Source: Streptantibioticus silvisoli | GTDB taxonomy: Bacteria > Actinomycetota > Actinomycetes > Streptomycetales > Streptomycetaceae | Assembly: GCF_027947535.2 (NCBI RefSeq) | Contig: NZ_JAAGKO020000003.1 | Coordinates: 124,001-188,000 of the forward strand | Reading direction: 5' to 3' | Length of the DNA stretch: 64,000 nt | Shown: in pieces, positions 1-64,000 of the stretch | Layout: every line of letters begins with the position of its first letter | Position numbering within the stretch: the stretch's first letter is position 1 | The notes under the pieces: generated by a model | What the model saw: only the letters and a program-made list of their open reading frames with translations | Databases searched by the model: none | What the model was told of the DNA's origin: nothing | Made by a program: the position numbers and the translations under genes

Positions 1-52
1 CCAGCGCGGCGGCGGCCAGGACGCAGAGGGAGCGGATGGGCAGGCCGGACAT
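1..52 (-). CDS. 5' end of an exported protein, cut by the window edge
   Basis: Only the first 17 codons are inside the window. Read on the minus strand from an ATG at 52 they give MSGLPIRSLCVLAAAAL, a short basic start followed by a hydrophobic run, which looks like the beginning of a Sec signal peptide. A GAGGTG ribosome site sits about six bases upstream of the ATG, supporting a real start. The rest of the gene and its function are outside the window. It diverges from the GH3 gene to its right, so the 460 bases between them hold both promoters. Confidence 0.5.
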   Translation of the reverse strand, partial: MSGLPIRSLCVLAAAAL

Positions 53-366
53 TGCGCACCTCACAAGGACGTCGAATATGGCATGCACAGAACAGCACAT
101 CGACGTGTCGCGGACTACACGTGGCGGGCGAAGACCTGGGCGGGGGTTGGTAAATTCCGGCGGCGGCGGCCCGGGCCGATCCGCCGCCGCACCACCGCGC
201 GCGAGCGCCACCTTTGAAGACATCGGCGACCCGGCGTACGCGCGCGGCCACCGCAGGTGACGGCACAGCCGGCGCACAGCGCGGGCAGCGCGGCCGCCGG
301 GCCGCCTTTCACCTGGGAAGTCTTTACTTTCGGCGGAAGTCATCTCCGCAGCTCTTTCAGTCCACC
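53..366. other. intergenic region, divergent promoters expected
   Basis: No convincing gene is seen. Short open frames on both strands have no ribosome site and no recognisable protein. It separates a leftward partial gene from the rightward GH3 gene and has a small less GC-rich stretch around 55-90. A dre-like palindrome follows at 367. Confidence 0.4.
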
Positions 367-382
367 GGTGGTCGAGACCAAT
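367..382. promoter_or_regulatory. dre-like (DasR) operator candidate
   Basis: The 16-mer GGTGGTCGAGACCAAT contains the palindromic core TGGTCGAGACCA, one base from the core TGGTCTAGACCA of the Streptomyces DasR responsive element. Against the degenerate 16-base consensus it matches 13 positions. It lies 130 bases upstream of the GH3 start. DasR, a GntR-family sensor of glucosamine 6-phosphate, controls chitin and N-acetylglucosamine genes, so the placement is sensible. Binding itself is inference. Confidence 0.45.
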
Positions 383-512
383 GGAGTTCCGGCGATCCCC
401 TTCCGCGTGCGGCATGATCACGCGTACGGTCGCAACGCCTTGGCGCCTGTCATGGCCACGGCAATCAGGCGGCACCGAGCGCTTCCCACCCCTCGCACCG
501 GAAGAGGCACCC

Positions 513-1652
513 ATGGACGAGCCCCGCAGTCTCCACGTCCGGCGACGCACCCTCCTCGCCGCGACCGGCGCGGCCGTGGCTGCCGCGTCCGTGACCACCA
601 CCGCGGCCGCCGCCGCGACCCGGCTGCCCGGCGCCGCCCGGCCGGCCACGCTGACCGCCGCGCAGACCGCCGGACAGCGGGTCATCTGGTCCTACCCCGG
701 CCTGACCCCGCCGCAGAGCCTGCTGACCGCCATCTCCTACGGGCACGCCGCGGGCGTCATCTTCTTCGGCGAGAACATCTCCAGCAACAGCCAGATCGCC
801 TCCGTCATCGCGCAGTTGAACGAGGCGAACGCCTCCAACCCGGTGAAGTCCCCGCTGCTGATGATGACCGACCAGGAGGGCGGGCAGGTGCGCCGGCTGT
901 CCGGGGCGCCGACCCTGTCGGAGAAGCAGATCGGCGCGTCGTCCCAGGCGTCCAGCCAGGCGGCGAGCGCGGGCACCGGCGCCGGGCAGAACCTGCTGAG
1001 CGCCAGCATGAACATGAACCTGGCCCCGGTGCTGGACGTCTACCGCACGGCCGGCGACTTCGACGACCAGTACGGCCGCTCCTACAGCACCGACCCGGCC
1101 GTCTGCTCCAGCCTGGGCAGCGTCTTCATCCACTCCCAGCAGCAGACCGGGGTGGTCGCCTGCGCCAAGCACTTCCCCGGCCTGGGCGCGGCGACCGCCA
1201 GCGAGGACACCGACGCCGGCCCGGTCACCCTGACCCAGTCGCTGTCGGACCTGCGCAACATCGACGAGTACCCCTACGCCGCCGCGATCACCTCCGGCGT
1301 GAAGTCGGTCATGGTCTCCTGGGCGATCTACACCGCGCTGGACTCCACGAACCCGGCCGGCTTCTCGTCCGCCATCATCCAGGGCGAACTGCGCGACCGC
1401 CTCGGCTTCACCGGCGTGACGATCACCGACGCGCTGGAGGCCGGCGCGATCCCGTCGTCGATGACCACCGCGCAGCGCTCGGTGAAGGCGGCCGGCGCCG
1501 GCATGGACCTGCTGCTGTGCTCGGCCCGCGACGTCTCGCAGGGCATCGACGCGGTCAACGCGCTGGCCGACGCCTACACCTCCGGGTCGCTGCCCAAGAG
1601 CGCGTTCGACGCCGCCGTCAGCCGCGTGCAGGCCCTGCGCGCCTCGATCTGA
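513..1652 (+). CDS. exported single-domain GH3 glycosidase (NagZ-like)
   Basis: Glycoside hydrolase family 3 N-terminal barrel of 379 residues. GH3 proteins of this size are usually beta-N-acetylhexosaminidases acting on peptidoglycan or chitin fragments. Visible family motifs are TDQEGGQV (119-126), KHFPGLG (219-225) and ITDALEAG with the expected nucleophile Asp306. A twin-arginine signal (RRRTLL, residues 10-15) and Ala-rich stretch predict Tat export. The ATG at 513 is preferred over an upstream in-frame ATG at 381 because GGAAGAGG lies just before it and the signal starts there. The Asp-His pair that serves NagZ as acid/base is not present after KHFPG, so the exact activity is uncertain. 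It converges on the G1 peptidase gene. Confidence 0.85.
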   Translation: MDEPRSLHVRRRTLLAATGAAVAAASVTTTAAAAATRLPGAARPATLTAAQTAGQRVIWSYPGLTPPQSLLTAISYGHAAGVIFFGENISSNSQIASVIAQLNEANASNPVKSPLLMMTDQEGGQVRRLSGAPTLSEKQIGASSQASSQAASAGTGAGQNLLSASMNMNLAPVLDVYRTAGDFDDQYGRSYSTDPAVCSSLGSVFIHSQQQTGVVACAKHFPGLGAATASEDTDAGPVTLTQSLSDLRNIDEYPYAAAITSGVKSVMVSWAIYTALDSTNPAGFSSAIIQGELRDRLGFTGVTITDALEAGAIPSSMTTAQRSVKAAGAGMDLLLCSARDVSQGIDAVNALADAYTSGSLPKSAFDAAVSRVQALRASI

Positions 1653-1664
1653 CCCCCGCGCCCG

Positions 1665-1679
1665 CCGCACGTGGTGCGG
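1665..1679. terminator. short hairpin between convergent genes
   Basis: CCGCAC and GTGCGG pair around a three-base loop in the 31 bases between the GH3 stop and the G1 peptidase stop. It is small and lacks a T run, so it is only a weak terminator candidate. Confidence 0.25.
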
Positions 1680-1683
1680 GACG

Positions 1684-2448
1684 TCAGTTGTGGTCCCAGG
1701 TGACGGAGAAGTTCTCGCCGCCGGACAGCGCCGACGTGGTGGCCTTCGTGGTGCTGCCGGAGGCCATGTTGATCTGGTCCGGGTCGAAGTCGCCGATCGG
1801 CTCGCCGTTGGCGGTGGCGCCGGTGAAGGAGGCGGTGCCGAAGTTGGTCAGCGGCAGCACGCTGTCGCTGGCCGGGGCCTCGGCGATGATCTCGGCGGAG
1901 GCGTCCTCGGCGGTGGAGGAGGTCTTGGTGGTGGTCTTCGTCCAGCCCTGCGTGGTGTCCGCCAGCTTCAGCGTGAAGGTGCTGCCGCTGACGCTCACCG
2001 TCGAGGTGAAGTGGTCGCCGGCCTTGACGGTGTTGGTGTAGTTGACCGGGTAGGCCGGGTACATCTCGTACCACGCGTAGTACTGCGGGGAACCGCCCGA
2101 GCAGTCGACCTCGCTGCCGGTCTGCTCGACCGAGTCGCTGCCGTCGCCGTCGATGCCGATCCAGAACGCCGCATAGGTGTCCTTGCTGGTGCAGGTGCCC
2201 TTCGGCTGCACCCAGCTGGAGGAGACGCTGGTGAACGTGCCGCCGGTGGCCGAGTAGCCCGCCCAGTTCGAGCTGCTGCTGTGCAGGATGCGGCCGTGCG
2301 GGTCCATGATGCGCTGGCCGGCCATCGGCGTCATGCGCAGCGCGTGCGGGGTGACCGCACCCGCCTGCGGCGCCATCATGGCGGCGGACAGCAGGGCCGC
2401 GGCAGCGGCGGCCGCGGACAGGGCGGAGATTCTGAAGGTTGCCGACAT
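1684..2448 (-). CDS. secreted G1-family (eqolisin) acid peptidase
   Basis: Glutamic peptidase of 254 residues, expected to cleave proteins outside the cell at low pH. The family pattern is complete: SSNWAGY (59-65), WVQP (79-82), FWIGIDG (95-101), EQTGSEV with catalytic Gln109, YYAWYEMYP (123-131) and AEIIAEAP with catalytic Glu190. A Sec signal peptide covers about residues 1-31 (AQAG-like end). The start at 2448 is chosen for the GAGAAGGAG site just upstream and the signal peptide; a longer frame upstream lacks both. Unlike fungal eqolisins the propeptide between signal and SSNWAGY is short, about 25 residues. Its upstream neighbour runs in the same direction but is separated by a strong hairpin, so it is probably transcribed alone. 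Confidence 0.9.
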   Translation of the reverse strand: MSATFRISALSAAAAAAALLSAAMMAPQAGAVTPHALRMTPMAGQRIMDPHGRILHSSSSNWAGYSATGGTFTSVSSSWVQPKGTCTSKDTYAAFWIGIDGDGSDSVEQTGSEVDCSGGSPQYYAWYEMYPAYPVNYTNTVKAGDHFTSTVSVSGSTFTLKLADTTQGWTKTTTKTSSTAEDASAEIIAEAPASDSVLPLTNFGTASFTGATANGEPIGDFDPDQINMASGSTTKATTSALSGGENFSVTWDHN

Positions 2449-2762
2449 GGTGCTCCTTCTCGCGGTGGTGTCGCGGAACGACGAGCAAACCCGGCGGCAC
2501 CTGTGGCGCCGGGCACCTGGCGACGAACTGCCCCCCGCCCGGGAGCGGTTGACGATGTGCAGACAATCACAGGTCGGCACACCGCCACCGGGCACCGACG
2601 GCAAAGCCTGCGCCAAAAAACGCCAACCGCGCACCCGGATATGGGGATTTGACGCCTTTCGCGGCTTCACCGGCCCTTCACCACTACGACACCTCGCGCC
2701 CGCCCGGTGACCGCTGTCCCCTCCCGCCCCACCGCCCCCGTGCGACCGGTGCCCGCACAGCA
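2449..2762. other. intergenic leader of the G1 peptidase gene
   Basis: No gene is seen. The stretch contains the peptidase promoter and leader, with a GAGAAGGAG ribosome site next to 2449. I could not pick a single convincing -35/-10 pair. Confidence 0.3.
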
Positions 2763-2807
2763 CGACGCCCGGAGCACGGACCGTGGGGTCCGGGGCTCCG
2801 GGCGTCG
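2763..2807 (-). terminator. strong GC hairpin terminator
   Basis: CGACGCCCGGAGC (2763-2775) pairs perfectly with GCTCCGGGCGTCG (2795-2807), and the loop itself can fold (CGGACC with GGTCCG). It lies 23 bases past the stop of the leftward beta-lactamase-fold gene, as expected for a Streptomyces T-run-free terminator. Confidence 0.7.
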
Positions 2808-2830
2808 GGGAAGGCGGGAACGGGCGGTGG

Positions 2831-4627
2831 TCAGCGGTCGGTCAGGGTGAACCCGGTCGCGGTGAAGGCCCCGGGGGCGCGGTCGCCGTCCAGGAGCAAT
2901 CCGCCCGCGTCGCGGACCGTCACGTGGGCGACGTTGACGCCGCGTCCGGTGTACTCCGCGTCGGTGACGTACTGCCAGCGCAGCACCAGCGGGCCGGTGG
3001 CGGCCGGCACCGCGGCGGTCACCCGCCACCAGGCGCGGGCGCCGCCGGACAGCGCGGTGACCTGGCCGGCCGGGGCGCCGTCGCCGGTGGCGGTGACCGC
3101 GACGGTGGTCCAGGTGGTGCCGCCGTCGGTACTGGCCAGCAGCGTCAGCAGGTCGTCGCCGGGTTCGGTGTCGACGAACCCGGTCCAGGCGACCTGGAGC
3201 GCGCTGCCGCGGGCGGTGAGCGTGGCGTCCAGCGTCGCGGTGGTGGCGTCGGGGTTGCCGGCGTACCAGCTGCGGCCGCCGCCGGGCACCCGCACGGCCA
3301 TCGCGTTGGCCAGGCCGTCGGCGACCGCCCGGCGCGCCGGGTTGGTCGAGCCCCAGTTGCGGGTGGGGTGGCAGCGGTTGCTGAACTGCAGCGCGATCGA
3401 GCGCGACAGCGGGTCGATGACGATGGTGGTGCCGGTGAAACCGGTGTGCCCGGAGGTGCGCGGGCTGTCCAGCCGGCCGCTGTACCAGCGCTGGTCCAGC
3501 TCGAAACCCAGGCCGTGCGAGTCGCCGGGGAACTTCTGGTTGTAGTTGGTCATCATCTCGGTCACCGACTCCTCGCTGAGGATGCGGTGCCCGGCGTACA
3601 CCCCGCCGTTGAGGACGGCCTGGGAGAGCACCGCCATGTCGGCGACGGTGGAGAAGACACCGGCGTGGCCGGCCACCCCGTCCATCGCCCAGGCGTTCTC
3701 GTCGTGCACCTGCCCCCACACCAGGCCGCGCTGCGGCTCGCCCGGGCCCTGCTCGTACTCCTCGGCGGCGATCCGCGGCTTGAGGGAGGCCGGCGGGTTG
3801 TACATGGTGTCGCGCATCCGCAGCGGTGCGGTGATGCCCTCCTCGACCAGCGTGTCGAGGGTCTTTCCGGTGATGGCCTGGAGGACCTGCTGCAACGAGA
3901 GCATGTTCAGGTCGGAGTAGAGGTAGGTCGAACCGGCCGCGTACTGCGGGACGGTGCCGAGGATCGCGGCGACCTTGGAGGCCATGTCCGGGTAGGTCCA
4001 CAGCGCCGGCGTGGGGTCGGCCGGCAGCCCGGAGGTGTGGGTGAGCAGCATCTGGATCGTGATGTCGCCCTTGCCGTTGCTGGCGTAGGACGGCAGGTAA
4101 CTGGCGACGGTGGCCGACAGGTCCAGGGTGCCGGCCTCGATCTGCTGCATGGCGCAGATCGAGGTGAACAGCTTGGAGAGCGAGGCCAGGTCGAAGATGG
4201 TGTCGGGGCGCATCTCGATGCACTGGCTGTCCGGCAGGAGGTCGCCCGCCAGGTCGGCGTAGCGCACCGCCCAGCCGGCCGCCTCGTGGGTGACGACGAC
4301 TCCGTCGTGGGCCAGCAGCGTGACCTGGCCGGAGTAGAGCGGGTGGCCGGTGGCCGGGTCCGGCACGGTGTAGCCGTTGACGATGTCGATGCCGGCCTGC
4401 AACGCGCCCTGGTCCAGGCCGAGTTCGGCACCGGGGGCGGAGCGCAGCAGGGTGTGCTGCGGGGCGAAGTCCTGCTGCGGCTGGTCGAAGCGGCCGGTCA
4501 GCGGTACCCGCGCGGGCCGGGGCGCGGCGGCGGGGCGCACGGCGGCCCCGGCGGCGGCGGGCACGCCCAGCACCGCGGCGGCGGCGGTCAGGGGGACGGC
4601 GGCGAGGACGGCTCTGCGATCGAGCAT
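2831..4627 (-). CDS. exported beta-lactamase-fold amidase/esterase (AmiE-like) with C-terminal sandwich domain
   Basis: Serine hydrolase of the class C beta-lactamase/penicillin-binding fold, 598 residues. The catalytic set is visible: SLSK (149-152), YSDLN (237-241) and HTG (394-396). RR-x-x-L near the N terminus (RRAVL, 4-8) and an Ala-rich run predict Tat export. The catalytic domain ends near residue 440; the remaining 150 residues look like a beta-sandwich, possibly carbohydrate-binding. In B. subtilis the same fold gives AmiE, which removes peptides from N-acetylmuramic acid, and is encoded with NagZ and NamZ as here. The ATG at 4627 has AAGGAG nearby; an in-frame upstream extension lacks one. 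Other esterase roles remain possible. It follows the NamZ-like gene by 239 bases of cgtcg-rich repetitive sequence. Confidence 0.8.
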   Translation of the reverse strand: MLDRRAVLAAVPLTAAAAVLGVPAAAGAAVRPAAAPRPARVPLTGRFDQPQQDFAPQHTLLRSAPGAELGLDQGALQAGIDIVNGYTVPDPATGHPLYSGQVTLLAHDGVVVTHEAAGWAVRYADLAGDLLPDSQCIEMRPDTIFDLASLSKLFTSICAMQQIEAGTLDLSATVASYLPSYASNGKGDITIQMLLTHTSGLPADPTPALWTYPDMASKVAAILGTVPQYAAGSTYLYSDLNMLSLQQVLQAITGKTLDTLVEEGITAPLRMRDTMYNPPASLKPRIAAEEYEQGPGEPQRGLVWGQVHDENAWAMDGVAGHAGVFSTVADMAVLSQAVLNGGVYAGHRILSEESVTEMMTNYNQKFPGDSHGLGFELDQRWYSGRLDSPRTSGHTGFTGTTIVIDPLSRSIALQFSNRCHPTRNWGSTNPARRAVADGLANAMAVRVPGGGRSWYAGNPDATTATLDATLTARGSALQVAWTGFVDTEPGDDLLTLLASTDGGTTWTTVAVTATGDGAPAGQVTALSGGARAWWRVTAAVPAATGPLVLRWQYVTDAEYTGRGVNVAHVTVRDAGGLLLDGDRAPGAFTATGFTLTDR

Positions 4628-4866
4628 CGGACGGTTCTCCTTCGGGTTGCGGTCCGGCGGCGCGTCGGTGGGGACGCCGCGTCGGCGGGGGGACAGGGCG
4701 TCGGTGGTCCGGCGTCGTATCGGCGGTGCGGGGCCGCACCGGTGGCGGGACGTCACGTCCGCGGGCCCGGCGTCGCGTCGGCGGCGGGCACGGCGGCGGG
4801 GCGTCGCGTCGGCGAGTTCGATGTCGCGTCCACGGCACGGGCACCGCCTTGTCGGGACGCGTCGCC

Positions 4867-6150
4867 TCAGCGGTAGAGCAGGAAGGGTTCGCGGCGGGCG
4901 CGGAAGGCGGCGAGTTCCGCGCTCCAGGCGCCGACGACGTCATCGGTGCCGGCGCCGGCGTCGACCATGGTGCGCAGCCGGCTGGAACCGGTGAGGTCGT
5001 CGATCCAGTTGTCGGGCCGCCAGCCGAAGACCGAGGGGTACAGCCGCCGGGCGGTGACGATCATCGCGACGGCGGTACGGATGGCGTCGACGCGGCGGCG
5101 GTCGGTGAGGTGGACCTGGACGCCGCCGCAGGTGCTGTTGGCGAACTTGTCGAACGTCGGCACGGTGTAGTTCTCCCGGAACCGCACGCCGGGCAGACCC
5201 TGGGTGTTGAGCTCCTGCGCCCAGCGCCAGTCGATGCCGGGGGCGCCGATGAGTTCGAACGGCCGGGTGGTGCCGCGCCCCTCGGACAGCAGGGTGCCTT
5301 CGAACATGCAGGTGCCGGGGTAGAGCAGCGCGGTGTCGCCGGTGGGCATGTTGGGGCTGGGCGGCACCCACGGCAGGCCGGTGTCGGTGAACAGGTCCGC
5401 GCGCCGGTGGCCGCGCACCGGGACGACCTCCAGCCGGTCGCCGAGCCGCTTGCCGCCGCAGTCGGCGGGCAGGAAGAGCTCGTCGAACATCCCGGCCAGC
5501 TCGCCGGCGGTCATGCCGGGCTGCTGCACGATGGGCTTCAGGCCCACCCCGGTGGCGTAGGCGGGGTCGAGCAGCGGGCCGTACGCCTGGCCGCCGACCG
5601 GGTCGGGCCGGTCGAGGACCACGAAGGACGCGCCGGTGGCGACGGCCGCGCACATGGCGGTGTACATCGACCAGGTGTAGGTGTAGAAGCGGGCGCCGAC
5701 GCCGGCGATGTCGAAGACCACGGTGTCGACGCCGGCCTTGCGGTACATCGCGGCGAGCGCGTCGGCGGTGGCGCCGTAGGCGTCGTAGACCGGGATGCCG
5801 GTACGCGGGTCGCGGTAGTCGCCCTCGGAGCCGCCGGCCTGCGAGGTGCCGCGGAAGCCGTGTTCGGGGCCGAAGGCGGCGACCGGCCGGACCCCGGCGT
5901 CGGTCATGTCGTCGACGATGTGGGTCAGGTCGCGCAGCACACCGGTGGGGTTGGTGAGCACCCCGGTGCGGCGGCCGGCGAACGCCTTCCAGCGGCCGGC
6001 GGCGAGCTGGTCGGCGCCGGGGACGACGCCCGCGCGCGGTGCGGTCGGTGACGGGCCGTCGGTCGCGGCGGCGTGTGCCGGGCCGGCGGCGATGACCGGG
6101 GCGGCGATCGCGGAGGCCGCGATGAAGCCTCGTCGGCTGAGCCGTGCCAT
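4867..6150 (-). CDS. namZ: exported DUF1343 exo-N-acetylmuramidase (NamZ-like)
   Basis: DUF1343 protein of 427 residues. B. subtilis YbbC/NamZ of this family cuts terminal beta-1,4-linked MurNAc from peptidoglycan. Conserved blocks are all present: GPEHGFRG (94-101, with the family's invariant Glu97), VVFDIAGVGARFYTY (144-158), VLDRPDP (178-184), PSPNMPT (264-270), YPGTCMFEGTLLSEGRGT (277-294) and PFELIGAP (297-304). SRRGFIAAS near the start is a Tat signal, with cleavage expected near Ala26-Ala28, so it would act outside the membrane. GGGAGGAAG sits before the ATG at 6150. It is transcribed towards the AmiE-like gene and away from the second GH3 gene. The symbol is given by family match, not by test. 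Confidence 0.88.
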   Translation of the reverse strand: MARLSRRGFIAASAIAAPVIAAGPAHAAATDGPSPTAPRAGVVPGADQLAAGRWKAFAGRRTGVLTNPTGVLRDLTHIVDDMTDAGVRPVAAFGPEHGFRGTSQAGGSEGDYRDPRTGIPVYDAYGATADALAAMYRKAGVDTVVFDIAGVGARFYTYTWSMYTAMCAAVATGASFVVLDRPDPVGGQAYGPLLDPAYATGVGLKPIVQQPGMTAGELAGMFDELFLPADCGGKRLGDRLEVVPVRGHRRADLFTDTGLPWVPPSPNMPTGDTALLYPGTCMFEGTLLSEGRGTTRPFELIGAPGIDWRWAQELNTQGLPGVRFRENYTVPTFDKFANSTCGGVQVHLTDRRRVDAIRTAVAMIVTARRLYPSVFGWRPDNWIDDLTGSSRLRTMVDAGAGTDDVVGAWSAELAAFRARREPFLLYR

Positions 6151-6310
6151 GTGGGTTCTTCCTCCCGCGGCGCGTTCGAGGGGCGGCGAGCGGCGAGGCC
6201 CTGACGGGCCGCAAACGGCCGGGGCCGCCCGGGACGGGCGGCGGGGGACGGGCCTCGCGACAGGTGGGGACGGCGGAGTGGATCAAGCGTGCGGATCACT
6301 ACGGCACCGG

Positions 6311-6339
6311 ACGCTACGCGGGTAGCGGGCTTCGGTCAA
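6311..6339 (-). promoter_or_regulatory. candidate HrdB-type promoter of the NamZ-like gene
   Basis: On the minus strand TTGACC (6339-6334) is followed after exactly 17 bases by TAGCGT (6316-6311), a close fit to the Streptomyces vegetative consensus. Transcription would start near 6304 and give a leader of about 150 bases before the ATG at 6150. Confidence 0.5.
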
Positions 6340-6400
6340 TGACGTGAGGATCGTTGACAGCGGGTCAGCCGTCGCGGTCGAATGCGTCGGCACCCGGACG

Positions 6401-6416
6401 CCTGGTCTATTCCACT
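6401..6416. promoter_or_regulatory. dre-like (DasR) operator candidate
   Basis: CCTGGTCTATTCCACT matches 13 of 16 positions of the degenerate DasR responsive element; the left half TGGTCTA is perfect. It ends 20 bases before the GH3 ATG and about 40 bases after a TTGACA (6354-6359), so a bound repressor would sit at or just after the start of transcription. Confidence 0.5.
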
Positions 6417-6436
6417 TAGCCCCCGGAGGCTGGAAG

Positions 6437-8221
6437 ATGCGTGGTCGTGCGGTCCTGCCTCTCCTGCTGGCCGCGGCCGCGGCCACGCTGACGCCGGCCG
6501 CTCCGCCGGCCCGCGCGCACGCTGCCGGGCCGGCCTCTTCGACGGACCGTCAGATCCGGGCCACCATGGCGCGGATGACGCTCCGGGACAAGGTCGGCCA
6601 GCTGTTCGTCTGCGAGGTCCACGGCACCGGCGCGACCACCACCACCGCCGCGCAGGCCACCGCCAACCACCACCTGTACGGCCCGGACGTCGGCAACGGG
6701 GCCCAACTGCTGGCCAAGTACCACCTGGGCGGCGTCATCTACTTCGGCTGGGCCGGCAACCTGGCCGGCCCGCAGCAGATCGCCGCGCTGTCCAACGGCC
6801 TCCAGCGGGCGGCGCTGAGCGACCCGGACGGCGTACCGCTGCAGATCAGCACCGACCAGGAGGGCGGCGTCGTCAACCGGATCGGGGCGCCGCTGGCGGT
6901 CTCCCCAGGCAACATGGCGATCGGCGCGGCCTTCTCCCCCCGGGTGGCCTACGACACCGCGAAGGCCGGCGGCACCGAACTGCGGGCCCTGGGCATCACC
7001 GTGGACGACGCACCGGTGGTCGACGTCAACACCGAACCGGCCAACAGCGCCGACGGCCCGCGCTCCTTCGGCGACGACCCAGCGACGGTCGCCGCGCTGG
7101 GCACCGCCGCGGTCGACGGCTACCGGTCGGCCGGTGTCGCCGCGCAGGTCAAGCACTTCCCCGGGCTGGGCGACACCACCGTCAACACCGACAACGGCGT
7201 GGCGGTCACCGACCGGACCCGGGCCGAGATCATGGCCGAGGACGTCCCGCCGTTCCGTGCCGCGATCACGGCGGGCGTGCAGTCCGTCATGGCCGCGCAC
7301 ATCGTCGCCCCGGCGCTGGACCCCTCCGGGGCGCCGGCCAGCCTGTCGCGGCCGATCGTCACCGGCCTGCTGCGCGACACCCTGCACTACGACGGCGTCG
7401 TCATCACCGACTCGCTCAGCGCCGCCGCCCTCGGCGGCATCGCACCGGACCGGATCGTCCTGGACGCCATCAACGCCGGCGACGACGAGCTGCTGATGCC
7501 CGCCGACCTGCCGTCCGCCGTCGCCACCGTGCTGACCGCGGTGCACGACGGCACGCTGAGCACCGCCCGCATCGACCAATCGGTTTACCGCATCCTGCGC
7601 GAGAAGTACGAACTCGGGCTGTTCACCGACCCGTACACCACCTCCGGCGCGGTCGGCGCGAACGTCGGCACCCCGGCCCACCTGGCCACCATGGCCGACG
7701 CGGCACGCCGCTCGATGACGCTGCTGCGCAACGACGACCGCACCCTGCCGCTGGCCGCCGGCCGGCACGTGCTGGTCACCGGCTGGGGCGCGAGCCCCAC
7801 CACCGCCCTGGCCGCCGACCTGACCGCGGCCGGCGTCAGCACCCGGCGCCTTTATACCGGCTCCCCCGACCAGGCCGCCATCGACGCCGCGGTCGCCGCC
7901 GCCAGGGCCACCGACGTCACGGTGGTCACCACCTACAACGCCTGGGGCGACGCCACCCAGCGCGCCCTGGTCGACCAGCTGCTGGCCACCGGCAGACCGG
8001 TGGTGGTCGTCACCGTCGGCGGCCCGTACGACCTGGCGTACTTCCCCGGGGCGCGCACCTGCCTGGCCGCCTACGGCTACCAGCCGGTGACCCTGTCGGC
8101 GGTCTCCGACGCCCTGCTGGGCACCGCGCCCACCGGGCACCTGCCGGTCACCGTGCCGGACGCCGCCGGGGACACCACGTTGCTGCCCTACGGCTCGGGC
8201 CTGCCGGGCTACGGACGCTGA
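6437..8221 (+). CDS. exported two-domain GH3 glycosidase (NagZ-like)
   Basis: GH3 enzyme of 594 residues with the barrel domain (about 38-390) and the C-terminal alpha/beta sandwich domain (about 400-590). Motifs are STDQEGGVVNRIG (138-150), KHFPGLG (239-245) and ITDSLSAAAL with expected nucleophile Asp325. A Sec signal peptide covers about residues 1-30. The likely substrate is beta-N-acetylglucosaminyl sugar from peptidoglycan or chitin; as in the first GH3 protein, the His of the NagZ Asp-His pair is missing after KHFPG (DTTVNTDNG). The ATG at 6437 follows GGAGG by seven bases. An esterase gene begins ten bases after its stop, with its ribosome site overlapping the stop, so the two form an operon. 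Confidence 0.87.
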   Translation: MRGRAVLPLLLAAAAATLTPAAPPARAHAAGPASSTDRQIRATMARMTLRDKVGQLFVCEVHGTGATTTTAAQATANHHLYGPDVGNGAQLLAKYHLGGVIYFGWAGNLAGPQQIAALSNGLQRAALSDPDGVPLQISTDQEGGVVNRIGAPLAVSPGNMAIGAAFSPRVAYDTAKAGGTELRALGITVDDAPVVDVNTEPANSADGPRSFGDDPATVAALGTAAVDGYRSAGVAAQVKHFPGLGDTTVNTDNGVAVTDRTRAEIMAEDVPPFRAAITAGVQSVMAAHIVAPALDPSGAPASLSRPIVTGLLRDTLHYDGVVITDSLSAAALGGIAPDRIVLDAINAGDDELLMPADLPSAVATVLTAVHDGTLSTARIDQSVYRILREKYELGLFTDPYTTSGAVGANVGTPAHLATMADAARRSMTLLRNDDRTLPLAAGRHVLVTGWGASPTTALAADLTAAGVSTRRLYTGSPDQAAIDAAVAAARATDVTVVTTYNAWGDATQRALVDQLLATGRPVVVVTVGGPYDLAYFPGARTCLAAYGYQPVTLSAVSDALLGTAPTGHLPVTVPDAAGDTTLLPYGSGLPGYGR

Positions 8222-8231
8222 GGAGAATCGG

Positions 8232-9254
8232 ATGCGCACTTCGACCCGGCTGTTACGCACCGCGGTGACCGTGGCGCTGGCCGCGCTGATCGCCGTGCTG
8301 GGCTCCGGCGCCGGGCCGGCCGCCGCCCGGCCGCCCGCCGCCGCCTCCCCGGTGGCGGCGACCGCGCCGGACGGCGCCCGGGTGGTGGCGGCCCGTCAGG
8401 TCGCACCGCGGCAGGTCGACCTGACGGTCGACTCCCCGGCACTGGGCACCACGGCCCAGGTCAGGCTGCTCACCCCGGACGGCTGGCGGCCCGGCGACGG
8501 ACGGCACTGGCCGACGCTGTGGCTGCTGCACGGCTGCTGCGGCGACTACACCAGCTGGACCGCGATGACCGACGTGGCGAACATCCCGCAGCTGCGCCGG
8601 GTGCTGGTGGTGATGCCGGAGGCGGGCAACACCGGCTTCTACAGCGACTGGCTCGGCGACGACGGCTCCGGCCGCGCCCCCGGCTGGGAGACCTTCCACC
8701 TGCGTGAGCTGCTGCCGATCCTGGACGCCTCCTACGGCGGCGGGCCGGACCGTACGGTGGCCGGGCTGTCGATGGGCGGCTTCGGCGCGCTGTCGTACGC
8801 CGCCCGGCACCCGGGGATGTTCCGCGCCGCCGCGTCCTACAGCGGGGTGGCCGACCCGCTGGAGACCCCGGGCGGGCCGCAGAACATCGCCGCCATCGCC
8901 GCCGGTGAGGGCGCCGACGCCGACGCCCTGTGGGGCGACCCGGTGACCGACCGGGCGGTGTGGGCCGCGCACGACCCGTACACGCTGGCGCCCGCGCTGC
9001 TGCGGCTGCCGGTCTTCCTGTCCTGCGGCGACGGCGTCGCGGGACCCTATGACCCGCCCGGTGCTACCAGCGCGTACGAGACGCTGTTCCTGGCGGAGAA
9101 CCAGCACCTGGCCGGGCGGCTCACCGCGCTCGGCGACCGGCGGCTGACCACCGACTTCTACGGCCACGGCACCCACTCCTGGCCGTACTGGCAGCGCGAA
9201 CTGCACCGGTCGCTGCCGATGCTGCTGCGCGCGATGGGCGTGTCCGAGGTGTGA
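8232..9254 (+). CDS. secreted esterase, antigen 85 / esterase D fold
   Basis: Alpha/beta-hydrolase of 340 residues in the putative-esterase family that includes antigen 85 acyltransferases and S-formylglutathione hydrolase-like esterases. A Sec signal peptide occupies about residues 1-32. The oxyanion segment LLHGCCGDYTSW (98-109), the nucleophile elbow GLSMGG (Ser180) and a late HGTHSWPYW carrying the catalytic His are all visible. GAGGAGAA before the ATG overlaps the stop of the GH3 gene, so the two are co-translated. Possible roles are deacylation of sugars released by the GH3 enzyme or general extracellular ester hydrolysis; the substrate cannot be read from sequence. Confidence 0.82.
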   Translation: MRTSTRLLRTAVTVALAALIAVLGSGAGPAAARPPAAASPVAATAPDGARVVAARQVAPRQVDLTVDSPALGTTAQVRLLTPDGWRPGDGRHWPTLWLLHGCCGDYTSWTAMTDVANIPQLRRVLVVMPEAGNTGFYSDWLGDDGSGRAPGWETFHLRELLPILDASYGGGPDRTVAGLSMGGFGALSYAARHPGMFRAAASYSGVADPLETPGGPQNIAAIAAGEGADADALWGDPVTDRAVWAAHDPYTLAPALLRLPVFLSCGDGVAGPYDPPGATSAYETLFLAENQHLAGRLTALGDRRLTTDFYGHGTHSWPYWQRELHRSLPMLLRAMGVSEV

Positions 9255-9258
9255 CCCG

Positions 9259-9304
9259 CCGTACCCGTGCGACGCCCGGTGCGCCGGCCGCCGCACGGGT
9301 ACGG
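9259..9304 (+). terminator. hairpin after the GH3-esterase operon
   Basis: CCGTACCCGTGC (9259-9270) and GCACGGGTACGG (9293-9304) are perfect 12-base complements across a 22-base GC-rich loop, starting five bases after the esterase stop. Confidence 0.6.
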
Positions 9305-9312
9305 TCGGCGGT

Positions 9313-9807
9313 GTGCGTCTCGTGATCACCTCCGACACCCATCTGCCCCGGCGTGCCAAGCGGCTGCCGGACGCGCTGCTGGCCGCCGTGGACGGCGCCG
9401 ACGCGGTACTGCACGCCGGCGACTGGGTGGACACCGCCGCGCTGGACCTGCTGCTGGGCCGCGCACGGCGGCTCGTCGCGGTCCACGGCAACAACGACGG
9501 CCCCGAACTGCGGGCCAGGCTGCCGCTGGTCGCCCGCGCCGAACTCGGCGGTGTGCGGTTCGGCGTCGTGCACGAGACCGGCCCGGCGCGCGGCCGTGAA
9601 CGCCGCTGCGCGGAGCGCTTCCCCGATCTCGACGTGCTGGTCTTCGGGCACAGCCACATCCCGTGGGACTCCGTCGCCCCCGGCGGCCTGCGGCTGCTCA
9701 ACCCCGGCTCGCCCACCGACCGCCGGCGCCAGCCGCACCACACGTACCTGTCCGCCGAGGCGGCCGGCGGCACGCTGAGCGCGGTGACGCTGCACCGGCT
9801 GACCTGA
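9313..9807 (+). CDS. YfcE/MJ0936-type metallophosphodiesterase
   Basis: Cytoplasmic calcineurin-like phosphoesterase of 164 residues, the normal size for the YfcE/MJ0936 group, which hydrolyse phosphodiesters with two metal ions. Metal ligands appear in order: SDTH (Asp8, His10), HAGDW (Asp37), HGNND (59-63) and FGHSH. The start is GTG at 9313; it lies directly behind the preceding hairpin and has no strong ribosome site, so the start is less sure than the identity. It is followed by a separate MMPL transporter gene. The physiological substrate is unknown. Confidence 0.85.
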   Translation: MRLVITSDTHLPRRAKRLPDALLAAVDGADAVLHAGDWVDTAALDLLLGRARRLVAVHGNNDGPELRARLPLVARAELGGVRFGVVHETGPARGRERRCAERFPDLDVLVFGHSHIPWDSVAPGGLRLLNPGSPTDRRRQPHHTYLSAEAAGGTLSAVTLHRLT

Positions 9808-9966
9808 CCGCGGGCGCGCCGGGCGGTGCGGGCGGGACGCGGTGGGCCCCGGTGGTCGCCCGGGTGCCGGGGCGGGCGGTGCCGGCCGGTGTGGGAGGGG
9901 GCGCGGCACGGTACGTATGGGCCCCCGGCGCGGTGGGCGTACCGGGTCTCGTCCCCGGGAGGCCGT

Positions 9967-12174
9967 ATGTGCGCTGCGACCAGGCGGCCCGTTGCCGCGG
10001 CGGCGCCCGGCCGGCTGGAGCGGCTGGGGCGGTGGTGCGCGCGGCACTGGCCGGTCGTGGTCGTCGGGTGGGTGATCGCGCTGGTCGCGGTGCACGTGCT
10101 CCAGGCGGTGTTCGGCGGCGCGTACGCGGACGACTTCTCGTTGCCCGATTCGCCGGCGCAGCACGGGCTGGACGTGCTGCGGGCGCACGATCGGCAGGCC
10201 GGCGGGGTCAGCGGCACCGTGGTGCTGCGCGACCGGTCCGCCGCGCTGTCGTCGGCGGGCGACGAGGTCACGCGGGCGGTGACCGCGCTGGACGGGCTGC
10301 CGCACGTCATCACGGCGGTCAGTCCGCTGCCGCCGGCCGGGTCCTCGCAGCCGACCGGGGCGCTGTCGCCGGACGGGCACATCGGGTACATCACGGTGCG
10401 GTTCGACAAGAACCCCTCCGCGCTGGGGGCGTCCTACCTCGGCGGGGTGGACCGGGCGGTCGCGCCGCTGCGGTCGGCGGGTGTCGAGGTGGAGTACGGC
10501 GGGCCGCTCGGCGAGCTGGCCCGGCCGGCCGGCAGCGACCTGACCAGCGAGGTCATCGGGTTCGCGGTGGCGGTGGCGGTGCTGCTGGCGGCGTTCGGCA
10601 GCGTGCTGGCCGCGCTGCTGCCGCTGCTGACCGCGCTGCTGGGCGTGGTCGTGGGCCTGGGGCTGCTGGGGCTGCTGGCCGCCGCCGCCACCTTCGCCAG
10701 CGTCTCGCCGACGCTGGCGACCATGATCGGGCTGGGCGTGGGCATCGACTACGCCCTGTTCCTGTCGACGCGTCACCGCCAGCAGGTCCTCGACGGCGTG
10801 CCACCGGTGGCGGCGGCCGGGCGGGCGACGGCAACCAGCGGGCGGGCGGTGCTGGTGTCCGGCTGCACGGTGGTCGTGGCGCTGGCCGGGCTGTACGTGT
10901 CGGGGGTGGGCTTCATCGGCAAGCTGGGGGTGGCCGCGGGCGTCACGGTGGTCACCGCGGTCGCCACCGCGCTGACGCTGGTGCCGGCGCTGCTGGGGGC
11001 GGCCGGGCGGGCGGTGGACCGGCTGCGGGTGCGGCGGGCGGTGGCGGAACCGGCGTCGCCGGACGGCACCGGCGGCTGGCACCGGTACGCGGCGCGGGTG
11101 CGGCGGGCGCCGTGGTGGTTCGCGCTGGGCGGGGTGGTCGTGGTGCTGGTGCTGGCGGTGCCGCTGCCGTCGATGCGGCTGGGCCACGTCGACGACGGCG
11201 CCGACCCGGTGGCCTTCACCGACCGGCGGGCCTTCGACCTGATCGCCACCGGCTTCGGGGTGGGCGCCAACGGCCCGCTGACGGTGGTGGTCGACCGGAC
11301 CGCGGTGCCGTCGGCGGACCGCGCGGCGCTCGACGACCAGGTGGCCTCGGCGCTGAAGGACCTGCCGGGCGCGGCGGGTGCGACCGCTGCGGCGCCGGCC
11401 GGGGACGGGGACGTGCTGCTGTCGAGCGTGGTGCCGGCCGGGGCGCCGCAGGACGCCGGGACCACGGATCTGGTCAACCGCCTGAAGGACACCGTGCTGC
11501 CGAAGGCGGTGGCCGGCACGGCGGCGGCCGGGTACGTCACGGGCACGACCGCGGCCCAGGTGGACTTCCTCGACATCGTCACCGCGCGGCTGCCGCTGAT
11601 CATCGCCGTGGTGGTGGCGCTGGCGTTCGTCATCGTGCTGGCGGTCTTCCGCGGTCCGCTGGTGGCGCTGAAGGCTGCGGTGCTCAACCTGCTGTCGATC
11701 GCCGCGTCGTACGGCGTGGTGGTGGCGGTCTTCCAGTGGGGCTGGGGCGGGCCGGCGCTGGGCGTGTCGGGCCGGGTGCCGATCGAGAGCTACGTGCCGA
11801 TGATGATGTTCGCCATCGTCTTCGGGCTGAGCATGGACTACGAGGTCTTCCTGCTGTCGAGGGTGCGCGAGCGGTGGCTGGCGACCGGGGACGCGCCGGG
11901 GGCGATGGCGTACGCGCTGGAGGTGACCGCCCGGGTCATCGGGTGCGCGGCGCTGATCATGGTGAGCGTCTTCGCCGCGTTCCTGCTCAGCGACGACATC
12001 GTGGTGAAGATGCTGGGCCTGGGCCTGGCGGTCAGCGTGGCGATCGACGCGACCGTCGTGCGGCTGCTGCTGGTGCCGGCGGTGATGACGCTGCTGGGGC
12101 GCGGTGCCTGGTGGGCGCCGCGGTGGCTGGAGCGGGTGCTGCCCCGGCTGGACCCGGAGGGCGGCGGGCGCTGA
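9967..12174 (+). CDS. MMPL-family RND exporter
   Basis: Inner-membrane transporter of 735 residues with two MMPL halves. The first helix (about 30-50) is followed by an extracytoplasmic domain, then a helix bundle with GVGIDYALFLSTRHR. The second half repeats the layout and contains GLSMDYEVFLLSRVRE, the conserved loop with the proton-relay Asp. Such proteins export lipids, siderophores or antibiotics using the proton gradient. The ATG at 9967 follows GGGAGG; an in-frame ATG 141 bases upstream adds only Arg/Gly-rich sequence and is rejected. It converges on the APC permease gene with 22 bases between stops. No regulator or biosynthetic gene nearby reveals the cargo. Confidence 0.88.
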   Translation: MCAATRRPVAAAAPGRLERLGRWCARHWPVVVVGWVIALVAVHVLQAVFGGAYADDFSLPDSPAQHGLDVLRAHDRQAGGVSGTVVLRDRSAALSSAGDEVTRAVTALDGLPHVITAVSPLPPAGSSQPTGALSPDGHIGYITVRFDKNPSALGASYLGGVDRAVAPLRSAGVEVEYGGPLGELARPAGSDLTSEVIGFAVAVAVLLAAFGSVLAALLPLLTALLGVVVGLGLLGLLAAAATFASVSPTLATMIGLGVGIDYALFLSTRHRQQVLDGVPPVAAAGRATATSGRAVLVSGCTVVVALAGLYVSGVGFIGKLGVAAGVTVVTAVATALTLVPALLGAAGRAVDRLRVRRAVAEPASPDGTGGWHRYAARVRRAPWWFALGGVVVVLVLAVPLPSMRLGHVDDGADPVAFTDRRAFDLIATGFGVGANGPLTVVVDRTAVPSADRAALDDQVASALKDLPGAAGATAAAPAGDGDVLLSSVVPAGAPQDAGTTDLVNRLKDTVLPKAVAGTAAAGYVTGTTAAQVDFLDIVTARLPLIIAVVVALAFVIVLAVFRGPLVALKAAVLNLLSIAASYGVVVAVFQWGWGGPALGVSGRVPIESYVPMMMFAIVFGLSMDYEVFLLSRVRERWLATGDAPGAMAYALEVTARVIGCAALIMVSVFAAFLLSDDIVVKMLGLGLAVSVAIDATVVRLLLVPAVMTLLGRGAWWAPRWLERVLPRLDPEGGGR

Positions 12175-12196
12175 GCGGCGCACCGGCCGGGCGGGG

Positions 12197-13810
12197 TCAC
12201 CTGCGGCGCGGTCCGCGGTGCCGGGGGCCGGGCGGGGCGGCGGGGTCGCGCCAGGCGGGGTCGGCGGCGGAGACCGGGATGGTGTGGCGCAGGAAGAAGG
12301 CGGGGGCGATCCAGCGGTAGACGACCATGAGGACCGCGCCGAGGATGAGCGCGCCGGCGCCGATGACGAAGACGCCGCCGAGGTGCCAGTGCGGGGGGAA
12401 CGGCAGGGTCCACGAGGTGCTGCCGTAGTCGGGTTCGGCGTAGACCACGCAGGCTTCGATGAAGAAGAACAGCAGCAGGACGCCGCCGAGGCCGGGCATG
12501 ACGCCCTTGGTCCACAGGTCGCGGGCGGAGCGGGTGAGCACCTTGCGGTAGTACCAGACGCAGGCGAAGCCGGTGAGGCCGTAGTAGAACGCGATCATCA
12601 GACCGATGGAGCCGATGGAGTCCGCCAGCAGGTTCTGGCTCAGCCGGGTCATCACCACGTAGAAGGCGACCGAGGCCAGTCCCATGCCGACGGTCGACCA
12701 GGTCGGGGTGAGGAAGCGGTGGTGGACCCGGGCGAACTGCCGGGGCAGCGCCTTGAAGACGGCCATGGACAGCGTGGTGCGCGCGGTCGGCAGGATGGTG
12801 GTCTGGGTGGAGGCGGCCGCCGAGGTCAGCACCATGAAGACCAGCAGCTTGGCCAGGAACCAGCCGAACCCGGTGGTGCCGAAGATCTCCGAGCCGAGGT
12901 TGGACAGCACGTCGTCGGAGGTGGCGGGGTTGCCGAGCCCGATGCCGGTGGTGCCGACGCCGGCGTAGGCCTGGGCACCGGTGGTGACCAGCAGGTACAT
13001 CAGCAGCAGCAGGATCGTGGACAGCACCGCGGCGCGCCCGGGGGTGCGGTTGCGGTCGGCGGTCTCCTCGTTGACCGACACCGCGGTGTCCCAGCCCCAG
13101 TAGATGAAGACGGCGGCCAGCACCCCCTTGGTCAGCACGTCGACCGAGCCGACGGACGACGGGTCGAACCAGGAGCCCGACACGTGCCGGGAGACCGCCG
13201 GCGCGCCACCGCTGTAGGCCTTCACCAGGGCGGCGACGCCGAGCAGGATCAGCACGATGATCTCGACGGTCAGCAGGATCTTCTGGCTGTTCGCCGAGAT
13301 CTCGATGCCGATGTAGCAGATCAGGGTCATCACCGCGATCCACACCACGCCGGCCACCGTGGTCCACAGCGTGCTGCGGGCCACGCCGTCGGCGCCGACG
13401 AGCTGGAAACCGTACTGGCCGGCGATCTGCGCGAGGTTGGCCATCACGATGATGTCGGCGGCGATGATGCCCCAGCCGCCCATCCAGCCGGTGCGCGGTC
13501 CGAAGGCGCGCGAGGCCCAGGTGAAGGTGGTGCCGCAGTCGGGGTCGGCCTGGTTCAGCTCCTTGTAGCCGTAGGCGATCAGGAACATCGGCACGAAGCC
13601 CAGCACGATGATGATCGGCGACTGGAGACCCACCCCGGCGACGATCACCCCGAGGGTGGCGGCCAGGCTGTAGGCCGGGGCGGTCGACGCGAGCCCGATG
13701 ACGGTGCTGGAGAACAGGCCCAGGGCTCCGCCCTTGAGCCCTTTGTCGGTGGTGGCGTGCGGGCCGGTGGGCCCGGAGGCCGGCGCGGTCCCGGTGGTGG
13801 GGTCGCTCAT
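12197..13810 (-). CDS. APC-family amino acid permease
   Basis: Membrane transporter of 537 residues with about 12 hydrophobic helices, an N-terminal hydrophilic tail (about 30 residues) and an Arg-rich C terminus. The first helix region (FSSTVIGLASTAPAYS) and the AYGYKELNQADPDCGTTFTW segment are typical of the amino acid/polyamine/organocation superfamily. The ATG at 13810 has GGAGAC upstream; codons further upstream lack a site. It is divergent from the hypothetical gene at 14008. Substrate is unknown; amino acids or polyamines are the reasonable candidates. Confidence 0.85.
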   Translation of the reverse strand: MSDPTTGTAPASGPTGPHATTDKGLKGGALGLFSSTVIGLASTAPAYSLAATLGVIVAGVGLQSPIIIVLGFVPMFLIAYGYKELNQADPDCGTTFTWASRAFGPRTGWMGGWGIIAADIIVMANLAQIAGQYGFQLVGADGVARSTLWTTVAGVVWIAVMTLICYIGIEISANSQKILLTVEIIVLILLGVAALVKAYSGGAPAVSRHVSGSWFDPSSVGSVDVLTKGVLAAVFIYWGWDTAVSVNEETADRNRTPGRAAVLSTILLLLMYLLVTTGAQAYAGVGTTGIGLGNPATSDDVLSNLGSEIFGTTGFGWFLAKLLVFMVLTSAAASTQTTILPTARTTLSMAVFKALPRQFARVHHRFLTPTWSTVGMGLASVAFYVVMTRLSQNLLADSIGSIGLMIAFYYGLTGFACVWYYRKVLTRSARDLWTKGVMPGLGGVLLLFFFIEACVVYAEPDYGSTSWTLPFPPHWHLGGVFVIGAGALILGAVLMVVYRWIAPAFFLRHTIPVSAADPAWRDPAAPPGPRHRGPRRR

Positions 13811-14007
13811 GTCGTCTCCGCTCCGCGCTCGGCGGGCTGTGGTGATCACAGCATCCGCCCCGCCGCCCACCTGCACAAGCGGAAGGTAAACCGCCGCCCA
13901 TCGGCTGCCGACGGAACCGGAAAACCGGCCGCCCGCACGGCTTCGCGCTCATAACGATCCCGGTCAGCCCTGTGCCCGGACGCAGGCGGTGCCTAAGCTC
14001 CGGGGCC

Positions 14008-14946
14008 ATGGCGATATTTGGACCGCGCCGGGGGACACCGCGCCTGGCTCCCGAGCTGGACGACGTCGCGCTGGGCCGGGTTCGCAAGCAACTCCAGGTC
14101 ACGGCCGCCCCCGGGATGTCCGGTATCCGGCTGGACCAGCTGGAGGGGGTCCTGACCGAACCGGGCACCGACTGGGACCGGCGGATGCACCGGCTGACGG
14201 TGCTGGCGCCGCTCGCCGACGCGGCCACCGCCGACTCCTGGCAGCGGCGCCGTCCGCACTCCGGCGAGCCGCTGCTGCTGCGGGCCTGGAGCGCGCTGGC
14301 GTACGGCCGGCGCCAGGGTGAGCTGGCCGACGCCCAGGAGGTGCTGGACCTCAGCTACCGGGCCGCCGACCTGGCGCCGGACGACCCGGGGCCGTGGATC
14401 ACGGTGCTCGGGGTGCTGCGGCTGCTGCGCCGGCCGCTGGCGGAGGTGCTGCCGGTCTGGCGGGAGGCCACCGCCCGGGACGCCTGGAGCCGGGAGGCGC
14501 ACCTTCAGATGCTGGGCTACCTCTCCCCCGAGGAGTGCGGCTCCCCCGGCCAGGTGCTGGACTTCGTCGACTCGATGCGGTCCGCGGTGCCGCCCGACGC
14601 CCCGACCGCGGGGGTGGAGCTGATCGCGCTGGTGGAACGGCACGAGCGCACCGTCTCCAGCGGCGGGCTGAACGGACTGATGGCCAGCGGGCAGTGGGGG
14701 CAGCCGCGCGCGGCCGCGGTACTGGACGAGGCGCTGGCCGACTGGCCGCGGCCGGGCCACCTGCGGCACGCGGCGGCCCGCGCCGACCTCAACCTTCTCG
14801 CATACGCACTGGTGCGCGCCAATCGGGTGGCGGACGCGGCGGAGGTCTTCGCCGCCGTGGGGGGCCTGGTGACGGCGTGGCCGTGGGGGCTCGGGGGGGA
14901 CCCGGTGCGGCAATTCGCGCACTGGCAGAGCCGGGCCCAGCTGTGA
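14008..14946 (+). CDS. TPR-like cytoplasmic protein of unknown function
   Basis: A 312-residue soluble protein, rich in Ala, Leu and Arg, with repeated helical pairs between about residues 90 and 290 (for example DLSYRAADLAPDDPGPW and DEALADWPRPGHLRHAAARADLNLLAYAL) that look like degenerate tetratricopeptide units. No signal peptide, membrane segment or catalytic motif is seen. Proteins of this kind are common in Streptomyces as hypothetical TPR proteins. The ATG at 14008 is used, giving MAIFGPRRG; the ribosome site is weak. It lies between two APC permease genes. A scaffold role is possible but not shown. Confidence 0.65.
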   Translation: MAIFGPRRGTPRLAPELDDVALGRVRKQLQVTAAPGMSGIRLDQLEGVLTEPGTDWDRRMHRLTVLAPLADAATADSWQRRRPHSGEPLLLRAWSALAYGRRQGELADAQEVLDLSYRAADLAPDDPGPWITVLGVLRLLRRPLAEVLPVWREATARDAWSREAHLQMLGYLSPEECGSPGQVLDFVDSMRSAVPPDAPTAGVELIALVERHERTVSSGGLNGLMASGQWGQPRAAAVLDEALADWPRPGHLRHAAARADLNLLAYALVRANRVADAAEVFAAVGGLVTAWPWGLGGDPVRQFAHWQSRAQL

Positions 14947-15176
14947 ATGGCGGGCCGCCGCTGGGCTCGAATCGAACTCAAGTAGCCCATGAAACGTTCA
15001 AGCCAACACCAAGCGATGGTCAAGCGATTAGTCGTACGTGACGCGCCTGGATGCGGACCACCCGGTCCGACCTGCGCAAACGGTAGGTTCTGGGCCCTCG
15101 GGCACATGACCACCCGGATGGGCGCGCTCGAACGGAGAATCAACCACCGGTAGGTAACTATTCAGACAACGACTCT

Positions 15177-15204
15177 TTGCAGACCAACAAGGACTCCCTA
15201 ATCT
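15177..15204 (+). promoter_or_regulatory. candidate vegetative promoter of the second APC permease
   Basis: TTGCAG (15177-15182), 16 bases, then TAATCT (15199-15204), within a noticeably AT-richer stretch. Transcription would start near 15211, about 37 bases before the ATG. Confidence 0.45.
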
Positions 15205-15247
15205 GGGGCAACTTTCAAAAGCTCAGTCCTCATTCGAGAGGCCCCTT

Positions 15248-16885
15248 ATGGTTAGCGTTGACAAGTTCGCACCCGACACCGGAAAAAATTCCAGCTCGTT
15301 GCGTCGGGATGTCGGACTCATCGGTCTGATGTGGGCCTCCGTGGGCTCCATCATCGGCTCCGGGTGGCTGTACGGGGCGCAGAAGGCCGTGGTGGCCGCC
15401 GGCCCGGCGGCCGTCATATCGTGGCTCATCGGTGCCGTCGCGATCGTGCTGCTGGCGCTCGTGCACGCCGAGCTCGGCGGTATGTTCCCGGTCTCCGGTG
15501 GCACGGCGCGCTACCCGCACTACGCCTTCGGCGGCCTCGCGGGCATGTCGTTCGGCTGGTTCTCCTGGCTCCAGGCCGCCACCGTGGCCCCCATCGAGGT
15601 CGAGGCGATGATCGGCTACGCCGGTCACTGGAGCTTCGCCCAGGGCTTCGAGCACGCGAACGGCACACTGACACCAAGCGGTATCGCCGTGGCGGTGTTG
15701 CTGATGGCGGTGTTCGTGGCGGTCAACTTCCTGGGTGTCCGGGTGCTGGCCAACACCAACAGCGCCGCGACGTGGTGGAAGGTCCTCATCCCGCTGGCCA
15801 CGATCTTCATCGTCGCCATCACCCACTTCCACCCGCACAACTTCACCGCGCAGAGCTTCGCGCCGTTCGGTGCCAAGGGCATCCTGAGCGCGATCAGCAG
15901 CTCCGGCATCATCTTCGCCCTCCTCGGCTTCGAGCAGGCCATCCAGCTCGCGGGTGAGAGCAAGAACCCCAAGCGCGACCTGCCCCGCGCCACCCTCGGC
16001 TCGGTGGCCATCGGCGCGGTCATCTACCTGCTGCTCCAGATCGTCTTCATCGGCGCCCTGCCGCTGTCGTCGTTCGCGCACGGCTGGGCCAAGCTCAGCT
16101 ACGCGGGCATGTCCGGCCCGTGGGCCGGCCTGGTCACCGTGGTCGGCCTCGGCTGGCTCGGCGTGATCCTGTACCTGGACGCGGTCGTCTCCCCCGGCGG
16201 CACCGGCCTGATCTACACCACCACCACCTCCCGGGTCTCCTACGGCCTGTCGAAGAACGGCTACGCGCCGAAGCTGCTGGAGCGCACCAACTCGCGCGGC
16301 GTGCCGTGGTTCGGCCTGATCCTGTCCTTCGTCACCGGTGTGATCTGCTTCCTGCCGTTCCCCAGCTGGCAGGAGCTGGTCGGCTTCATCACCTCGGCGA
16401 GCGTGCTGATGTACGCCGGCGCCCCGCTGGCGTTCGGTGTCTTCCGCGACCGCCTGCCGGCCATGGACCGCCCCTACCGCCTGCCCGGCGGCAGCTGGAT
16501 CTCCCCGCTGTCCTTCGTGGTCGCCAGCTTCATCATCTACTGGGCCGGCTGGACCACCCTTCAGCGCCTGGGCTACGCGATCATCATCGGCTACGTGCTG
16601 CTGGGCTCGTACGCCTGGTACGCCATCAAGAAGAACCTGCCGAACGCGCCGAAGCTGGACTGGAAGGCCGCGCAGTGGCTGCCGGTCTACATCATCGGCA
16701 TGGGCGTCATCTCCTGGCAGGGCGGCTTCGGCGGCCAGAACCACCTCAAGCTGTGGTGGGACCTGCTCGTCATCGCCGTCTTCTCGCTGGGGATCTACTA
16801 CTGGGCGCGGTCGACGGCCGTCTCCGGTCAGGAGATCGAGCAGAACATCGACAGCGTCGAGGTCGTCGACGCCGGCGGTCACTGA
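15248..16885 (+). CDS. APC-family amino acid permease
   Basis: Membrane transporter of 545 residues with about 12-13 hydrophobic segments. The first helix SVGSIIGSGWLYG (about 31-43) contains the glycine-rich broken helix that binds substrate in APC permeases, and FALLGFEQAIQLAGESKNPKRDLPRA is the conserved loop with the EsKNPxRdlPrA signature. The start ATG has GAGAGG upstream and an AT-rich promoter region. It is monocistronic: two perfect hairpins follow. It is not closely related to the permease at 12197, differing in loops and length, so it probably carries a different substrate. Confidence 0.87.
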   Translation: MVSVDKFAPDTGKNSSSLRRDVGLIGLMWASVGSIIGSGWLYGAQKAVVAAGPAAVISWLIGAVAIVLLALVHAELGGMFPVSGGTARYPHYAFGGLAGMSFGWFSWLQAATVAPIEVEAMIGYAGHWSFAQGFEHANGTLTPSGIAVAVLLMAVFVAVNFLGVRVLANTNSAATWWKVLIPLATIFIVAITHFHPHNFTAQSFAPFGAKGILSAISSSGIIFALLGFEQAIQLAGESKNPKRDLPRATLGSVAIGAVIYLLLQIVFIGALPLSSFAHGWAKLSYAGMSGPWAGLVTVVGLGWLGVILYLDAVVSPGGTGLIYTTTTSRVSYGLSKNGYAPKLLERTNSRGVPWFGLILSFVTGVICFLPFPSWQELVGFITSASVLMYAGAPLAFGVFRDRLPAMDRPYRLPGGSWISPLSFVVASFIIYWAGWTTLQRLGYAIIIGYVLLGSYAWYAIKKNLPNAPKLDWKAAQWLPVYIIGMGVISWQGGFGGQNHLKLWWDLLVIAVFSLGIYYWARSTAVSGQEIEQNIDSVEVVDAGGH

Positions 16886-16911
16886 CCTGCGGCGTTCACT
16901 GATCCGCTGAT

Positions 16912-16938
16912 CCCGCCGCGGGTTCGTCCCGCGGCGGG
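16912..16938 (+). terminator. hairpin terminator, first of two
   Basis: CCCGCCGCGGG and CCCGCGGCGGG pair perfectly over 11 bases with a five-base loop (TTCGT), 26 bases after the permease stop. Confidence 0.7.
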
Positions 16939-16953
16939 TGGGTCTCTCGACGG

Positions 16954-16983
16954 GAGCCCGGCCGGTACCCACCGGCCGGGCTC
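16954..16983. terminator. hairpin terminator, second of two
   Basis: GAGCCCGGCCGGT and ACCGGCCGGGCTC form a perfect 13-base stem with a four-base loop. Placed between convergent genes, it can serve both the permease and the PP2C phosphatase. Confidence 0.7.
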
Positions 16984-17067
16984 TCGCGCGTGCGGGCCCC
17001 ACCGCTCACGGCGGCCGGGGACAGCGGGCGGGCCCCGCCCGGCGCCCGGGCCCTCCCGTGCCCGGCC

Positions 17068-18225
17068 TCACTCCTCGCGCCGCACCACCAGCACCGCCAC
17101 GTCGTCGGCCGGGCCCGCGCGACCGCTGTACGCGCGGACGTCGGCGAGCAGGGCGTCGACCAGGGCGTCCGGGTCGCGGTCCGGCAGCGCGGCCAGCCGG
17201 CCGGCCAGCGGGTAGAACCGGCCGGCCCGGTCGCGGGCCTCGGAGACGCCGTCGGTGTACAGCACCAGCCCGTCACCGGGCTCCATCGCCAGCTCGGCCG
17301 CCGGATAGCCGCCGCCGACCAGCCCGAGCAGCGCCAGCGGCGGCGCGAACCGCGCGGGCCGCACCTCGGTGACCGCGCCGCCCCGCAGCAGCAGCGGCGG
17401 CGGGTGGCCGCAGTTGACCACGACGGCGGGCCGGCCGGGCCCGGGCACCCCGACCAGCACCGCGGTGACGAACTCGGGGGTGCCGCCCTGCCGCTCGTCG
17501 CCGGGGCGCCGGGCCAGCGCGGCGTCCAGCCGCACCGCGACCGCCGACAGGTCCGGTTCGCTGCGGGCCGCGTCCCGGAAGACGCCCAGCACGTCGGCGA
17601 CGGTCTCCACCGCCGCCAGGCCCTTGCCGCGCACGTCGCCCAGCAGCAGCCGCACCCCGAACGGGGTGTCGACCACCTCGTAGAGGTCACCGCCGATCCG
17701 CGACTCGGCCGCGGCGGCCACGTAGCGCACCGCGACCCGCAGCGGTCCCACCCGGGCGGGCACCGGGCGCAGCAGGGCGCGCTGGGCGGCCTCGGCGACC
17801 GTGCGGACGGTGGCCAGCTCACGTTCCCTGGTGCGCACCAGCACGACGGTGGCCGCACTGGTGAAGGTCACCGCCAGCACCGCGGCGCCCGCGGTGATGT
17901 GGACGACGGCGGAGACGTCGGAGTTGAGCAGCGACAGCACGACGACCAGCAGCAGCGCGACACCGCCGGCGGCCAGTGGGACGGCCGGGCGGCGGGCACC
18001 GGTGCTGGCCAGCACCGGGACGGCGGCCAGCAGCGGGGAGAAGGTGTAGGTCGGGCCGGTGGCCAGGTCGACGGTCACCGCGGCGGCGATCAGCAGGTAG
18101 GCGGCCAGGATCAGCAGGCGCACCCGGGGCGGCAGCGCGGGGGTGACGGCGGCCGGCCCGCCCGGCCGGTCCTGCCCGCGCGGGGCCCCGCCCCGCCGCC
18201 CGGCCCGCCCGGCGGTACGGGTCAC
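17068..18225 (-). CDS. membrane-anchored PP2C (SpoIIE-type) phosphatase
   Basis: Protein of 385 residues. Four hydrophobic segments lie at about 36-53, 62-76, 82-100 and 108-130, followed by a PP2C/SpoIIE catalytic domain at about 160-385 with IGGDLYEV (177-184), LLGDVRGKGL (194-203), LYTDGVSEARD and ADDVAVLVV, which hold the metal-binding Asp residues. Such phosphatases dephosphorylate anti-anti-sigma or similar switch proteins. I place the start at GTG 18225, five bases after the stop of the LigD-polymerase gene; the ribosome site is weak, so translation probably depends on the upstream gene. A paralogue stands at 20406 on the opposite strand, also tied to an end-joining gene. Confidence 0.82.
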   Translation of the reverse strand: MTRTAGRAGRRGGAPRGQDRPGGPAAVTPALPPRVRLLILAAYLLIAAAVTVDLATGPTYTFSPLLAAVPVLASTGARRPAVPLAAGGVALLLVVVLSLLNSDVSAVVHITAGAAVLAVTFTSAATVVLVRTRERELATVRTVAEAAQRALLRPVPARVGPLRVAVRYVAAAAESRIGGDLYEVVDTPFGVRLLLGDVRGKGLAAVETVADVLGVFRDAARSEPDLSAVAVRLDAALARRPGDERQGGTPEFVTAVLVGVPGPGRPAVVVNCGHPPPLLLRGGAVTEVRPARFAPPLALLGLVGGGYPAAELAMEPGDGLVLYTDGVSEARDRAGRFYPLAGRLAALPDRDPDALVDALLADVRAYSGRAGPADDVAVLVVRREE

Positions 18226-18230
18226 CGGGA

Positions 18231-19235
18231 TCAGTGCCTGGCCCGGCTGGGCCGGACGCGTTTGGGCTCGCCGGCCATCTTGGGGTGGTCCGGCGGATAG
18301 GGCAGGTCGCCCAGGCCGTGCTCGGCCTCGTCGCGGGCGGCCAGCTCCAGCGCGGCGTCCAGCGAGAAGGCGTGCTCGTCCATGTCGGCGTGCACGTCGC
18401 CCACCTCGGCGTACCGGGCCGGCATGGTGACCAGGTCGAAGTCGCCGGGGCGGGCGTCGGGCACCTCCGGCCAGCGCAGCGGCGCGGAGACCGGGGCGTG
18501 CGGGCGCGGGCGCACGGAGTAGGCGGAGGCGATGGTGCGGTCCCGGGCGGTCTGGTTGTAGTCGACGAAGATCTTCGCCCCGCGCTCCTCCTTCCACCAC
18601 TTGGTGGTGACCTGGTCGGGCATCCGGCGTTCCAGCTCCCGGCCGACCGCGATGGCCGAGCGGCGCACCTGCACGAAGGTCCAGTGCGGCGCGATGGGCA
18701 CGAAGACGTGCAGGCCGCGCCCGCCGGAGGTCTTCGGCCAGCCGCGCAGCCCGAGGCCGTCCAGGACGTCGCGCAGCTCGTGGGCGGCGCGGACCGCGTC
18801 CTCGTAGTCGGTGCCGGGCTGCGGGTCGAGGTCGATGCGCAGCTCGTCGGGGTGGTCGACGTCGCCGCGCCGCACCGGCCACGGATGGAAGGTCAGGCAG
18901 CCGAGGTTGGCCGCCCACACCACGGCGGCCGGCTCGGTGGGGCAGATCTCGTCGGCGTGCCGGCCGCTGGGGAAGGCGATCCGGCCGGTGGGGATCCACT
19001 CCGGGGTGTTCTTCGGCGCCCGCTTCTGGAAGAACGACTCGCCGCCGACGCCGTCGGGGTAGCGCTCCAAGGTGGTGGGCCGGTCGCGCAGCGCGCGCAC
19101 GATGCCGTCGCCGACGGCCAGGTAGTAGCGCGCGACGTCCAGCTTGGTCAGACCGCGTTCGGGAAAGTAGACCTTGTCCGGATTGGACAGCCGTACCGTG
19201 CGGTCCCCGACCGTCAGCTCGATCGCCTCGCCCAT
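18231..19235 (-). CDS. ligD: LigD-type NHEJ primase-polymerase
   Basis: Stand-alone archaeo-eukaryotic primase-like polymerase domain of bacterial LigD, 334 residues, which fills or extends DNA ends, often with ribonucleotides, during Ku-dependent end joining. Motifs present are LSNPDKVYFPE (16-26), RIDLDPQPG with the metal-binding DLD (135-137), SGGRGLHVFVP (170-180) and KIFVDYNQ. No ligase or nuclease domain is fused; those functions are in separate genes, as in other Streptomyces. The ATG at 19235 is chosen because homologous sequence begins there. It is divergent from the ligase gene at 19314, with 78 bases shared, and leads directly into the PP2C gene. Confidence 0.9.
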   Translation of the reverse strand: MGEAIELTVGDRTVRLSNPDKVYFPERGLTKLDVARYYLAVGDGIVRALRDRPTTLERYPDGVGGESFFQKRAPKNTPEWIPTGRIAFPSGRHADEICPTEPAAVVWAANLGCLTFHPWPVRRGDVDHPDELRIDLDPQPGTDYEDAVRAAHELRDVLDGLGLRGWPKTSGGRGLHVFVPIAPHWTFVQVRRSAIAVGRELERRMPDQVTTKWWKEERGAKIFVDYNQTARDRTIASAYSVRPRPHAPVSAPLRWPEVPDARPGDFDLVTMPARYAEVGDVHADMDEHAFSLDAALELAARDEAEHGLGDLPYPPDHPKMAGEPKRVRPSRARH

Positions 19236-19313
19236 GCGTCCCACGGTAGGCGGGGCCCGGGGCGGGCGCCTGTCGGCGGGCGGGCGGCGGCGGGCGGCCG
19301 CACAATCGGGATC

Positions 19314-20390
19314 ATGGACCTTCCGGTCATGCCGCCCGTCAAGCCGATGCTGGCCAAGCCCGCCGCCCGCATCCCCCCGGGTATGAGCTACGAGGCCAAG
19401 TGGGACGGGTTCCGGGCCGTCGTGCACCGCGACGGCGACGAGATCGAGATCGGCAGCCGCACCGGCAAGCCGCTGACCCGGTACTTCCCCGAGGTGGCGG
19501 CGGCGCTGCTGGCCGAGCTGCCGCCGCGCTGCGTGGTCGACGGCGAGATCGTCATCGCCCGGGACGGCCGGCTGGACTTCGACGCGCTGCTGGAACGCAT
19601 CCATCCGGCCGACTCACGGGTGCGCACGCTGGCGGAGCGCACCCCGGCGTCGTTCGTGGCGTTCGACCTGCTGGCGCTGGGCGACGACTCCCTGATGGAC
19701 GTGCCGCAGTCCGGGCGGCGCTCCCGGCTGGTCGAGGCGCTGGCCGGGGTACGCCCGCCGGTGCACGTGGCGCCGGCCACCACCGATCTGGCGGTCGCCC
19801 GGCAGTGGTTCGAACGCTACGAGGGCGCCGGGCTCGACGGGGTGGTGGCCAAGCCGCCCGACATCCCCTACCGGCCGGACGAGCGGCTGATGGTGAAGGT
19901 CAAGCACGAGCGGACCGCGGACTGCGTGGTCGCCGGGTTCCGCCACCACAAGAGCGGTCCGGTGCTCGGCTCGCTGCTGCTGGGGCTCTACGACGCCGCC
20001 GGGCGCCTTCAGCACGTCGGGGTCAGCGCGTCGTTCACGATGCGGCGGCGCGAGGAGCTGGTGGAGGAGCTGGCGCCGTGGCGCATGGACTCCGCCGAGG
20101 GCCACCCGTGGCAGGAGTGGGCCGACGCCGAGGCGCACACCGCCGGCCGGATGCCGGGGGCGCCGAGCCGGTGGAGCGGCAAGAAGGACCTGTCGTGGGT
20201 ACCGCTGCGCCCGGAACGCGTCGTGGAGGTGGCCTACGACCACATGCAGGGCGACCGGTTCCGGCACACCGCGCGGTTCCGCCGCTGGCGGCCGGACCGC
20301 ACCCCGTCCAGCTGCACGTACGCCCAGCTGGAGGAACCGGTGCGCTACGACCTGGCCGACGTGCTGGCGGCGCCGCCCGCGCCGGCCTGA
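19314..20390 (+). CDS. ligC: ATP-dependent DNA ligase (LigC-type)
   Basis: DNA ligase of 358 residues with the adenylation domain (about 10-205) and OB-fold domain (about 210-330). The adenylated lysine is Lys29 in EAKWDGFR; VVDGEIV, SFVAFDLLALG, DGVVAKPPD and LMVKVKH are the other nucleotidyl-transferase motifs. It seals nicks with ATP, probably in end joining or repair beside the divergent LigD-type polymerase. The size and lack of fused polymerase match mycobacterial LigC rather than LigD. The ATG at 19314 begins MDLPVMPPVKPMLA, the usual start of the family. A PP2C phosphatase gene follows 15 bases after the stop with its own strong ribosome site. Confidence 0.9.
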   Translation: MDLPVMPPVKPMLAKPAARIPPGMSYEAKWDGFRAVVHRDGDEIEIGSRTGKPLTRYFPEVAAALLAELPPRCVVDGEIVIARDGRLDFDALLERIHPADSRVRTLAERTPASFVAFDLLALGDDSLMDVPQSGRRSRLVEALAGVRPPVHVAPATTDLAVARQWFERYEGAGLDGVVAKPPDIPYRPDERLMVKVKHERTADCVVAGFRHHKSGPVLGSLLLGLYDAAGRLQHVGVSASFTMRRREELVEELAPWRMDSAEGHPWQEWADAEAHTAGRMPGAPSRWSGKKDLSWVPLRPERVVEVAYDHMQGDRFRHTARFRRWRPDRTPSSCTYAQLEEPVRYDLADVLAAPPAPA

Positions 20391-20405
20391 CCCGGACGGA
20401 GGAGC

Positions 20406-21590
20406 ATGCGGACCGAACCGCCCGGCCGGGTCCTGCGGCGTGCCCGGCGCCGGACGCGCGACGCCGTCGGCGCCGGCGGGTCGGCGCGGCCGGCCGGCGA
20501 GCGGGTGATCCCCGGGGTGGGCCGCGCCGGCAACCGCCGGCTGCGCGCGCTGCCGGCGGTGCTGCTGGTGTGTGGGCTGGTGCTGGACCTGTTCACCCCG
20601 CCCGACCTGAGCGCGGCGCCGTTCTACTCGGCGGCGCCGATGGTCGCCTCGACCCTGCTGACGCTGCGCGCAACGGTGCTGACCGGGGTGCTGGCGTGCG
20701 CGGCGGACGTGCTGGTCGACGCCCGTTACGGCACCCTGTCGGGGGGCGGCGGGCAGACCGAGGTCGTCACCATCGCCACGGTCTCCGGTATCGCGGTGCT
20801 CATCAACCGCCTGCTGAAACGCACCGACCTGCGCCTGGAGTCGGTGCGCGGGATCGCGCTGGCCGTGCAGCGGGCGGTGCTGCCGCAGCCACCGGGCCGG
20901 ATCGGCTCGACGGACGTGGCCGCGCGCTACGAGGCGGCGCAGTCCGACGCCCGGCTCGGCGGCGACCTGTACGCCGTCCAGGACACCGCGTACGGCCTGC
21001 GGTGCATCGTGGGGGACGTACGTGGCAAGGGGCTGGGCGCGGTCGAGGCGGTCGCGGTGGTGCTCGGCGCGTTCCGGGAGGCGGCCGAGCTGGAGCCGAC
21101 GCTCGGCGGGGTGACGGGCCGGGTGGAGCGGGCGCTGGACCGCGAGGGGCTGCGCCGCGCGAGCCTGGACCGGTTCGAGGGCTTCACCACGGCCGTCCTG
21201 GCCGAGATCCCGCCCGGGGGCGGCGAGGTGCGGGTGATCAACCGCGGTCATCCGCTGCCGCTGCTGCTGATGCCGGACGGCACCGTGCGGCAGGTGACGC
21301 CGGGCGAGACCGCGGTACCGCTGGGCATGGAGTCACTGCTGCCGCCGCGCAACACGGCCGACCACGTGCCGTTCCCCGACGGGACGACCCTGCTGCTGCA
21401 CACCGACGGGCTCACGGAGGCCCGCGACCGCGCGGGGGTCTTCTTCGAACCGGTGGCGGCGATGAGCGGCCGGGTCTTCGCCGGCCCGGAGGACCTGCTG
21501 GACGCGCTGCTGGCCGACGTCGACCGGCACACCGGCGGCGCCCGCGACGACGACCTGGCGATGATCGCCCTCACCCGGCGCCCCCGCTGA
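20406..21590 (+). CDS. membrane-anchored PP2C (SpoIIE-type) phosphatase
   Basis: Protein of 394 residues: an Arg-rich N terminus, about three hydrophobic segments (about 48-62, 78-102, 120-136) and a PP2C/SpoIIE domain with LGGDLYAV (184-191), IVGDVRGKGLGAVEAV (201-216), LLLHTDGLTEARD and DDDLAMIAL. It resembles the phosphatase at 17068 in domain order and motifs. GGAGGAGC directly precedes the ATG, and the gap to the ligase gene is 15 bases, so it is co-transcribed. As family members control partner-switching by dephosphorylating a serine, a similar role is likely; a link to DNA repair is only suggested by position. Confidence 0.85.
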   Translation: MRTEPPGRVLRRARRRTRDAVGAGGSARPAGERVIPGVGRAGNRRLRALPAVLLVCGLVLDLFTPPDLSAAPFYSAAPMVASTLLTLRATVLTGVLACAADVLVDARYGTLSGGGGQTEVVTIATVSGIAVLINRLLKRTDLRLESVRGIALAVQRAVLPQPPGRIGSTDVAARYEAAQSDARLGGDLYAVQDTAYGLRCIVGDVRGKGLGAVEAVAVVLGAFREAAELEPTLGGVTGRVERALDREGLRRASLDRFEGFTTAVLAEIPPGGGEVRVINRGHPLPLLLMPDGTVRQVTPGETAVPLGMESLLPPRNTADHVPFPDGTTLLLHTDGLTEARDRAGVFFEPVAAMSGRVFAGPEDLLDALLADVDRHTGGARDDDLAMIALTRRPR

Positions 21591-21975
21591 CCGACCCGGC
21601 CGGCGCCGCGCAGCGGGGGCGCCGGGGGGCGGTGTTGTGCCGCGCGGGCGTCGGGGCGTCGGGCGGGCGCCGGGCGTCGGGCGTGGGATGCGGGACGCGG
21701 GAGGCGGGGCTCCCGTTGGCGGGTCGCCGGGCACCATCGTGGTGCGAGACGCCGGTCGCCGGTCGCCGGTTCAACGTGAACCGGTCGCGGGTCGGTCCCC
21801 ACGCCACGCGGACGCGGTCACCGGGAGCCGGACGCGGGCATCGGGCATCGGGCGTCAGGCGCGGGACCCGGTCACCGGACGCCGCACAGCCGCCGGAGGC
21901 GGTCCCCACGCCACGCGGACGCGGTCAACGGACGCGGGACCCGGTCACCGGACGCCGCGCAGCCGCCGGAGGCGG
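21591..21975. repeat. intergenic direct repeats and gcg-tc-rich tract
   Basis: No gene is seen between the PP2C and LysR stops. A 27-base sequence beginning GGTCCCCACGCCACG occurs at 21794-21820 and 21901-21927. A longer unit containing GACCCGGTCACCGGACGCC and CAGCCGCCGGAGGCGGTC occurs at 21861-21903 and again at about 21933-21976, the second copy ending at the LysR stop. The left part is an irregular run of CGGGCGTCGGG-like words. Confidence 0.6.
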
Positions 21976-22884
21976 TCAGTCCCACGCGGCGCGGATGCGG
22001 TCCGCCTGGAGCCGCAGGGCCGCCAGCAGGTCGCGGGCGCTGCCGGCGGTGGTGGAGCGCAGCATGGCGACCGCGATCTGCCGGGCCAGCGGCGGGCCGT
22101 CCAGCGGGCGGATCGCGAGGTCCTCGCGCGGGGTGCCGAGGGCGAGCCGGGGCAGCAGGGCGATGCCGGCGCCGGCCGCGACGAAACCCTGGATGACCCC
22201 GTAGTCGTCGGTGCGCAGCGCGTGCACCGGCTCGAAGCCGGCCCGGTGGCAGGCCCAGGTCAGCAACCGGTCGCAGGGGTCCCAGTCGGTGGTGCCGACG
22301 ATCCACGCCTCGTCGCGCAGCGCCGGCAGCGGGACCCGTTCCAGCCGGGCGCAGGGGTGGTCGGCGGGCAGCGCCAGCAGCAGCGGGTCGTCGAGCAGCG
22401 GGTGGACGTCGATGTCCTCGTCGAGGTCGAGGCGGTCGCCGGGCTGGGAGAAGACCAGCGACAGGTGCAGTTCGCGCGAGCGCAGGCCGTCCAGCAGCGC
22501 GGGCAGTTCGCCCTCGGTCAGCGACAGCTCGACGCCGTGGTTGTGCAGCGAGCGGACCGCGGGCGGCAGCAGCAGGGCGCCGGCCGTGGGGAAGGTGCCG
22601 ACCCGCAGGGTGGAGGCGCCGCGCTCCACCAGGTCGCGGACCTCCTTCTCGGCCGCGGTCAGCCGGCGCAGCACCGCGTCGGCGTGCGGCAGCAGGGCCT
22701 CGCCGACCTCGGTGAGGGTGGCGCCGCGGGCACCGCGGCGGACCAGCTGGGCACCGAAGTGCGACTCCAGCGAGGCCAGGTGGTGGGTGATGGTGGGCTG
22801 GCTGTAGTGCAGGGCGCGGGCCGCTCCGGCGAGTGAACCCTCTCGGGCTATGGCCCGCAGTACGTGCAGGTGCCGCAGGTCCAT
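21976..22884 (-). CDS. LysR-family transcriptional regulator
   Basis: Regulator of 302 residues with the usual layout: a winged helix-turn-helix at about residues 2-60 (RHLHVLRAIAREGSLAGAA, QPTITHHLASLE) and a substrate-binding domain from about 85 to 295. It would bind DNA as a tetramer and respond to a small molecule. ATGATG offers two starts; I choose the second (22884) because the GGAGG site is only one base from the first. The neighbouring divergent gene is the PI-PLC-like phosphodiesterase, a plausible target since LysR genes often regulate the gene facing them. The stop codon overlaps an intergenic repeat. Confidence 0.87.
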   Translation of the reverse strand: MDLRHLHVLRAIAREGSLAGAARALHYSQPTITHHLASLESHFGAQLVRRGARGATLTEVGEALLPHADAVLRRLTAAEKEVRDLVERGASTLRVGTFPTAGALLLPPAVRSLHNHGVELSLTEGELPALLDGLRSRELHLSLVFSQPGDRLDLDEDIDVHPLLDDPLLLALPADHPCARLERVPLPALRDEAWIVGTTDWDPCDRLLTWACHRAGFEPVHALRTDDYGVIQGFVAAGAGIALLPRLALGTPREDLAIRPLDGPPLARQIAVAMLRSTTAGSARDLLAALRLQADRIRAAWD

Positions 22885-23112
22885 CATGCCTCCAGCATAG
22901 AGACCCGCTATGGAGCACGGCGGGGCACGGCCAAGAGGACTTGGGGGGCCGGACGCGGACGCGGGGACCGGATCGGCTACGCCGATCGGCGTAGCGCGGG
23001 CCGGTACCGGGGCCGCAGGGGGGCCGTTGTTCACCCGGGGTGACCTGTCGTGGACATGTCTAGGCCATTACGCTTCCGAATCCGTCCTCCGATCGAGAAG
23101 GGCCCTTCAGGC

Positions 23113-24186
23113 ATGTCCGTATTCTCTGTCCGCAGACTCCTCGCGCCGCTGGTCGCGGGCGCGCTGGCCTGCGCCGCCGCGCTGCTGCCGCTGGCCACGG
23201 CGGCGCCGGCCGCCGCCGACGGCACCGGCGACCTGTCGCTGGCCGGTGCCACCACGGTCGGCATCCACAACACCTATGACCCGAGCGCCTACCCGTACCT
23301 GGCCGACGCGCTGGACAACGGCGCCTCGCTGATCGAGCTGGACACCTGGGTCGACATCGTCACCAACGAGTGGAAGGTCAGCCACTCCAACCCGCTGGGC
23401 AACGACAACAACTGCGTGACCGCCACCGACGCCTCCGGGCTGTACAGCGGCGGCGCCAACAAGGACCTGGGCGACTGCCTGGACGACATCCGGCTGTGGA
23501 TGGGCGCCCACCCCGGGCACGGGCCGATCATGATCAAGCTGGAGCTGAAGGAGGGCTTCGACCAGACCGCCGGCATGGGCCCGGCCGCGCTGGACGCGCT
23601 GGTCAAGCAGCACCTGGGCTCGATGGTCTACACGCCGGGCGACCTGCTGGCCAAGCCCGGCGGCGGCAGCTACCCGGACCTGGACACCGCGGCGAAGGCC
23701 GGCAACTGGCCGACCCGCTCGGCGCTGTCCGGCAAGGTGCTGCTGGAGGCCATCCCCGGCACCGTCGAGCAGGGCAACCCGTTCGACCACCTGTGGACCG
23801 ACGTGGAGTACGCCGACTACCTGCGCGACCTGAACGCGAGCGGCAACGTCTCGCAGGCGGAGATCTTCCCCAGCGTGCTGAACGCGGCGACCGGTGACCC
23901 GCGCACCCGGTACACCGACACGACGATCCGCCCCTGGTTCGTGGTCTTCGACGGCGACGCCGCGACCTACGTGAACGGGATCGACACCTCCTGGTACGAC
24001 ACCAACCACTACCTGCTGATCATGACCGACGCGCAGAACGTCACGCCCACCTTGGACGACACCGCACCGAGCGTGGCCGACGCGCAGGCCAGGGTGGCCC
24101 AACTCGCCGCCGACCACGCCAGTTTCGTCTCCTGCGACTGGCAGGGCCTGACCACCGTGCTGCCGGAGGTCCTGCCGCGCGGCTGA
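23113..24186 (+). CDS. secreted PI-PLC-fold phosphodiesterase (SaPLC1-like)
   Basis: Exported protein of 357 residues with a Sec signal peptide (about 1-36). VGIHNTYD (49-56) and VSHSNPLGNDNNC (89-101) carry the two catalytic histidines (His52, His91), and IELDTW (74-79) supplies metal-binding acids, as in Ca-dependent Streptomyces PI-specific phospholipase C and related enzymes. It should cleave phosphatidylinositol or a related phosphodiester outside the cell. AGAAGG lies ten bases before the ATG at 23113; an in-frame ATG at 23050 is upstream of that site and would bury the signal. Divergent from the LysR gene. Confidence 0.82.
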   Translation: MSVFSVRRLLAPLVAGALACAAALLPLATAAPAAADGTGDLSLAGATTVGIHNTYDPSAYPYLADALDNGASLIELDTWVDIVTNEWKVSHSNPLGNDNNCVTATDASGLYSGGANKDLGDCLDDIRLWMGAHPGHGPIMIKLELKEGFDQTAGMGPAALDALVKQHLGSMVYTPGDLLAKPGGGSYPDLDTAAKAGNWPTRSALSGKVLLEAIPGTVEQGNPFDHLWTDVEYADYLRDLNASGNVSQAEIFPSVLNAATGDPRTRYTDTTIRPWFVVFDGDAATYVNGIDTSWYDTNHYLLIMTDAQNVTPTLDDTAPSVADAQARVAQLAADHASFVSCDWQGLTTVLPEVLPRG

Positions 24187-24353
24187 AAATCGCCGCCCCC
24201 GTACGCCCCGCCCGCCCCCGGACCCGGCAGAACCGGTCTCCGCGGGCGGGCGGTTGTGCTCAGTGCGGCGCGTTGCCGGTCAATTGCCGCTGCTTATGCG
24301 GCTTTTGCGGGGAAATGCGGCCCACAAGGTGACCCCTGGGACGGCAGGGTCTC
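24187..24353. other. intergenic, no gene seen
   Basis: Contains a possible weak terminator for the phosphodiesterase gene (CCGCCCGC near 24206 with GCGGGCGG near 24243, 26-base loop). The promoter for the next gene follows. Confidence 0.3.
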
Positions 24354-24382
24354 TTGTGAGGGCCGCCACGTTGGGCTAACTT
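24354..24382 (+). promoter_or_regulatory. candidate promoter of the S53 peptidase gene
   Basis: TTGTGA (24354-24359), 17 bases, TAACTT (24377-24382). A transcript from here would have a leader of about 180 bases before the TTG start. Confidence 0.45.
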
Positions 24383-24571
24383 CACCGCCAGACACCACTG
24401 ACCGGGGTGGCAATGAGACGGCGGATGACCGTCGTTCCGCCGTTGTCATGCCCATGCCGGTATGTGGTGTTACGCAACGCCGCTCCACCCTTCACCGCTC
24501 CAGGGAGCGCGAACACCGTCACCCCACAACGACGGCCGCGTATCCCCAACCCCCACAGGGAGGGCAGTTCG

Positions 24572-25798
24572 TTGACCACGACTTCCGCACGCCGCCGCAG
24601 AATCCAGCGCACCGCCGGTGCCGTCGTCTCGGCCGTCGCGCTGATCAGCGCGGGCATGGCCACCGCCGCCACGGCGGGCGCCGCCACCCCGGCCGGTCAC
24701 GGCCAGGACTACAAGCGGGTCTGTTCGGTCGCCAAGCCCGGCTTCGCGGCCTGCAACGCGCTGGAGCGCACCAACGTCGTCCAGAAGATGGCGCTGTCGC
24801 CGAACGCGACCCCCGACGGCTACGGCCCGTCCGACCTGACCAGCGCCTACAACCTGCCCACCGACGGTGGCGCCGGCCAGACCATCGGCATCGTGGACGC
24901 GCAGGACGACCCCAACGCCGCCTCCGACATGGCCGCCTACCGCGCGCAGTACGGCCTGCCGGCCTGCGGCGACGGCTGCTTCAGCAAGGTCGCGGAGGAC
25001 GGCAGCACCAACTACCCGACCGCCGACTCCGGCTGGGCCGGCGAGATCTCGCTCGACCTCGACATGGTCTCGGCCATCGCGCCGAACGCCCACATCATCC
25101 TGGTCGAGGCCACCTCGGCGAACATGGACGACCTGGGCGCGTCGGTCAACGAGGCCGTCTCGCTGGGCGCGGGCTTCATCTCCAACAGCTACGGCGGCTC
25201 CGAGGACTCCTCGGACACCTCCGCCGACAGCCAGTACTTCAACCACCCCGGCACCGTCATCACCGCCTCCGCCGGTGACGACGGCTACGGCGTCGAGTAC
25301 CCGGCCGCCTCCCCCGGCGTCACCGCGGTCGGCGGCACCTCGCTGAGCCAGGACTCCAGCTCGCGCGGCTGGAGCGAGAGCGTGTGGGGCAGCTCCTCCG
25401 GCGGCGAGGGCACCGGTTCCGGCTGCTCGACCATCGAGCCGAAGCCGTCCTGGCAGACCGACGCCGACTGCTCGGGCCGTACCGTCGCGGACGTCTCCGC
25501 GGTGGCCGACCCCAACACCGGTGTCGCGGTCTACGACACCTACGGCGCCAGCGGCTGGAACGTCTACGGCGGCACCAGCGCCGCGTCGCCGATCATCGCG
25601 TCGGTCTACGCGCTGGCCGGCACCCCGTCCTCGGGCAGCAACCCGGCGTCGTTCCCCTACGCCAACACCGGCGCGCTGAACGACGTCACCTCCGGCTCCA
25701 ACGGTGACTGCTCGGACTACCTGTGCACCGCGGGCTCCGGCTACGACGGCCCGACCGGCCTGGGCACCCCGAACGGCACGGCGGCCTTCACCGGCTGA
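24572..25798 (+). CDS. secreted S53 (sedolisin) peptidase without prodomain
   Basis: Serine-carboxyl peptidase of 408 residues. The triad is visible: Glu158 and Asp162 in WAGEISLDLDMV, and Ser336 in GGTSAASP, with the oxyanion Asp in SAGDDG (about 236). A calcium-site-like ending YDGPTGLGTPNG is present. The basic N terminus followed by an Ala-rich stretch to about residue 38 is a signal peptide. The start is TTG at 24572, seven to ten bases after GGGAGG; upstream in-frame ATGs would give an unlikely Arg/Pro-rich leader. Classical sedolisins carry a large activation prodomain of about 180 residues; here only about 45 residues separate signal and catalytic domain. A close paralogue lies at the right edge. 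Confidence 0.88.
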   Translation: MTTTSARRRRIQRTAGAVVSAVALISAGMATAATAGAATPAGHGQDYKRVCSVAKPGFAACNALERTNVVQKMALSPNATPDGYGPSDLTSAYNLPTDGGAGQTIGIVDAQDDPNAASDMAAYRAQYGLPACGDGCFSKVAEDGSTNYPTADSGWAGEISLDLDMVSAIAPNAHIILVEATSANMDDLGASVNEAVSLGAGFISNSYGGSEDSSDTSADSQYFNHPGTVITASAGDDGYGVEYPAASPGVTAVGGTSLSQDSSSRGWSESVWGSSSGGEGTGSGCSTIEPKPSWQTDADCSGRTVADVSAVADPNTGVAVYDTYGASGWNVYGGTSAASPIIASVYALAGTPSSGSNPASFPYANTGALNDVTSGSNGDCSDYLCTAGSGYDGPTGLGTPNGTAAFTG

Positions 25799-25820
25799 CG
25801 CCCGTTCACCCCGCTCAACG

Positions 25821-25856
25821 AAGGCCCCCGGCGCGCGAGTTGGCGCCGGGGGCCTT
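25821..25856 (+). terminator. strong hairpin terminator
   Basis: AAGGCCCCCGGCGC and GCGCCGGGGGCCTT form a perfect 14-base stem with an eight-base loop, ending in TT, 22 bases after the S53 stop. Confidence 0.85.
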
Positions 25857-26359
25857 TCGCGTGCCGGGCGGCCGGGGCGCGGCTGCGACGGGCACGGGCC
25901 GGGGCGCGGGGACACCGGGGGCGACCGGTGAGGGTGCGGAGGAAGGCGCTGGCGTCGCCCGGGCGGCACCGTGGTCCATCCGAGACCGTGACCCGCCCGG
26001 CGGCACCGTGCGCCGCGGCCCGGGCGTCCGGGCGGTATCCGGGGCATCCGGGGCATCTTGGAGGACGGCGGCGTCTACGGCCGGAGCGTGGCCGCACCGT
26101 GTACCGCGTACCGGCCCGGCGGGACGCCACCGCGGACCGGCCCGGCGGGACGTAGCACCTGCCGCGGAACGGTCCTGCGAGCATCCGCGCGATCCGCCGC
26201 GCCCGGGCCGGTGACCGACCGCCCGCCGACCGGCCCGCCCGGCCCTGTGACGGCCCGCGGGCGCGGGCGGCGCCGTCGAGGCCCGCGAGGGGCCGCGCGG
26301 CGGTGAGGGGCTCGCACACGGCGGCGCGCCGGGCGGTCCTCAGTGCTTGCTCGCGGTCC
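25857..26359. other. 500-base gene-free GC-rich region
   Basis: Several overlapping open frames exist on both strands but none has a ribosome site or recognisable protein, and base composition is dominated by CCGG and GGCGG words. Nothing functional is seen apart from space between convergent transcripts. Confidence 0.4.
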
Positions 26360-26902
26360 TCAGTGTCCGAACAGGTGCCGTCCGGGCCGGTGGCTCGTCC
26401 CCCGGCCGCCGGACACCTCGGGCGGCAGGCCGCCGTCCTGGGCGCGCTCGTCCGCGACGGTCGGGTCCTCCGCCATCACCGGGTCGGCGCCCCGGTCCAC
26501 GTAGCCCCGCTCCTCGGCGCCGCGGTTGACGTACCCGCGGTCCGCACTGCTGCGGTCCACGTATCCGCGGTCCACGTAGCCCTGTTCCGCGTAGCCGTCC
26601 TGAGCGCGGGAGGCCAGTTGGTCACGTTCGGCCTGCGCCTCGCGGGCCTCGCGCTTGGCCGCCCGCAGCTCCGCGCGCCGCCGGACGGCCCGCCGTCCGC
26701 CGCCGCGCATCATCACCAGCCCCAGGCAGAACAGCAGCGCCAGCGCCGCACCGGCCAGGAAGACCGCCATCGTGTTCATCGTCGCGATGGAGTGCCCGAG
26801 CACCGTGGGGGTGTAGTCGGGGCCACCGGCGGAGTTGCCGGCGATCAGCAGGCCGGTGAACGCGGCAGTCGCCGCGACGAGAAGAAGTCCCAGCAAAAGC
26901 AT
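26360..26902 (-). CDS. small membrane protein with YVDRG-type repeats
   Basis: Protein of 180 residues. Two hydrophobic helices lie at about 2-23 and 43-66, followed by a very basic segment (RRAVRRRAELRAAKREAREA, about 71-90) that is probably helical and cytoplasmic. The C-terminal part contains an irregular repeat: QGYVDRG, YVDRSSADRG, YVNRGAEERG, YVDRGADP. The repeat is also visible in DNA as CCACGTAGCC/CCGCGGTCC words at about 26500-26585. GAGG stands eight bases before the ATG at 26902. The family is a Streptomyces hypothetical; function is not recognised. Confidence 0.7.
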   Translation of the reverse strand: MLLLGLLLVAATAAFTGLLIAGNSAGGPDYTPTVLGHSIATMNTMAVFLAGAALALLFCLGLVMMRGGGRRAVRRRAELRAAKREAREAQAERDQLASRAQDGYAEQGYVDRGYVDRSSADRGYVNRGAEERGYVDRGADPVMAEDPTVADERAQDGGLPPEVSGGRGTSHRPGRHLFGH

Positions 26903-27003
26903 CGCAGTCACCTCGATCCGTGCGCTTCATCCTCGGTAGGCGGCTACCCAGAACGGCCGGGTTCAACTGCACCCCGCCGCGAGCACCCCGCGTGACCGCC
27001 CGG

Positions 27004-28233
27004 TCACCGGGCGGCGACCGCCGAGGCGTAACGGGCCGGGTCCTCGATGACGCCACGCACCGTCAGCATCGCGGCGCCCAGCACCGGTCCGCGCCGGCCG
27101 AGCGCGGAGACGGTCAGCGCGCCGGGGTCCCACGGGCGGACCGCGACCCGGGCGCGGATCTCGCGGCGCATGCCGGGCAGCAGCCAGTCGCCGAGTTCGG
27201 CGTAGGCACCGCCGAGCACCACCGCCGCCGGGTCGACGAGGTTGACGACGCCGGCCAGCGCGGTGCCCAGCGCGACGCCGGCCCGCTCCAGCGCCGCCAG
27301 CACCGGCTCCTCACCGCGGGCCGCCCGCCGGGCCAGGTCGGCCACCCGGTCGCCGGCCGGCTCGCGCAGACCGGCCGCCCGGACCACCGCCGCCGCCCCG
27401 GCGTACCGCTCCAGGCAGCCGCGCGAACCGCAGGCGCACGGCTCGCCGTCGGGGTGGACCGGGACGTGGCCGAGCTCGCCGGCGAAGCCCCGCACACCGC
27501 GGAAGAGCCGGCCGCCGACCAGCAGCGCCGCGCCGATGCCCGCCTCGGCGGAGACGTGCACGGCGTCGGCGCACCCGGTGCCGAGCCAGCGTTCCGCCTG
27601 GGCGCCGAGGTTGGCCTCGTTGTCGACGGTGAGCGGCACGCCGGGCAGCCGTTCGGCCAGCAGGGCGGCGGCCGGCACCTGGCGCCAGCCGAGGTTGGGG
27701 GCGTGCGCGACGACGCCGTCCGGGGTGACCAGGCCGGGCACCGCGAGCGCCGCGCCGGCCGTGGGCGACGGATGGCTGTCCATCAACTCCTGTGCCATGT
27801 CGGCCAGTTGACGCAGCACGTCGGCCGGGTCGCGGTCCTGCGGGGCGTGGTCGGCGCGGGCGGTGGCGCGGACCGTGCCGGTCAGGTCGACCAGGCAGGC
27901 GGCCAGGTGGCGCACCCCGACCTCCAGGCCCAGGCCGGCCGGGCCCGCGGGGTCGGGGCCCAGCGCGCTGCCCGGCCGGCCGACCCGGCCGCTGGGGGCC
28001 GGGCCGCGTTCGGCGACCAGGCCGGCGGTCATCAGCTCGTCGACCAGGCTGGAGACCGCGGCGCGGGTCAGTCCGGTGCGGCCGGCCACCGCGGCGCGCG
28101 ACAGCGGTCCGGCGTCGGCCACCGCGGCCATGACCAGGGCGAGGTTCTGCCGGCGCATGCCCGCCTGGGAGGCCGGGCGCCGGACCGGGTCGGCGGGGTG
28201 CGGGTGACCGGGCACCGGGTCGGTCCGCTCCAC
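27004..28233 (-). CDS. ROK-family repressor, probable xylose regulator
   Basis: Protein of 409 residues: N-terminal winged helix-turn-helix (about 25-85, GPLSRAAVAGRTGLTRAAVSS within) and a ROK sugar-kinase-like domain with the zinc-binding CACGSRGCLERY. Members sense sugars and repress utilisation operons. The start is GTG at 28233, preceded by GAGGAGC. The xylB gene ends 37 bases upstream on the same strand, and xylA is divergent beyond it, so a XylR-type role on the xylA-xylB intergenic region is the best inference. It is transcribed as the last gene of xylB-regulator. Confidence 0.85.
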   Translation of the reverse strand: MERTDPVPGHPHPADPVRRPASQAGMRRQNLALVMAAVADAGPLSRAAVAGRTGLTRAAVSSLVDELMTAGLVAERGPAPSGRVGRPGSALGPDPAGPAGLGLEVGVRHLAACLVDLTGTVRATARADHAPQDRDPADVLRQLADMAQELMDSHPSPTAGAALAVPGLVTPDGVVAHAPNLGWRQVPAAALLAERLPGVPLTVDNEANLGAQAERWLGTGCADAVHVSAEAGIGAALLVGGRLFRGVRGFAGELGHVPVHPDGEPCACGSRGCLERYAGAAAVVRAAGLREPAGDRVADLARRAARGEEPVLAALERAGVALGTALAGVVNLVDPAAVVLGGAYAELGDWLLPGMRREIRARVAVRPWDPGALTVSALGRRGPVLGAAMLTVRGVIEDPARYASAVAAR

Positions 28234-28270
28234 GGTCGCGCTCCTCGCAGCTCGGTCGTCCACCTGTGCC

Positions 28271-29695
28271 CTACGCCTGACGGTAGGTCATCAGCTCGGC
28301 GGCGCGGCTCAGCGTACCGGCGATGCGTTCGACGGCCTCGGTGTCGCGCGGGACCGCCTCCAGCAGCGGGCCGTCGGCGGCGCCCCAGCGGCGGGCCACG
28401 TCGTAGGGCGACTCGCCGGTGACCAGCCCGGCGGCCTGGGCGGCGGCGCCGAGCGCGACGAGTTCCCTGCCCTGCGGCACCCGCACCGGGCGCCCGGACA
28501 GCCGCCGGACGGTGTCCTGCCAGGCGGCACCCTGGGCACCGCCGCCGATGAGCAGCAGTTCGTCACCGGCGCCGGCGCTCTCGCCGCCCTGGCGCAGCAC
28601 GTCCTCCAGGGCGACCAGCAGGGTGTGCACCGCGCCGTCGTAGGCGGCCTGGAGCAGCTGGCCGGGGGTGGTGTCGTGCCGCAGGCCGTGGAAGAGCCCG
28701 GAGGCGTTGGGCAGGTTGGGGGTGCGTTCGCCGTCGAGGAACGGCAGGACGACCGCGGTGCCGCCGGCCTCGACCGCGTCGCGTTCGCGGCCGAGCAGGG
28801 TGGCGATCCGGTCGACGGCCAGCGTGCAGTTGAGGGTGCAGGCCAGCGGCAGCCAGTCCTCGCCCGCGTCGGCGAAGCCGGCCACCGTGCCGGTGGGGTC
28901 GGCGGGCCGGCCGCGGGTGACGGCGTAGACGGTGCCGGAGGTGCCCAGCGACAGCACCGGCACCCCGGGCCGCAGGCCCAGGCCCAGGGCGGCGGCCATG
29001 TTGTCGCCGGTGCCGGCCGCGACCGGGACGCCCTCGCGCAGCGCGGCGCCGGCCCGCACGGTGCCGGCCGCGGCGCCGGCCGGGACCACCTCGGGCAGCA
29101 GCGCCGGATCGAGGCCGACCAGGCCGAGCAGGTCCTTGTCGTAGCCGGCCGGCGTCCACCAGCCGGTGCCGGAGGCGTCGCCGCGGTCGGTGGTGCCGGC
29201 GCCGGTCAGCCGGCCGGTGAGGTAGTCGTGCGGCAGCCGCACGGCGGCGGTCGCGGCGGCGGTGTGCGGCTCGTTGTCGCGCAGCCAGGCCCACTTGGCG
29301 ACGGTGAACGCGGCGGTGGGCACCGACCCGGCCCGGCCGGCCCAGCTGTGGGCGCCCAGCCGCGCGGTGAGCGCCTCGGCCTGCGGCGCGGACCGCACGT
29401 CGTTCCACAGCAGCGCCGGGCGCAGCGGGGCGCCGGCCGCGTCCAGTACGACCAGGCCGTGCTGCTGGCCGCCGATCGAGACGGCGGCGGCGCGGTCGGC
29501 GTGGCCGGTGGCCCGGACGGCGTCGTCGAAGGCCCGCCCCCACTGGCGGGGGTCGCTCTCGCGGCCCTCTCCGGCGCTGACGGTGTGCGGGGCGCGTCCG
29601 GTGCCGAGCACTTCGCCGGTCTCCACGTCGACGGCGACCGCCTTGGTGGCCTGCGTCGAGCTGTCGACGCCGATGACGACGGGTGCGGCGGCCAT
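28271..29695 (-). CDS. xylB: xylulokinase
   Basis: FGGY-family kinase of 474 residues, phosphorylating D-xylulose to xylulose 5-phosphate. Starts with the nucleotide/sugar motif [28 protein letters not shown]-like, [32 protein letters not shown] and [11 protein letters not shown] blocks are those of XylB. AGAGGAGACC lies just before the ATG at 29695. It is divergent from xylA (115 bases between starts) and followed by the ROK regulator, forming a compact xylose locus. No xylose transporter is nearby. Product would also feed the phosphoketolase encoded at 55.7 kb. Confidence 0.93.
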
Positions 29696-29756
29696 GTCGG
29701 TCTCCTCTGCGGTGCGGGGGCGGGTCGGTTCGGGGGCTTCCCCTGGGCCTACTGTC

Positions 29757-29784
29757 ATACTAGTTTGTTTTCCGCCTTTACGAA
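29757..29784 (-). promoter_or_regulatory. candidate xylB promoter in the divergent xyl control region
   Basis: Minus-strand TTCGTA (29784-29779), 16 bases, TAGTAT (29762-29757). The AT-rich run CATACTAGTTTGTTTTCC inside the 115-base xylA/xylB gap stands out from surrounding GC-rich DNA and contains the palindrome ACTAGT; it is the likely site of the ROK regulator. No clear second promoter for xylA could be picked. Confidence 0.4.
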
Positions 29785-29810
29785 TAGAGCCGCGACCCCG
29801 GGAGCCCGCC

Positions 29811-30974
29811 ATGCCGCAGTCCTTCACCCCCACCCCCGAGGACCGCTTCACCTTCGGGTTGTGGACCGTCGGCTGGACCGGGCGCGACCCGTTCGGCGAC
29901 CCGACCCGCGCGGCGCTGGAACCGGCCGAGTCGGTGCGGCGGCTGGCGGACCTGGGCGCGTACGGCGTGACGTTCCACGATGACGACGTGGTGCCGTTCG
30001 GCGCGTCGCAGGCGGACCGCGACGACCGGCTGCGGCGGTTCCGCCGGGCGCTGGAGGAGACCGGGATGAAGGTCCCGATGGCGACCACCAACCTGTTCAC
30101 CCACCCGGTCTTCAAGGACGGCGCCTTCACCGCCAACGACCGCGACGTGCGGCGGTTCGCGCTGCGCAAGACGCTGCGCAACATCGACCTGGCCGCCGAA
30201 CTGGGCGCGTCGGTGTACGTGGCCTGGGGCGGCCGGGAGGGCACCGAGTCCGGCGCGGCCAAGGACGTGCGGGTGGCGCTGGACCGGCTGAAGGAGGCGT
30301 TCGACTTCCTGGCCGGCTACGTCACCGAACGCGGCTACGACCTGCGGTTCGCCATCGAGCCGAAGCCCAACGAGCCGCGCGGCGACATCCTGCTGCCGAC
30401 GGTGGGCCACGCGCTGGCGTTCATCGAGCGGCTGGAGCGGCCGCAGCTGTTCGGGGTGAACCCGGAGGTGGGCCACGAGCAGATGGCCGGGCTGAACATC
30501 ACGCACTCCGTCGCGCAGGCGCTGTGGGCGGGCAAGCTGTTCCACATCGACCTCAACGGCCAGTCCGGCATCAAGTACGACCAGGACCTGCGGTTCGGCG
30601 CCGGCGACCTGCGGCAGGCGTTCTGGCTGGTGGACCTGCTGGAGGGCGCCGGGTACGCCGGGCCGCGGCACTTCGACTTCAAGCCGCCGCGCACCGAGGA
30701 CTACGCCGGGGTGTGGGCGTCGGCGGCCGGCTGCATGCGCAACTACCTGATCCTGCGCGACCGCGCGGCGGCGTTCCGCGGCGATCCGCGGGTCGCCGAG
30801 GCGCTGCGGGCCGCCCGGCTGGACCAGCTGGCGGTGCCGACGCTGGCGCCGGGCGAGTCCCTGGAGGCGCTGCTGGCCGAGCCGTTCGACCCGCGGGCCG
30901 CCGCCGAACGCGGCATGGCGCTGGAGGCGCTGGACCAGCTGGCGCTGGACCACCTGCTGGGCGTGCGGGGCTGA
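29811..30974 (+). CDS. xylA: xylose isomerase
   Basis: D-xylose isomerase of 387 residues, exactly the size of the well-studied Streptomyces enzymes. It converts xylose to xylulose (and glucose to fructose) using two divalent metals. Landmarks are [29 protein letters not shown] with the catalytic His, [18 protein letters not shown] (metal-binding Glu and Lys), [11 protein letters not shown] and HIDLNGQ. A GGGAG site is seven bases before the ATG. Divergent from xylB and presumably controlled with it. Confidence 0.96.
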
Positions 30975-31043
30975 CGGACCGCGGGAGCGGCCCCGGCGGG
31001 GTGCGCCGGACCGCCCCCGGCGGGACCCGGTGGTGACGGGCGG

Positions 31044-31661
31044 TCAGACGGCGGCCGGGGTGCCGGCCCGGGCCCGGGCCTGCGCGCCCCACCGGTCGAG
31101 TTCGACCGACTGCAACTGGTCGTCGGCGACGGCGGCATCGAGGTCCCCCCAGTCGTCGGCGTCCGGGTCGGCGTACCAGCCCGTCCCGGCGAGCGAGGTC
31201 TCCAGCCAGCCGGCCAGGCCGTCGGCGTCCTTGAACCAGGCGTTGGCCCAGTCGTGGTCGGCCTCGTTGGGGTCGAACAGCACGACGGTGCCCTCGGCGC
31301 TGCGGCAGTCCACCGCGGCGATCATCTCGCTGCCCCAGGTCAGCAGCGGGACCACGCCCTCGGGCCAGAACCAGCCGGGGTCGCCGGGGTCGGCGGACCG
31401 CCGGGCGGCGTACCCGGCGACCAGCGCGCCGGGGTCGCCGGCCGGGCCGTCCAGCGGGAAGAACCGGTCGTCGGGGCCGAAGCCGCCGTCGGCGATCTCG
31501 GTGTACAGGCGGGCCAGCAGCGGGTGCAGGGCGAAGCCGAGGCGTTCCTCGGCCGCCGCCAGGTCCCGGGGCGGGACCGGGTCGGGCAGGAGGGCGCAGC
31601 GTTCGTGGGCGCGGGCCGCCAGGCGTGCGATCAGATCGTCATAGCGGTCATGGACAGTCAT
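31044..31661 (-). CDS. SMI1/KNR4 (SUKH) family protein
   Basis: Soluble, acidic protein of 205 residues. The region DPVPPRDLAAAEERLGFALHPLLARLYTEIADGGFG (split by eye at about 27-62) has the SUKH pattern: a helix, the Leu-Tyr-x-x-x-x-GG-F-G turn, then a beta-rich part (GVVPLLTWGSEM). Such domains occur as immunity proteins against polymorphic toxins and as general Streptomyces housekeeping proteins. No toxin gene is adjacent, so immunity is not supported here. The ATG at 31661 lacks a strong ribosome site. It converges on xylA. Confidence 0.75.
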   Translation of the reverse strand: MTVHDRYDDLIARLAARAHERCALLPDPVPPRDLAAAEERLGFALHPLLARLYTEIADGGFGPDDRFFPLDGPAGDPGALVAGYAARRSADPGDPGWFWPEGVVPLLTWGSEMIAAVDCRSAEGTVVLFDPNEADHDWANAWFKDADGLAGWLETSLAGTGWYADPDADDWGDLDAAVADDQLQSVELDRWGAQARARAGTPAAV

Positions 31662-31807
31662 GGGACGGCATCATGCCGTCCGGCCGGCCGGAAGCTGTGA
31701 CCGGGGCATCCCCAACCTGTGCGCCGCGGGCGGAACCGGCCGGCCCGATTCGCCGTCAGGGGGCGCGCACCGCACACCGGGGCGGGGCGAAGTGGTACAG
31801 ATGACCG

Positions 31808-33271
31808 GTGGAGTGGTTCACCGTCCCCGGCCAGCAGCTGGGCCGGCTGGTCTTCCAGCGGGGCCTGGCCGCCGTGTACGCCGTCGCGTTCGCCTGCTGC
31901 GCCGCGCAGTTCGGAGCGCTGATCGGGCGGCACGGGATGCTGCCGGTGCCGCGCTTCACCGCCCGGGTGCCGTTCCGGCGCGCGCCGAGCCTGTTTCACC
32001 TGCGGTATTCCGACCGCCTGTTCGCGTCGGTCGCGTGGGGCGGGACGGTGCTGGCGGCGGCGGTGGCCGGCGGCGCGGCGGACGCGGTGCCGCTGTGGGC
32101 GGCGACGGTGATGTGGGCGCTGCTGTGGGCGGCGTACCTGTCGGTCGTCAACGTCGGGCAGGTCTGGTACGGCTTCGGCTGGGAGACGCTGCTGCTGGAG
32201 ACCGGCTTCCTGGCGGTCTTCCTGGGCAACGCGCGGTGCGGCCCGCCGGTGCTGACGCTGTGGCTGCTGCGCTGGCTGCTGTTCCGGGTGGAGTTCGGGG
32301 CCGGGCTGATCAAGCTGCGCGGCGACCGCTGCTGGCGGGATCTGACCTGCTTGTCCTACCACCACGAGACGCAGCCGATGCCGGGACCGCTGAGCTGGCT
32401 GTTCCACCGGCTGCCCGGCCCGGTGCACCGGGTGGAGGCAGCCGCCAACCACGTGGCCCAACTGGTCGTCCCCGTCCTGCTGTTCACCCCGCAGCCGGTG
32501 GCGGGGACGGCGGCCGCGGTGGTGGTCGTGACGCAGCTGTGGCTGGTGGCGTCGGGCAACTTCGCGTGGCTGAACTGGCTGACGATCGTACTGGCGCTGC
32601 CGACGGCGCTGGCCGGTCCGCTGTCCGGGGCGCTGCCGGACACCGGGGCCCGCCCGCCGGCGCCGGGCTGGTTCGAGGCGCTGGTGATCGCGGTGACCGC
32701 GCTGGTGGCGTGGCGCAGCGCGGGCCCGGTGCGCAACATGCTGTCGCGCCGCCAGCTGATGAACGTCTCCTTCGACCCGCTGCGGCTTGTCAACTCCTAC
32801 GGCGCGTTCGGCACGGTGGGCCGGGTGCGGTACGAGGTGGTGGTCGAGGGCACCGGCGAGCGGGAGGTGACGGCGGGCACCCGGTGGCTCGAGTACGGCT
32901 TTCGCGGCAAGCCGGGCGACCCGCGGCGGCTGCCGCGCCAGTGGGCGCCCTACCACCTGCGGCTGGACTGGATGATGTGGTTCGCCGCGCTGTCGCCGGG
33001 CCCGCCGGGCGAGTGGTTCACCGTCTTCGTCCGGCGGCTGCTGGAGGGCGACCGGGCGACGCTGCGGCTGCTGCGCTCGAACCCGTTCCCGCGCACCCCG
33101 CCGGTGTACGTGCGGGCGGTGCTGTACCGGTACCGCTTCACCACCTGGGCGGAGCTGCGGGCCACCGGTGCGTGGTGGAGCCGGACGCCGGTGCGGGTGT
33201 ACCTGCCGCCGGTCGGCCCGCGGGACCGGGCGGGCGGGGACGGCGGCGCCGGGCCGGCGGCGGCCCGCTGA
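31808..33271 (+). CDS. lipase maturation factor-like membrane protein
   Basis: Integral membrane protein of 487 residues with about 8 hydrophobic segments in the first 300 residues and a soluble C-terminal part. WYGFGWETLLLETGFLAVF, LLRWLLFRVEFGAGLIKLRGD, CWRDLTCLSYHHETQPMP (about 178-195) and the C-terminal LDWMMWFAALSP are the conserved blocks of the vertebrate LMF1/LMF2 family and its actinobacterial relatives. The vertebrate proteins help fold secreted lipases; the bacterial role is unknown. The start is GTG at 31808. The next gene begins 104 bases downstream on the same strand. Confidence 0.82.
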   Translation: MEWFTVPGQQLGRLVFQRGLAAVYAVAFACCAAQFGALIGRHGMLPVPRFTARVPFRRAPSLFHLRYSDRLFASVAWGGTVLAAAVAGGAADAVPLWAATVMWALLWAAYLSVVNVGQVWYGFGWETLLLETGFLAVFLGNARCGPPVLTLWLLRWLLFRVEFGAGLIKLRGDRCWRDLTCLSYHHETQPMPGPLSWLFHRLPGPVHRVEAAANHVAQLVVPVLLFTPQPVAGTAAAVVVVTQLWLVASGNFAWLNWLTIVLALPTALAGPLSGALPDTGARPPAPGWFEALVIAVTALVAWRSAGPVRNMLSRRQLMNVSFDPLRLVNSYGAFGTVGRVRYEVVVEGTGEREVTAGTRWLEYGFRGKPGDPRRLPRQWAPYHLRLDWMMWFAALSPGPPGEWFTVFVRRLLEGDRATLRLLRSNPFPRTPPVYVRAVLYRYRFTTWAELRATGAWWSRTPVRVYLPPVGPRDRAGGDGGAGPAAAR

Positions 33272-33375
33272 CGTGCGGCGATCGGCCGCCGCGGGCGCGG
33301 TCGTACTGGTGGCGGACCGGCGGCGGGTGCCAGACTGCGCCGGACGGCGGACGGACCTGCGGAAGGTGGCGTGGC

Positions 33376-34326
33376 ATGGCGGAGCCGGTGATCATCGGCA
33401 GCGAGCGCAGCGAGGCGGGCCTGGCGGCCGGGATGGAGACGCTGCGGCGCGGCGGTTCGGCGCTGGACGCGGTGGAGGTGGCGCTGCGGGCCTGCGAGGA
33501 CAACCTCGACGACCACTACGTCGGCACCTCGGGGCTGCCGAACGCGCAGGGCGTGGTGGAGCTGGACGCGTCGGTGATGACCGGTTCCGACCGGCGGTTC
33601 GGCGCGGTGGCGGCGCTGCGCGGCTACCCGCATCCGGTCTCGGTGGCCCGCGCGGTGCTGGAGCGGCTGCCGCAGCACAGCCTGCTGGTCGGCGAGGGCG
33701 CGGCGATGTTCGCCAAGGAGTGCGGCTTCGGCACGGCGGAGCTGCTGACGGAGACCTCGCGGCGGCTGTGGCGCGAGCGGCTGGCCGCCGCGTCGGCGGA
33801 GTCGGTGGAGGGGGAGAACACCGCGGCGACCTCCGGCGACCGGCGCTACCGGCAGCAGGCGCTGGACCTGGTCCGGCGGCTGCCGCCGCACGACGGCCCG
33901 TGGGGCACGATCAACGTCATCGCGCTGGACGCCTCGGGCGAGATGTGCGTGGGGGTGTCCACCTCCGGCTACCCGTACAAGTACCCGGGCCGGGTGGGTG
34001 ACTCGGCGGTGCCGGGCGCCGGCAACTGGTGCGACCTGCGGGCCGGCGGCGCGGCCTGCACCGGGCGCGGTGAGCTGGCCATGCGCGGCGGCACGGCCCG
34101 TACCGTGGTCGACCTGATGGCCGGCGGCGCGGACCCGGCCGGGGCGTGCGCCGCCGCGCTGCGCGAGGCGGCCGGCCTGCCGGACGACTTCCGCGCCGAG
34201 CTGCGGGCGCTGGCGCTGGCCCCGGACGGGCGGCACGGCGGCGCGTCGGGGCAGCGGGGTTCGGTCTACCAGGTGATGACGGCCGGCTGTACGCAGCCGC
34301 GGACGTGTGCGAGGAGGGTGGCGTGA
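33376..34326 (+). CDS. Ntn-type asparaginase (glycosylasparaginase / isoaspartyl peptidase family)
   Basis: N-terminal nucleophile hydrolase of 316 residues that self-cleaves to expose a threonine. HYVGTSGLPNAQGVVELDAS (47-66) is the conserved alpha-chain block, and GPWGTINVIALD (174-185) places the expected new N-terminal Thr178. STSGYPYKYPGRVGDS (195-210) fits glycosylasparaginase better than IaaA. No signal peptide is present, so it acts in the cytoplasm on N4-substituted or isoaspartyl asparagines. Its TGA overlaps the GTG start of the M55 aminopeptidase (GTGA), so the two are translationally coupled. Confidence 0.85.
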   Translation: MAEPVIIGSERSEAGLAAGMETLRRGGSALDAVEVALRACEDNLDDHYVGTSGLPNAQGVVELDASVMTGSDRRFGAVAALRGYPHPVSVARAVLERLPQHSLLVGEGAAMFAKECGFGTAELLTETSRRLWRERLAAASAESVEGENTAATSGDRRYRQQALDLVRRLPPHDGPWGTINVIALDASGEMCVGVSTSGYPYKYPGRVGDSAVPGAGNWCDLRAGGAACTGRGELAMRGGTARTVVDLMAGGADPAGACAAALREAAGLPDDFRAELRALALAPDGRHGGASGQRGSVYQVMTAGCTQPRTCARRVA

Positions 34327-35147
34327 AGGTCTTCGTCTCCAGCGACATGGAGGGCACCGCGGGGGTGGTGGCCTGGGAGCAGTGCCGGGCCGGGCAGCCG
34401 GAGTACGCCCACTACCGGGAGCTGCTCCAGGAGGAGGTCAACGCGGCCATCGAGGGCGCGGCGGCGGCCGGGGCGGAGGAGTTCCTGGTCAACGACAGCC
34501 ACGGCGCGATGGCCAACCTGCGCCCCGAGCGGCTGTCGGGCCACGCGCGGTACCTGTCGGGCCGGCACAAACCGATGTACATGATGCAGGGCCTGGACGC
34601 GACGTTCGACGCGGTGTTCTTCGTGTCGTACCACGGCTCGATGTCCGGCGGCTCCTCGGTGCTGTCGCACACCTACAACCCGCTGGCGATCAGCGAGGTG
34701 CTGCTCAACGGGGTACCGGCCGGCGAGTCGGGGATCAACGCGCTGGCGGCGCTGGGGTACGGCGTGCCGGTGGTGCTGATCACCGGGGACGACACGACGG
34801 CCCGCGAGGTCGAGCCGTTCTGTCCCGGCGTCCACCGGGCGGTGGTGAAGACGTCGGTGTCGCGGTTCGCGGCCGACAGCATGCACCCGCTCCAGGCCCG
34901 GGAGCTGATCCGCACCGCCGCGCGGGCGGCGATCGAGTCGCTGCCGCAGGCCGGTCCGCCGGCGATCACGCTGCCCGCCACGCTGGAGGTGACGTTCCGC
35001 AACGCGGACCTGGCCGAGATGGCGACCTGGATCACCGGGGTGGAGCGGACCGGGACGGTGAGCGTGGCGATGGCCGGCGAGAACCCGTTGCGGCTGTTCC
35101 GCACCTTCGTCACGGTGGTGCTGCTGACCCGGGGCATCGCGGAGTGA
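34323..35147 (+). CDS. M55 D-aminopeptidase (DppA-like)
   Basis: Cytoplasmic zinc D-aminopeptidase of 274 residues, matching B. subtilis DppA in size and in position of metal ligands: Asp8 and Glu10 in SSDMEG, His60 in NDSHG, His104 in SYHGS and Glu135 in GESG, with His116 in LSHTYN near the position of the nucleophile/base. DppA releases D-alanine from D-Ala-D-Ala-type peptides. The GTG at 34323 is chosen because it has GAGGAGG upstream and gives the canonical MKVFVSSDMEG start. It overlaps the asparaginase stop by four bases. The pair could salvage cell-wall or damaged peptides. Confidence 0.9.
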   Translation: MKVFVSSDMEGTAGVVAWEQCRAGQPEYAHYRELLQEEVNAAIEGAAAAGAEEFLVNDSHGAMANLRPERLSGHARYLSGRHKPMYMMQGLDATFDAVFFVSYHGSMSGGSSVLSHTYNPLAISEVLLNGVPAGESGINALAALGYGVPVVLITGDDTTAREVEPFCPGVHRAVVKTSVSRFAADSMHPLQARELIRTAARAAIESLPQAGPPAITLPATLEVTFRNADLAEMATWITGVERTGTVSVAMAGENPLRLFRTFVTVVLLTRGIAE

Positions 35148-35191
35148 ACCGGTGCCCCGGGCCGGTACGGCGTGAGCCGGGCGCGTTCCGC

Positions 35192-35220
35192 GCGGGCGCG
35201 CCGCTCACCGCCGCGCCCGC
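35192..35220 (+). terminator. hairpin after the M55 gene
   Basis: GCGGGCGCG (35192-35200) and CGCGCCCGC (35212-35220) pair over nine bases around an 11-base loop, 45 bases after the stop. Confidence 0.4.
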
Positions 35221-35390
35221 CCGGGCCGGTGCCGCAGCCGGTTCCGCTTCGCTGCCGGACGCCCCCGGCCGACCGGGCGGGCGCGACCGCCGCGAGCCGG
35301 TCGCACCGGTGCCCCGGACGGGCGATCGGGGCCGGTCAAAGCCAGCGGTGACGGCTTACGCTTAAGGCTCCGCGACGGAGGGACACGCGC

Positions 35391-36392
35391 ATGCGCAGCA
35401 TCTGGAAAGGGGCCATCACCTTCGGCCTGGTCTCCATTCCGGTTTCGCTGTTCAAGGCGACCCAGGAGCACCGGCTGCCGCTGCACCAGGTGCACGCCGA
35501 GGACGGCGGCCGGGTGCGGCAGAAGCGGGTGTGCGAGGTCTGCGGCGAGGAGGTCGCCTACGCCGACCTCGCCAAGGGGTACGAGGACGGCCAGGGCCGC
35601 CAGGCGGTGCTCACCGACGACGACCTCGCCGACCTGCCGCTGCCCAGCAAGAAGATCATCGACGTGCTGGCCTTCGTCGACGCCGACGACATCGACCCGG
35701 TGATGCTGTCGTCGACGTACTACCTCGACACCGGCTCGGCCACCGCCGACAAGCCCTACGCGCTGCTGCGCGACGCCATGGTGGAGGGCGGCAAGGCGGC
35801 CATCACCAAGATCACCCTGTCCACCCGCGAGTCCCTGGCGCTGCTGCGGGTGCACGAGGGCGTGCTGACGCTGCACACCATGTACTGGCCGGACGAGGTG
35901 CGTCCCGCCACCGACCTCGGCCCGGCTCAGAACGTGACGATCCGGCCGCAGGAACGCAAGATGGCCGCGAGCCTGATGGCGACGCTGTCGGAGGACTTCG
36001 ACCTCGACGCGCTCCACGACGAATACCAGAGCGCGCTGGAACGGCTGGTCAGCGCCCGGCTGGAGGGCAAGCCGGCCCCCGCCCCCGAGGCGGCCGGCGC
36101 CCCGGACAACGTCATCGACCTCACGTCCGCCCTCCAGGCCAGCCTGGACGCCAGCAGCGGCCGGGCCTCCGGCGGCGGGGCCGGCGACCAGGACGGGTCC
36201 GCCGCGGGCCCGGCGGGCGGCGGGCGGGCGGCGAAGAAGACCGCGGCCGGCAAGAAGACCGCCGCGAAGAAGACCGCCGCCAAGACGTCGTCCGGCGGCT
36301 CCGCCGGCAAGGGCGCGGCGGCGAAGAAGACCGCGGCGGCCGGCAAGAAGAAGGCGGCGGCGAAGAAGACCTCCGCGCGCAAGGCGTCGTGA
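35391..36392 (+). CDS. ku: Ku end-binding protein with Lys/Ala-rich tail
   Basis: Bacterial Ku of 333 residues. The core (about 1-245) starts with MRSIWKGAITFGLVSIPVSL and contains the CEVCGEEV zinc-ribbon-like pair and HTMYWPDEVR. It forms a homodimeric ring on double-strand breaks and recruits ligase. After about residue 250 comes a linker and then a tail of AAKKTAA/KKTAAKK units to the end, resembling histone H1-like C termini; such tails in Ku bind DNA without free ends. GGAGGGAC precedes the ATG. It converges on a ligase gene transcribed from the right. Confidence 0.95.
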   Translation: MRSIWKGAITFGLVSIPVSLFKATQEHRLPLHQVHAEDGGRVRQKRVCEVCGEEVAYADLAKGYEDGQGRQAVLTDDDLADLPLPSKKIIDVLAFVDADDIDPVMLSSTYYLDTGSATADKPYALLRDAMVEGGKAAITKITLSTRESLALLRVHEGVLTLHTMYWPDEVRPATDLGPAQNVTIRPQERKMAASLMATLSEDFDLDALHDEYQSALERLVSARLEGKPAPAPEAAGAPDNVIDLTSALQASLDASSGRASGGGAGDQDGSAAGPAGGGRAAKKTAAGKKTAAKKTAAKTSSGGSAGKGAAAKKTAAAGKKKAAAKKTSARKAS

Positions 36393-36495
36393 CGCGTTCG
36401 CCCCGCCGCCCGGCCCCACCGGGGTGCGCGCGGGCGTACGCGGCGGGCCGGCCGGCCCTGGCCGGGGCCTTGTCCGGGCGTGCGCGCGGGGCCGG

Positions 36496-37515
36496 CTAGC
36501 CCTGCGGGCGTTCGCGGACGACCTGGCCGGCGGGTTTGTCGTCGCGCAGGCCCAGGAAGCGCGGGTGGCGCAGCTTCCCGTCGCGGGTCCACTCGGTGAA
36601 CGCGATCTGGGCCACCAGCCGCGGCTCCACCCAGTGGGCGGCCGACTCGCGCACCGGGTCGGCGAACGGGCTGGCCGGCCGGGCGAGCCCGCTCAGCAGG
36701 GCGGCGATCCGGCGCAGGGCGGCCTGGTCGAACCCGGTGCCGACCTTGCCGGCGTACCGCAGCGCGCCGCCGGGTTCGTCGTGGTGGCCCAGCAGCAGGG
36801 CGCCGAAACCGGTGCGCGCGCCGGACGGCGCGGTCCAGCCGCCGATGACGAGTTCCTGCCCGGCCGAGCACTTCAGCTTCAGCCAGTCCGCGGACCGGCC
36901 TTCCGCGTACCGGCCGTCGGCCCGTTTGGCGATCAGGCCCTCCCAGCCCCGCCGGCAGGCGTCCTGGAGCATCGCGGGGTCCCAGGCGTTGCGGTGCGGG
37001 GTGAGGCGCAGCGGCGCGGCGAGGACCAGTTCCCGGCGCAGCAGCGCCTTGCGGGTCCGCAGCGGCAGCCGGGTCAGGTCGTGGCCGTCGAGCCGCAGCA
37101 GGTCGAAGACGTAGTACGTGACGGTCACGCCGCTGGCCGCCGCCGCCCGCGCGTCGGTCAGGCCCATCCGGCGCTGGAGCAGGCTGAAACTGGTGCGCCC
37201 GCGGTCCAGCGCGACGACCTCGCCGTCCAGCACGAGGTCGTCGTGGCGCTGGGGGGCCAGCGCGGCGGCGATCTCCGGGTAGGTGGCGGACAGCGGCTGC
37301 CCGGTCCGCGAGACCAGCTCGGCGCCGGTGCCGGAACGGGCGGCCAGCACCCGGACCCCGTCCAGTTTCCGTTCGAACAGCCACCGGTCGTCGAAGTCGC
37401 TCCGGTCGCTGCGCACCGCCAGCATCGGCCGCGTCAGCCGCAGCGGCCGGCCGGGCGACAGCCGGGAGCGCTGCTCGGCGGGCAGGGCGTCCAGCGGGCC
37501 GCGGCCGGCGGTCAC
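36496..37515 (-). CDS. ATP-dependent DNA ligase, LigD ligase-domain type
   Basis: Ligase of 339 residues with adenylation and OB domains. The adenylated lysine is Lys50 in FERKLDGVR; LDGEVVALD, YYVFDLLRLDG, WEGLIAKRAD and WLKLKC are the remaining nucleotidyl-transferase motifs, and the C-terminal YAGKVGTGF is typical of NHEJ ligases. Beside Ku it is the likely main end-joining ligase. The start is GTG at 37515, overlapping the stop of the upstream cyclic-nucleotide-binding gene as GTGA, which indicates translational coupling. Extension of the frame further upstream would overlap that gene and is rejected. It is distinct from the ligase at 19314. Confidence 0.9.
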   Translation of the reverse strand: MTAGRGPLDALPAEQRSRLSPGRPLRLTRPMLAVRSDRSDFDDRWLFERKLDGVRVLAARSGTGAELVSRTGQPLSATYPEIAAALAPQRHDDLVLDGEVVALDRGRTSFSLLQRRMGLTDARAAAASGVTVTYYVFDLLRLDGHDLTRLPLRTRKALLRRELVLAAPLRLTPHRNAWDPAMLQDACRRGWEGLIAKRADGRYAEGRSADWLKLKCSAGQELVIGGWTAPSGARTGFGALLLGHHDEPGGALRYAGKVGTGFDQAALRRIAALLSGLARPASPFADPVRESAAHWVEPRLVAQIAFTEWTRDGKLRHPRFLGLRDDKPAGQVVRERPQG

Positions 37516-37940
37516 GAGTCGATGAGCCGGGACCGGGCGGCGTGCAGCCGCTGGGCCAGCACCTCGGCGACCGCCCGGATCAGGGCGTATCCCAGCCGCG
37601 GATCGTGGTCGCACTCCTCGCGGATCTCGGCGCCGTCGAACTCGTAGGCGCGCACCGGGCTCAGTGCCTCCGCGCCGAAGTCCCACTCGTACGGCGGGAA
37701 CATCCACGACCAGCCCAGCAGGTCGCCCGGGCCCAGGGTCTCCACCGTCACACTGCGCGACTCCGACAGCCGCAGGTCCAGCGTGACCGCGCCGGACCGG
37801 ATGACCCAGAACCGGTCGGCGTTGCCGCGTTCCTCGAACACCCGCGCGTCCTGCGGGAAGGAGACCTCACGGGCCAGCGTCAGCATGCGTTCGCGGAACT
37901 CGGGTGGTATCGCCCGCAGCAAGCGGGTACCAGCTGTCAT
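37512..37940 (-). CDS. stand-alone cyclic-nucleotide-binding domain protein
   Basis: Protein of 142 residues consisting of one CRP/FNR-type beta-barrel cNMP-binding domain (about 15-125): FPQDARVFEERGNADRFWVI-like opening strands, LGPGDLLGWSWMFPPYEWDFGA where the phosphate-binding cassette lies, and the closing helix (VLAQRLHAARSRL). No helix-turn-helix follows, so it is not by itself a transcription factor. The cassette lacks the R-x-S pattern of good cAMP binders. GAGGAGGTC is just upstream of the ATG. It is the first gene of an operon with the NHEJ ligase, suggesting a regulatory or structural partner for that ligase. Confidence 0.82.
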   Translation of the reverse strand: MTAGTRLLRAIPPEFRERMLTLAREVSFPQDARVFEERGNADRFWVIRSGAVTLDLRLSESRSVTVETLGPGDLLGWSWMFPPYEWDFGAEALSPVRAYEFDGAEIREECDHDPRLGYALIRAVAEVLAQRLHAARSRLIDS

Positions 37941-38070
37941 GGCCGACCTCCTCGCCGTGGGCAACCGACCGGGCGTACCCCCATTGGACCCACGATCGCC
38001 TCCGGCGGCATCCGGAGGGCGCGAAACCCTTCCCGTGCCCGGGCCGGCGCCGGTCCGCCGGGCCGGGTCC

Positions 38071-38330
38071 GCGCCGGGGGCTGGCCGTTCTACGCCGGGG
38101 TCGCACGGGGTCGGGCGGGTCCGCACCGGGGCCACTCCGGGATCGGCCGGGTACGCACCGGGGTCGGCCGGGTACGCACCGGGGTCGGCCGGATCTGCGC
38201 CGGGGGCCGGCCGTTCTACGCCGGGGTCGCACGGGGTCGGGCGGGTCCGCACCGGGGCCACTCCGGGATCGGCCGGGTACGCACCGGGGTCGGCCGGATC
38301 TGCTCCGGATCCGCACGGGTCCGCGCCGGG
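38071..38330. repeat. tandem-repeat tract, about 126- and 21-base periods
   Basis: A block of about 100 bases starting GCGCCGGGGG at 38071 recurs at 38197 with one or two changes (CTGGCCGTTC versus CCGGCCGTTC), a spacing of 126 bases. Inside, the 21-base word GTACGCACCGGGGTCGGCCG is tandem in copy one (38151 and 38172) and single in copy two. The tract lies in a 470-base gap between the cNMP-binding gene and an acetyltransferase. Open frames cross it on both strands but none has a start signal. Confidence 0.8.
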
Positions 38331-38413
38331 TCCGCCGCCGGTTCGGCCTGGCCAGCCGCCGGGGTCGCACCGGGTCCACGCCGGGTCCGCGCCTGGCCCG
38401 CCGCCGACCAGCG

Positions 38414-39064
38414 TCAGGTACCGCGGGCGTCCGGAGCGGCGGCCTCCAGGTCGGCTACGGTGCCGGACATGATCGTCCGCACGTGTGCGGTGATGTGCTC
38501 GGCGGGCCAGTCCCACCAGGCCACCGCGAGCAGCCGGGCCACGTCCTCGTCGCTGAAGCGCGAACGCACCCGGCGGGCCGGGTTGCCGGCGACGATCGCG
38601 TAGTCGGGCACGTCCGCGGCGACCACGGCACCGGCGCCGATGATCGCGCCGTGCCCGATCCGCACCCCGGGCATGACCGTCGCGCCGTGGCCGAACCAGA
38701 CGTCGCTGCCCACGACGGTGTCGCCGCGGTTCGGCAGGCCGGTGAGCAGGTCGAGGTGCTCCGCCCACGAGCCGCCCATGGTCGGGAAGGGGAAGGTCGA
38801 CGGGCCGTCCATGCGGTGGTTGGCGCCGTTCATGAGGAAGCGCACGCCGGTGCCCAGCGCGCAGAACCGGCCGATGACCAGCCTCTCCGGGCCGTAGTGG
38901 TGGAGAACGTTGCGGGTCTCGAACGCGGTCGGGTCGTCCGGGTCGTCGTAGTAGGAGTACTCCCCCACCTCGATCAGCGGGGAGGTCACCAGCGGCTTGA
39001 GGAGCACCACACGCGGCTGGCCGGGCATCGGGTGAAGCACCGTCAGGTCGGCGGGCACGGGCAT
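38414..39064 (-). CDS. CatB/Vat-type hexapeptide O-acetyltransferase
   Basis: Left-handed beta-helix acetyltransferase of 216 residues, from the xenobiotic acetyltransferase group (streptogramin Vat, chloramphenicol CatB, and sugar acetyltransferases). [12 protein letters not shown] (77-88) holds the catalytic His83 and the inserted loop typical of the group; [10 protein letters not shown] and the hexapeptide run [22 protein letters not shown] follow. It transfers acetyl from acetyl-CoA to a hydroxyl group, and resistance is possible but not shown. The ATG at 39064 has GAGGAAG ten bases upstream. It stands alone after a tandem-repeat tract. Confidence 0.87.
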
Positions 39065-39248
39065 GGCGGGCGCTTCCTCACGGGCCGGGAGTGGGTCTTG
39101 AGCCCATGATCGCGGTACCGCGCCGGCGAGGACACCGATTTCCCTCCCGCCGGCTTTGTCCCCCGGCAGGACGTGACCGGTGCCGGTGGGTCGGCGTTGA
39201 CCGGGTGGGTCCGGTGAACGGCACCGGCGCGGTGGAAGGACGGCGGTC

Positions 39249-39482
39249 ATGGGACGTAGGCGGATGCGGACGGCGGTGGCGGTGGCGGTGCTGGCGGCGG
39301 GGTGCCTCGCGGCGGGGGGCGGTACGGCGGTGGCCGCCGCGGGCGGGGACGCCACCGGGTGCGCGCTGCCGCTGTCCGACCTGAGCCTGCTGGGGGTGAA
39401 GGCGGCCCCGGACTCCCTCGGCGGCGCCTGCGACGCGCTGAAGACCGACGGCGGCCACGACCCAGGGCTCGGCGGACACTGA
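39249..39482 (+). CDS. small secreted protein of unknown function
   Basis: A 77-residue protein: basic start (MGRRRMR), hydrophobic run to about residue 30 with an AVA-A signal cleavage site, and a mature part of about 45 residues with two Cys (in ATGCALPL and GGACDAL) that could form one disulfide. The segment [20 protein letters not shown] resembles no family I can name. GGAAGGA lies about 10 bases before the ATG. VLAAGC at residues 14-19 is not a canonical lipobox because Ala rather than Leu precedes AGC at -3. It converges on the crotonase gene. Confidence 0.6.
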
Positions 39483-39534
39483 CGGCGCCTGCCCGCGGCG
39501 GACGGAGTGCCGGGGCCGGCCGCGGCGGCGGACG

Positions 39535-40359
39535 TTACCGCCCGTCGTCCCCGGCGGACTGCGTCTGCGGGTGCTCCCCTTCGTCCCGGTGCTCCCCCGC
39601 CGGAGCGAATCGGCCGTGCCGGCCCTCGCCCGCGGTGAAGCGGGCGGCGCCTTCGGACGCGGTGGCCAGCACCCGTTGCCCGTGGGCGAGTTCGTCGGCC
39701 AGTGCGGTCTCCAGGGGCAGGCCGTGCTGGGCGTGCAGGGAGGCGAGGTCGGAGCGCAGGCAGGGCTGGGGGAAGGCGGCGAGCTCGGCGGCGAGGGCCT
39801 CGGCGGCGGCGCGGGCGGTGCCGGGCGCCACGACGCGGTCGGCGAGTCCGATGGCGTGGGCCTCGGCGGCGCCGACCGGGCGGCCGGTGAGGATGAGGTC
39901 GGCCGCACGTCCCTCGCCGATCAGCCGGGGCAGCCGCACCGTGCCGCCGTCGATCAGCGGCACGCCCCAGCGGCGGCAGAAGACGCCGAACACCGCGTCC
40001 TCCTCGACGACGCGCAGGTCGCACCACAGGGCCAGTTCGAGGCCGCCGGCCACCGCGTGCCCGCTGACCGCGGCGATCACCGGCTTCGTCAGCCGCATCC
40101 GCGTGGGGCCCATCGGCCCGTCGCCGCCGGGCGCGACGCGGTTGCCGCGTTCGGTGCCGATGGCCTTGAGGTCGGCACCGGCGCAGAAGGTGCCGCCGGC
40201 GCCCCACAGCACCGCGGCGGCGGCGTCCGGGTCGGCGTCGAAGGCGCGGAAGGCGTCGGCGAGGGCGGCGGCCGTCGGCCCGTCGACGGCGTTGCGGCAC
40301 TGCGGGCGGGAGAGCACGACGGTGGTGACCGGACCGCGGCGCTCGACGTGGACGCTCAT
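39535..40359 (-). CDS. enoyl-CoA hydratase/isomerase (crotonase) family protein
   Basis: Crotonase-fold protein of 274 residues with CoA-binding and oxyanion-hole elements: [13 protein letters not shown] (about 56-68) and [21 protein letters not shown] (about 96-116). In the region where hydratases have their two catalytic glutamates this protein reads [17 protein letters not shown], with neither in the usual place, so hydration of enoyl-CoA is not assured; hydrolase or isomerase chemistry is possible. The C-terminal tail (last 30 residues) is hydrophilic and unusual. Single gene, divergent from the ricin/beta-helix gene. Confidence 0.85.
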
Positions 40360-40434
40360 GAACCGGAACCTAACAGGCGTCTCGCGGCCCTGCGGGGCGG
40401 GCGCCGGACCCGGTTCCGGAGTTGGTCCGGACTA

Positions 40435-40463
40435 TTGACGGCCCCTCATCACGCTTGTTAAAT
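40435..40463 (+). promoter_or_regulatory. vegetative-type promoter of the ricin/beta-helix gene
   Basis: TTGACG (40435-40440), exactly 17 bases, TTAAAT (40458-40463). The -10 region lies in a conspicuous AT-rich island. Confidence 0.6.
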
Positions 40464-40486
40464 CACGCCATAAAATAAGGCGTGAT
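40462..40486. promoter_or_regulatory. inverted-repeat operator overlapping the start of transcription
   Basis: ATCACGCC (40462-40469), nine AT-only bases, GGCGTGAT (40479-40486). It begins inside the -10 box. A further ATCACGC half-site lies in the promoter spacer at 40448-40454. The layout is that of a repressor site blocking RNA polymerase. Confidence 0.6.
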
Positions 40487-40540
40487 GAAATGCCACGCCA
40501 CTCAGGAGCCCCGCCGTAGCGGCGGGTTGAGGGAGGCGCT

Positions 40541-42778
40541 GTGGTTCCCGTTCTCTCCGGTCGTCGCGAAGCGCGCAGACCCGCGAAGACCACCGCGGCC
40601 GCCGCCGCGCTGTCGCTGGTCGGCGCGTTCTGCCTGGCGATGGCGACCGCGCCCGCCGCGCACGCGGCGAGCCTGCCGACCGGCTTCACCACGGTGGTCA
40701 ACGTCGGCAGCGGCAAGTGCGTGGACGCCCGCGCGGCCGGCACCGCGGACGGCACCGCGGTGCAGCAGTACGACTGCAACGGCAGCGGCGCGCAGCAGTG
40801 GGAGCTCCAGCCCACGTCCGGCGGCTACTACCAGGTCGACAACTTCAGCAACACCGCGGAGGCGTGGGACGTCACCGACGTCTCCACCGCCGACGGCGCG
40901 CTGATCCAGACGTGGACCTACGGCGGCGGGCAGAACCAGCAGTGGCTGCCGGTCGCGGAGTCCGGCGGCTCGTACCACTTCGTCAACCGCGACAGCGGCA
41001 AGTGCCTGGACGTGCCGAGCGCCTCGACCGCGGACAGCGTGCAGTTGCAGCAGTACGACTGCAACGGCACCGCCTCGCAGTCGTTCACCCTCGGCGCCGG
41101 CTCCAACCCCCCGCCGCCGCCCGGCACCCCGGACTTCGGGCCGAACGTGACGGTCTTCGACCCGTCGGAGTCCGCCTCGACCATCCAGAGCCGGATCAAC
41201 TCGGTCTACTCCCAGCAGGAGACCAACCAGTTCGGCCAGCAGCGCTACGCGATGCTGTTCAAGCCGGGCACCTACAACGTGGACGTGCCGGTCGGCTACT
41301 ACACCGAGGTCGCCGGGCTCGGGCTGTCACCGGACGACGTGACCATCAACGGCGGCGTGCACGTGGACGCCAAGTGGGACGACGGCAACGCCACCCAGAA
41401 CTTCTGGCGCGACGCGGAGAACATGTCGGTCAACCCCACCTCCGGCACCGACATGTGGGCGGTCTCGCAGGCCGACCCGTACCGCCGGATGGACCTGCAC
41501 GGCAACCTCCAGTTGTGGGACAACACCGAGAACTCCAGCACCGAGTGGGCCTCGGGCGGCTTCATCGGCGACTCGCGGATCTCCGGCCAGATCAACTCCG
41601 GCAGCCAGCAGCAGTTCCTGACCCGCAACACCACCATGCAGGGCGGCTGGACCGGCTCCAACTGGAACATGGTCTTCGTCGGCGACACCAACGCGCCGTC
41701 CAACAACTTCCCCAGCCCGCCCGACACCTCGGTCGCCCAGACCCCGACGTCGCGCGAGAAGCCGTTCCTGTACGTGGACGGCTCCGGGAACTACCAGGTC
41801 TTCGTACCGGCGCCGCGCACCAACTCGCAGGGGGCCAGCTGGACCGGCGGCAGTGCGGCGGGCACCTCGCTGCCCATCTCCGACTTCTTCATCGCCCAGC
41901 CGTCCAACACCGCCGCCGACCTCAACGCGGCGCTGGCGGCCGGCAAGAACCTGCTGTTCACCCCGGGCGTCTACCACCTGACCCAGACGCTGAACGTCAC
42001 CCGCCCCGACACCGTCGTGCTGGGCCTGGGCCTGGCCACGCTGGAGGCGGACAACGGCGTCACCGCCATCTCCACCGCCGACGTCGACGGCATCGACCTG
42101 GCCGGCCTGCTCATCGACGCCGGCACCACCAACTCCGCCACCCTGGTGCAGATCGGCCCGGCCGGCTCCTCCGCCGGCCACGCCTCCGACCCCACGACGC
42201 TGTCGGACTTCTTCGTGCGGATCGGCGGCGCCGCGGTCGGCAAGGCCACCCAGTCGGTGGTGGTCAACAGCGCCAACGTCATCGGCGACGACCTGTGGCT
42301 GTGGCGGGCCGACCACGGCACCGGTGTCGGCTGGACGAGCAACACCGCGGCCAACGGCCTGGTGGTCAACGGTGCCAACGTCACGATGTACGGCCTGGCC
42401 GTCGAGCACTACCAGCAGTACCAGACGACCTGGAACGGCAACGGCGGGCGGACGTACTTCTACCAGTCCGAGATGCCCTACGACCCGCCGAGCCAGTCCG
42501 CCTGGCGCAGCGGTTCCAACGGCTACGCCTCGTACAAGGTGGGCGCCTCGGTCACCAGCCACGAGGCGTGGGGGCTCGGCGTCTACTGCTTCTTCAACGT
42601 CGACCCGTCGATGGTGGCGGACCGCGCCATCGAGGTGCCGGCCGTCTCGGGGGTGAAGTTCCACGACATGATGACCTTCTCCCTCGGCGGTGACGGCAGC
42701 ATCACCCACATCATCAACAGCAGCGGCGGCGCGGCCACCGGCTCGTCCGGCGCGCAGAACCTGACCAGCGGTCCCTGA
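40541..42778 (+). CDS. secreted ricin-lectin plus right-handed beta-helix protein
   Basis: Exported protein of 745 residues. Signal peptide about 1-42; a ricin B-type lectin domain about 50-190 with QxW-type repeats (GAQQWELQ, NQQWLPV) and C-N-G motifs; a PPPPPGTP linker (about 192-200); then a long right-handed beta-helix (about 205-740) with FKPGTYNV, ATQNFWRDAENMSV and EKPFLYVDGSGNYQVFVP. Relatives are often labelled adenylyl cyclase or coagulation-factor-like in databases; nothing here supports a cyclase. A polysaccharide-active role is the better inference. The start is GTG at 40541 after GGGAGG. It is controlled by its own promoter-operator and ends in a perfect terminator. Confidence 0.82.
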   Translation: MVPVLSGRREARRPAKTTAAAAALSLVGAFCLAMATAPAAHAASLPTGFTTVVNVGSGKCVDARAAGTADGTAVQQYDCNGSGAQQWELQPTSGGYYQVDNFSNTAEAWDVTDVSTADGALIQTWTYGGGQNQQWLPVAESGGSYHFVNRDSGKCLDVPSASTADSVQLQQYDCNGTASQSFTLGAGSNPPPPPGTPDFGPNVTVFDPSESASTIQSRINSVYSQQETNQFGQQRYAMLFKPGTYNVDVPVGYYTEVAGLGLSPDDVTINGGVHVDAKWDDGNATQNFWRDAENMSVNPTSGTDMWAVSQADPYRRMDLHGNLQLWDNTENSSTEWASGGFIGDSRISGQINSGSQQQFLTRNTTMQGGWTGSNWNMVFVGDTNAPSNNFPSPPDTSVAQTPTSREKPFLYVDGSGNYQVFVPAPRTNSQGASWTGGSAAGTSLPISDFFIAQPSNTAADLNAALAAGKNLLFTPGVYHLTQTLNVTRPDTVVLGLGLATLEADNGVTAISTADVDGIDLAGLLIDAGTTNSATLVQIGPAGSSAGHASDPTTLSDFFVRIGGAAVGKATQSVVVNSANVIGDDLWLWRADHGTGVGWTSNTAANGLVVNGANVTMYGLAVEHYQQYQTTWNGNGGRTYFYQSEMPYDPPSQSAWRSGSNGYASYKVGASVTSHEAWGLGVYCFFNVDPSMVADRAIEVPAVSGVKFHDMMTFSLGGDGSITHIINSSGGAATGSSGAQNLTSGP

Positions 42779-42805
42779 CCGGTCCGCCCGACCGTCCGGC
42801 ACGAC

Positions 42806-42842
42806 GATCCCGGCCACCGCGAAGGTGGCCGGGATCTTTTTT
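42806..42842 (+). terminator. intrinsic terminator with T run
   Basis: GATCCCGGCCACC and GGTGGCCGGGATC form a perfect 13-base stem with loop GCGAA, followed by six T. It is the only clear T-run terminator I found in the window. Confidence 0.95.
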
Positions 42843-42958
42843 GTTTGGCCCGGGAGGGTCCGGGCACACGCGATGTCAGGTGTGCGGCCCCCTCCCCCGC
42901 CACCATCGCGCGGGCCCAGCCGTTCCCCCCACTATCGACTGGGCCCGCACAAACGTCT

Positions 42959-43249
42959 TCAGGCCGCCGCTGAGGCCGCGGCAGCCGCGGAGGCCAGGCC
43001 CGCCGGGGCCGCGGCGAGCGCCTGCTGGATGGCGGCGACCAGGGCCTCGGCGGCCTCCTGGGTCATCTCCAGCGCCACCCGCGCGGCCGGGCCGCGGTCG
43101 GGGTTGATGAAGTCGATGTTGACGGTGTGCTCCTGCGGGTGGTGCACCGGGTGGTCGACATAGACGGTGGCCTGCGTCAGGTGCGTCCAGCCCTGCGGGG
43201 TCTTGCCGCTGGCGTCGATCTCGATCTTCTCGGTGAGGTACGTGCACAT
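42959..43249 (-). CDS. DUF6295-type small protein
   Basis: Protein of 96 residues beginning MCTYLTEKIEIDASGKTP and containing GWTHLTQATVYVDHPVHHPQEHT and NIDFINPDRGP (segments about 20-56), the pattern of a short Actinobacteria-specific family. No catalytic motif is known. The C terminus is almost pure Ala. GGAGATC precedes the ATG at 43249. It begins 21 bases after the dienelactone hydrolase stop and is surely co-transcribed with it, so a shared stress or detoxification role is possible. Confidence 0.78.
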   Translation of the reverse strand: MCTYLTEKIEIDASGKTPQGWTHLTQATVYVDHPVHHPQEHTVNIDFINPDRGPAARVALEMTQEAAEALVAAIQQALAAAPAGLASAAAAASAAA

Positions 43250-43270
43250 GTCGGATCTCCGGTAAGGGCG

Positions 43271-44011
43271 TCAGGCGGAGAGGTGGCGGCCGAAGAAACC
43301 GGCGATCTTCTCGTAACCGTCGGTGGCCGCCTCGGGGCGGTAGTTGGGGCGGCCGGTGTCGAAGAAGGCGTGGCCGGCCCCGTCGTAGGTGTGGAACTCG
43401 TGGTCCTTGCCCAGCCGTTCCAGCTCGGCGGCGAGCTTGGCGGTCTCCTGCGGGCCGGGGAAGTTGTCGTCGGCGCCGAACAGGCCCAGCAGCGGCGCGG
43501 ACAGCTGGGGGGCCAGGCCCAGCAGCGGCTTCATGTTGGTGCGCTCGGCCGGCGGGTCGTTGACCACGAACGCGCCGTAGCAGTCCACCGCGGCGTCCAG
43601 GTCCAGCGAGCAGGCGGCCAGGAAGCTCTGCCGGCCGCCGGAGCAGTGGCCGATGACACCGATCCTGCCGTTGGCGCCGTCCAGCGCCTTGAGGTGATCC
43701 ATGGCGCCCTTGACGTCCGCGACGACCTGGTCGTCGGCGACACCACCGGTGGCGCGGACCGCGGCGGCCGCGTCGTCCGGCGCGGCACCGGGCGCCTGAC
43801 GGTGGTACAGGTTGGGGCACAGCGCCGCGTAACCGTCGGCGGCGAACCGGCGGACGACCTCCTTGGTCCAGGCGTCGTAGCCGGGCATGTGGTGGATCAC
43901 CACGATGCCGCCGCGCGGGCCGCCGTCCACCGGGTGGGCCAGGTAGGCCTCGATCTCGGTGCCGTCGCCGCTGGTGATGGTGACCGTGCCGGCCGTCATC
44001 GTGTCGCTCAT
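43271..44011 (-). CDS. dienelactone hydrolase family protein
   Basis: Alpha/beta-hydrolase of 246 residues. The nucleophile elbow is GHCSGG with Cys (about residue 122) in the G-x-C-x-G position expected of dienelactone hydrolase; FGADDNFPG gives the Asp and GAGHAFFD the His. The HHMPGYDAWT segment is the usual oxyanion region. It is soluble and without a signal peptide. The ATG at 44011 has AGGGGAG upstream. Substrate unknown; it could open lactones or act on other esters. Operon with the DUF6295 gene. Confidence 0.85.
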   Translation of the reverse strand: MSDTMTAGTVTITSGDGTEIEAYLAHPVDGGPRGGIVVIHHMPGYDAWTKEVVRRFAADGYAALCPNLYHRQAPGAAPDDAAAAVRATGGVADDQVVADVKGAMDHLKALDGANGRIGVIGHCSGGRQSFLAACSLDLDAAVDCYGAFVVNDPPAERTNMKPLLGLAPQLSAPLLGLFGADDNFPGPQETAKLAAELERLGKDHEFHTYDGAGHAFFDTGRPNYRPEAATDGYEKIAGFFGRHLSA

Positions 44012-44145
44012 CCGCCGCTCCCCTTCGATCGCCGCATCGCACCGTGCGCGCGATACGTGTTGGCCCTACACGTACCACAGCGACCTGGCCGTTCGAGCAC
44101 CATGCCCGCCGCCGGCGACCGTGCCGGGGCGGTCGGCGACCGGGG

Positions 44146-45162
44146 TCAGATGCGGCCGAGCAGGGCGCCGAGGCCGGGGGCGAGGACCACCAGGACCGGC
44201 ACCGAGATGATCAGCAGTCCGGCGGCGGTCAGGTGCAGCCGCTGGACCGGGCGCAGCCGGGGCGGGCCGGTGAGCAACCGGTCGACGCGGGCGGCGATCC
44301 GCTCGGCCGGCGGCGGTGGCGGGGTGCCGGGCGTCCAGGGCAGCGGGACGCCCCGGCGGGCCGCGCCGGCGCCGACCCGGGCCTCGTTGAGGTCGAGCAG
44401 CGCGAGGGCGGTGGCCAGGTTGCCGTGCCGGTGGGCGGCGGCGTCGTCGGCGGCCAGCTCCACCAGGCGCGCGGAGTTGTCGGCGTAGGCGGTGAACAGC
44501 GCGGCGGCCGGGAAGGCGGTGGCGAGCGCGCCGGCCGACTGGACCAGCAGGTGGTGGCGGGCCCGGGCGTGGGCGCGTTCGATGGCCAGCACCGCGTCGA
44601 GCTGTTCGGCGCTCAGCCGCCGCATCGCACCGGTGGAGACGACCAGTTGCAGCGGGCGGGTGGGCAGCGGCAGCGACCAGGCCTGCGGCCGGGGGTTCTC
44701 CATCACCAGCAGGTGTTCGGCGCGGCGGCCGAGCAGCGCGGCCCGCTCCCGGGTCTCGCCGGGCAGCGCGGGCGCGGCCTGCCGGATCTCGTCGTAACGG
44801 CGCCGCCGGCTGATGCGGGCCAGGTGCGCCTCACGGAACAGGTGCAGCACCAGGTGGACGGTGCCGGTGAACAGCACTGCGGCGAAGACACCGCGCCAGT
44901 CGCCGCCGGTGGCCAGCCCGTACGCCTGCTGCACCCGGCGGGGCGCGTCGTAGAACAGTTCGTCGCGCAGCGGCGGGCACAGGGCGGCGGCGGTGACCAG
45001 CAGGGACAGGCCGAAGCACAGCAGGACGGCGGCGACCACGCACTGCCACACCCACAGGGCGACCACGGGTTCGCGGTCCTGCCAGCGGGCGCGGCACAGC
45101 AGCCGGGGCGCCAGCACGGCGAAGGCCATGCCGACGATCGGGAGCGCGAAGGCCGTACCCAC
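44146..45162 (-). CDS. M56-like membrane protein with altered zinc motif
   Basis: Protein of 338 residues arranged like BlaR1/MecR1-type M56 peptidases: helices at about 4-20, 35-57, 85-105, a cytoplasmic/luminal loop, then the catalytic region and helices near 225-245 and 305-330. Where active members have H-E-x-x-H this protein has AVLAIERAHARARHHLL: the first zinc His is Ile (codon ATC) while Glu and the second His remain. It may be inactive or bind a ligand differently. The start is GTG at 45162 with GGAGGAGG directly upstream. No BlaI-type repressor gene is adjacent, although these usually travel together. Confidence 0.75.
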   Translation of the reverse strand: MGTAFALPIVGMAFAVLAPRLLCRARWQDREPVVALWVWQCVVAAVLLCFGLSLLVTAAALCPPLRDELFYDAPRRVQQAYGLATGGDWRGVFAAVLFTGTVHLVLHLFREAHLARISRRRRYDEIRQAAPALPGETRERAALLGRRAEHLLVMENPRPQAWSLPLPTRPLQLVVSTGAMRRLSAEQLDAVLAIERAHARARHHLLVQSAGALATAFPAAALFTAYADNSARLVELAADDAAAHRHGNLATALALLDLNEARVGAGAARRGVPLPWTPGTPPPPPAERIAARVDRLLTGPPRLRPVQRLHLTAAGLLIISVPVLVVLAPGLGALLGRI

Positions 45163-45487
45163 GTCTACCTCCTCCGCCCAGTTCGCGTGCGGCTGTTGTG
45201 TACTTCCGCAGCATGCCCGGCCAACCGGCCGGCGCGCCATGCGGGCGCACCGACTCGTTCAGATTATGGCGCCGCCGGACCGCCCGGATACGCCGTGCGG
45301 AACGCCCGCGCGGCGGGTGAGCTGCGCGGAGAGGCCACTTTCCGCCGGTGAAGTCCCCGAAGGCGCGCAGGACCGCCCGGCGGGGCTTTCCCCGGCGGTT
45401 CGCGCCTGCCGGGTCCCCGTCTGCGGCGGGCGGTGGCCGGGAGCGCGGACGGTAGGGGTGTCGCCGACGGTGCCGGTGTCGTGCGCG
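45163..45487. other. gene-free stretch before a repeat tract
   Basis: No gene is seen. It contains the promoter region of the M56-like gene, with a mild AT-rich patch around 45255-45270 (TTCAGATTATGG). Confidence 0.35.
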
Positions 45488-45780
45488 GCGAGCGCGAACA
45501 CCGGTGCCGTGGCGAGCGTGCGGCCGGTGTCGTGGCCGTGGCGAGCGCGGACGCCGGTGTCGTGGCCGCGGCGAGCGCGAACACCGGTGCCGTGGCCGCG
45601 GCGAGCGCGAACACCGGTGCCGTGGCCGGCGCCGGCGCCGGTGCTGTGGCGAGCGCCCGGTGTCGTGGCGAGCGCCGGCGCCCGGTGCCGTGGCGAGCGT
45701 GTCAGCATCGGTGCCGTAGCCGTGGCGAGCGCCGGCGCCGGTGTCGTGGCCACCGCCCGGCGCCGTGGCGGGCCAGAAAA
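45488..45780. repeat. tandem-repeat tract, about 30-base period
   Basis: Units beginning GCGAGCGCG(A/G)AC(A/G)CC and continuing GGTG(C/T)CGTGGCC start at 45488, 45541, 45571 and 45601, with the 45571 and 45601 copies identical over 25 or more bases. From 45631 to about 45780 the units become irregular (GCGAGCGCC, CGGTGCCGTGGCGAGCG). The tract lies between the M56-like gene and a TetR gene; open frames through it have no start signal. Confidence 0.75.
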
Positions 45781-45854
45781 ATCCGCGGCGCCGGAGGGAC
45801 CGCGCCGGGGCGCCCGACACCCCTTCGTCATGAAGTCGTCAGCCTCTCCATGTT

Positions 45855-45875
45855 GGAACGCAACCGTTCCGTTGC
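45855..45875. promoter_or_regulatory. nested inverted repeats upstream of tetR
   Basis: GGAACG-CAAC-CGTTCC (45855-45870) is a six-base inverted repeat; overlapping it GCAAC-CGTTCC-GTTGC (45860-45875) is another. Located 23-43 bases before the TetR ATG, it is a good autoregulatory operator candidate. Confidence 0.45.
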
Positions 45876-45897
45876 TACGTCGCGCTAGGCTCCTCGC

Positions 45898-46518
45898 ATG
45901 GACCGCACCTCAGCCCCGCGAACCCGCCGCGCGCCCGCGGGAGCAGCCGTCCTCCGGGACGACGTGACCGCGGCCATCCGCGGCGCCGTCTTCGCCGAAC
46001 TGGCCGCCGTCGGCTACGCGCGGATGTCCATCGAGGGCATCGCCCGCCGGGCCGGGGTGGGCAAGGCCGCGGTCTACCGGCGCTGGCGCTCGAAACTGCC
46101 GCTGGTCCTCGACGTGGTCTCCGCGGTCGCCTCCGCGGGCCTGCCGACACCGGACACCGGTTCGCTGTACGGGGACGTGCGGATGCTGCTGGAGATCACC
46201 TCGCGGGCGCTGCGGCACCCGATGGCCTCGCAGATCGTGCCGGACCTGCTGGCCGAGGCGGCCCGCAGCCCGGAGATCGCCGACGCGCTGCGGGAGGCGC
46301 TGCGCGAGTCGCAGGACGGCATCGCCCGCGCGGTGGTCGCCTCCGCCATCGGGCGCGGCGAACTGACCGAGGGCACCGACGTCGCCATCGCGGTGGACCT
46401 GCTGGCCGGGCCGGTCTACTGGCGGCTGGCGGTCTTCCGCTCCCCCATCGGCCGCGCCGAACTCGACCGGCTGGCCGCCGCCACCGTGGCGGCCCTGGGC
46501 GCCGCCCACGACGCCTGA
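45898..46518 (+). CDS. TetR-family transcriptional regulator
   Basis: Regulator of 206 residues. The helix-turn-helix (about 38-66: GYARMSIEGIARRAGVG, KAAVYRRWRSK) is classic TetR, and the C-terminal domain with LADLLAGPVYWRLAVF-like sequence belongs to the common actinobacterial C-terminal type. It would bind its own palindrome just upstream. Its target is unclear: the upstream neighbour is a repeat tract and the downstream LCP gene runs toward it. The ATG at 45898 is the only good start; the ribosome site is GGCTCCT-poor, so initiation may be weak. Confidence 0.87.
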   Translation: MDRTSAPRTRRAPAGAAVLRDDVTAAIRGAVFAELAAVGYARMSIEGIARRAGVGKAAVYRRWRSKLPLVLDVVSAVASAGLPTPDTGSLYGDVRMLLEITSRALRHPMASQIVPDLLAEAARSPEIADALREALRESQDGIARAVVASAIGRGELTEGTDVAIAVDLLAGPVYWRLAVFRSPIGRAELDRLAAATVAALGAAHDA

Positions 46519-46572
46519 CGCCGACCGGGCCGGCGGTCGCGCCGCCGGGGCCGGGGTGGGGCCGGGGTGGGC

Positions 46573-47979
46573 TCAGCGGGCCGACAGCGGGATGTGGCGG
46601 GTGGCGGCGAAGGCCCGCGCCGGGGTCATGGGCACGCCCGCGACCTCGACGGTGGGGTACCGGCTGACCTGGGCGCAGGCGCCGCGCTGTCCGGCGGTGC
46701 GCTGGTGGGCGTCGAAGTCGGAGGCGTCGCCGCCGCCGGGGATCGCGCTGCCCGCGCCGGTGACCGCGCCGGCCGTGCTGTCGTCGGCGCCGCCGGTGAC
46801 CGGCCGCACGGACCACGGGTGCCGCAACTCGCGCCACGCGATCCGGGCCCGCAGCGCGCTGAGGGCGTCCGGTGAGGCGGCCGCCCGGTCCAGGGCGCGG
46901 CCGGTGGCGGACCGGCCGCCGCCCGGCGCGGTCAGCGACCGGTCGTCGATGATCGCCTTGAACAGCGCCCGCGCGGCCGGCGCGACCAGGACCCGGTCGG
47001 GATCGGCGGGGTCCGGCCGGTTCTGCATGGTGGTGAACGTGACCCGTGAGGCCGGCACCTTGTTGACCGCCCTGGCCAGCTTCAGCAGCTGCGGCACGCC
47101 CGCCAGGCCGTTGTCGACGGTCAGGGCCCGGGTGGCGGCGTCGGCCAGGCCGTAGAGCGCGCCGGGGTCGCCGAGGGTGCCGGCGTTCTTCAGCCGCCGC
47201 AGCAGCGCCGCCAGGTACAGGTGCTGGGCGTAGGTGCGGCCCAGGTCGCTGCCGTCGCCGAAGGCGTGCCGCGAGCGCAGGAACTCCAGCGCCGACAGCC
47301 CCTTCAAGGTGTGCCTGCCGCGGGCCAGCCGCAGGTGGGAGTAGGGGTCGTAGACGTCGGAGTCCACGCAGACCGGGACGCCGCCGACCGCGTCGGACAT
47401 CCGCACGACCCCGGTGAAGCCGATCATCATGAAGTGGTCGATGGGGATGCCGGTGAGCGCGTGCACGGCGGCGACCGTGCAGCCGGGTCCGTAGCCGAGG
47501 CTGGCGTTGATCTGACCGCGGTACGCGCGGTGGGCGGCGCCGCCGTGCGGGTCGCGGCAGGCGGGCAGGTCGGCGACGGTGTCGCGCGGCACGCTCATCA
47601 CGGTGGCGTTGCTGCGGTCCGCCGACAGGTGCAGCACCATCTCGACGTCGGCGTTGCGGCCCGGTCCGCAGTCGCCGCCGATGACGCAGTCCGCCCGGTC
47701 GGCGCGCGAGTCCGAGCCGATGACCAGCACGTTGACCGGGGTGCGGCCGAGGGCGTCGCTCCGCTCCCGGCCGGCGTCGCCGCTGGCCCCGCCGAACAGC
47801 GGCAGGCCGCGGATGTTGCCGTCGAGGTGCTCGTAGAGCCAGGCGCCGGCGCCGGCGGTGACCAGCACCAGCGCCGCGGTCAGCGCGGCGGCGGCCCGCA
47901 GCGGGCGGCGCCGGCCCCGCGGCCGCACCGGGCGCGGCGCCCAGCCGGGGTACGCGCGCCGCCGGCCGCCCGCACTCAC
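46573..47979 (-). CDS. LytR-CpsA-Psr (LCP) family cell-wall ligase
   Basis: Membrane-anchored protein of 468 residues: a basic cytoplasmic tail, one helix at about 28-49, then an LCP domain (about 80-260) with VNVLVIGSDSRAD, TVMSVPRDT, QINASLGYGPGCTV and FLRSRHAFGDGSDLGRTYAQ, which contain the Arg and Asp residues that bind polyprenyl phosphate. LCP enzymes attach teichoic acid, capsule or glycan to peptidoglycan. The C-terminal part (about 330-468) is extracellular and Ala/Gly-rich. The start is GTG at 47979 with a poor ribosome site. Convergent with tetR. Confidence 0.88.
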   Translation of the reverse strand: MSAGGRRRAYPGWAPRPVRPRGRRRPLRAAAALTAALVLVTAGAGAWLYEHLDGNIRGLPLFGGASGDAGRERSDALGRTPVNVLVIGSDSRADRADCVIGGDCGPGRNADVEMVLHLSADRSNATVMSVPRDTVADLPACRDPHGGAAHRAYRGQINASLGYGPGCTVAAVHALTGIPIDHFMMIGFTGVVRMSDAVGGVPVCVDSDVYDPYSHLRLARGRHTLKGLSALEFLRSRHAFGDGSDLGRTYAQHLYLAALLRRLKNAGTLGDPGALYGLADAATRALTVDNGLAGVPQLLKLARAVNKVPASRVTFTTMQNRPDPADPDRVLVAPAARALFKAIIDDRSLTAPGGGRSATGRALDRAAASPDALSALRARIAWRELRHPWSVRPVTGGADDSTAGAVTGAGSAIPGGGDASDFDAHQRTAGQRGACAQVSRYPTVEVAGVPMTPARAFAATRHIPLSAR

Positions 47980-48132
47980 GCCGGCACCGGGTGCGGCGGG
48001 CGGGGGGTCGGTGGGCGCATCGCGTTCGCTGCTTTCCGGGGGTGGGGCGGCGGTCGGCGGCGCGGGGGCCGCGGAGCTTCGAATATGCCGGTATCCGGTG
48101 CGGTGTGCCGCTCTGGGCTGGGCCGTACGGGG

Positions 48133-48173
48133 GACGGGCCCGCCGGGAGCGGTCGGCTCCCGGCGGGCCCGTC
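48133..48173 (-). terminator. 18-base perfect hairpin after the chitinase gene
   Basis: GACGGGCCCGCCGGGAGC and GCTCCCGGCGGGCCCGTC pair perfectly with loop GGTCG. It lies 47 bases past the chitinase stop. Confidence 0.85.
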
Positions 48174-48219
48174 GGGTGGTGCGGTACAGCGTTCTCGTGG
48201 TGCGGCGGTGTGCGGCGGG

Positions 48220-49983
48220 TCAGCTCACCGCGAGGTCGTCGGCGTGCACGTCGCCCTGGGCGTACCAGCCGTGGACGTAGACGGTGACCGCGCCGGTGGA
48301 GCCGGTGGTGAAGGGCACCGACAGCTTCGTCCAGCCGGTGGCGGAGGTCCAGGAGCTGGCGGTGGCGCCGCCGCTGACGCCGAGGTAGGCGTAGGAGCCC
48401 TCGACCCAGCCGCTGAGGGTGTACGAGGTGTTGGCCTTCAAGGTCAGCGCCTGGTCGCACTCACCGGTCTGCGAGGAGGTCGGCACCACCTGGAGGGCGT
48501 GGCTGCCGGTGTGCGCCGGGGAGGAGACGACCGCGCCGCCGCTCTGGCAGGTCCACGGGCTCAGGGTGCCGGTCTCGAAGCCGCCGTTGACCAGCGAGCC
48601 GGAGCCGCCGGTGCCGCCGGAACCGGTGACGGTCAGGGTGTAGGTGGCGGTGTGGCTGCCGGAGGCGGCGGTGCCGGTGACGGTGACCGGGTAGCTGCCG
48701 GCGGCGACCGTGGAACCGACCTTGGCGGTGAGGGTGGAACTGGCGCCGGCCGTCACACTGGCCGGGCTCAGCGCGAGCGTCACGCCGGACGGCGCGCCGG
48801 ACGCCTTGAGGCTCACCGACTGGGCGGACCCGGCGGTGACGTGGGTGGCGACGGTGGTGGTGGCGGTGCCGCCGGGCGCGGCGGAGCCGGCCGCCGGGGT
48901 GGCCGACAGGGAGAAGTCGTTGGACGCCGGGGCGCCGGAGGAGCTGGTGAACGGCTCGAAGTCCTGGCTGAACTGCCAGGTGGACTGGGCGATCGAGGAG
49001 CAGGAGTCGCTGGCGGCGGAGCCGGGGCAGCCGCCGTTGTCGCGCTGGAGGGCCCACATCGACAGCGAGGCCAGGCCCTTGGCGGCGGCCCAGCTCTCCA
49101 CGGTGGGTCCGTCGGCGGTGGTGAACGTCTCGGCGGGGCCGAAGTCGTCGACGCCGGGCATCTCGGTGACGCCGATGGTCGACCACAGCTGCGCGGCGCT
49201 CTTCGACGGGTAGAGGGTGGCCAGCTGGTTGTACAGGCCGGTCGCGGCGTTCTCGGTGTCGGTCGCCATCTCGTGGGTGGCGCCGTCGTAGTAGTCGAAC
49301 GTCATGATGTTGACGACGTCGATCCGCGCGTCGTTGGCGACCGCGTTCTGCAGCACCGCGAGACCGCTGGCGGCCAGGCCGCCGGTGGTGGTCGGCAGGG
49401 TGTAGGAGAACTGGACGGTGCGGCCGTTGGCGGCGGCCCAGTCCTCGACCTGCTTGATCGCCTTGTTGCGGCGGTCGATGCCGGCGGTGTCGGTGAGGGA
49501 GTTGTCCTCGGTGTCGAGGTCGATGCGGGTGATGTTGTAGGTCGTGACGGCCTTTTCGTACGCGGCCGCGATGGAGGAGACGTCGGTACAGCTGTCGGCG
49601 ATGTCGGTGCCGGCGTGGTCGGCTGCGTAGCCGCCGAAGGAGGGGATGACGTCGCCGCCGGCCGCCTGGATGGCGGAGATGTCGGAGCCGAAGGCGGACG
49701 AGGCGAACGGGGTGCTGGTGTCGCCGTTCCAGTACGGGGTGCACGAGCCCGCGGCGTCGGTCTGGGCGAAGGCCATCGTCAGGTACTTCGCGCCGGAGGC
49801 GGCGGCCGCGGCGGCCGGGCCCTGGGCGGTGTTGTACGCCTCGAAGTAGGGGGCGTAGACGTGGGCGGGCAGCGGGGTCGGCGCGGCGTGGGCGGCGCCG
49901 CCGCCGGTCACGACCAGGCCGAGCGCGGCGGTGGCGGTCGCCAGGCCGGCCACGGCCGCGCGGAGGGGTCTTTGACGTCTCAT
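48220..49983 (-). CDS. secreted GH18 chitinase with Ig-like and CBM-like domains
   Basis: Protein of 587 residues: signal peptide (about 1-34), GH18 barrel (about 38-325), Ig-like Ser/Thr/Ala-rich domain (about 335-435), and a C-terminal carbohydrate-binding-type sandwich (about 440-587, NGGFETGTLSPW). GH18 strands are visible: VIPSFGGYA (112-120) and the catalytic DLDTE (155-159, Glu159 the acid). It should hydrolyse chitin or a related GlcNAc polymer outside the cell. GGGAGC precedes the ATG at 49983. A dre-like operator 53 bases upstream points to DasR control, as for other Streptomyces chitinases. Confidence 0.9.
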   Translation of the reverse strand: MRRQRPLRAAVAGLATATAALGLVVTGGGAAHAAPTPLPAHVYAPYFEAYNTAQGPAAAAAASGAKYLTMAFAQTDAAGSCTPYWNGDTSTPFASSAFGSDISAIQAAGGDVIPSFGGYAADHAGTDIADSCTDVSSIAAAYEKAVTTYNITRIDLDTEDNSLTDTAGIDRRNKAIKQVEDWAAANGRTVQFSYTLPTTTGGLAASGLAVLQNAVANDARIDVVNIMTFDYYDGATHEMATDTENAATGLYNQLATLYPSKSAAQLWSTIGVTEMPGVDDFGPAETFTTADGPTVESWAAAKGLASLSMWALQRDNGGCPGSAASDSCSSIAQSTWQFSQDFEPFTSSSGAPASNDFSLSATPAAGSAAPGGTATTTVATHVTAGSAQSVSLKASGAPSGVTLALSPASVTAGASSTLTAKVGSTVAAGSYPVTVTGTAASGSHTATYTLTVTGSGGTGGSGSLVNGGFETGTLSPWTCQSGGAVVSSPAHTGSHALQVVPTSSQTGECDQALTLKANTSYTLSGWVEGSYAYLGVSGGATASSWTSATGWTKLSVPFTTGSTGAVTVYVHGWYAQGDVHADDLAVS

Positions 49984-50035
49984 GAAAGCTCCCGGCAGAT
50001 GACGGAACGCGAGAGGAAGCGGGACGCCAGTCATA

Positions 50036-50051
50036 ATTGGACTAGACCAAC
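50036..50051. promoter_or_regulatory. dre-like (DasR) operator candidate upstream of the chitinase
   Basis: ATTGGACTAGACCAAC matches 12 of 16 positions of the DasR element and forms TTGG-ACTAGA-CCAA, an inverted repeat in an AT-richer patch. Starts of Streptomyces chitinase genes usually carry such sites. Confidence 0.55.
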
Positions 50052-50119
50052 GGCATGTCAAGGGTTGTGGCTCCACCGGCGGTTGAAAGCCGGACATCCG
50101 ACCGCCCGGCGGCTGGCGC

Positions 50120-50770
50120 TCAGCCGCGGTCGCGGCGGCTGAGCAGGCCGCGCTCGTACCCGGCGGCCACCGCGGCGGCCCGGTCGTTGACCCCCAACTT
50201 GGCGTAGATGTGCAGCAGATGGGTCTTCACGGTCGCCTCGCTGATGAACAGCCGACGGGCCGCCTCCTTGTTGGTGCTGCCCGCCGCGACCAGCGAGAGC
50301 ACCTCGACCTCGCGGGGGCTGAGCGGTTCGCGCTCCGGGGTGCGCACCTGGCCCAGCAGCCGGGTGGCCACCGCCGGGGACAGCACCGACTCGCCGCGCG
50401 CCGCCGACCGTACCGCGCGGAACAACTCGTCGCGGGCGGTGTCCTTCAGCAGGTAGCCGATGGCCCCCGCCTTCACCGCCGGCAGCACGTCGCTGTCGGT
50501 GTCGTAGGTGGTCAGCACCAGCACCCGGCACGGCAGGCCGCGTTCCGCCATCGCCCGGATCGCCGCGACGCCGTCCATCCGCGGCATCCGCAGGTCGGTC
50601 AGCACCACGTCGGGCAGCAGCCGGGCGGCGAGCTCGACGGCCTCGGCGCCGTCGCCGGCCTCACCGACCACCTCGAAGTCCGCGGCGCCGGCGAACATCC
50701 CGCGCAGCCCGTCGCGCACCACCGGGTGGTCGTCGACCACGATGAGCCGGATCACCGGGCCGTCAGCCAC
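50120..50770 (-). CDS. NarL/FixJ-type response regulator
   Basis: Two-domain regulator of 216 residues: receiver domain with the acidic pocket VVDDH (11-15), phospho-acceptor Asp59 in VLTDLRMP and Lys in YLLKD; LuxR-type helix-turn-helix at about 148-205 (LSPREVEVLSLVAAGSTNKEAA split, SEATVKTH). The start overlaps the histidine kinase stop by eight bases, so the pair is translationally coupled. Its likely target is the ABC transporter promoter at the head of the same operon. Confidence 0.93.
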   Translation of the reverse strand: MADGPVIRLIVVDDHPVVRDGLRGMFAGAADFEVVGEAGDGAEAVELAARLLPDVVLTDLRMPRMDGVAAIRAMAERGLPCRVLVLTTYDTDSDVLPAVKAGAIGYLLKDTARDELFRAVRSAARGESVLSPAVATRLLGQVRTPEREPLSPREVEVLSLVAAGSTNKEAARRLFISEATVKTHLLHIYAKLGVNDRAAAVAAGYERGLLSRRDRG

Positions 50771-52067
50771 GCGCCGCCTCCCGCGCGACGGCCGGCACGG
50801 TGGCCGACAGCGCGGTGCCGCCGCCCGGCTCGGACTCGATCTCCAGCGTGCCCGCCAGCCGCCGCACCCGCTGGCGCATCGCGGTCAGCCCGAACCCGCC
50901 GTTCTCCCCGGCCGGCCGGCCAGCGGCGTCCGGCAGCGCCGACGGATCGAATCCGGCGCCGTCGTCGCGTACGTCCAGTGTCACCACGTCCTCCATGTAC
51001 GACAGGGTCAGCCCGACCCGGGTGGCCGCGGCGTGCTTGGCGGCGTTGTTCAACGCCTCCTGGGCCGCGCGCAGCAGGGTGACCTCGACTTCGGGGTGCA
51101 ACGGCACGGCGGTACCGGTGACCGTCAACTGCGCCGGAAGGTTGTGCAGTTCGCGCCAGGAGTCGACGACCTCACCGATGGCGGCCGGCAGTTCGGCGTG
51201 CTCCAGCGGCTCCGGACGCAGGGCCCGCACCGCGCGGCGGGCGTCGGTGAGCGACTCGCGGGCCAGCCGGGCGGCGTTGTCGAGATGGCGGCGGTGGGCC
51301 AGGTCCGTACCCCCGTGCTCACGGACCTGGTCCGCCGCCTGGAGCTGGGTGACGATGCCCGCCAGCCCCTGCGCGACGGTGTCGTGGATCTCCCTTGCCA
51401 TCCGCTGGCGTTCGTCGGTCACCCCGGCCTCCCGGGCCTGGCCGATGAGCTGGGCGTGCAGGCCGGCGTTCTCCGCCAGCATGGCCGCCAGCCGCTCGTT
51501 GGCCTGCGACAGCGCGGCGTTGGCCTGCTTGCGCTGGGCGCTGAGCCGTTCGGTGACCTCCCCCAGCGTGATGACCACGCCGACCACCACCAGGTTGAAG
51601 CAGAGCGCGACGCCGTAGACCCCCAGCAGCCCCGGCGTGACCGGCAGCGTGCCACCGATCTGGGACAGCGCGGTCGGCAGCGTGGTCACCGCGATGCCCG
51701 CCATCCGGCGCCGGCCCTTGAGGTACCGGATGGCGTGCACGTAGCCGCTGAACGCGAAGAACCCGAACACCGGTGTCGACAGCACCAGTTGGCAGATCAG
51801 CGCGATCTGGACCGCGAAGTGCGCGCCGGCCGCCCACGGGCGTCCCCGGTCCAGCGCGCGGTGGTCCATCACCGACCGCAGCACCAGCCACCCCAGCGCG
51901 CCGGCCGACAGCAGCAGCGTGGAGCGCAGCGAACGGGCGGTGGCGATCGGCACGGTGCAGGCGAGGACGGCCGAGACCCCCAGCGCGAAGTACGGCAGGT
52001 ACCCCAGCAGCGTCTCCAACCGCCGCTCGGACCGGTCCAGTTGCCGTTCACCGCTCACGGAGGCCAT
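50763..52067 (-). CDS. HisKA_3 sensor histidine kinase
   Basis: Membrane kinase of 434 residues with about five to six hydrophobic segments (about 25-170), a coiled-coil (about 175-215), the HisKA_3 motif REIHDTVAQGLAGI with His228, and an HATPase domain (NNAAKHA, DDGAGFDP, GFGLTAMRQR). ATG at 52067 has AGAGGGG upstream. It follows the ABC permease gene by 96 bases in the same direction. This arrangement, ABC exporter with a LuxR-type two-component system, often answers to cell-envelope-active compounds. Confidence 0.92.
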   Translation of the reverse strand: MASVSGERQLDRSERRLETLLGYLPYFALGVSAVLACTVPIATARSLRSTLLLSAGALGWLVLRSVMDHRALDRGRPWAAGAHFAVQIALICQLVLSTPVFGFFAFSGYVHAIRYLKGRRRMAGIAVTTLPTALSQIGGTLPVTPGLLGVYGVALCFNLVVVGVVITLGEVTERLSAQRKQANAALSQANERLAAMLAENAGLHAQLIGQAREAGVTDERQRMAREIHDTVAQGLAGIVTQLQAADQVREHGGTDLAHRRHLDNAARLARESLTDARRAVRALRPEPLEHAELPAAIGEVVDSWRELHNLPAQLTVTGTAVPLHPEVEVTLLRAAQEALNNAAKHAAATRVGLTLSYMEDVVTLDVRDDGAGFDPSALPDAAGRPAGENGGFGLTAMRQRVRRLAGTLEIESEPGGGTALSATVPAVAREAARG

Positions 52068-52163
52068 CCCCCGCACCCCTCTTCCAGCCGATCGGACCAC
52101 CCCGGTGCCGCCACGTGCGCCGGCCGGCGGGCGGCGTCACCCGCCCGCCGCCCGCCCCACGTC

Positions 52164-53030
52164 TCACCGCCAGCGGAACAGCTTGGCCGCGAGGAAGCCC
52201 GCGACCAGGGTGAACACCGCCATTGTGGCCAGATCCCCTCCGCCTGGCCAATGGCCGGTCCAGCTGTCGGCCACCGCCTGGGTGGCGGCGCCGCTGGGGA
52301 TGAAGTCGCCGATGTGCCGCAGGACCGACGGCATCAGGGCCCGCGGGACCCACAGTCCGGAGAAGAACATCAGCGGGAAGAACAACGCCATCCCCACGGC
52401 GTTGCCCGCCTTCGCCGACGGCACCACGGCCGCCACCAGCAGCCCGACGCCGAACAGCGACGAGGCGGCCAGGACGAAGGAGACCAGCAGCCCCAGCGGT
52501 TCGCGCGGCAGCGGGATGCCGAACGCGAGCCGGCCGACCGCCACGACCAGCCCCAGCGAGACCACCGCGACCGCCAGGTAGACGGTGACCAGCGCGGTGA
52601 GCATCGAGGCCGCCGGCACCGGTGAGGCCGACAGCCGGCGCAGCACGCCGCGTTCGCGGTAGGCGGTCAGGGTGGGCACCAGGCCGTTCATCCCCAGGAT
52701 GGCGAGGCTGAACACCACCAGGATGGGCGCGTAGGCCTCGATGGTCGACAGTCCGTGCAGGGCGGCGGTGTGCTTGCGAAAGCCCGGGACCGAGCCGAGG
52801 ATCACCAGCAGCAGGACCGGGAAGAGCAGCGAGAAGAACGCGGCCGCCGGGTCCCGCAGGAACAGCCGCCCCTCGGTGAGGGTGAGCCGGCGCAGGGCCC
52901 GGCCGGTGACGGCCGCCCGGTCGGCGGCCGGGTCGGCGGTTCGGGCCGCGGGGCGATCGGTGGCCGGGTTTGCGGTGCGGTCGGCGGTGCGGCCGGTGGC
53001 CGGGTTTGCGGTGCGGTCGGCGGTGGTCAT
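52164..53030 (-). CDS. ABC-2 type transporter permease
   Basis: Membrane protein of 288 residues with six hydrophobic helices (about 62-80, 100-120, 145-172, 185-210, 217-235, 265-283) of the ABC-2 family, including LTAYRERGVLRRLSASPV. The first 40 residues are a hydrophilic repeat (ADRTANPATGRT, then ADRTANPATDRP) encoded by near-identical DNA repeats at 52958-53030; an expanded leader of this kind is unusual. Its ATG overlaps the ATPase stop (ATGA). Together the two form an exporter. Confidence 0.9.
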   Translation of the reverse strand: MTTADRTANPATGRTADRTANPATDRPAARTADPAADRAAVTGRALRRLTLTEGRLFLRDPAAAFFSLLFPVLLLVILGSVPGFRKHTAALHGLSTIEAYAPILVVFSLAILGMNGLVPTLTAYRERGVLRRLSASPVPAASMLTALVTVYLAVAVVSLGLVVAVGRLAFGIPLPREPLGLLVSFVLAASSLFGVGLLVAAVVPSAKAGNAVGMALFFPLMFFSGLWVPRALMPSVLRHIGDFIPSGAATQAVADSWTGHWPGGGDLATMAVFTLVAGFLAAKLFRWR

Positions 53031-53929
53031 GCGTCTCCTCCGGTGATGCGGACGTACGCGTCGTCGAGGGTGCGTTCACGGATGCGCAGGCCGGCGACGA
53101 CGATGCCGCCGCGCGCCAGGGTGGCGGTGACCTCGTCGACCACCGGGCCGGCGCCGCTGACCTCGACGGTCCCGCCGGTGCTCACCACCCGTTCCACCGA
53201 CGGCAGCGCGGCCAGCAGGTCCAGGTCGAGCGGCGCGGTGGGCCGGAAGCTGACGGTGACCGGGGTGCCGGTGGCGGCCACCAGGTCGGCGGGGGTGCCC
53301 TCGGCGACGATCCGGCCGCCGTCGAGGACGGCGGCGCGGTCGCACAGCGCGGTGACCTCGTCCATGAGGTGCGAGACCAGCACGACGGTGACCCCGCTGT
53401 CCCGGACGTCGCGCACCAGGTCCCAGGTCTCGCGCCGGCCCTGCGGGTCCAGGCCGGTGGTCAGCTCGTCGAGGAAGACCACCTCGGGGTCGCCGACCAG
53501 GGCCAGGGCGATGAACAGCCGCTGCTTCTGGCCGCCGGACAGCCTGCCGAAGCGGGTGCGGCGCTGGCCGGCCAGCCCCCACTGCTCCAGCAGTTCCCCG
53601 GTGTCGCGCGGCCGGGGGTGGAACGAGGCGTACAGCTCCAGCGCCTCGCCGACCCGCAGGGCGTCCTGGAGCTGGGACTCCTGGAGCTGGATGCCGACCG
53701 AGCGCCGCAGCCGGCGGGTCTGCCGGGCCGGGTCGAGGCCGAGCACCCGGACGGTGCCCGCGTCGGGGGTGCGCATGCCCTCCAGGCACTCCACGGTGGT
53801 GGTCTTGCCCGCGCCGTTCGGCCCGAGCAGACCGAAGATCTCCCCCTGCCGCACGCTGAACGAAACGCCGTCCAGGACCGTCCGGTCGCCGTACCGTTTC
53901 GTGAGGTCCTCGACCGAGATGATCGTCAT
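53027..53929 (-). CDS. ABC transporter ATP-binding protein (DrrA-like)
   Basis: ATPase of 300 residues: Walker A GPNGAGKTT (37-45), signature LSGGQKQR (about 133-140), Walker B VVFLDELTTGLDP and switch VSHLMDE. The C-terminal 80 residues match the DrrA-type regulatory tail. First gene of a four-gene operon: ATPase, permease (four-base overlap), histidine kinase, response regulator. Cargo unknown; drug export or lipid export is common for this type. Confidence 0.92.
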   Translation of the reverse strand: MTIISVEDLTKRYGDRTVLDGVSFSVRQGEIFGLLGPNGAGKTTTVECLEGMRTPDAGTVRVLGLDPARQTRRLRRSVGIQLQESQLQDALRVGEALELYASFHPRPRDTGELLEQWGLAGQRRTRFGRLSGGQKQRLFIALALVGDPEVVFLDELTTGLDPQGRRETWDLVRDVRDSGVTVVLVSHLMDEVTALCDRAAVLDGGRIVAEGTPADLVAATGTPVTVSFRPTAPLDLDLLAALPSVERVVSTGGTVEVSGAGPVVDEVTATLARGGIVVAGLRIRERTLDDAYVRITGGDA

Positions 53930-54213
53930 GCCCCCAACTCCCTCTCCGCTGTGCCCCCGTGGCGTCGCCGCCCTGCGACGTGATCAGCCTCCCGCCCGGA
54001 CCGGGTGCGCCGCGTCGCCCGTCCGGCCACCGTCGGGCGGCGGTCCGGTGGACGACGGCCATCAACCGATCGGTGGATGCGGGGGGCGCCGGGGCCCGGC
54101 CGGGTGAGGGTGCGGGCTGGGCCGGGGCGGGGCGGGGTGCGGGGTGAGGGCGCGGCGGGGGCCGGGGCCGGGGCGGCCCGCCCGGCGCGGTGCGGGGACT
54201 CCCCCGCGGTGGA

Positions 54214-54453
54214 TCAGCTGTTGACGCAGGTGTTGCCGAACGCGGGGTTCAGGATCCCGATGACGTCGATGGTGTTGCCGCAGAGGTTGACCGGGATGTG
54301 GACCGGCACCTGGATGACGTTGCCGGAGATGACACCGGGGGAGCCGGTGGCGGCACCGGTGGCACCGGCGTCGGCCATGGCCAGGCCGGCGGTGCCGGTA
54401 ACGGCGACACCGGCGGCGGCGGACACCATGAGGGCCTTGGCGATACGCGACAT
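54214..54453 (-). CDS. chp: short chaplin
   Basis: Protein of 79 residues: Sec signal peptide (about 1-27, ending AMA-D), then one chaplin domain (about 37-78) with GSPGVISGNVIQVPVHIP, the conserved Cys58 and Cys76 and the NPAFGNTC ending. Short chaplins coat aerial hyphae and spores as hydrophobic amyloid fibres. AAGGA precedes the ATG at 54453. The precise paralogue (E to H type) cannot be assigned, so the letter is left off. It is single, between the ABC operon and the methyltransferase gene. Confidence 0.93.
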   Translation of the reverse strand: MSRIAKALMVSAAAGVAVTGTAGLAMADAGATGAATGSPGVISGNVIQVPVHIPVNLCGNTIDVIGILNPAFGNTCVNS

Positions 54454-54631
54454 ACTCGTAAGTCCTTGTCTGTGTAACGGGCATCGGTCCCGGCCGGGTC
54501 AGCGGTCGGGAGCCTGTTCAACGCGTGAGTCGCGCGTTCGTCGCGGTAGACCCCTCGAACAGGTGACACCCGTCGCACGATCGGCCCAACGTCCTGACGG
54601 GTGAGCCGACCGGCGTGCCGTTTGCCATCGC

Positions 54632-55357
54632 TCAGGCGGACTCCGAGCGCGATCCGGAGCCGGCGCCGGGCACGACGCCGGTGTGCAGGTGGACCACGCC
54701 GCCGTCCAGCGCCCGGTAGGCGACCTTCTGCCAGCCGGCCGCCCCGATGCGCCGGGCCAGCCCCGCCGGGGTGGACCAGGCGCGGATGGATTCGGCCAGG
54801 TAGGAGTACGCGGCGGGGTTGGTGCTGACCCGGCGGCCGATCCACGGCACCGCGTGCCGCAGCCAGAGCCCGAACAGCGCCCGGCACACCGGGTCGGACG
54901 GCATGCTGAACTCGCAGACCACCAGCCGGCCGCCGGGCCGGGTGACCCGGCGCATCTCGGCGAGCGCCGTCCCGGGGTCGGCGATGTTGCGCAGCCCGAA
55001 GGAGATGGTCACGGCGTCGAAGGCGCCGTCGGCGAACGGCAGCCGCCGGCCGTCGCCCACCACGAAGTCCATCGCGGGGTGGCGCCGCCGGCCGACCGAC
55101 AGCATGCCGGGCGAGACGTCGCAGGCGGTCACCCGGGCACCGCGGGCACTGAGCGCCAGGCCGGAGGTGCCGGTGCCCGCCGCGACGTCGAGTATCCGGT
55201 CGCCGGGGCGGGCCCGGGCCGCGGCGGCCATGTGGACGCCCCAGGTGTTCATGCGTCCGAGCCACAGCCGCGACCGCGTGCGGTCGTAGCCGTGGGCGAC
55301 CTCGTCGAACATCGCGACGACCTCGGACGGCACCTTCTCCAGATCTGCTGTGACCAC
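54632..55357 (-). CDS. MenG/UbiE-like SAM-dependent methyltransferase
   Basis: Class I methyltransferase of 241 residues. [19 protein letters not shown] (about 13-31) is the UbiE/MenG start motif, [16 protein letters not shown] the SAM-binding glycine loop, and [25 protein letters not shown] and [15 protein letters not shown] the later conserved blocks. The last step of menaquinone synthesis is the best guess, though Streptomyces genomes contain several related enzymes. The start is GTG at 55357 preceded by GGGGAAG. Divergent from phosphoketolase. Confidence 0.82.
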
Positions 55358-55668
55358 GTTCTTCCCCGACCTTGGACGATGGAGCCTCCCACCCTGTCAC
55401 GCGGTGTGCTGGACACCGGTCAACTCCCTGCACAGCACACCGAAGTTGCCGCCCGCCCCCGATCACCGTCGCCCCCGGCACGGCGGGCCGCGGCGGCGCC
55501 GGGTGGCTGGCGGACCGCGCCGGGGGCGGCGCCGGGCGGCCGGCTCCGCGCTCCCGCACCCGGGGGGAATCCGGGCCGGTATCCGCTCGCCCGGTGCGAA
55601 ACGGGGTACCGGGGGCCATATCCGCCGGTGGGCGGCCCGTACCGCATCCGTTTGCAGGGAGGACGAAG
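55358..55668. other. 310-base divergent control region
   Basis: No gene is seen. It contains the inverted repeat GTGTGCTG (55404-55411) and CAGCACAC (55433-55440) with a 21-base spacer, near the methyltransferase side, and a long leader for the phosphoketolase transcript. Confidence 0.4.
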
Positions 55669-58050
55669 ATGGCCCGGACCGCGCCCCGGCACCTGACCGA
55701 CGACGAGCTGGCGACCGTCGACCGGTACTGGCGGGCGGCGAACTACCTGGCGGTCGGGCAGATCTACCTGACCGGCAACCCGCTGCTGACCGAGCCGCTG
55801 CGGCCCGAGCACGTCAAGCCGCGGCTGCTGGGGCACTGGGGGACCTCGCCGGGCCTGAACCTGGTCTACGCGCACCTCAACCGGGTGATCCGGGCCCGTG
55901 ACCTGGACGCCATCCACATCACCGGCCCCGGGCACGGCGGGCCGGCGACGCTGGCGTGCTGCTGGCTGGACGGCAGCTACAGCGACGTCCACCCCGACAT
56001 CCCCCGGGACGGGGAGGGGATGCGGCGGCTGTTCCGGCAGTTCTCCTTCCCCGGCGGGGTGCCCAGCCACGTGGCACCGCAGACGCCCGGCTCGATCCAC
56101 GAGGGCGGGGAGCTGGGCTACTCCCTCAGCCACGCCTACGGCGCCGCGTTCGACAATCCGGGGCTGCTGGTCGCCGCGATCGTCGGGGACGGCGAGGCCG
56201 AGACCGGTCCGCTGGCCACCGGATGGCACGGCAACAAGTTCCTCGACCCGGTGCACGACGGCGCCGTGCTGCCGGTGCTGCACCTGAACGGCTACAAGAT
56301 CGCCAACCCGGCGGTGCTGGCCCGGCTGGACGACGGCGAGCTGGACCATCTGCTGCGCGGCTACGGGCACGAACCGCGCTACGTCGGCGGCGACGACCCG
56401 GCCGCGGTGCACGACGCGCTGGCGGCCGCGCTCGACGACTGCCTGGACCGGATCGCGCAGATCCAGCGGGCGGCGCGCGGTGGCGACAGCTCCGGGCGGC
56501 CGCGCTGGCCGATGATCGTCCTGCGCACCCCGAAGGGCTGGACCGGGCCGGCCGAGGTGGACGGCAAGCCGGTGGAGAACACCTGGCGGGCCCACCAGGT
56601 CCCGCTGTCACGGGTGCGCGACAACCCGGAGCACCTGGCGCAGCTGGAGGCGTGGCTGCGCTCCTACCGCCCGGAGGAGCTGTTCGACGAGCGGGGCCGG
56701 CCGGTCGCCGGCCTGCTGGGCCAGGTGCCGCACGGCGACCGGCGGCTGGGGTCCAACCCGCACGCCAACGGCGGCCGGCTGCTGCGGGCGCTGCCGGTGC
56801 CGGACGTGCGCCGGTACGCGGTGGAGGTGCCGGAGCCGGGCGGCACGCTGCACGAGCCGACGAAGATCCTCGGCGAGGTGCTGCGCGACGTCATGGACGC
56901 CACCGCGGACCGCCGCGACTTCCGGCTGTTCGGCCCGGACGAGACCGCCTCCAACCGGCTGTCGGCGGTGTTCCGGGCCAGCGGGAAGAACTGGCAGGAG
57001 CACCGGTTGGCGACCGATGAGGACCTGAGCCGGGACGGCCGGGTGGTGGAGATGCTCTCCGAGCACAACTGCCAAGGCTGGCTGGAGGGTTACCTGCTCA
57101 CCGGCCGGCACGGGCTGTTCGCCTCCTACGAGGCGTTCATCCACATCGTCACCTCGATGGCCAACCAGCACGCCAAGTGGCTTCAGGTCTCACGGGAGTT
57201 GCCGTGGCGGATGCCGGTCTCCTCGCTCAACTACCTTTTGACGTCGCACGTATGGCGCCAGGACCACAACGGCTTCTCGCACCAGGACCCGGGGTTCATC
57301 GACCACATCGTCAACAAGGACCCGGCCACGATCCGGGTCTACCTGCCGCCGGACACCAACTGCCTGCTGGCGGTGGCCGCCGAGACGCTGGACACCCGGG
57401 ACCTGATCAACGTGGTGGCGGCCGGCAAGCAGCCGACGTTCGACTGGCTGGGCATCGAGGACGCGGTCAACCACGTCGAGCGCGGCGTCAGCGTGTGGGA
57501 CTGGGCCGGCACCGACACCGGCCGGGAACCGCAGGTGGTGCTGGCGGCGGCCGGCGACGTGCCCACCATGGAGATCATGGCGGCGGCCTCCCTGCTGCGC
57601 GCCCACCTGCCGGATCTGGCGGTGCGGGTGGTCAACGTGGTCGACCTGATGCGGCTGATGCCGCGGGAGAGCCACCCGCGCGGCCTGTCCGATGCGTCCT
57701 TCGACGCGCTGTTCACCACGTCGGCGCCGGTGATCTTCGCCTACCACGGCTACCCGTGGCTGATCCACCGGCTGACGTACTCGCGCCACAACCACGGCAA
57801 CCTGCACGTGCGCGGCTACAAGGAGCGCGGGACGACCACCACGCCGTTCGACATGGTGGTGCTCAACGACATGGACCGCTACCGGCTGGTGATGGACGTC
57901 ATCGACCGCACCCCGTCGCTGGCCTCGCGGGCCATCGCGGTGCGCCAGGCGATGGAGGAGAAGCGCAACAAGCACCGCGCGTACGTCCGCGAGCACGGTG
58001 AGGACATGCCCGAGGTGCGCGACTGGTCCTGGGCCAACCCCCTGGGGTGA
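55669..58050 (+). CDS. xfp: xylulose 5-phosphate/fructose 6-phosphate phosphoketolase
   Basis: Thiamine-diphosphate enzyme of 793 residues, the normal size of Xfp, splitting xylulose 5-phosphate to glyceraldehyde 3-phosphate and acetyl phosphate. Landmarks: [58 protein letters not shown] (ThDP-binding), [12 protein letters not shown], and [27 protein letters not shown] is just before the ATG at 55669; an upstream in-frame extension is Arg/Pro-rich and rejected. Divergent from the methyltransferase, terminated by a strong hairpin. It can drain xylose carbon made by XylA and XylB. Confidence 0.95.
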
Positions 58051-58058
58051 CACGGGTG

Positions 58059-58093
58059 TTCGCGGACCGTCCCGGGCGGGGACGGTCCGCGAA
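58059..58093. terminator. 15-base hairpin between convergent genes
   Basis: TTCGCGGACCGTCCC (58059-58073) and GGGACGGTCCGCGAA (58079-58093) pair perfectly with a five-base loop, serving xfp and the P450 gene. Confidence 0.8.
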
Positions 58094-58104
58094 GGGGTGA
58101 AGTA

Positions 58105-59307
58105 CTACCAGGCGACCGGCAGTTCGTGGACGCCGTAGACGGCCATGTCCTCGCGGTAGCGGATGTCCTGCGGGTCGCAGTCCAGCCGCAGGGTCGGCAC
58201 CCGGCGCAGCAGGGTCTCCAGGGCTATCTGCAACTCCACCCGGGCCAGCGGCTGTCCGAGGCACTGGTGGACGCCGAAGCCGAAGGCCAGGTGGCGGCGG
58301 GACTCGGCACGGGTGATGTCGAGTTCGTCGGGGCCGGGGAAGGTGTCGGCGTCGCGGTTGGCGGAGTTGATCATGCACAGCACGCCGTCGCCGGCCCGGA
58401 TGAGCCGGCCGCCGATCTCGACGTCCTCGGCGGCGACCCGCGGCACACCGGTGTGCACGATGCTCAAGAAGCGCAGCAGTTCCTCCACCGCGCCCTTCAT
58501 CAGGGCGGGTTCGGCCCGCAGCTTGGCCAGCTGCTCGGGGTCGCGCAGCAGGGCCAGGGTGGACAGCGCGGTCATGTTGGCGGTGGTCTCGTGACCGGCG
58601 ATCAGCAGCAACAGGCCCATGGCGGCGATCTGTTCGTCGGTCAGCTCACCGCGCTCGACCAGCCCGGAGATGATGCCGTCGTCCGGCTCGGTCCGCTTGC
58701 GGCGTGCCAGGTCGGTGAGGTAGCCGACGAGCGCCTCGCGGGCGTGGTCGATCTCCTCGGCGGTGGAGGCGTTGCGCAGCACGACGCGGCTGTGTTCCTG
58801 GAAGAACTCGTGGTCGGCGTAGTCGACACCGAGCAGCAGGCAGATCACCAGCGACGGGATCGGCAGGGCGTATTCGGCGACCAGGTCGGCGGACGAGCCG
58901 TTGGCGAGCATGCGGTCCAGGAAGTCGTCGACGATCTCCTGGATGCGCGGGCGCAGCGCCTCGGTGCGCTTGATCATGAACTCGGCGGTGAGCATCCGCC
59001 GCAGCCGGCTGTGTTCCGGGTCGTCCATCCGGATGAAGGAGATCTGCCCCTTGGGGACGGCGCGGCGGCCCTGGGTGATGAAGGGGAAACCGGGGCGGTG
59101 GGCCTCGGCGCTGAAGCGGTCGTCACGTAAAACGTTCCGCACGTCCGCGTGCTTGGTGATCATCCAGCACTTGGTGCCGTCCCACAGGCTGACCTGGCTG
59201 ACCGGTTCCTCGATCAGCGCCGCCTGGTGGGCCGGTGGCGGGGAGAAGGGGCAACCGCCCCGGGCGGCGGGGAAGACGAGGGGTTCCGCTGGGCTCGCGG
59301 TGGTCAT
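58105..59307 (-). CDS. cytochrome P450 (CYP105-like)
   Basis: Soluble monooxygenase of 400 residues. FIRMDDPEHSRLRRML (91-106), the I-helix oxygen motif AGHETT (237-242), ExxR (Glu276-Arg279) and the heme loop FGFGVHQCLG with Cys349 are all present; the acid-alcohol pair needed for oxygen activation (Glu-Thr) is intact. No ferredoxin gene adjoins it, so redox partners must come from elsewhere. AAGGAG precedes the ATG at 59307. It is divergent from a MarR gene, suggesting inducible degradation or xenobiotic oxidation. No polyketide or peptide synthase genes are near. Confidence 0.93.
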   Translation of the reverse strand: MTTASPAEPLVFPAARGGCPFSPPPAHQAALIEEPVSQVSLWDGTKCWMITKHADVRNVLRDDRFSAEAHRPGFPFITQGRRAVPKGQISFIRMDDPEHSRLRRMLTAEFMIKRTEALRPRIQEIVDDFLDRMLANGSSADLVAEYALPIPSLVICLLLGVDYADHEFFQEHSRVVLRNASTAEEIDHAREALVGYLTDLARRKRTEPDDGIISGLVERGELTDEQIAAMGLLLLIAGHETTANMTALSTLALLRDPEQLAKLRAEPALMKGAVEELLRFLSIVHTGVPRVAAEDVEIGGRLIRAGDGVLCMINSANRDADTFPGPDELDITRAESRRHLAFGFGVHQCLGQPLARVELQIALETLLRRVPTLRLDCDPQDIRYREDMAVYGVHELPVAW

Positions 59308-59360
59308 CGGGGAGGGCTCCTTCGGGCGGCGTCAGGGCCGGCGGCGGTGCGACGGCCCGT

Positions 59361-59383
59361 GTTACCTAACAAACTCAACTAAT
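59361..59383. promoter_or_regulatory. AT-rich control site between P450 and marR
   Basis: GTTACCTAAC (59361-59370) is an imperfect inverted repeat (GTTA/TAAC), followed by AAACTCAACTAA in a region otherwise GC-rich. It is the likely promoter and MarR-binding site for the divergent pair. Confidence 0.4.
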
Positions 59384-59512
59384 TCCCGGTGCCAAGGTAT
59401 CCGCCGTCCCAGGGGGTGGGGTAGGGGTCAGGGGTCGTTCGCCGCAGGTTGGCCGATTTCGGACGGTGGCTTTCCGCCACGCCGGCGCGGTCGGCGACGC
59501 TACAGTCTCGGC

Positions 59513-60070
59513 ATGCCCGACGCCGCGGACCACCCCGCCCCGGACGACCCCGCCACGGACGCGCTCCAGCAGGTGCTGAGGTCGATGTCCTACCTGATGA
59601 CCCGGCCGTCCGCGCACGTGTGGCTCAGCTCCCGGGCGGGCGTGAGCATCGGGCGTTCGGACGTGCACCTGCTGGACGCGCTCGCCCGCGACGGCGGCAG
59701 CTGCCGGGTCGGCGACCTGGCGGACCGGCTGCTGGTCGAGCCGTCCCACGTCACCCGCCAGGTGGCCGGCCTCCAGGAGCAGGGCCTGGTGGAACGCACC
59801 CCCGACCCCGGGGACCGCCGCGCGCGCAACCTCACGATCACGCCAAAAGGCAGCGACCTGCTGATCCAGCTGCGCCGCATCCACCTCGACGACCTGCGCC
59901 AGGCCCTGCGGGACGTGGACGCCGACGACATCGACGCCACCGTCCGCGTGCTGCGCCGGCTGCTGGAGCGCTACGCGGTCGCGGTCCGCGCCAACGCCCC
60001 GGCCCCGGCGGCGCTCCCCGCCCCGGACGCGGCCGGCGGCACCGCCGGGGGGCCGGCGCCGCGCGGCTGA
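59513..60070 (+). CDS. MarR-family regulator
   Basis: Winged helix regulator of 185 residues, dimeric by family. The recognition part (about 65-95, CRVGDLADRLLVEPSHVTRQV split) and the wing DPGDRRARNLTITPKG are typical. The ATG at 59513 is the first good start; N-terminal residues 1-20 and the C-terminal 25 residues (Pro/Ala-rich) are extensions outside the MarR fold. Opposite the P450 gene, it probably represses that gene and responds to its substrate. Confidence 0.88.
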   Translation: MPDAADHPAPDDPATDALQQVLRSMSYLMTRPSAHVWLSSRAGVSIGRSDVHLLDALARDGGSCRVGDLADRLLVEPSHVTRQVAGLQEQGLVERTPDPGDRRARNLTITPKGSDLLIQLRRIHLDDLRQALRDVDADDIDATVRVLRRLLERYAVAVRANAPAPAALPAPDAAGGTAGGPAPRG

Positions 60071-60162
60071 CGTCGCGGCGGGTGCCCGCGTCCGCGGCCG
60101 GCCTCGGGCGGGGCGCCGCGGCGGCCGGCCGGTGCGCGGTGCGGTGCCGGGGATGGGCGAAC

Positions 60163-61143
60163 ATGGCCGTCATGACGCGTGATACGGCGATCGACGTCCT
60201 GGACGGCCTCGATCAGCGGCTGGTGGCGGCGTTGCAGTGCGACGGACGGCTGAGCGTGGAGCGGGCGGCGCGGGTGCTGGACGTCGGGGTGCGCACCGTG
60301 CGCCGCCGGTGGGCGCGGTTGCGGGAGGACGGCACGCTGTCGGTGGTGGTCCCGCCGCCGGTGCCGGACCTGGCGGCGGTGACGCTGCTGCGGGTGCGGG
60401 TGCTGCGCGGCCGGCTGGCGACGGTGGCCGCCGCGCTGGCCGCCCGCGACGACGTGCCGATGGTGGACGTCTCGGCCACCGGCGACGAGATCAGCGCGGT
60501 CGCGGTGACCGGGCACGCGCCCGGCGAACGCCTGGTGCTGGAGCAGTTGCCGCGCTCCTCGGCGGTGACCTCGGTGACGGCGGCCGCCGTGCTGCACGTC
60601 TTCCGCGACGCGTACGGCTGGCGGCACGACGTGCTCACCGCGCCGGAACGCGCCGCGCTCACCCCCGGCCGGCCTGCCGTACCCGCCGGTGAACTCGACG
60701 ACGTGGACCGTCGGTTGCTGTCGCTGCTGGCGCCGGACGCGCGCAGCCCGGCGGCGGCGCTGGCCGCCGCGTCGGGCCTGCCGGACTCCACGGTGCGGCG
60801 CCGGCTGGCCGCGCTGGCCGCCCGCGGCCGGCTGGCGACCCACGTGCTGATCGACGCGCGGCGGCTGGGGTACGCGGTGGACGCCAACCTGTGGATGCGG
60901 GTGCCGCCGGAGCAACTCGACGCCGCCGGGCGGGCGTTGGCCGCGCATCCGGCGGTGCACGGCGCGCTGGCCACCACCGGCGCGGCCAACCTGCACGCGG
61001 CCGTGTGGCTGCCGGACCTGGCCGCGCTCTACGCGTTCGTCACCCGGGACCTGACCGGCCTGGGCATCCGCTCGGTGGAGACCGTGCTGGTGGGCGAGGC
61101 GGTCAAACGGCCCGGCGCACGGGCGCGTTACCGCTGGTCGTGA
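60163..61143 (+). CDS. Lrp/AsnC-type regulator with two helix-turn-helix units
   Basis: Protein of 326 residues containing two AsnC-like DNA-binding units: about 12-60 (LDQRLVAALQCDGRLSVERA) and about 175-225 (LDDVDRRLLSLLAPDARSPA), each followed by a ligand-binding-like region. This duplicated arrangement is known in Streptomyces. The ATG at 60163 gives MAVMTRD; a second ATG at 60172 is also possible as ribosome sites are weak. It converges on the S53 gene with a good terminator between. Target and ligand are unknown. Confidence 0.85.
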   Translation: MAVMTRDTAIDVLDGLDQRLVAALQCDGRLSVERAARVLDVGVRTVRRRWARLREDGTLSVVVPPPVPDLAAVTLLRVRVLRGRLATVAAALAARDDVPMVDVSATGDEISAVAVTGHAPGERLVLEQLPRSSAVTSVTAAAVLHVFRDAYGWRHDVLTAPERAALTPGRPAVPAGELDDVDRRLLSLLAPDARSPAAALAAASGLPDSTVRRRLAALAARGRLATHVLIDARRLGYAVDANLWMRVPPEQLDAAGRALAAHPAVHGALATTGAANLHAAVWLPDLAALYAFVTRDLTGLGIRSVETVLVGEAVKRPGARARYRWS

Positions 61144-61158
61144 CCGGGGTGCCCGCGG

Positions 61159-61195
61159 CCCGGACCCGGCCGCCGCACGGCAGGCCGGGTCCGGG
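61159..61195. terminator. 13-base hairpin between convergent genes
   Basis: CCCGGACCCGGCC (61159-61171) and GGCCGGGTCCGGG (61183-61195) pair perfectly around an 11-base loop. Confidence 0.7.
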
Positions 61196-61207
61196 CGGGC
61201 GGCGCGG

Positions 61208-62581
61208 TCAGTGCCGCTTCCAGCTCTCCGCCGCCAGCGCCGGCACGAACTTCGCGGCGTCCACGGTGCCGACGCCGCTGGCCAGGTCGTAGCCGGCGAC
61301 GGCCCGGTAGCCGGGGACGGTGCCGTAGCCGTTGTCGGTGCCGTCGTCGATGTCGACAACGCCGCTGTAGTAAGGGGACTTGTCCCGCAGCGCGTACAGC
61401 GCCCGGTGGATGTCGCCGACGCGGTGGCCGGCGGCCTGGTCGGCGAGTGCGACGACGCCGGCGAAGAGCGGACACGACTCACTGGTGCCGCCGTAGACGT
61501 CCCAGCCGGTGGAGGCCGGGTCGAAGCTGGCGTAGACCCACGCGCCGCCGTCGACCGCCGCCGACATCGACACGTCCGGGGTGCCGCGCCAGGCGCCGAC
61601 GATCCCGCGCACGCCGTCCTGGTACGACGGGCGGGTGAAGACGTGGGACGGGCCGCCGCCGCCGGCCCCGAAGTCGTTGTAGACCGAGTCGGGCGCCAGC
61701 CGCCGCCCCTGGTCGTTCAGGTGCAGCTGGGTACCGCCGATCGAGGTGACCAGCGGGTCGGCGGACGGGAAGGAGTTGACCGGGTAGGCGTAGGTGCCGG
61801 CGCCGCTGTCGGTGTCGTCGGTCGCGCCGCCGTCCCCGGAGGAGCCCAGGACGGTCACGTCGTGCGCGGCGGCGTCCTCGAAGGCGTAGCGCAGCCGCAT
61901 GATGCTGGTGTGGTCGCCCTTGGCGAAGCCGGGGAAGGTGTTCTCGGTGGCGCCGAAGCTCTGGCTGATGACGTCGCCGGTGCCCCGGTCGATCAGGGAC
62001 TTCTCCGCCGACATCATCTCCGGCAGGCCGGTGACGCCCTCGGTCTCGGCGACGCCGGTCTCGACCAGCACGATGCTGGCGCCGGGGGCGACGGCGTGCG
62101 CCATCTCCACGTCGAGGGTGGTCTCACCGGCCCAGCCGGTCATGTCGGCGTCGCCCAGGTCGAAGGCCGGCACGTGCCCCCACTTGACCACCCGCACCCG
62201 GGTGCTGGGCATGCCGAACTGCTTGCTGTAGGTGTCCAGGTCGTGCTGGATGGTCGGTGAGCCGAAGGAGTCGACGATGACGATGGTGCGGCCCTCGCCG
62301 GTCACCCCGGAGTCGTAGAGCGCGTCGAGGTCGTAGGCCTTGCGGTACTGCAACGGGGTGTAGCAGTTGATCTTCCACTTCGCCTGGCACTGCTCGATGC
62401 TCACCGGGCTGTCGACGTGCCGCACCAGGTGGTGGCCGGCGATCGCCGGGACCACCTTGACGGCCGGCGTCGCGGCCGCGGGGACGGCGGCCGCGCCCGG
62501 GGGTACGGCGCCGGTCAGCGCGGCGGCGGCCAGGACGGCCGCCGCGGCCGCGGCGCGGGTGCGCGGGCGGGCTCTACGCAT
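61208..62581 (-). CDS. secreted S53 (sedolisin) peptidase, second type
   Basis: Serine-carboxyl peptidase of 457 residues with a Sec signal peptide (about 1-31). CYTPLQYRKAYDL (73-85) is the start block of this subgroup; the triad is Glu153 and Asp157 in GWAGETTLDVEM and Ser367 in GGTSESCP, with oxyanion Asp in SSGDGG (250). Like the other two S53 genes it lacks the large classical prodomain. AAGGAG lies before the ATG at 62581. It is less related to the copies at 24572 and 62907 than those are to each other. Likely an acid-active extracellular protease. Confidence 0.9.
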   Translation of the reverse strand: MRRARPRTRAAAAAAVLAAAALTGAVPPGAAAVPAAATPAVKVVPAIAGHHLVRHVDSPVSIEQCQAKWKINCYTPLQYRKAYDLDALYDSGVTGEGRTIVIVDSFGSPTIQHDLDTYSKQFGMPSTRVRVVKWGHVPAFDLGDADMTGWAGETTLDVEMAHAVAPGASIVLVETGVAETEGVTGLPEMMSAEKSLIDRGTGDVISQSFGATENTFPGFAKGDHTSIMRLRYAFEDAAAHDVTVLGSSGDGGATDDTDSGAGTYAYPVNSFPSADPLVTSIGGTQLHLNDQGRRLAPDSVYNDFGAGGGGPSHVFTRPSYQDGVRGIVGAWRGTPDVSMSAAVDGGAWVYASFDPASTGWDVYGGTSESCPLFAGVVALADQAAGHRVGDIHRALYALRDKSPYYSGVVDIDDGTDNGYGTVPGYRAVAGYDLASGVGTVDAAKFVPALAAESWKRH

Positions 62582-62773
62582 GGGTTCTCCTTCGTCGCGG
62601 TGACGTCGCCCCGGGAGGACCGCCGGCGATCACGTCGGTCCGGACCTGAGCAGAAGACCTGCTGCCTCGGTGCGCCGGTCAACGATCGCCCGTCCCGTCC
62701 CGGTCACCCGTGGCCGGCCACTCCGGCCCGGGGCGGCCCCCGAACGCGGGCCGCGAAGTGCGGCATACGTACC

Positions 62774-62797
62774 CACCGTCACCCTGGATTGACGGTG
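62774..62797. promoter_or_regulatory. inverted repeat upstream of the S53 gene
   Basis: CACCGTCA (62774-62781) and TGACGGTG (62790-62797) form a perfect eight-base inverted repeat with an eight-base spacer, about 195 bases before the S53 ATG. It may be an operator or part of the promoter of that gene. Confidence 0.35.
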
Positions 62798-62815
62798 ACT
62801 CACCGGAATGCCACG

Positions 62816-62847
62816 CGGCCCCGGCCACCCGAGGGTGACCGGGGCCG
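62816..62847 (-). terminator. hairpin after the right-edge S53 gene
   Basis: CGGCCCCGGCCACC (62816-62829) pairs with GGTGACCGGGGCCG (62834-62847) over 14 bases with one G-T type mismatch and a four-base loop, 60 bases past the stop. Confidence 0.6.
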
Positions 62848-62906
62848 GTGTCACGGCTGCCGGGCCGCCGTCCGCGACGGCGCGGCGGCTGCGGGGTGAA
62901 CGGGCG

Positions 62907-64000
62907 TCAGCCGGTGAAGGCCGCCGTGCCGTTCGGGGTGCCCAGGCCGGTCGGGCCGTCGTAGCCGGTGCCCGCGGTGCACAGGTAGCTCGTGTCGCAG
63001 GTGCCGTTGGAGCCGGAGGTGACGTCGTTCAGCGCGCCGGTGTTGGCGTAGGGGAACGACGCCGGGTTGCTGCCCGACGACGGGGTGCCGGCGAGCGCGT
63101 AGACCGAGGCGATGATCGGCGACGAGGCGCTGGTGCCGCCGTAGACGTCCCAGCCGCCCGACTGGTAGGTGTCGTAGACCGCCACGCCGGTCGCCGGGTC
63201 GGCGACCGCGGAGACGTCGGCGATGGTCCGCTTCGAGCAGCCGCTGTCGGTCTGCCAGGACGGCTTGGTCTCGTAGGCGGAGCAGCCCGAGCCGGTGCCC
63301 TCGGTGCTGCTGGTGTTCCACACCGACTCCGACCAGCCGCGCGAGCTGGAGTCCTTGGTCAGCGAGGTGCCGCCGACCGCTGTGACGTCCGGCGAGGCGG
63401 CCGGGTACTCGGCGCCGTAGCCGCCGTCACCGGCGGAGGCGGTGATGACGGTGCCGGGGTGGTCGTAGTACTTGGTGTCGGTCGAGGTGTCCGAGGAGTC
63501 CTCGGAGCCGCCGTAGCTGTTGGAGACGAAGCCGGCGCCCAGCTTGACCGCCTCGTTGACCGACGCGCCCAGGTCGTCGGTGTTCGCCGAGGTGGCCTCG
63601 ACCAGGATGATGTGCGCCTTGGGGGCGATGGCGGAGACCATGTCGAGGTCGAGCGAGATCTCGCCGGCCCAGCCGGAGTCGGCGGTCGGGTAGTTGGTGC
63701 TACCGTCCTGCGCCACCTTGCTGAAGCAGCCGTCGCCGCAGGCCGGCAGGCCGTACTGCGAGCGGTAGGCGGCCATGTCCGACGCGGCGTTGGGGTCGTC
63801 CTGCGCGTCCACGATGGCGATGGTCTGGCCCGCGCCGCCGCCGGTCGGCAGGTTGTAGGCGCTGGTCAGGTCGGACGGGCCGAAGCCACTGGGGGTGGCG
63901 TCGGCGGCCATGGCGTGCTTCTGGGTGATGTCGGTGCGCTGGAGCGCCATGCACGCCATCACGCCGGGCTTGTCCGGCGCGGCACACAGCCGCTTGACGT
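62907..64000 (-). CDS. S53 (sedolisin) peptidase, N terminus outside window
   Basis: The catalytic domain of a sedolisin running off the right edge; 364 codons and a stop are inside. WAGEISLDLDMVSAIAP carries the Glu and Asp, GGTSASSP the catalytic Ser and YDGPTGLGTPNGTAAF the end. By eye it is the same protein as the gene at 24572 apart from scattered substitutions, for example N-to-K and A-to-S changes and ACMALQRTD for ACNALERTN. The missing part is the signal peptide and about 50 residues. The last codons seen near 64000 read V-K-R-L-C, matching the partner's Y-K-R-V-C. Confidence 0.9.
   Translation of the reverse strand, partial: VKRLCAAPDKPGVMACMALQRTDITQKHAMAADATPSGFGPSDLTSAYNLPTGGGAGQTIAIVDAQDDPNAASDMAAYRSQYGLPACGDGCFSKVAQDGSTNYPTADSGWAGEISLDLDMVSAIAPKAHIILVEATSANTDDLGASVNEAVKLGAGFVSNSYGGSEDSSDTSTDTKYYDHPGTVITASAGDGGYGAEYPAASPDVTAVGGTSLTKDSSSRGWSESVWNTSSTEGTGSGCSAYETKPSWQTDSGCSKRTIADVSAVADPATGVAVYDTYQSGGWDVYGGTSASSPIIASVYALAGTPSSGSNPASFPYANTGALNDVTSGSNGTCDTSYLCTAGTGYDGPTGLGTPNGTAAFTG

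Follow-up and report, generated by a model that had tools for sequence, protein, structure and literature searches.

A candidate DasR operator upstream of a NamZ-linked family 3 glycoside hydrolase gene in Streptantibioticus silvisoli

In the window analyzed here (a stretch of 64,000 nucleotides from Streptantibioticus silvisoli, a soil actinobacterium of the family Streptomycetaceae), a gene of the NamZ exo-beta-N-acetylmuramidase family and a gene encoding a secreted glycoside hydrolase of family 3 (GH3a) are transcribed divergently, and a 16-mer resembling the DasR responsive element (dre) lies in front of the hydrolase gene. The question raised by this locus is whether the 16-mer is an operator of DasR, a repressor that is released by GlcNAc-6P and GlcN-6P (PMC12680351), and which of the two transcripts it would control.

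The NamZ gene (4867-6150, minus strand) encodes a protein with a Tat-type signal, and its identity is unambiguous by Pfam, with the NamZ_N and NamZ_C domains spanning the whole protein (PF07075, E 5e-64; PF20732, E 4e-53). Downstream of it lies a gene for a secreted beta-lactamase-fold hydrolase similar to AmiE and PBP4B (2831-4756, minus strand; PF00144, E 1.6e-60), which also follows NamZ in five relatives. On the opposite strand, GH3a (6437-8221, plus strand; PF00933 and PF01915) is followed by a gene for a secreted esterase-fold protein (8232-9254, plus strand; PF00756), which starts 11 nt past GH3a, adjoins NamZ in five relatives, and is probably co-transcribed with GH3a. The cluster includes a second family 3 glycoside hydrolase with a Tat-type signal, GH3b (513-1652, plus strand; PF00933, E 1e-58), whose open reading frame is listed from 381 but has its likely start at 513, since alignments with family homologues begin at residue 1 of that version. 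Another dre-like site, ATTGGTCTCGACCACC (367-382, minus strand; 13 of 16 consensus positions, score 15.0), is located 130 nt before the GH3b start.

This arrangement resembles the murQ-murR-murP-amiE-nagZ-ybbC (namZ) recycling cluster of Bacillus subtilis (PMC5061867) in that NamZ, an AmiE-like beta-lactamase-fold hydrolase, and a GH3 enzyme adjoin one another. In contrast to that cluster, the genes are divergent here, no murQ, murR or murP lies alongside, and the GH3 enzyme is without the Asp-x-His dyad of NagZ. GH3a is related to NagZ and is by sequence nearest to beta-N-acetylglucosaminidases; its closest solved structure is 6k5j (E 1.7e-73), and it scores 147 bits against the NCBIfam hexosaminidase model, under the cut-off of 207. 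The acid/base loop is altered: where NagZ has KHFPGHGDTxVDSH, GH3a (residues 239-257) and its four closest homologues share KHFPGLGDTTVNTDNG, so that GH3a departs from the general NagZ pattern KHFPGHGDTxxDSH and all five proteins have lost the acid/base dyad, while the 25 family homologues that are more distant all have DSH. NagZ activity should therefore not be assumed for GH3a. Together with its closest homologues, it may represent a NamZ-linked GH3 subgroup with a different chemistry or substrate.

The region between NamZ and GH3a contains two predicted promoters placed back to back, with 14 bp separating their -35 boxes. The first, already proposed in the original prediction, faces NamZ on the minus strand (6311-6339) and consists of TTGACC (6339-6334), a 17-nt spacer, and TAGCGT (6316-6311), with a predicted transcription start near 6304. 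We compared this region with five relatives, three of them (L059, L062 and L063) from the genus that includes Streptantibioticus and two (L060 and L061) from another genus, and found this promoter, in the form TTGACC-N17-TAnnnT, at each of the six loci. The second, which the original prediction did not mention, is equally conserved (TTGAC[AG]-N17/18-TnnAAT in 6/6 loci). It reads TTGACA-N18-TCGAAT on the plus strand (6354-6383, boxes 6354-6359 and 6378-6383), faces GH3a and the esterase gene, and has a predicted start near 6390. A generic sigma-70 scan requiring at least 9 of 12 consensus positions returned no promoter in the intergenic region because that threshold is too strict, and the conservation of both elements across the aligned loci is the stronger evidence. 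L060 and L061 have no GH3a between NamZ and the esterase gene, and both divergent promoters stay in place there, the plus-strand one facing the esterase gene; this arrangement is consistent with a single GH3a-esterase transcript.

The dre-like 16-mer CCTGGTCTATTCCACT occupies positions 6401-6416 on the plus strand, between the plus-strand promoter and the GH3a ribosome-binding site (GGAGG, 6425-6429), and ends 20 nt ahead of the GH3a ATG at 6437. Both this position and the match to 13 of 16 consensus positions agree with the original prediction; the mismatches with the consensus ACTGGTCTAGACCACT fall at positions 1, 10, and 11. Given the predicted start near 6390, the site would span approximately +11 to +26 of the GH3a transcript. 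Relative to NamZ, it is situated some 97 nt upstream of the predicted start point, past both promoters, and would thus act on the GH3a-esterase transcript rather than on NamZ. In form it is an imperfect 16-bp palindrome close to A(G/C)TGGTCTAGACCA(G/C)T, as are the natural dre sites of B. subtilis NagR (YvoA), a GntR/HutC-family repressor of GlcNAc genes that responds to GlcN-6P and GlcNAc-6P (PMC4333415). In the NagR complex, two arginines touch the GG of both half-sites and G-7 in one of them (PMC4333415). The corresponding bases are kept at the site studied here, as TGG (6403-6405) and CCA (6412-6414) provide GG in both halves, and G-7 is present in one half, read on the other strand from the CAC end. 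The GG in both halves, together with the different phylum and target genes, sets the present site apart from the B. subtilis system (PMC4333415).

Of the nine UTRA-domain proteins encoded by the genome, the best match to S. coelicolor DasR (4zs8) is L079:1135-1953, which has GntR and UTRA domains, aligns over its full length (E 2e-140), and is identical in the DNA-recognition segment; judged by these features it is a clear DasR orthologue. Plain counts of TGGTCTANNCCA were uninformative (14 matches genome-wide versus 13 for the reversed control), and therefore we used a matrix built from 38 bound DasR sites of S. coelicolor (Table 1 of PMC4398421). Strong matrix sites fall at canonical DasR targets, namely chitinase genes and the dasR/solute-binding protein pair, where sites scoring 24.3 and 18.2 lie upstream of dasR beside the divergent solute-binding-protein gene. 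By these matches the genome carries a recognizable dre regulon. One such site in the window (50036-50051, score 22.4) precedes a minus-strand gene, located at about 49980-48220, whose product is a secreted GH18 chitinase that also has a carbohydrate-binding domain. Elsewhere in the genome, the perfect palindrome AGAGGTCTAGACCTCT (score 24.2; G000:C97:16310-16325, loci L034 and L257) is located upstream of an M55 D-aminopeptidase gene, at a distance of about 70 nt, and an M20-type peptidase gene comes next. From this site we predict that DasR controls the breakdown of D-peptides (cell-wall peptides), and our literature search found no paper tying DasR to an M55 D-aminopeptidase. The murQ gene, on another contig, has no dre nearby; such a site would have strengthened the link to the cell wall.

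Could the 16-mer before GH3a simply be a chance match, a non-functional sequence in the leader of a gene whose conserved promoter answers to some other control? Its score of 15.9 barely exceeds the lowest among the 38 bound sites, which range from 15.5 to 23.9 in leave-one-out scoring. Distinct places with up to three mismatches from the consensus number 21 in the 8.7-Mb genome, or 0.15 per 64 kb with true sites included, and the chance rate of about 0.2 given in the original prediction was therefore about right. By the matrix, 0.03-0.08 matches as good as 15.9 are expected per 64 kb. The window holds four sites scoring at least 14.7, at 50036 (22.4), 6401 (15.9), 367 (15.0), and 23054 (14.8), the next best scoring 8.8; the expectation is 0.05-0.08 in Markov-simulated windows and 0.15 for column-permuted motifs. 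Secreted-protein genes lie downstream of all four (the GH18 chitinase, GH3a, GH3b, and a PI-PLC-like protein, the last having ACATGTCTAGGCCATT at 23054-23069, about 40 nt before its gene). An excess of this size, with every site before a secreted-protein gene and two in a single glycosidase cluster, speaks against chance. We also scanned 1.64 Mb of background (19% of the genome, in pieces from contigs over 200 kb) and observed 15 sites of at least 14.7 versus 4.9 for permuted motifs, 14 of them in gene-start zones versus 1.7, although most of these contigs were chosen for a dre-like or UTRA match, which may slightly inflate the observed counts. Gene-start zones, as drawn by a crude GC3-based gene caller, cover 28% of the scanned sequence. 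In the score band of 14.7-17 they contain four sites versus 0.9 for permuted motifs (five with the true GH3b start), and a site of this strength near a gene start is therefore false in roughly 20% of cases, conservation left aside.

Comparison with relatives favors chance. Neither the syntenic orthologues L059, L062, and L063 nor any other GH3a homologue examined has the site; the aligned region of L059 reads CCTGGTCGGATCCCCA and scores -3.8. The original prediction had named absence of the site upstream of orthologues as grounds for rejecting it, and absence is what we found throughout, so that conservation is unusable as support. Likewise, the dre-like site of GH3b is missing before 29 homologues, and the site at 23054 is not conserved in the five homologues found. 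In contrast, 12/12 close homologues of the chitinase are preceded by its dre, and the M55 dre is identical in five relatives, the full set from the two nearest genera. Since core dre sites are stable over these relatives, the site at 6401 was either gained recently or matches by chance. Conservation upstream of orthologues is expected of core targets but not strictly needed for a recent site. In a contig scan for closer relatives, the nearest named ones were Streptantibioticus, at 67-70%, and no genome of the same genus was found. Taking the counts and the missing conservation together, we regard a chance match as a serious though rather unlikely explanation.

The site might also belong to another GntR/HutC regulator with a similar GGTC-GACC operator, given the nine UTRA-domain proteins. 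One of these candidates is a second GntR/UTRA regulator, L085 (G000:C54:234531-234917), encoded on the same contig. The dre-like GTTGGTCAAGACCAAT (C54:235311) precedes the L085 gene and separates it from a divergent SDR-type gene; L085 may be a paralogue resembling DasR that has an operator of its own. However, the bases at 6401 fit the DasR matrix, whose strong sites mark canonical DasR targets, which makes DasR the simpler owner and a different regulator improbable.

We therefore favor the reading that DasR controls the GH3a-esterase operon through a weak, lineage-specific operator at 6401-6416, with a probability of about 0.6; the missing conservation is the main reason for not setting this at 0.8. 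Transferring binding, repression, and GlcN-6P relief from S. coelicolor DasR, we propose that DasR on the site would act as a road-block or initiation block on the operon and that amino-sugar phosphates would release it, and the secreted glycosidase and esterase would then be made while sugars from the cell wall or chitin enter the cell. Direct repression from this site probably does not extend to NamZ or the AmiE-like hydrolase, which are served by their own opposite promoter; for NamZ it was rejected as the main reading, both promoters separating the site from the NamZ transcript. The connection of the locus to DasR in the original prediction thus holds in part: the DasR gene, the dre regulon, the above-chance site overlapping the start of the predicted GH3a transcript, and the second site before GH3b support it, while the orthologues without the site and the position of the site beyond both promoters as seen from NamZ do not.

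As in the S. coelicolor DasR regulon (PMC4398421), the genome encodes a DasR orthologue, the 16-mer looks like the dre sites that DasR binds, and a site close to the start codon precedes a gene of the kind represented there by secreted beta-N-acetylhexosaminidase and chitinase targets. Unlike the members of that regulon, GH3a is NamZ-linked, a kind of GH3 gene absent from Table 1 of that study, and its site combines a score among the very lowest for bound sites with a lack of conservation. In the literature we searched, with many subscription papers outside reach, there was no report of DasR controlling an actinobacterial NamZ or NagZ gene.

The site at 6401 probably joined the DasR network recently and is an ordinary one among its members; it would be a routine addition to a known regulon, with a known kind of element and a slightly unusual target. 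We suggest more tentatively that, in this lineage, both GH3 genes flanking the NamZ/AmiE-like module recently gained DasR operators, which would wire secreted muropeptide (MurNAc-GlcNAc) scavenging, beyond chitin breakdown, to the GlcN-6P sensor. If the main reading is true, the regulon would have grown through the gain of weak operators, and its core would extend from chitin to a NamZ-linked muropeptide-scavenging locus. This would change no principle, and it would fit the idea of cell-wall-derived GlcNAc signaling through DasR.
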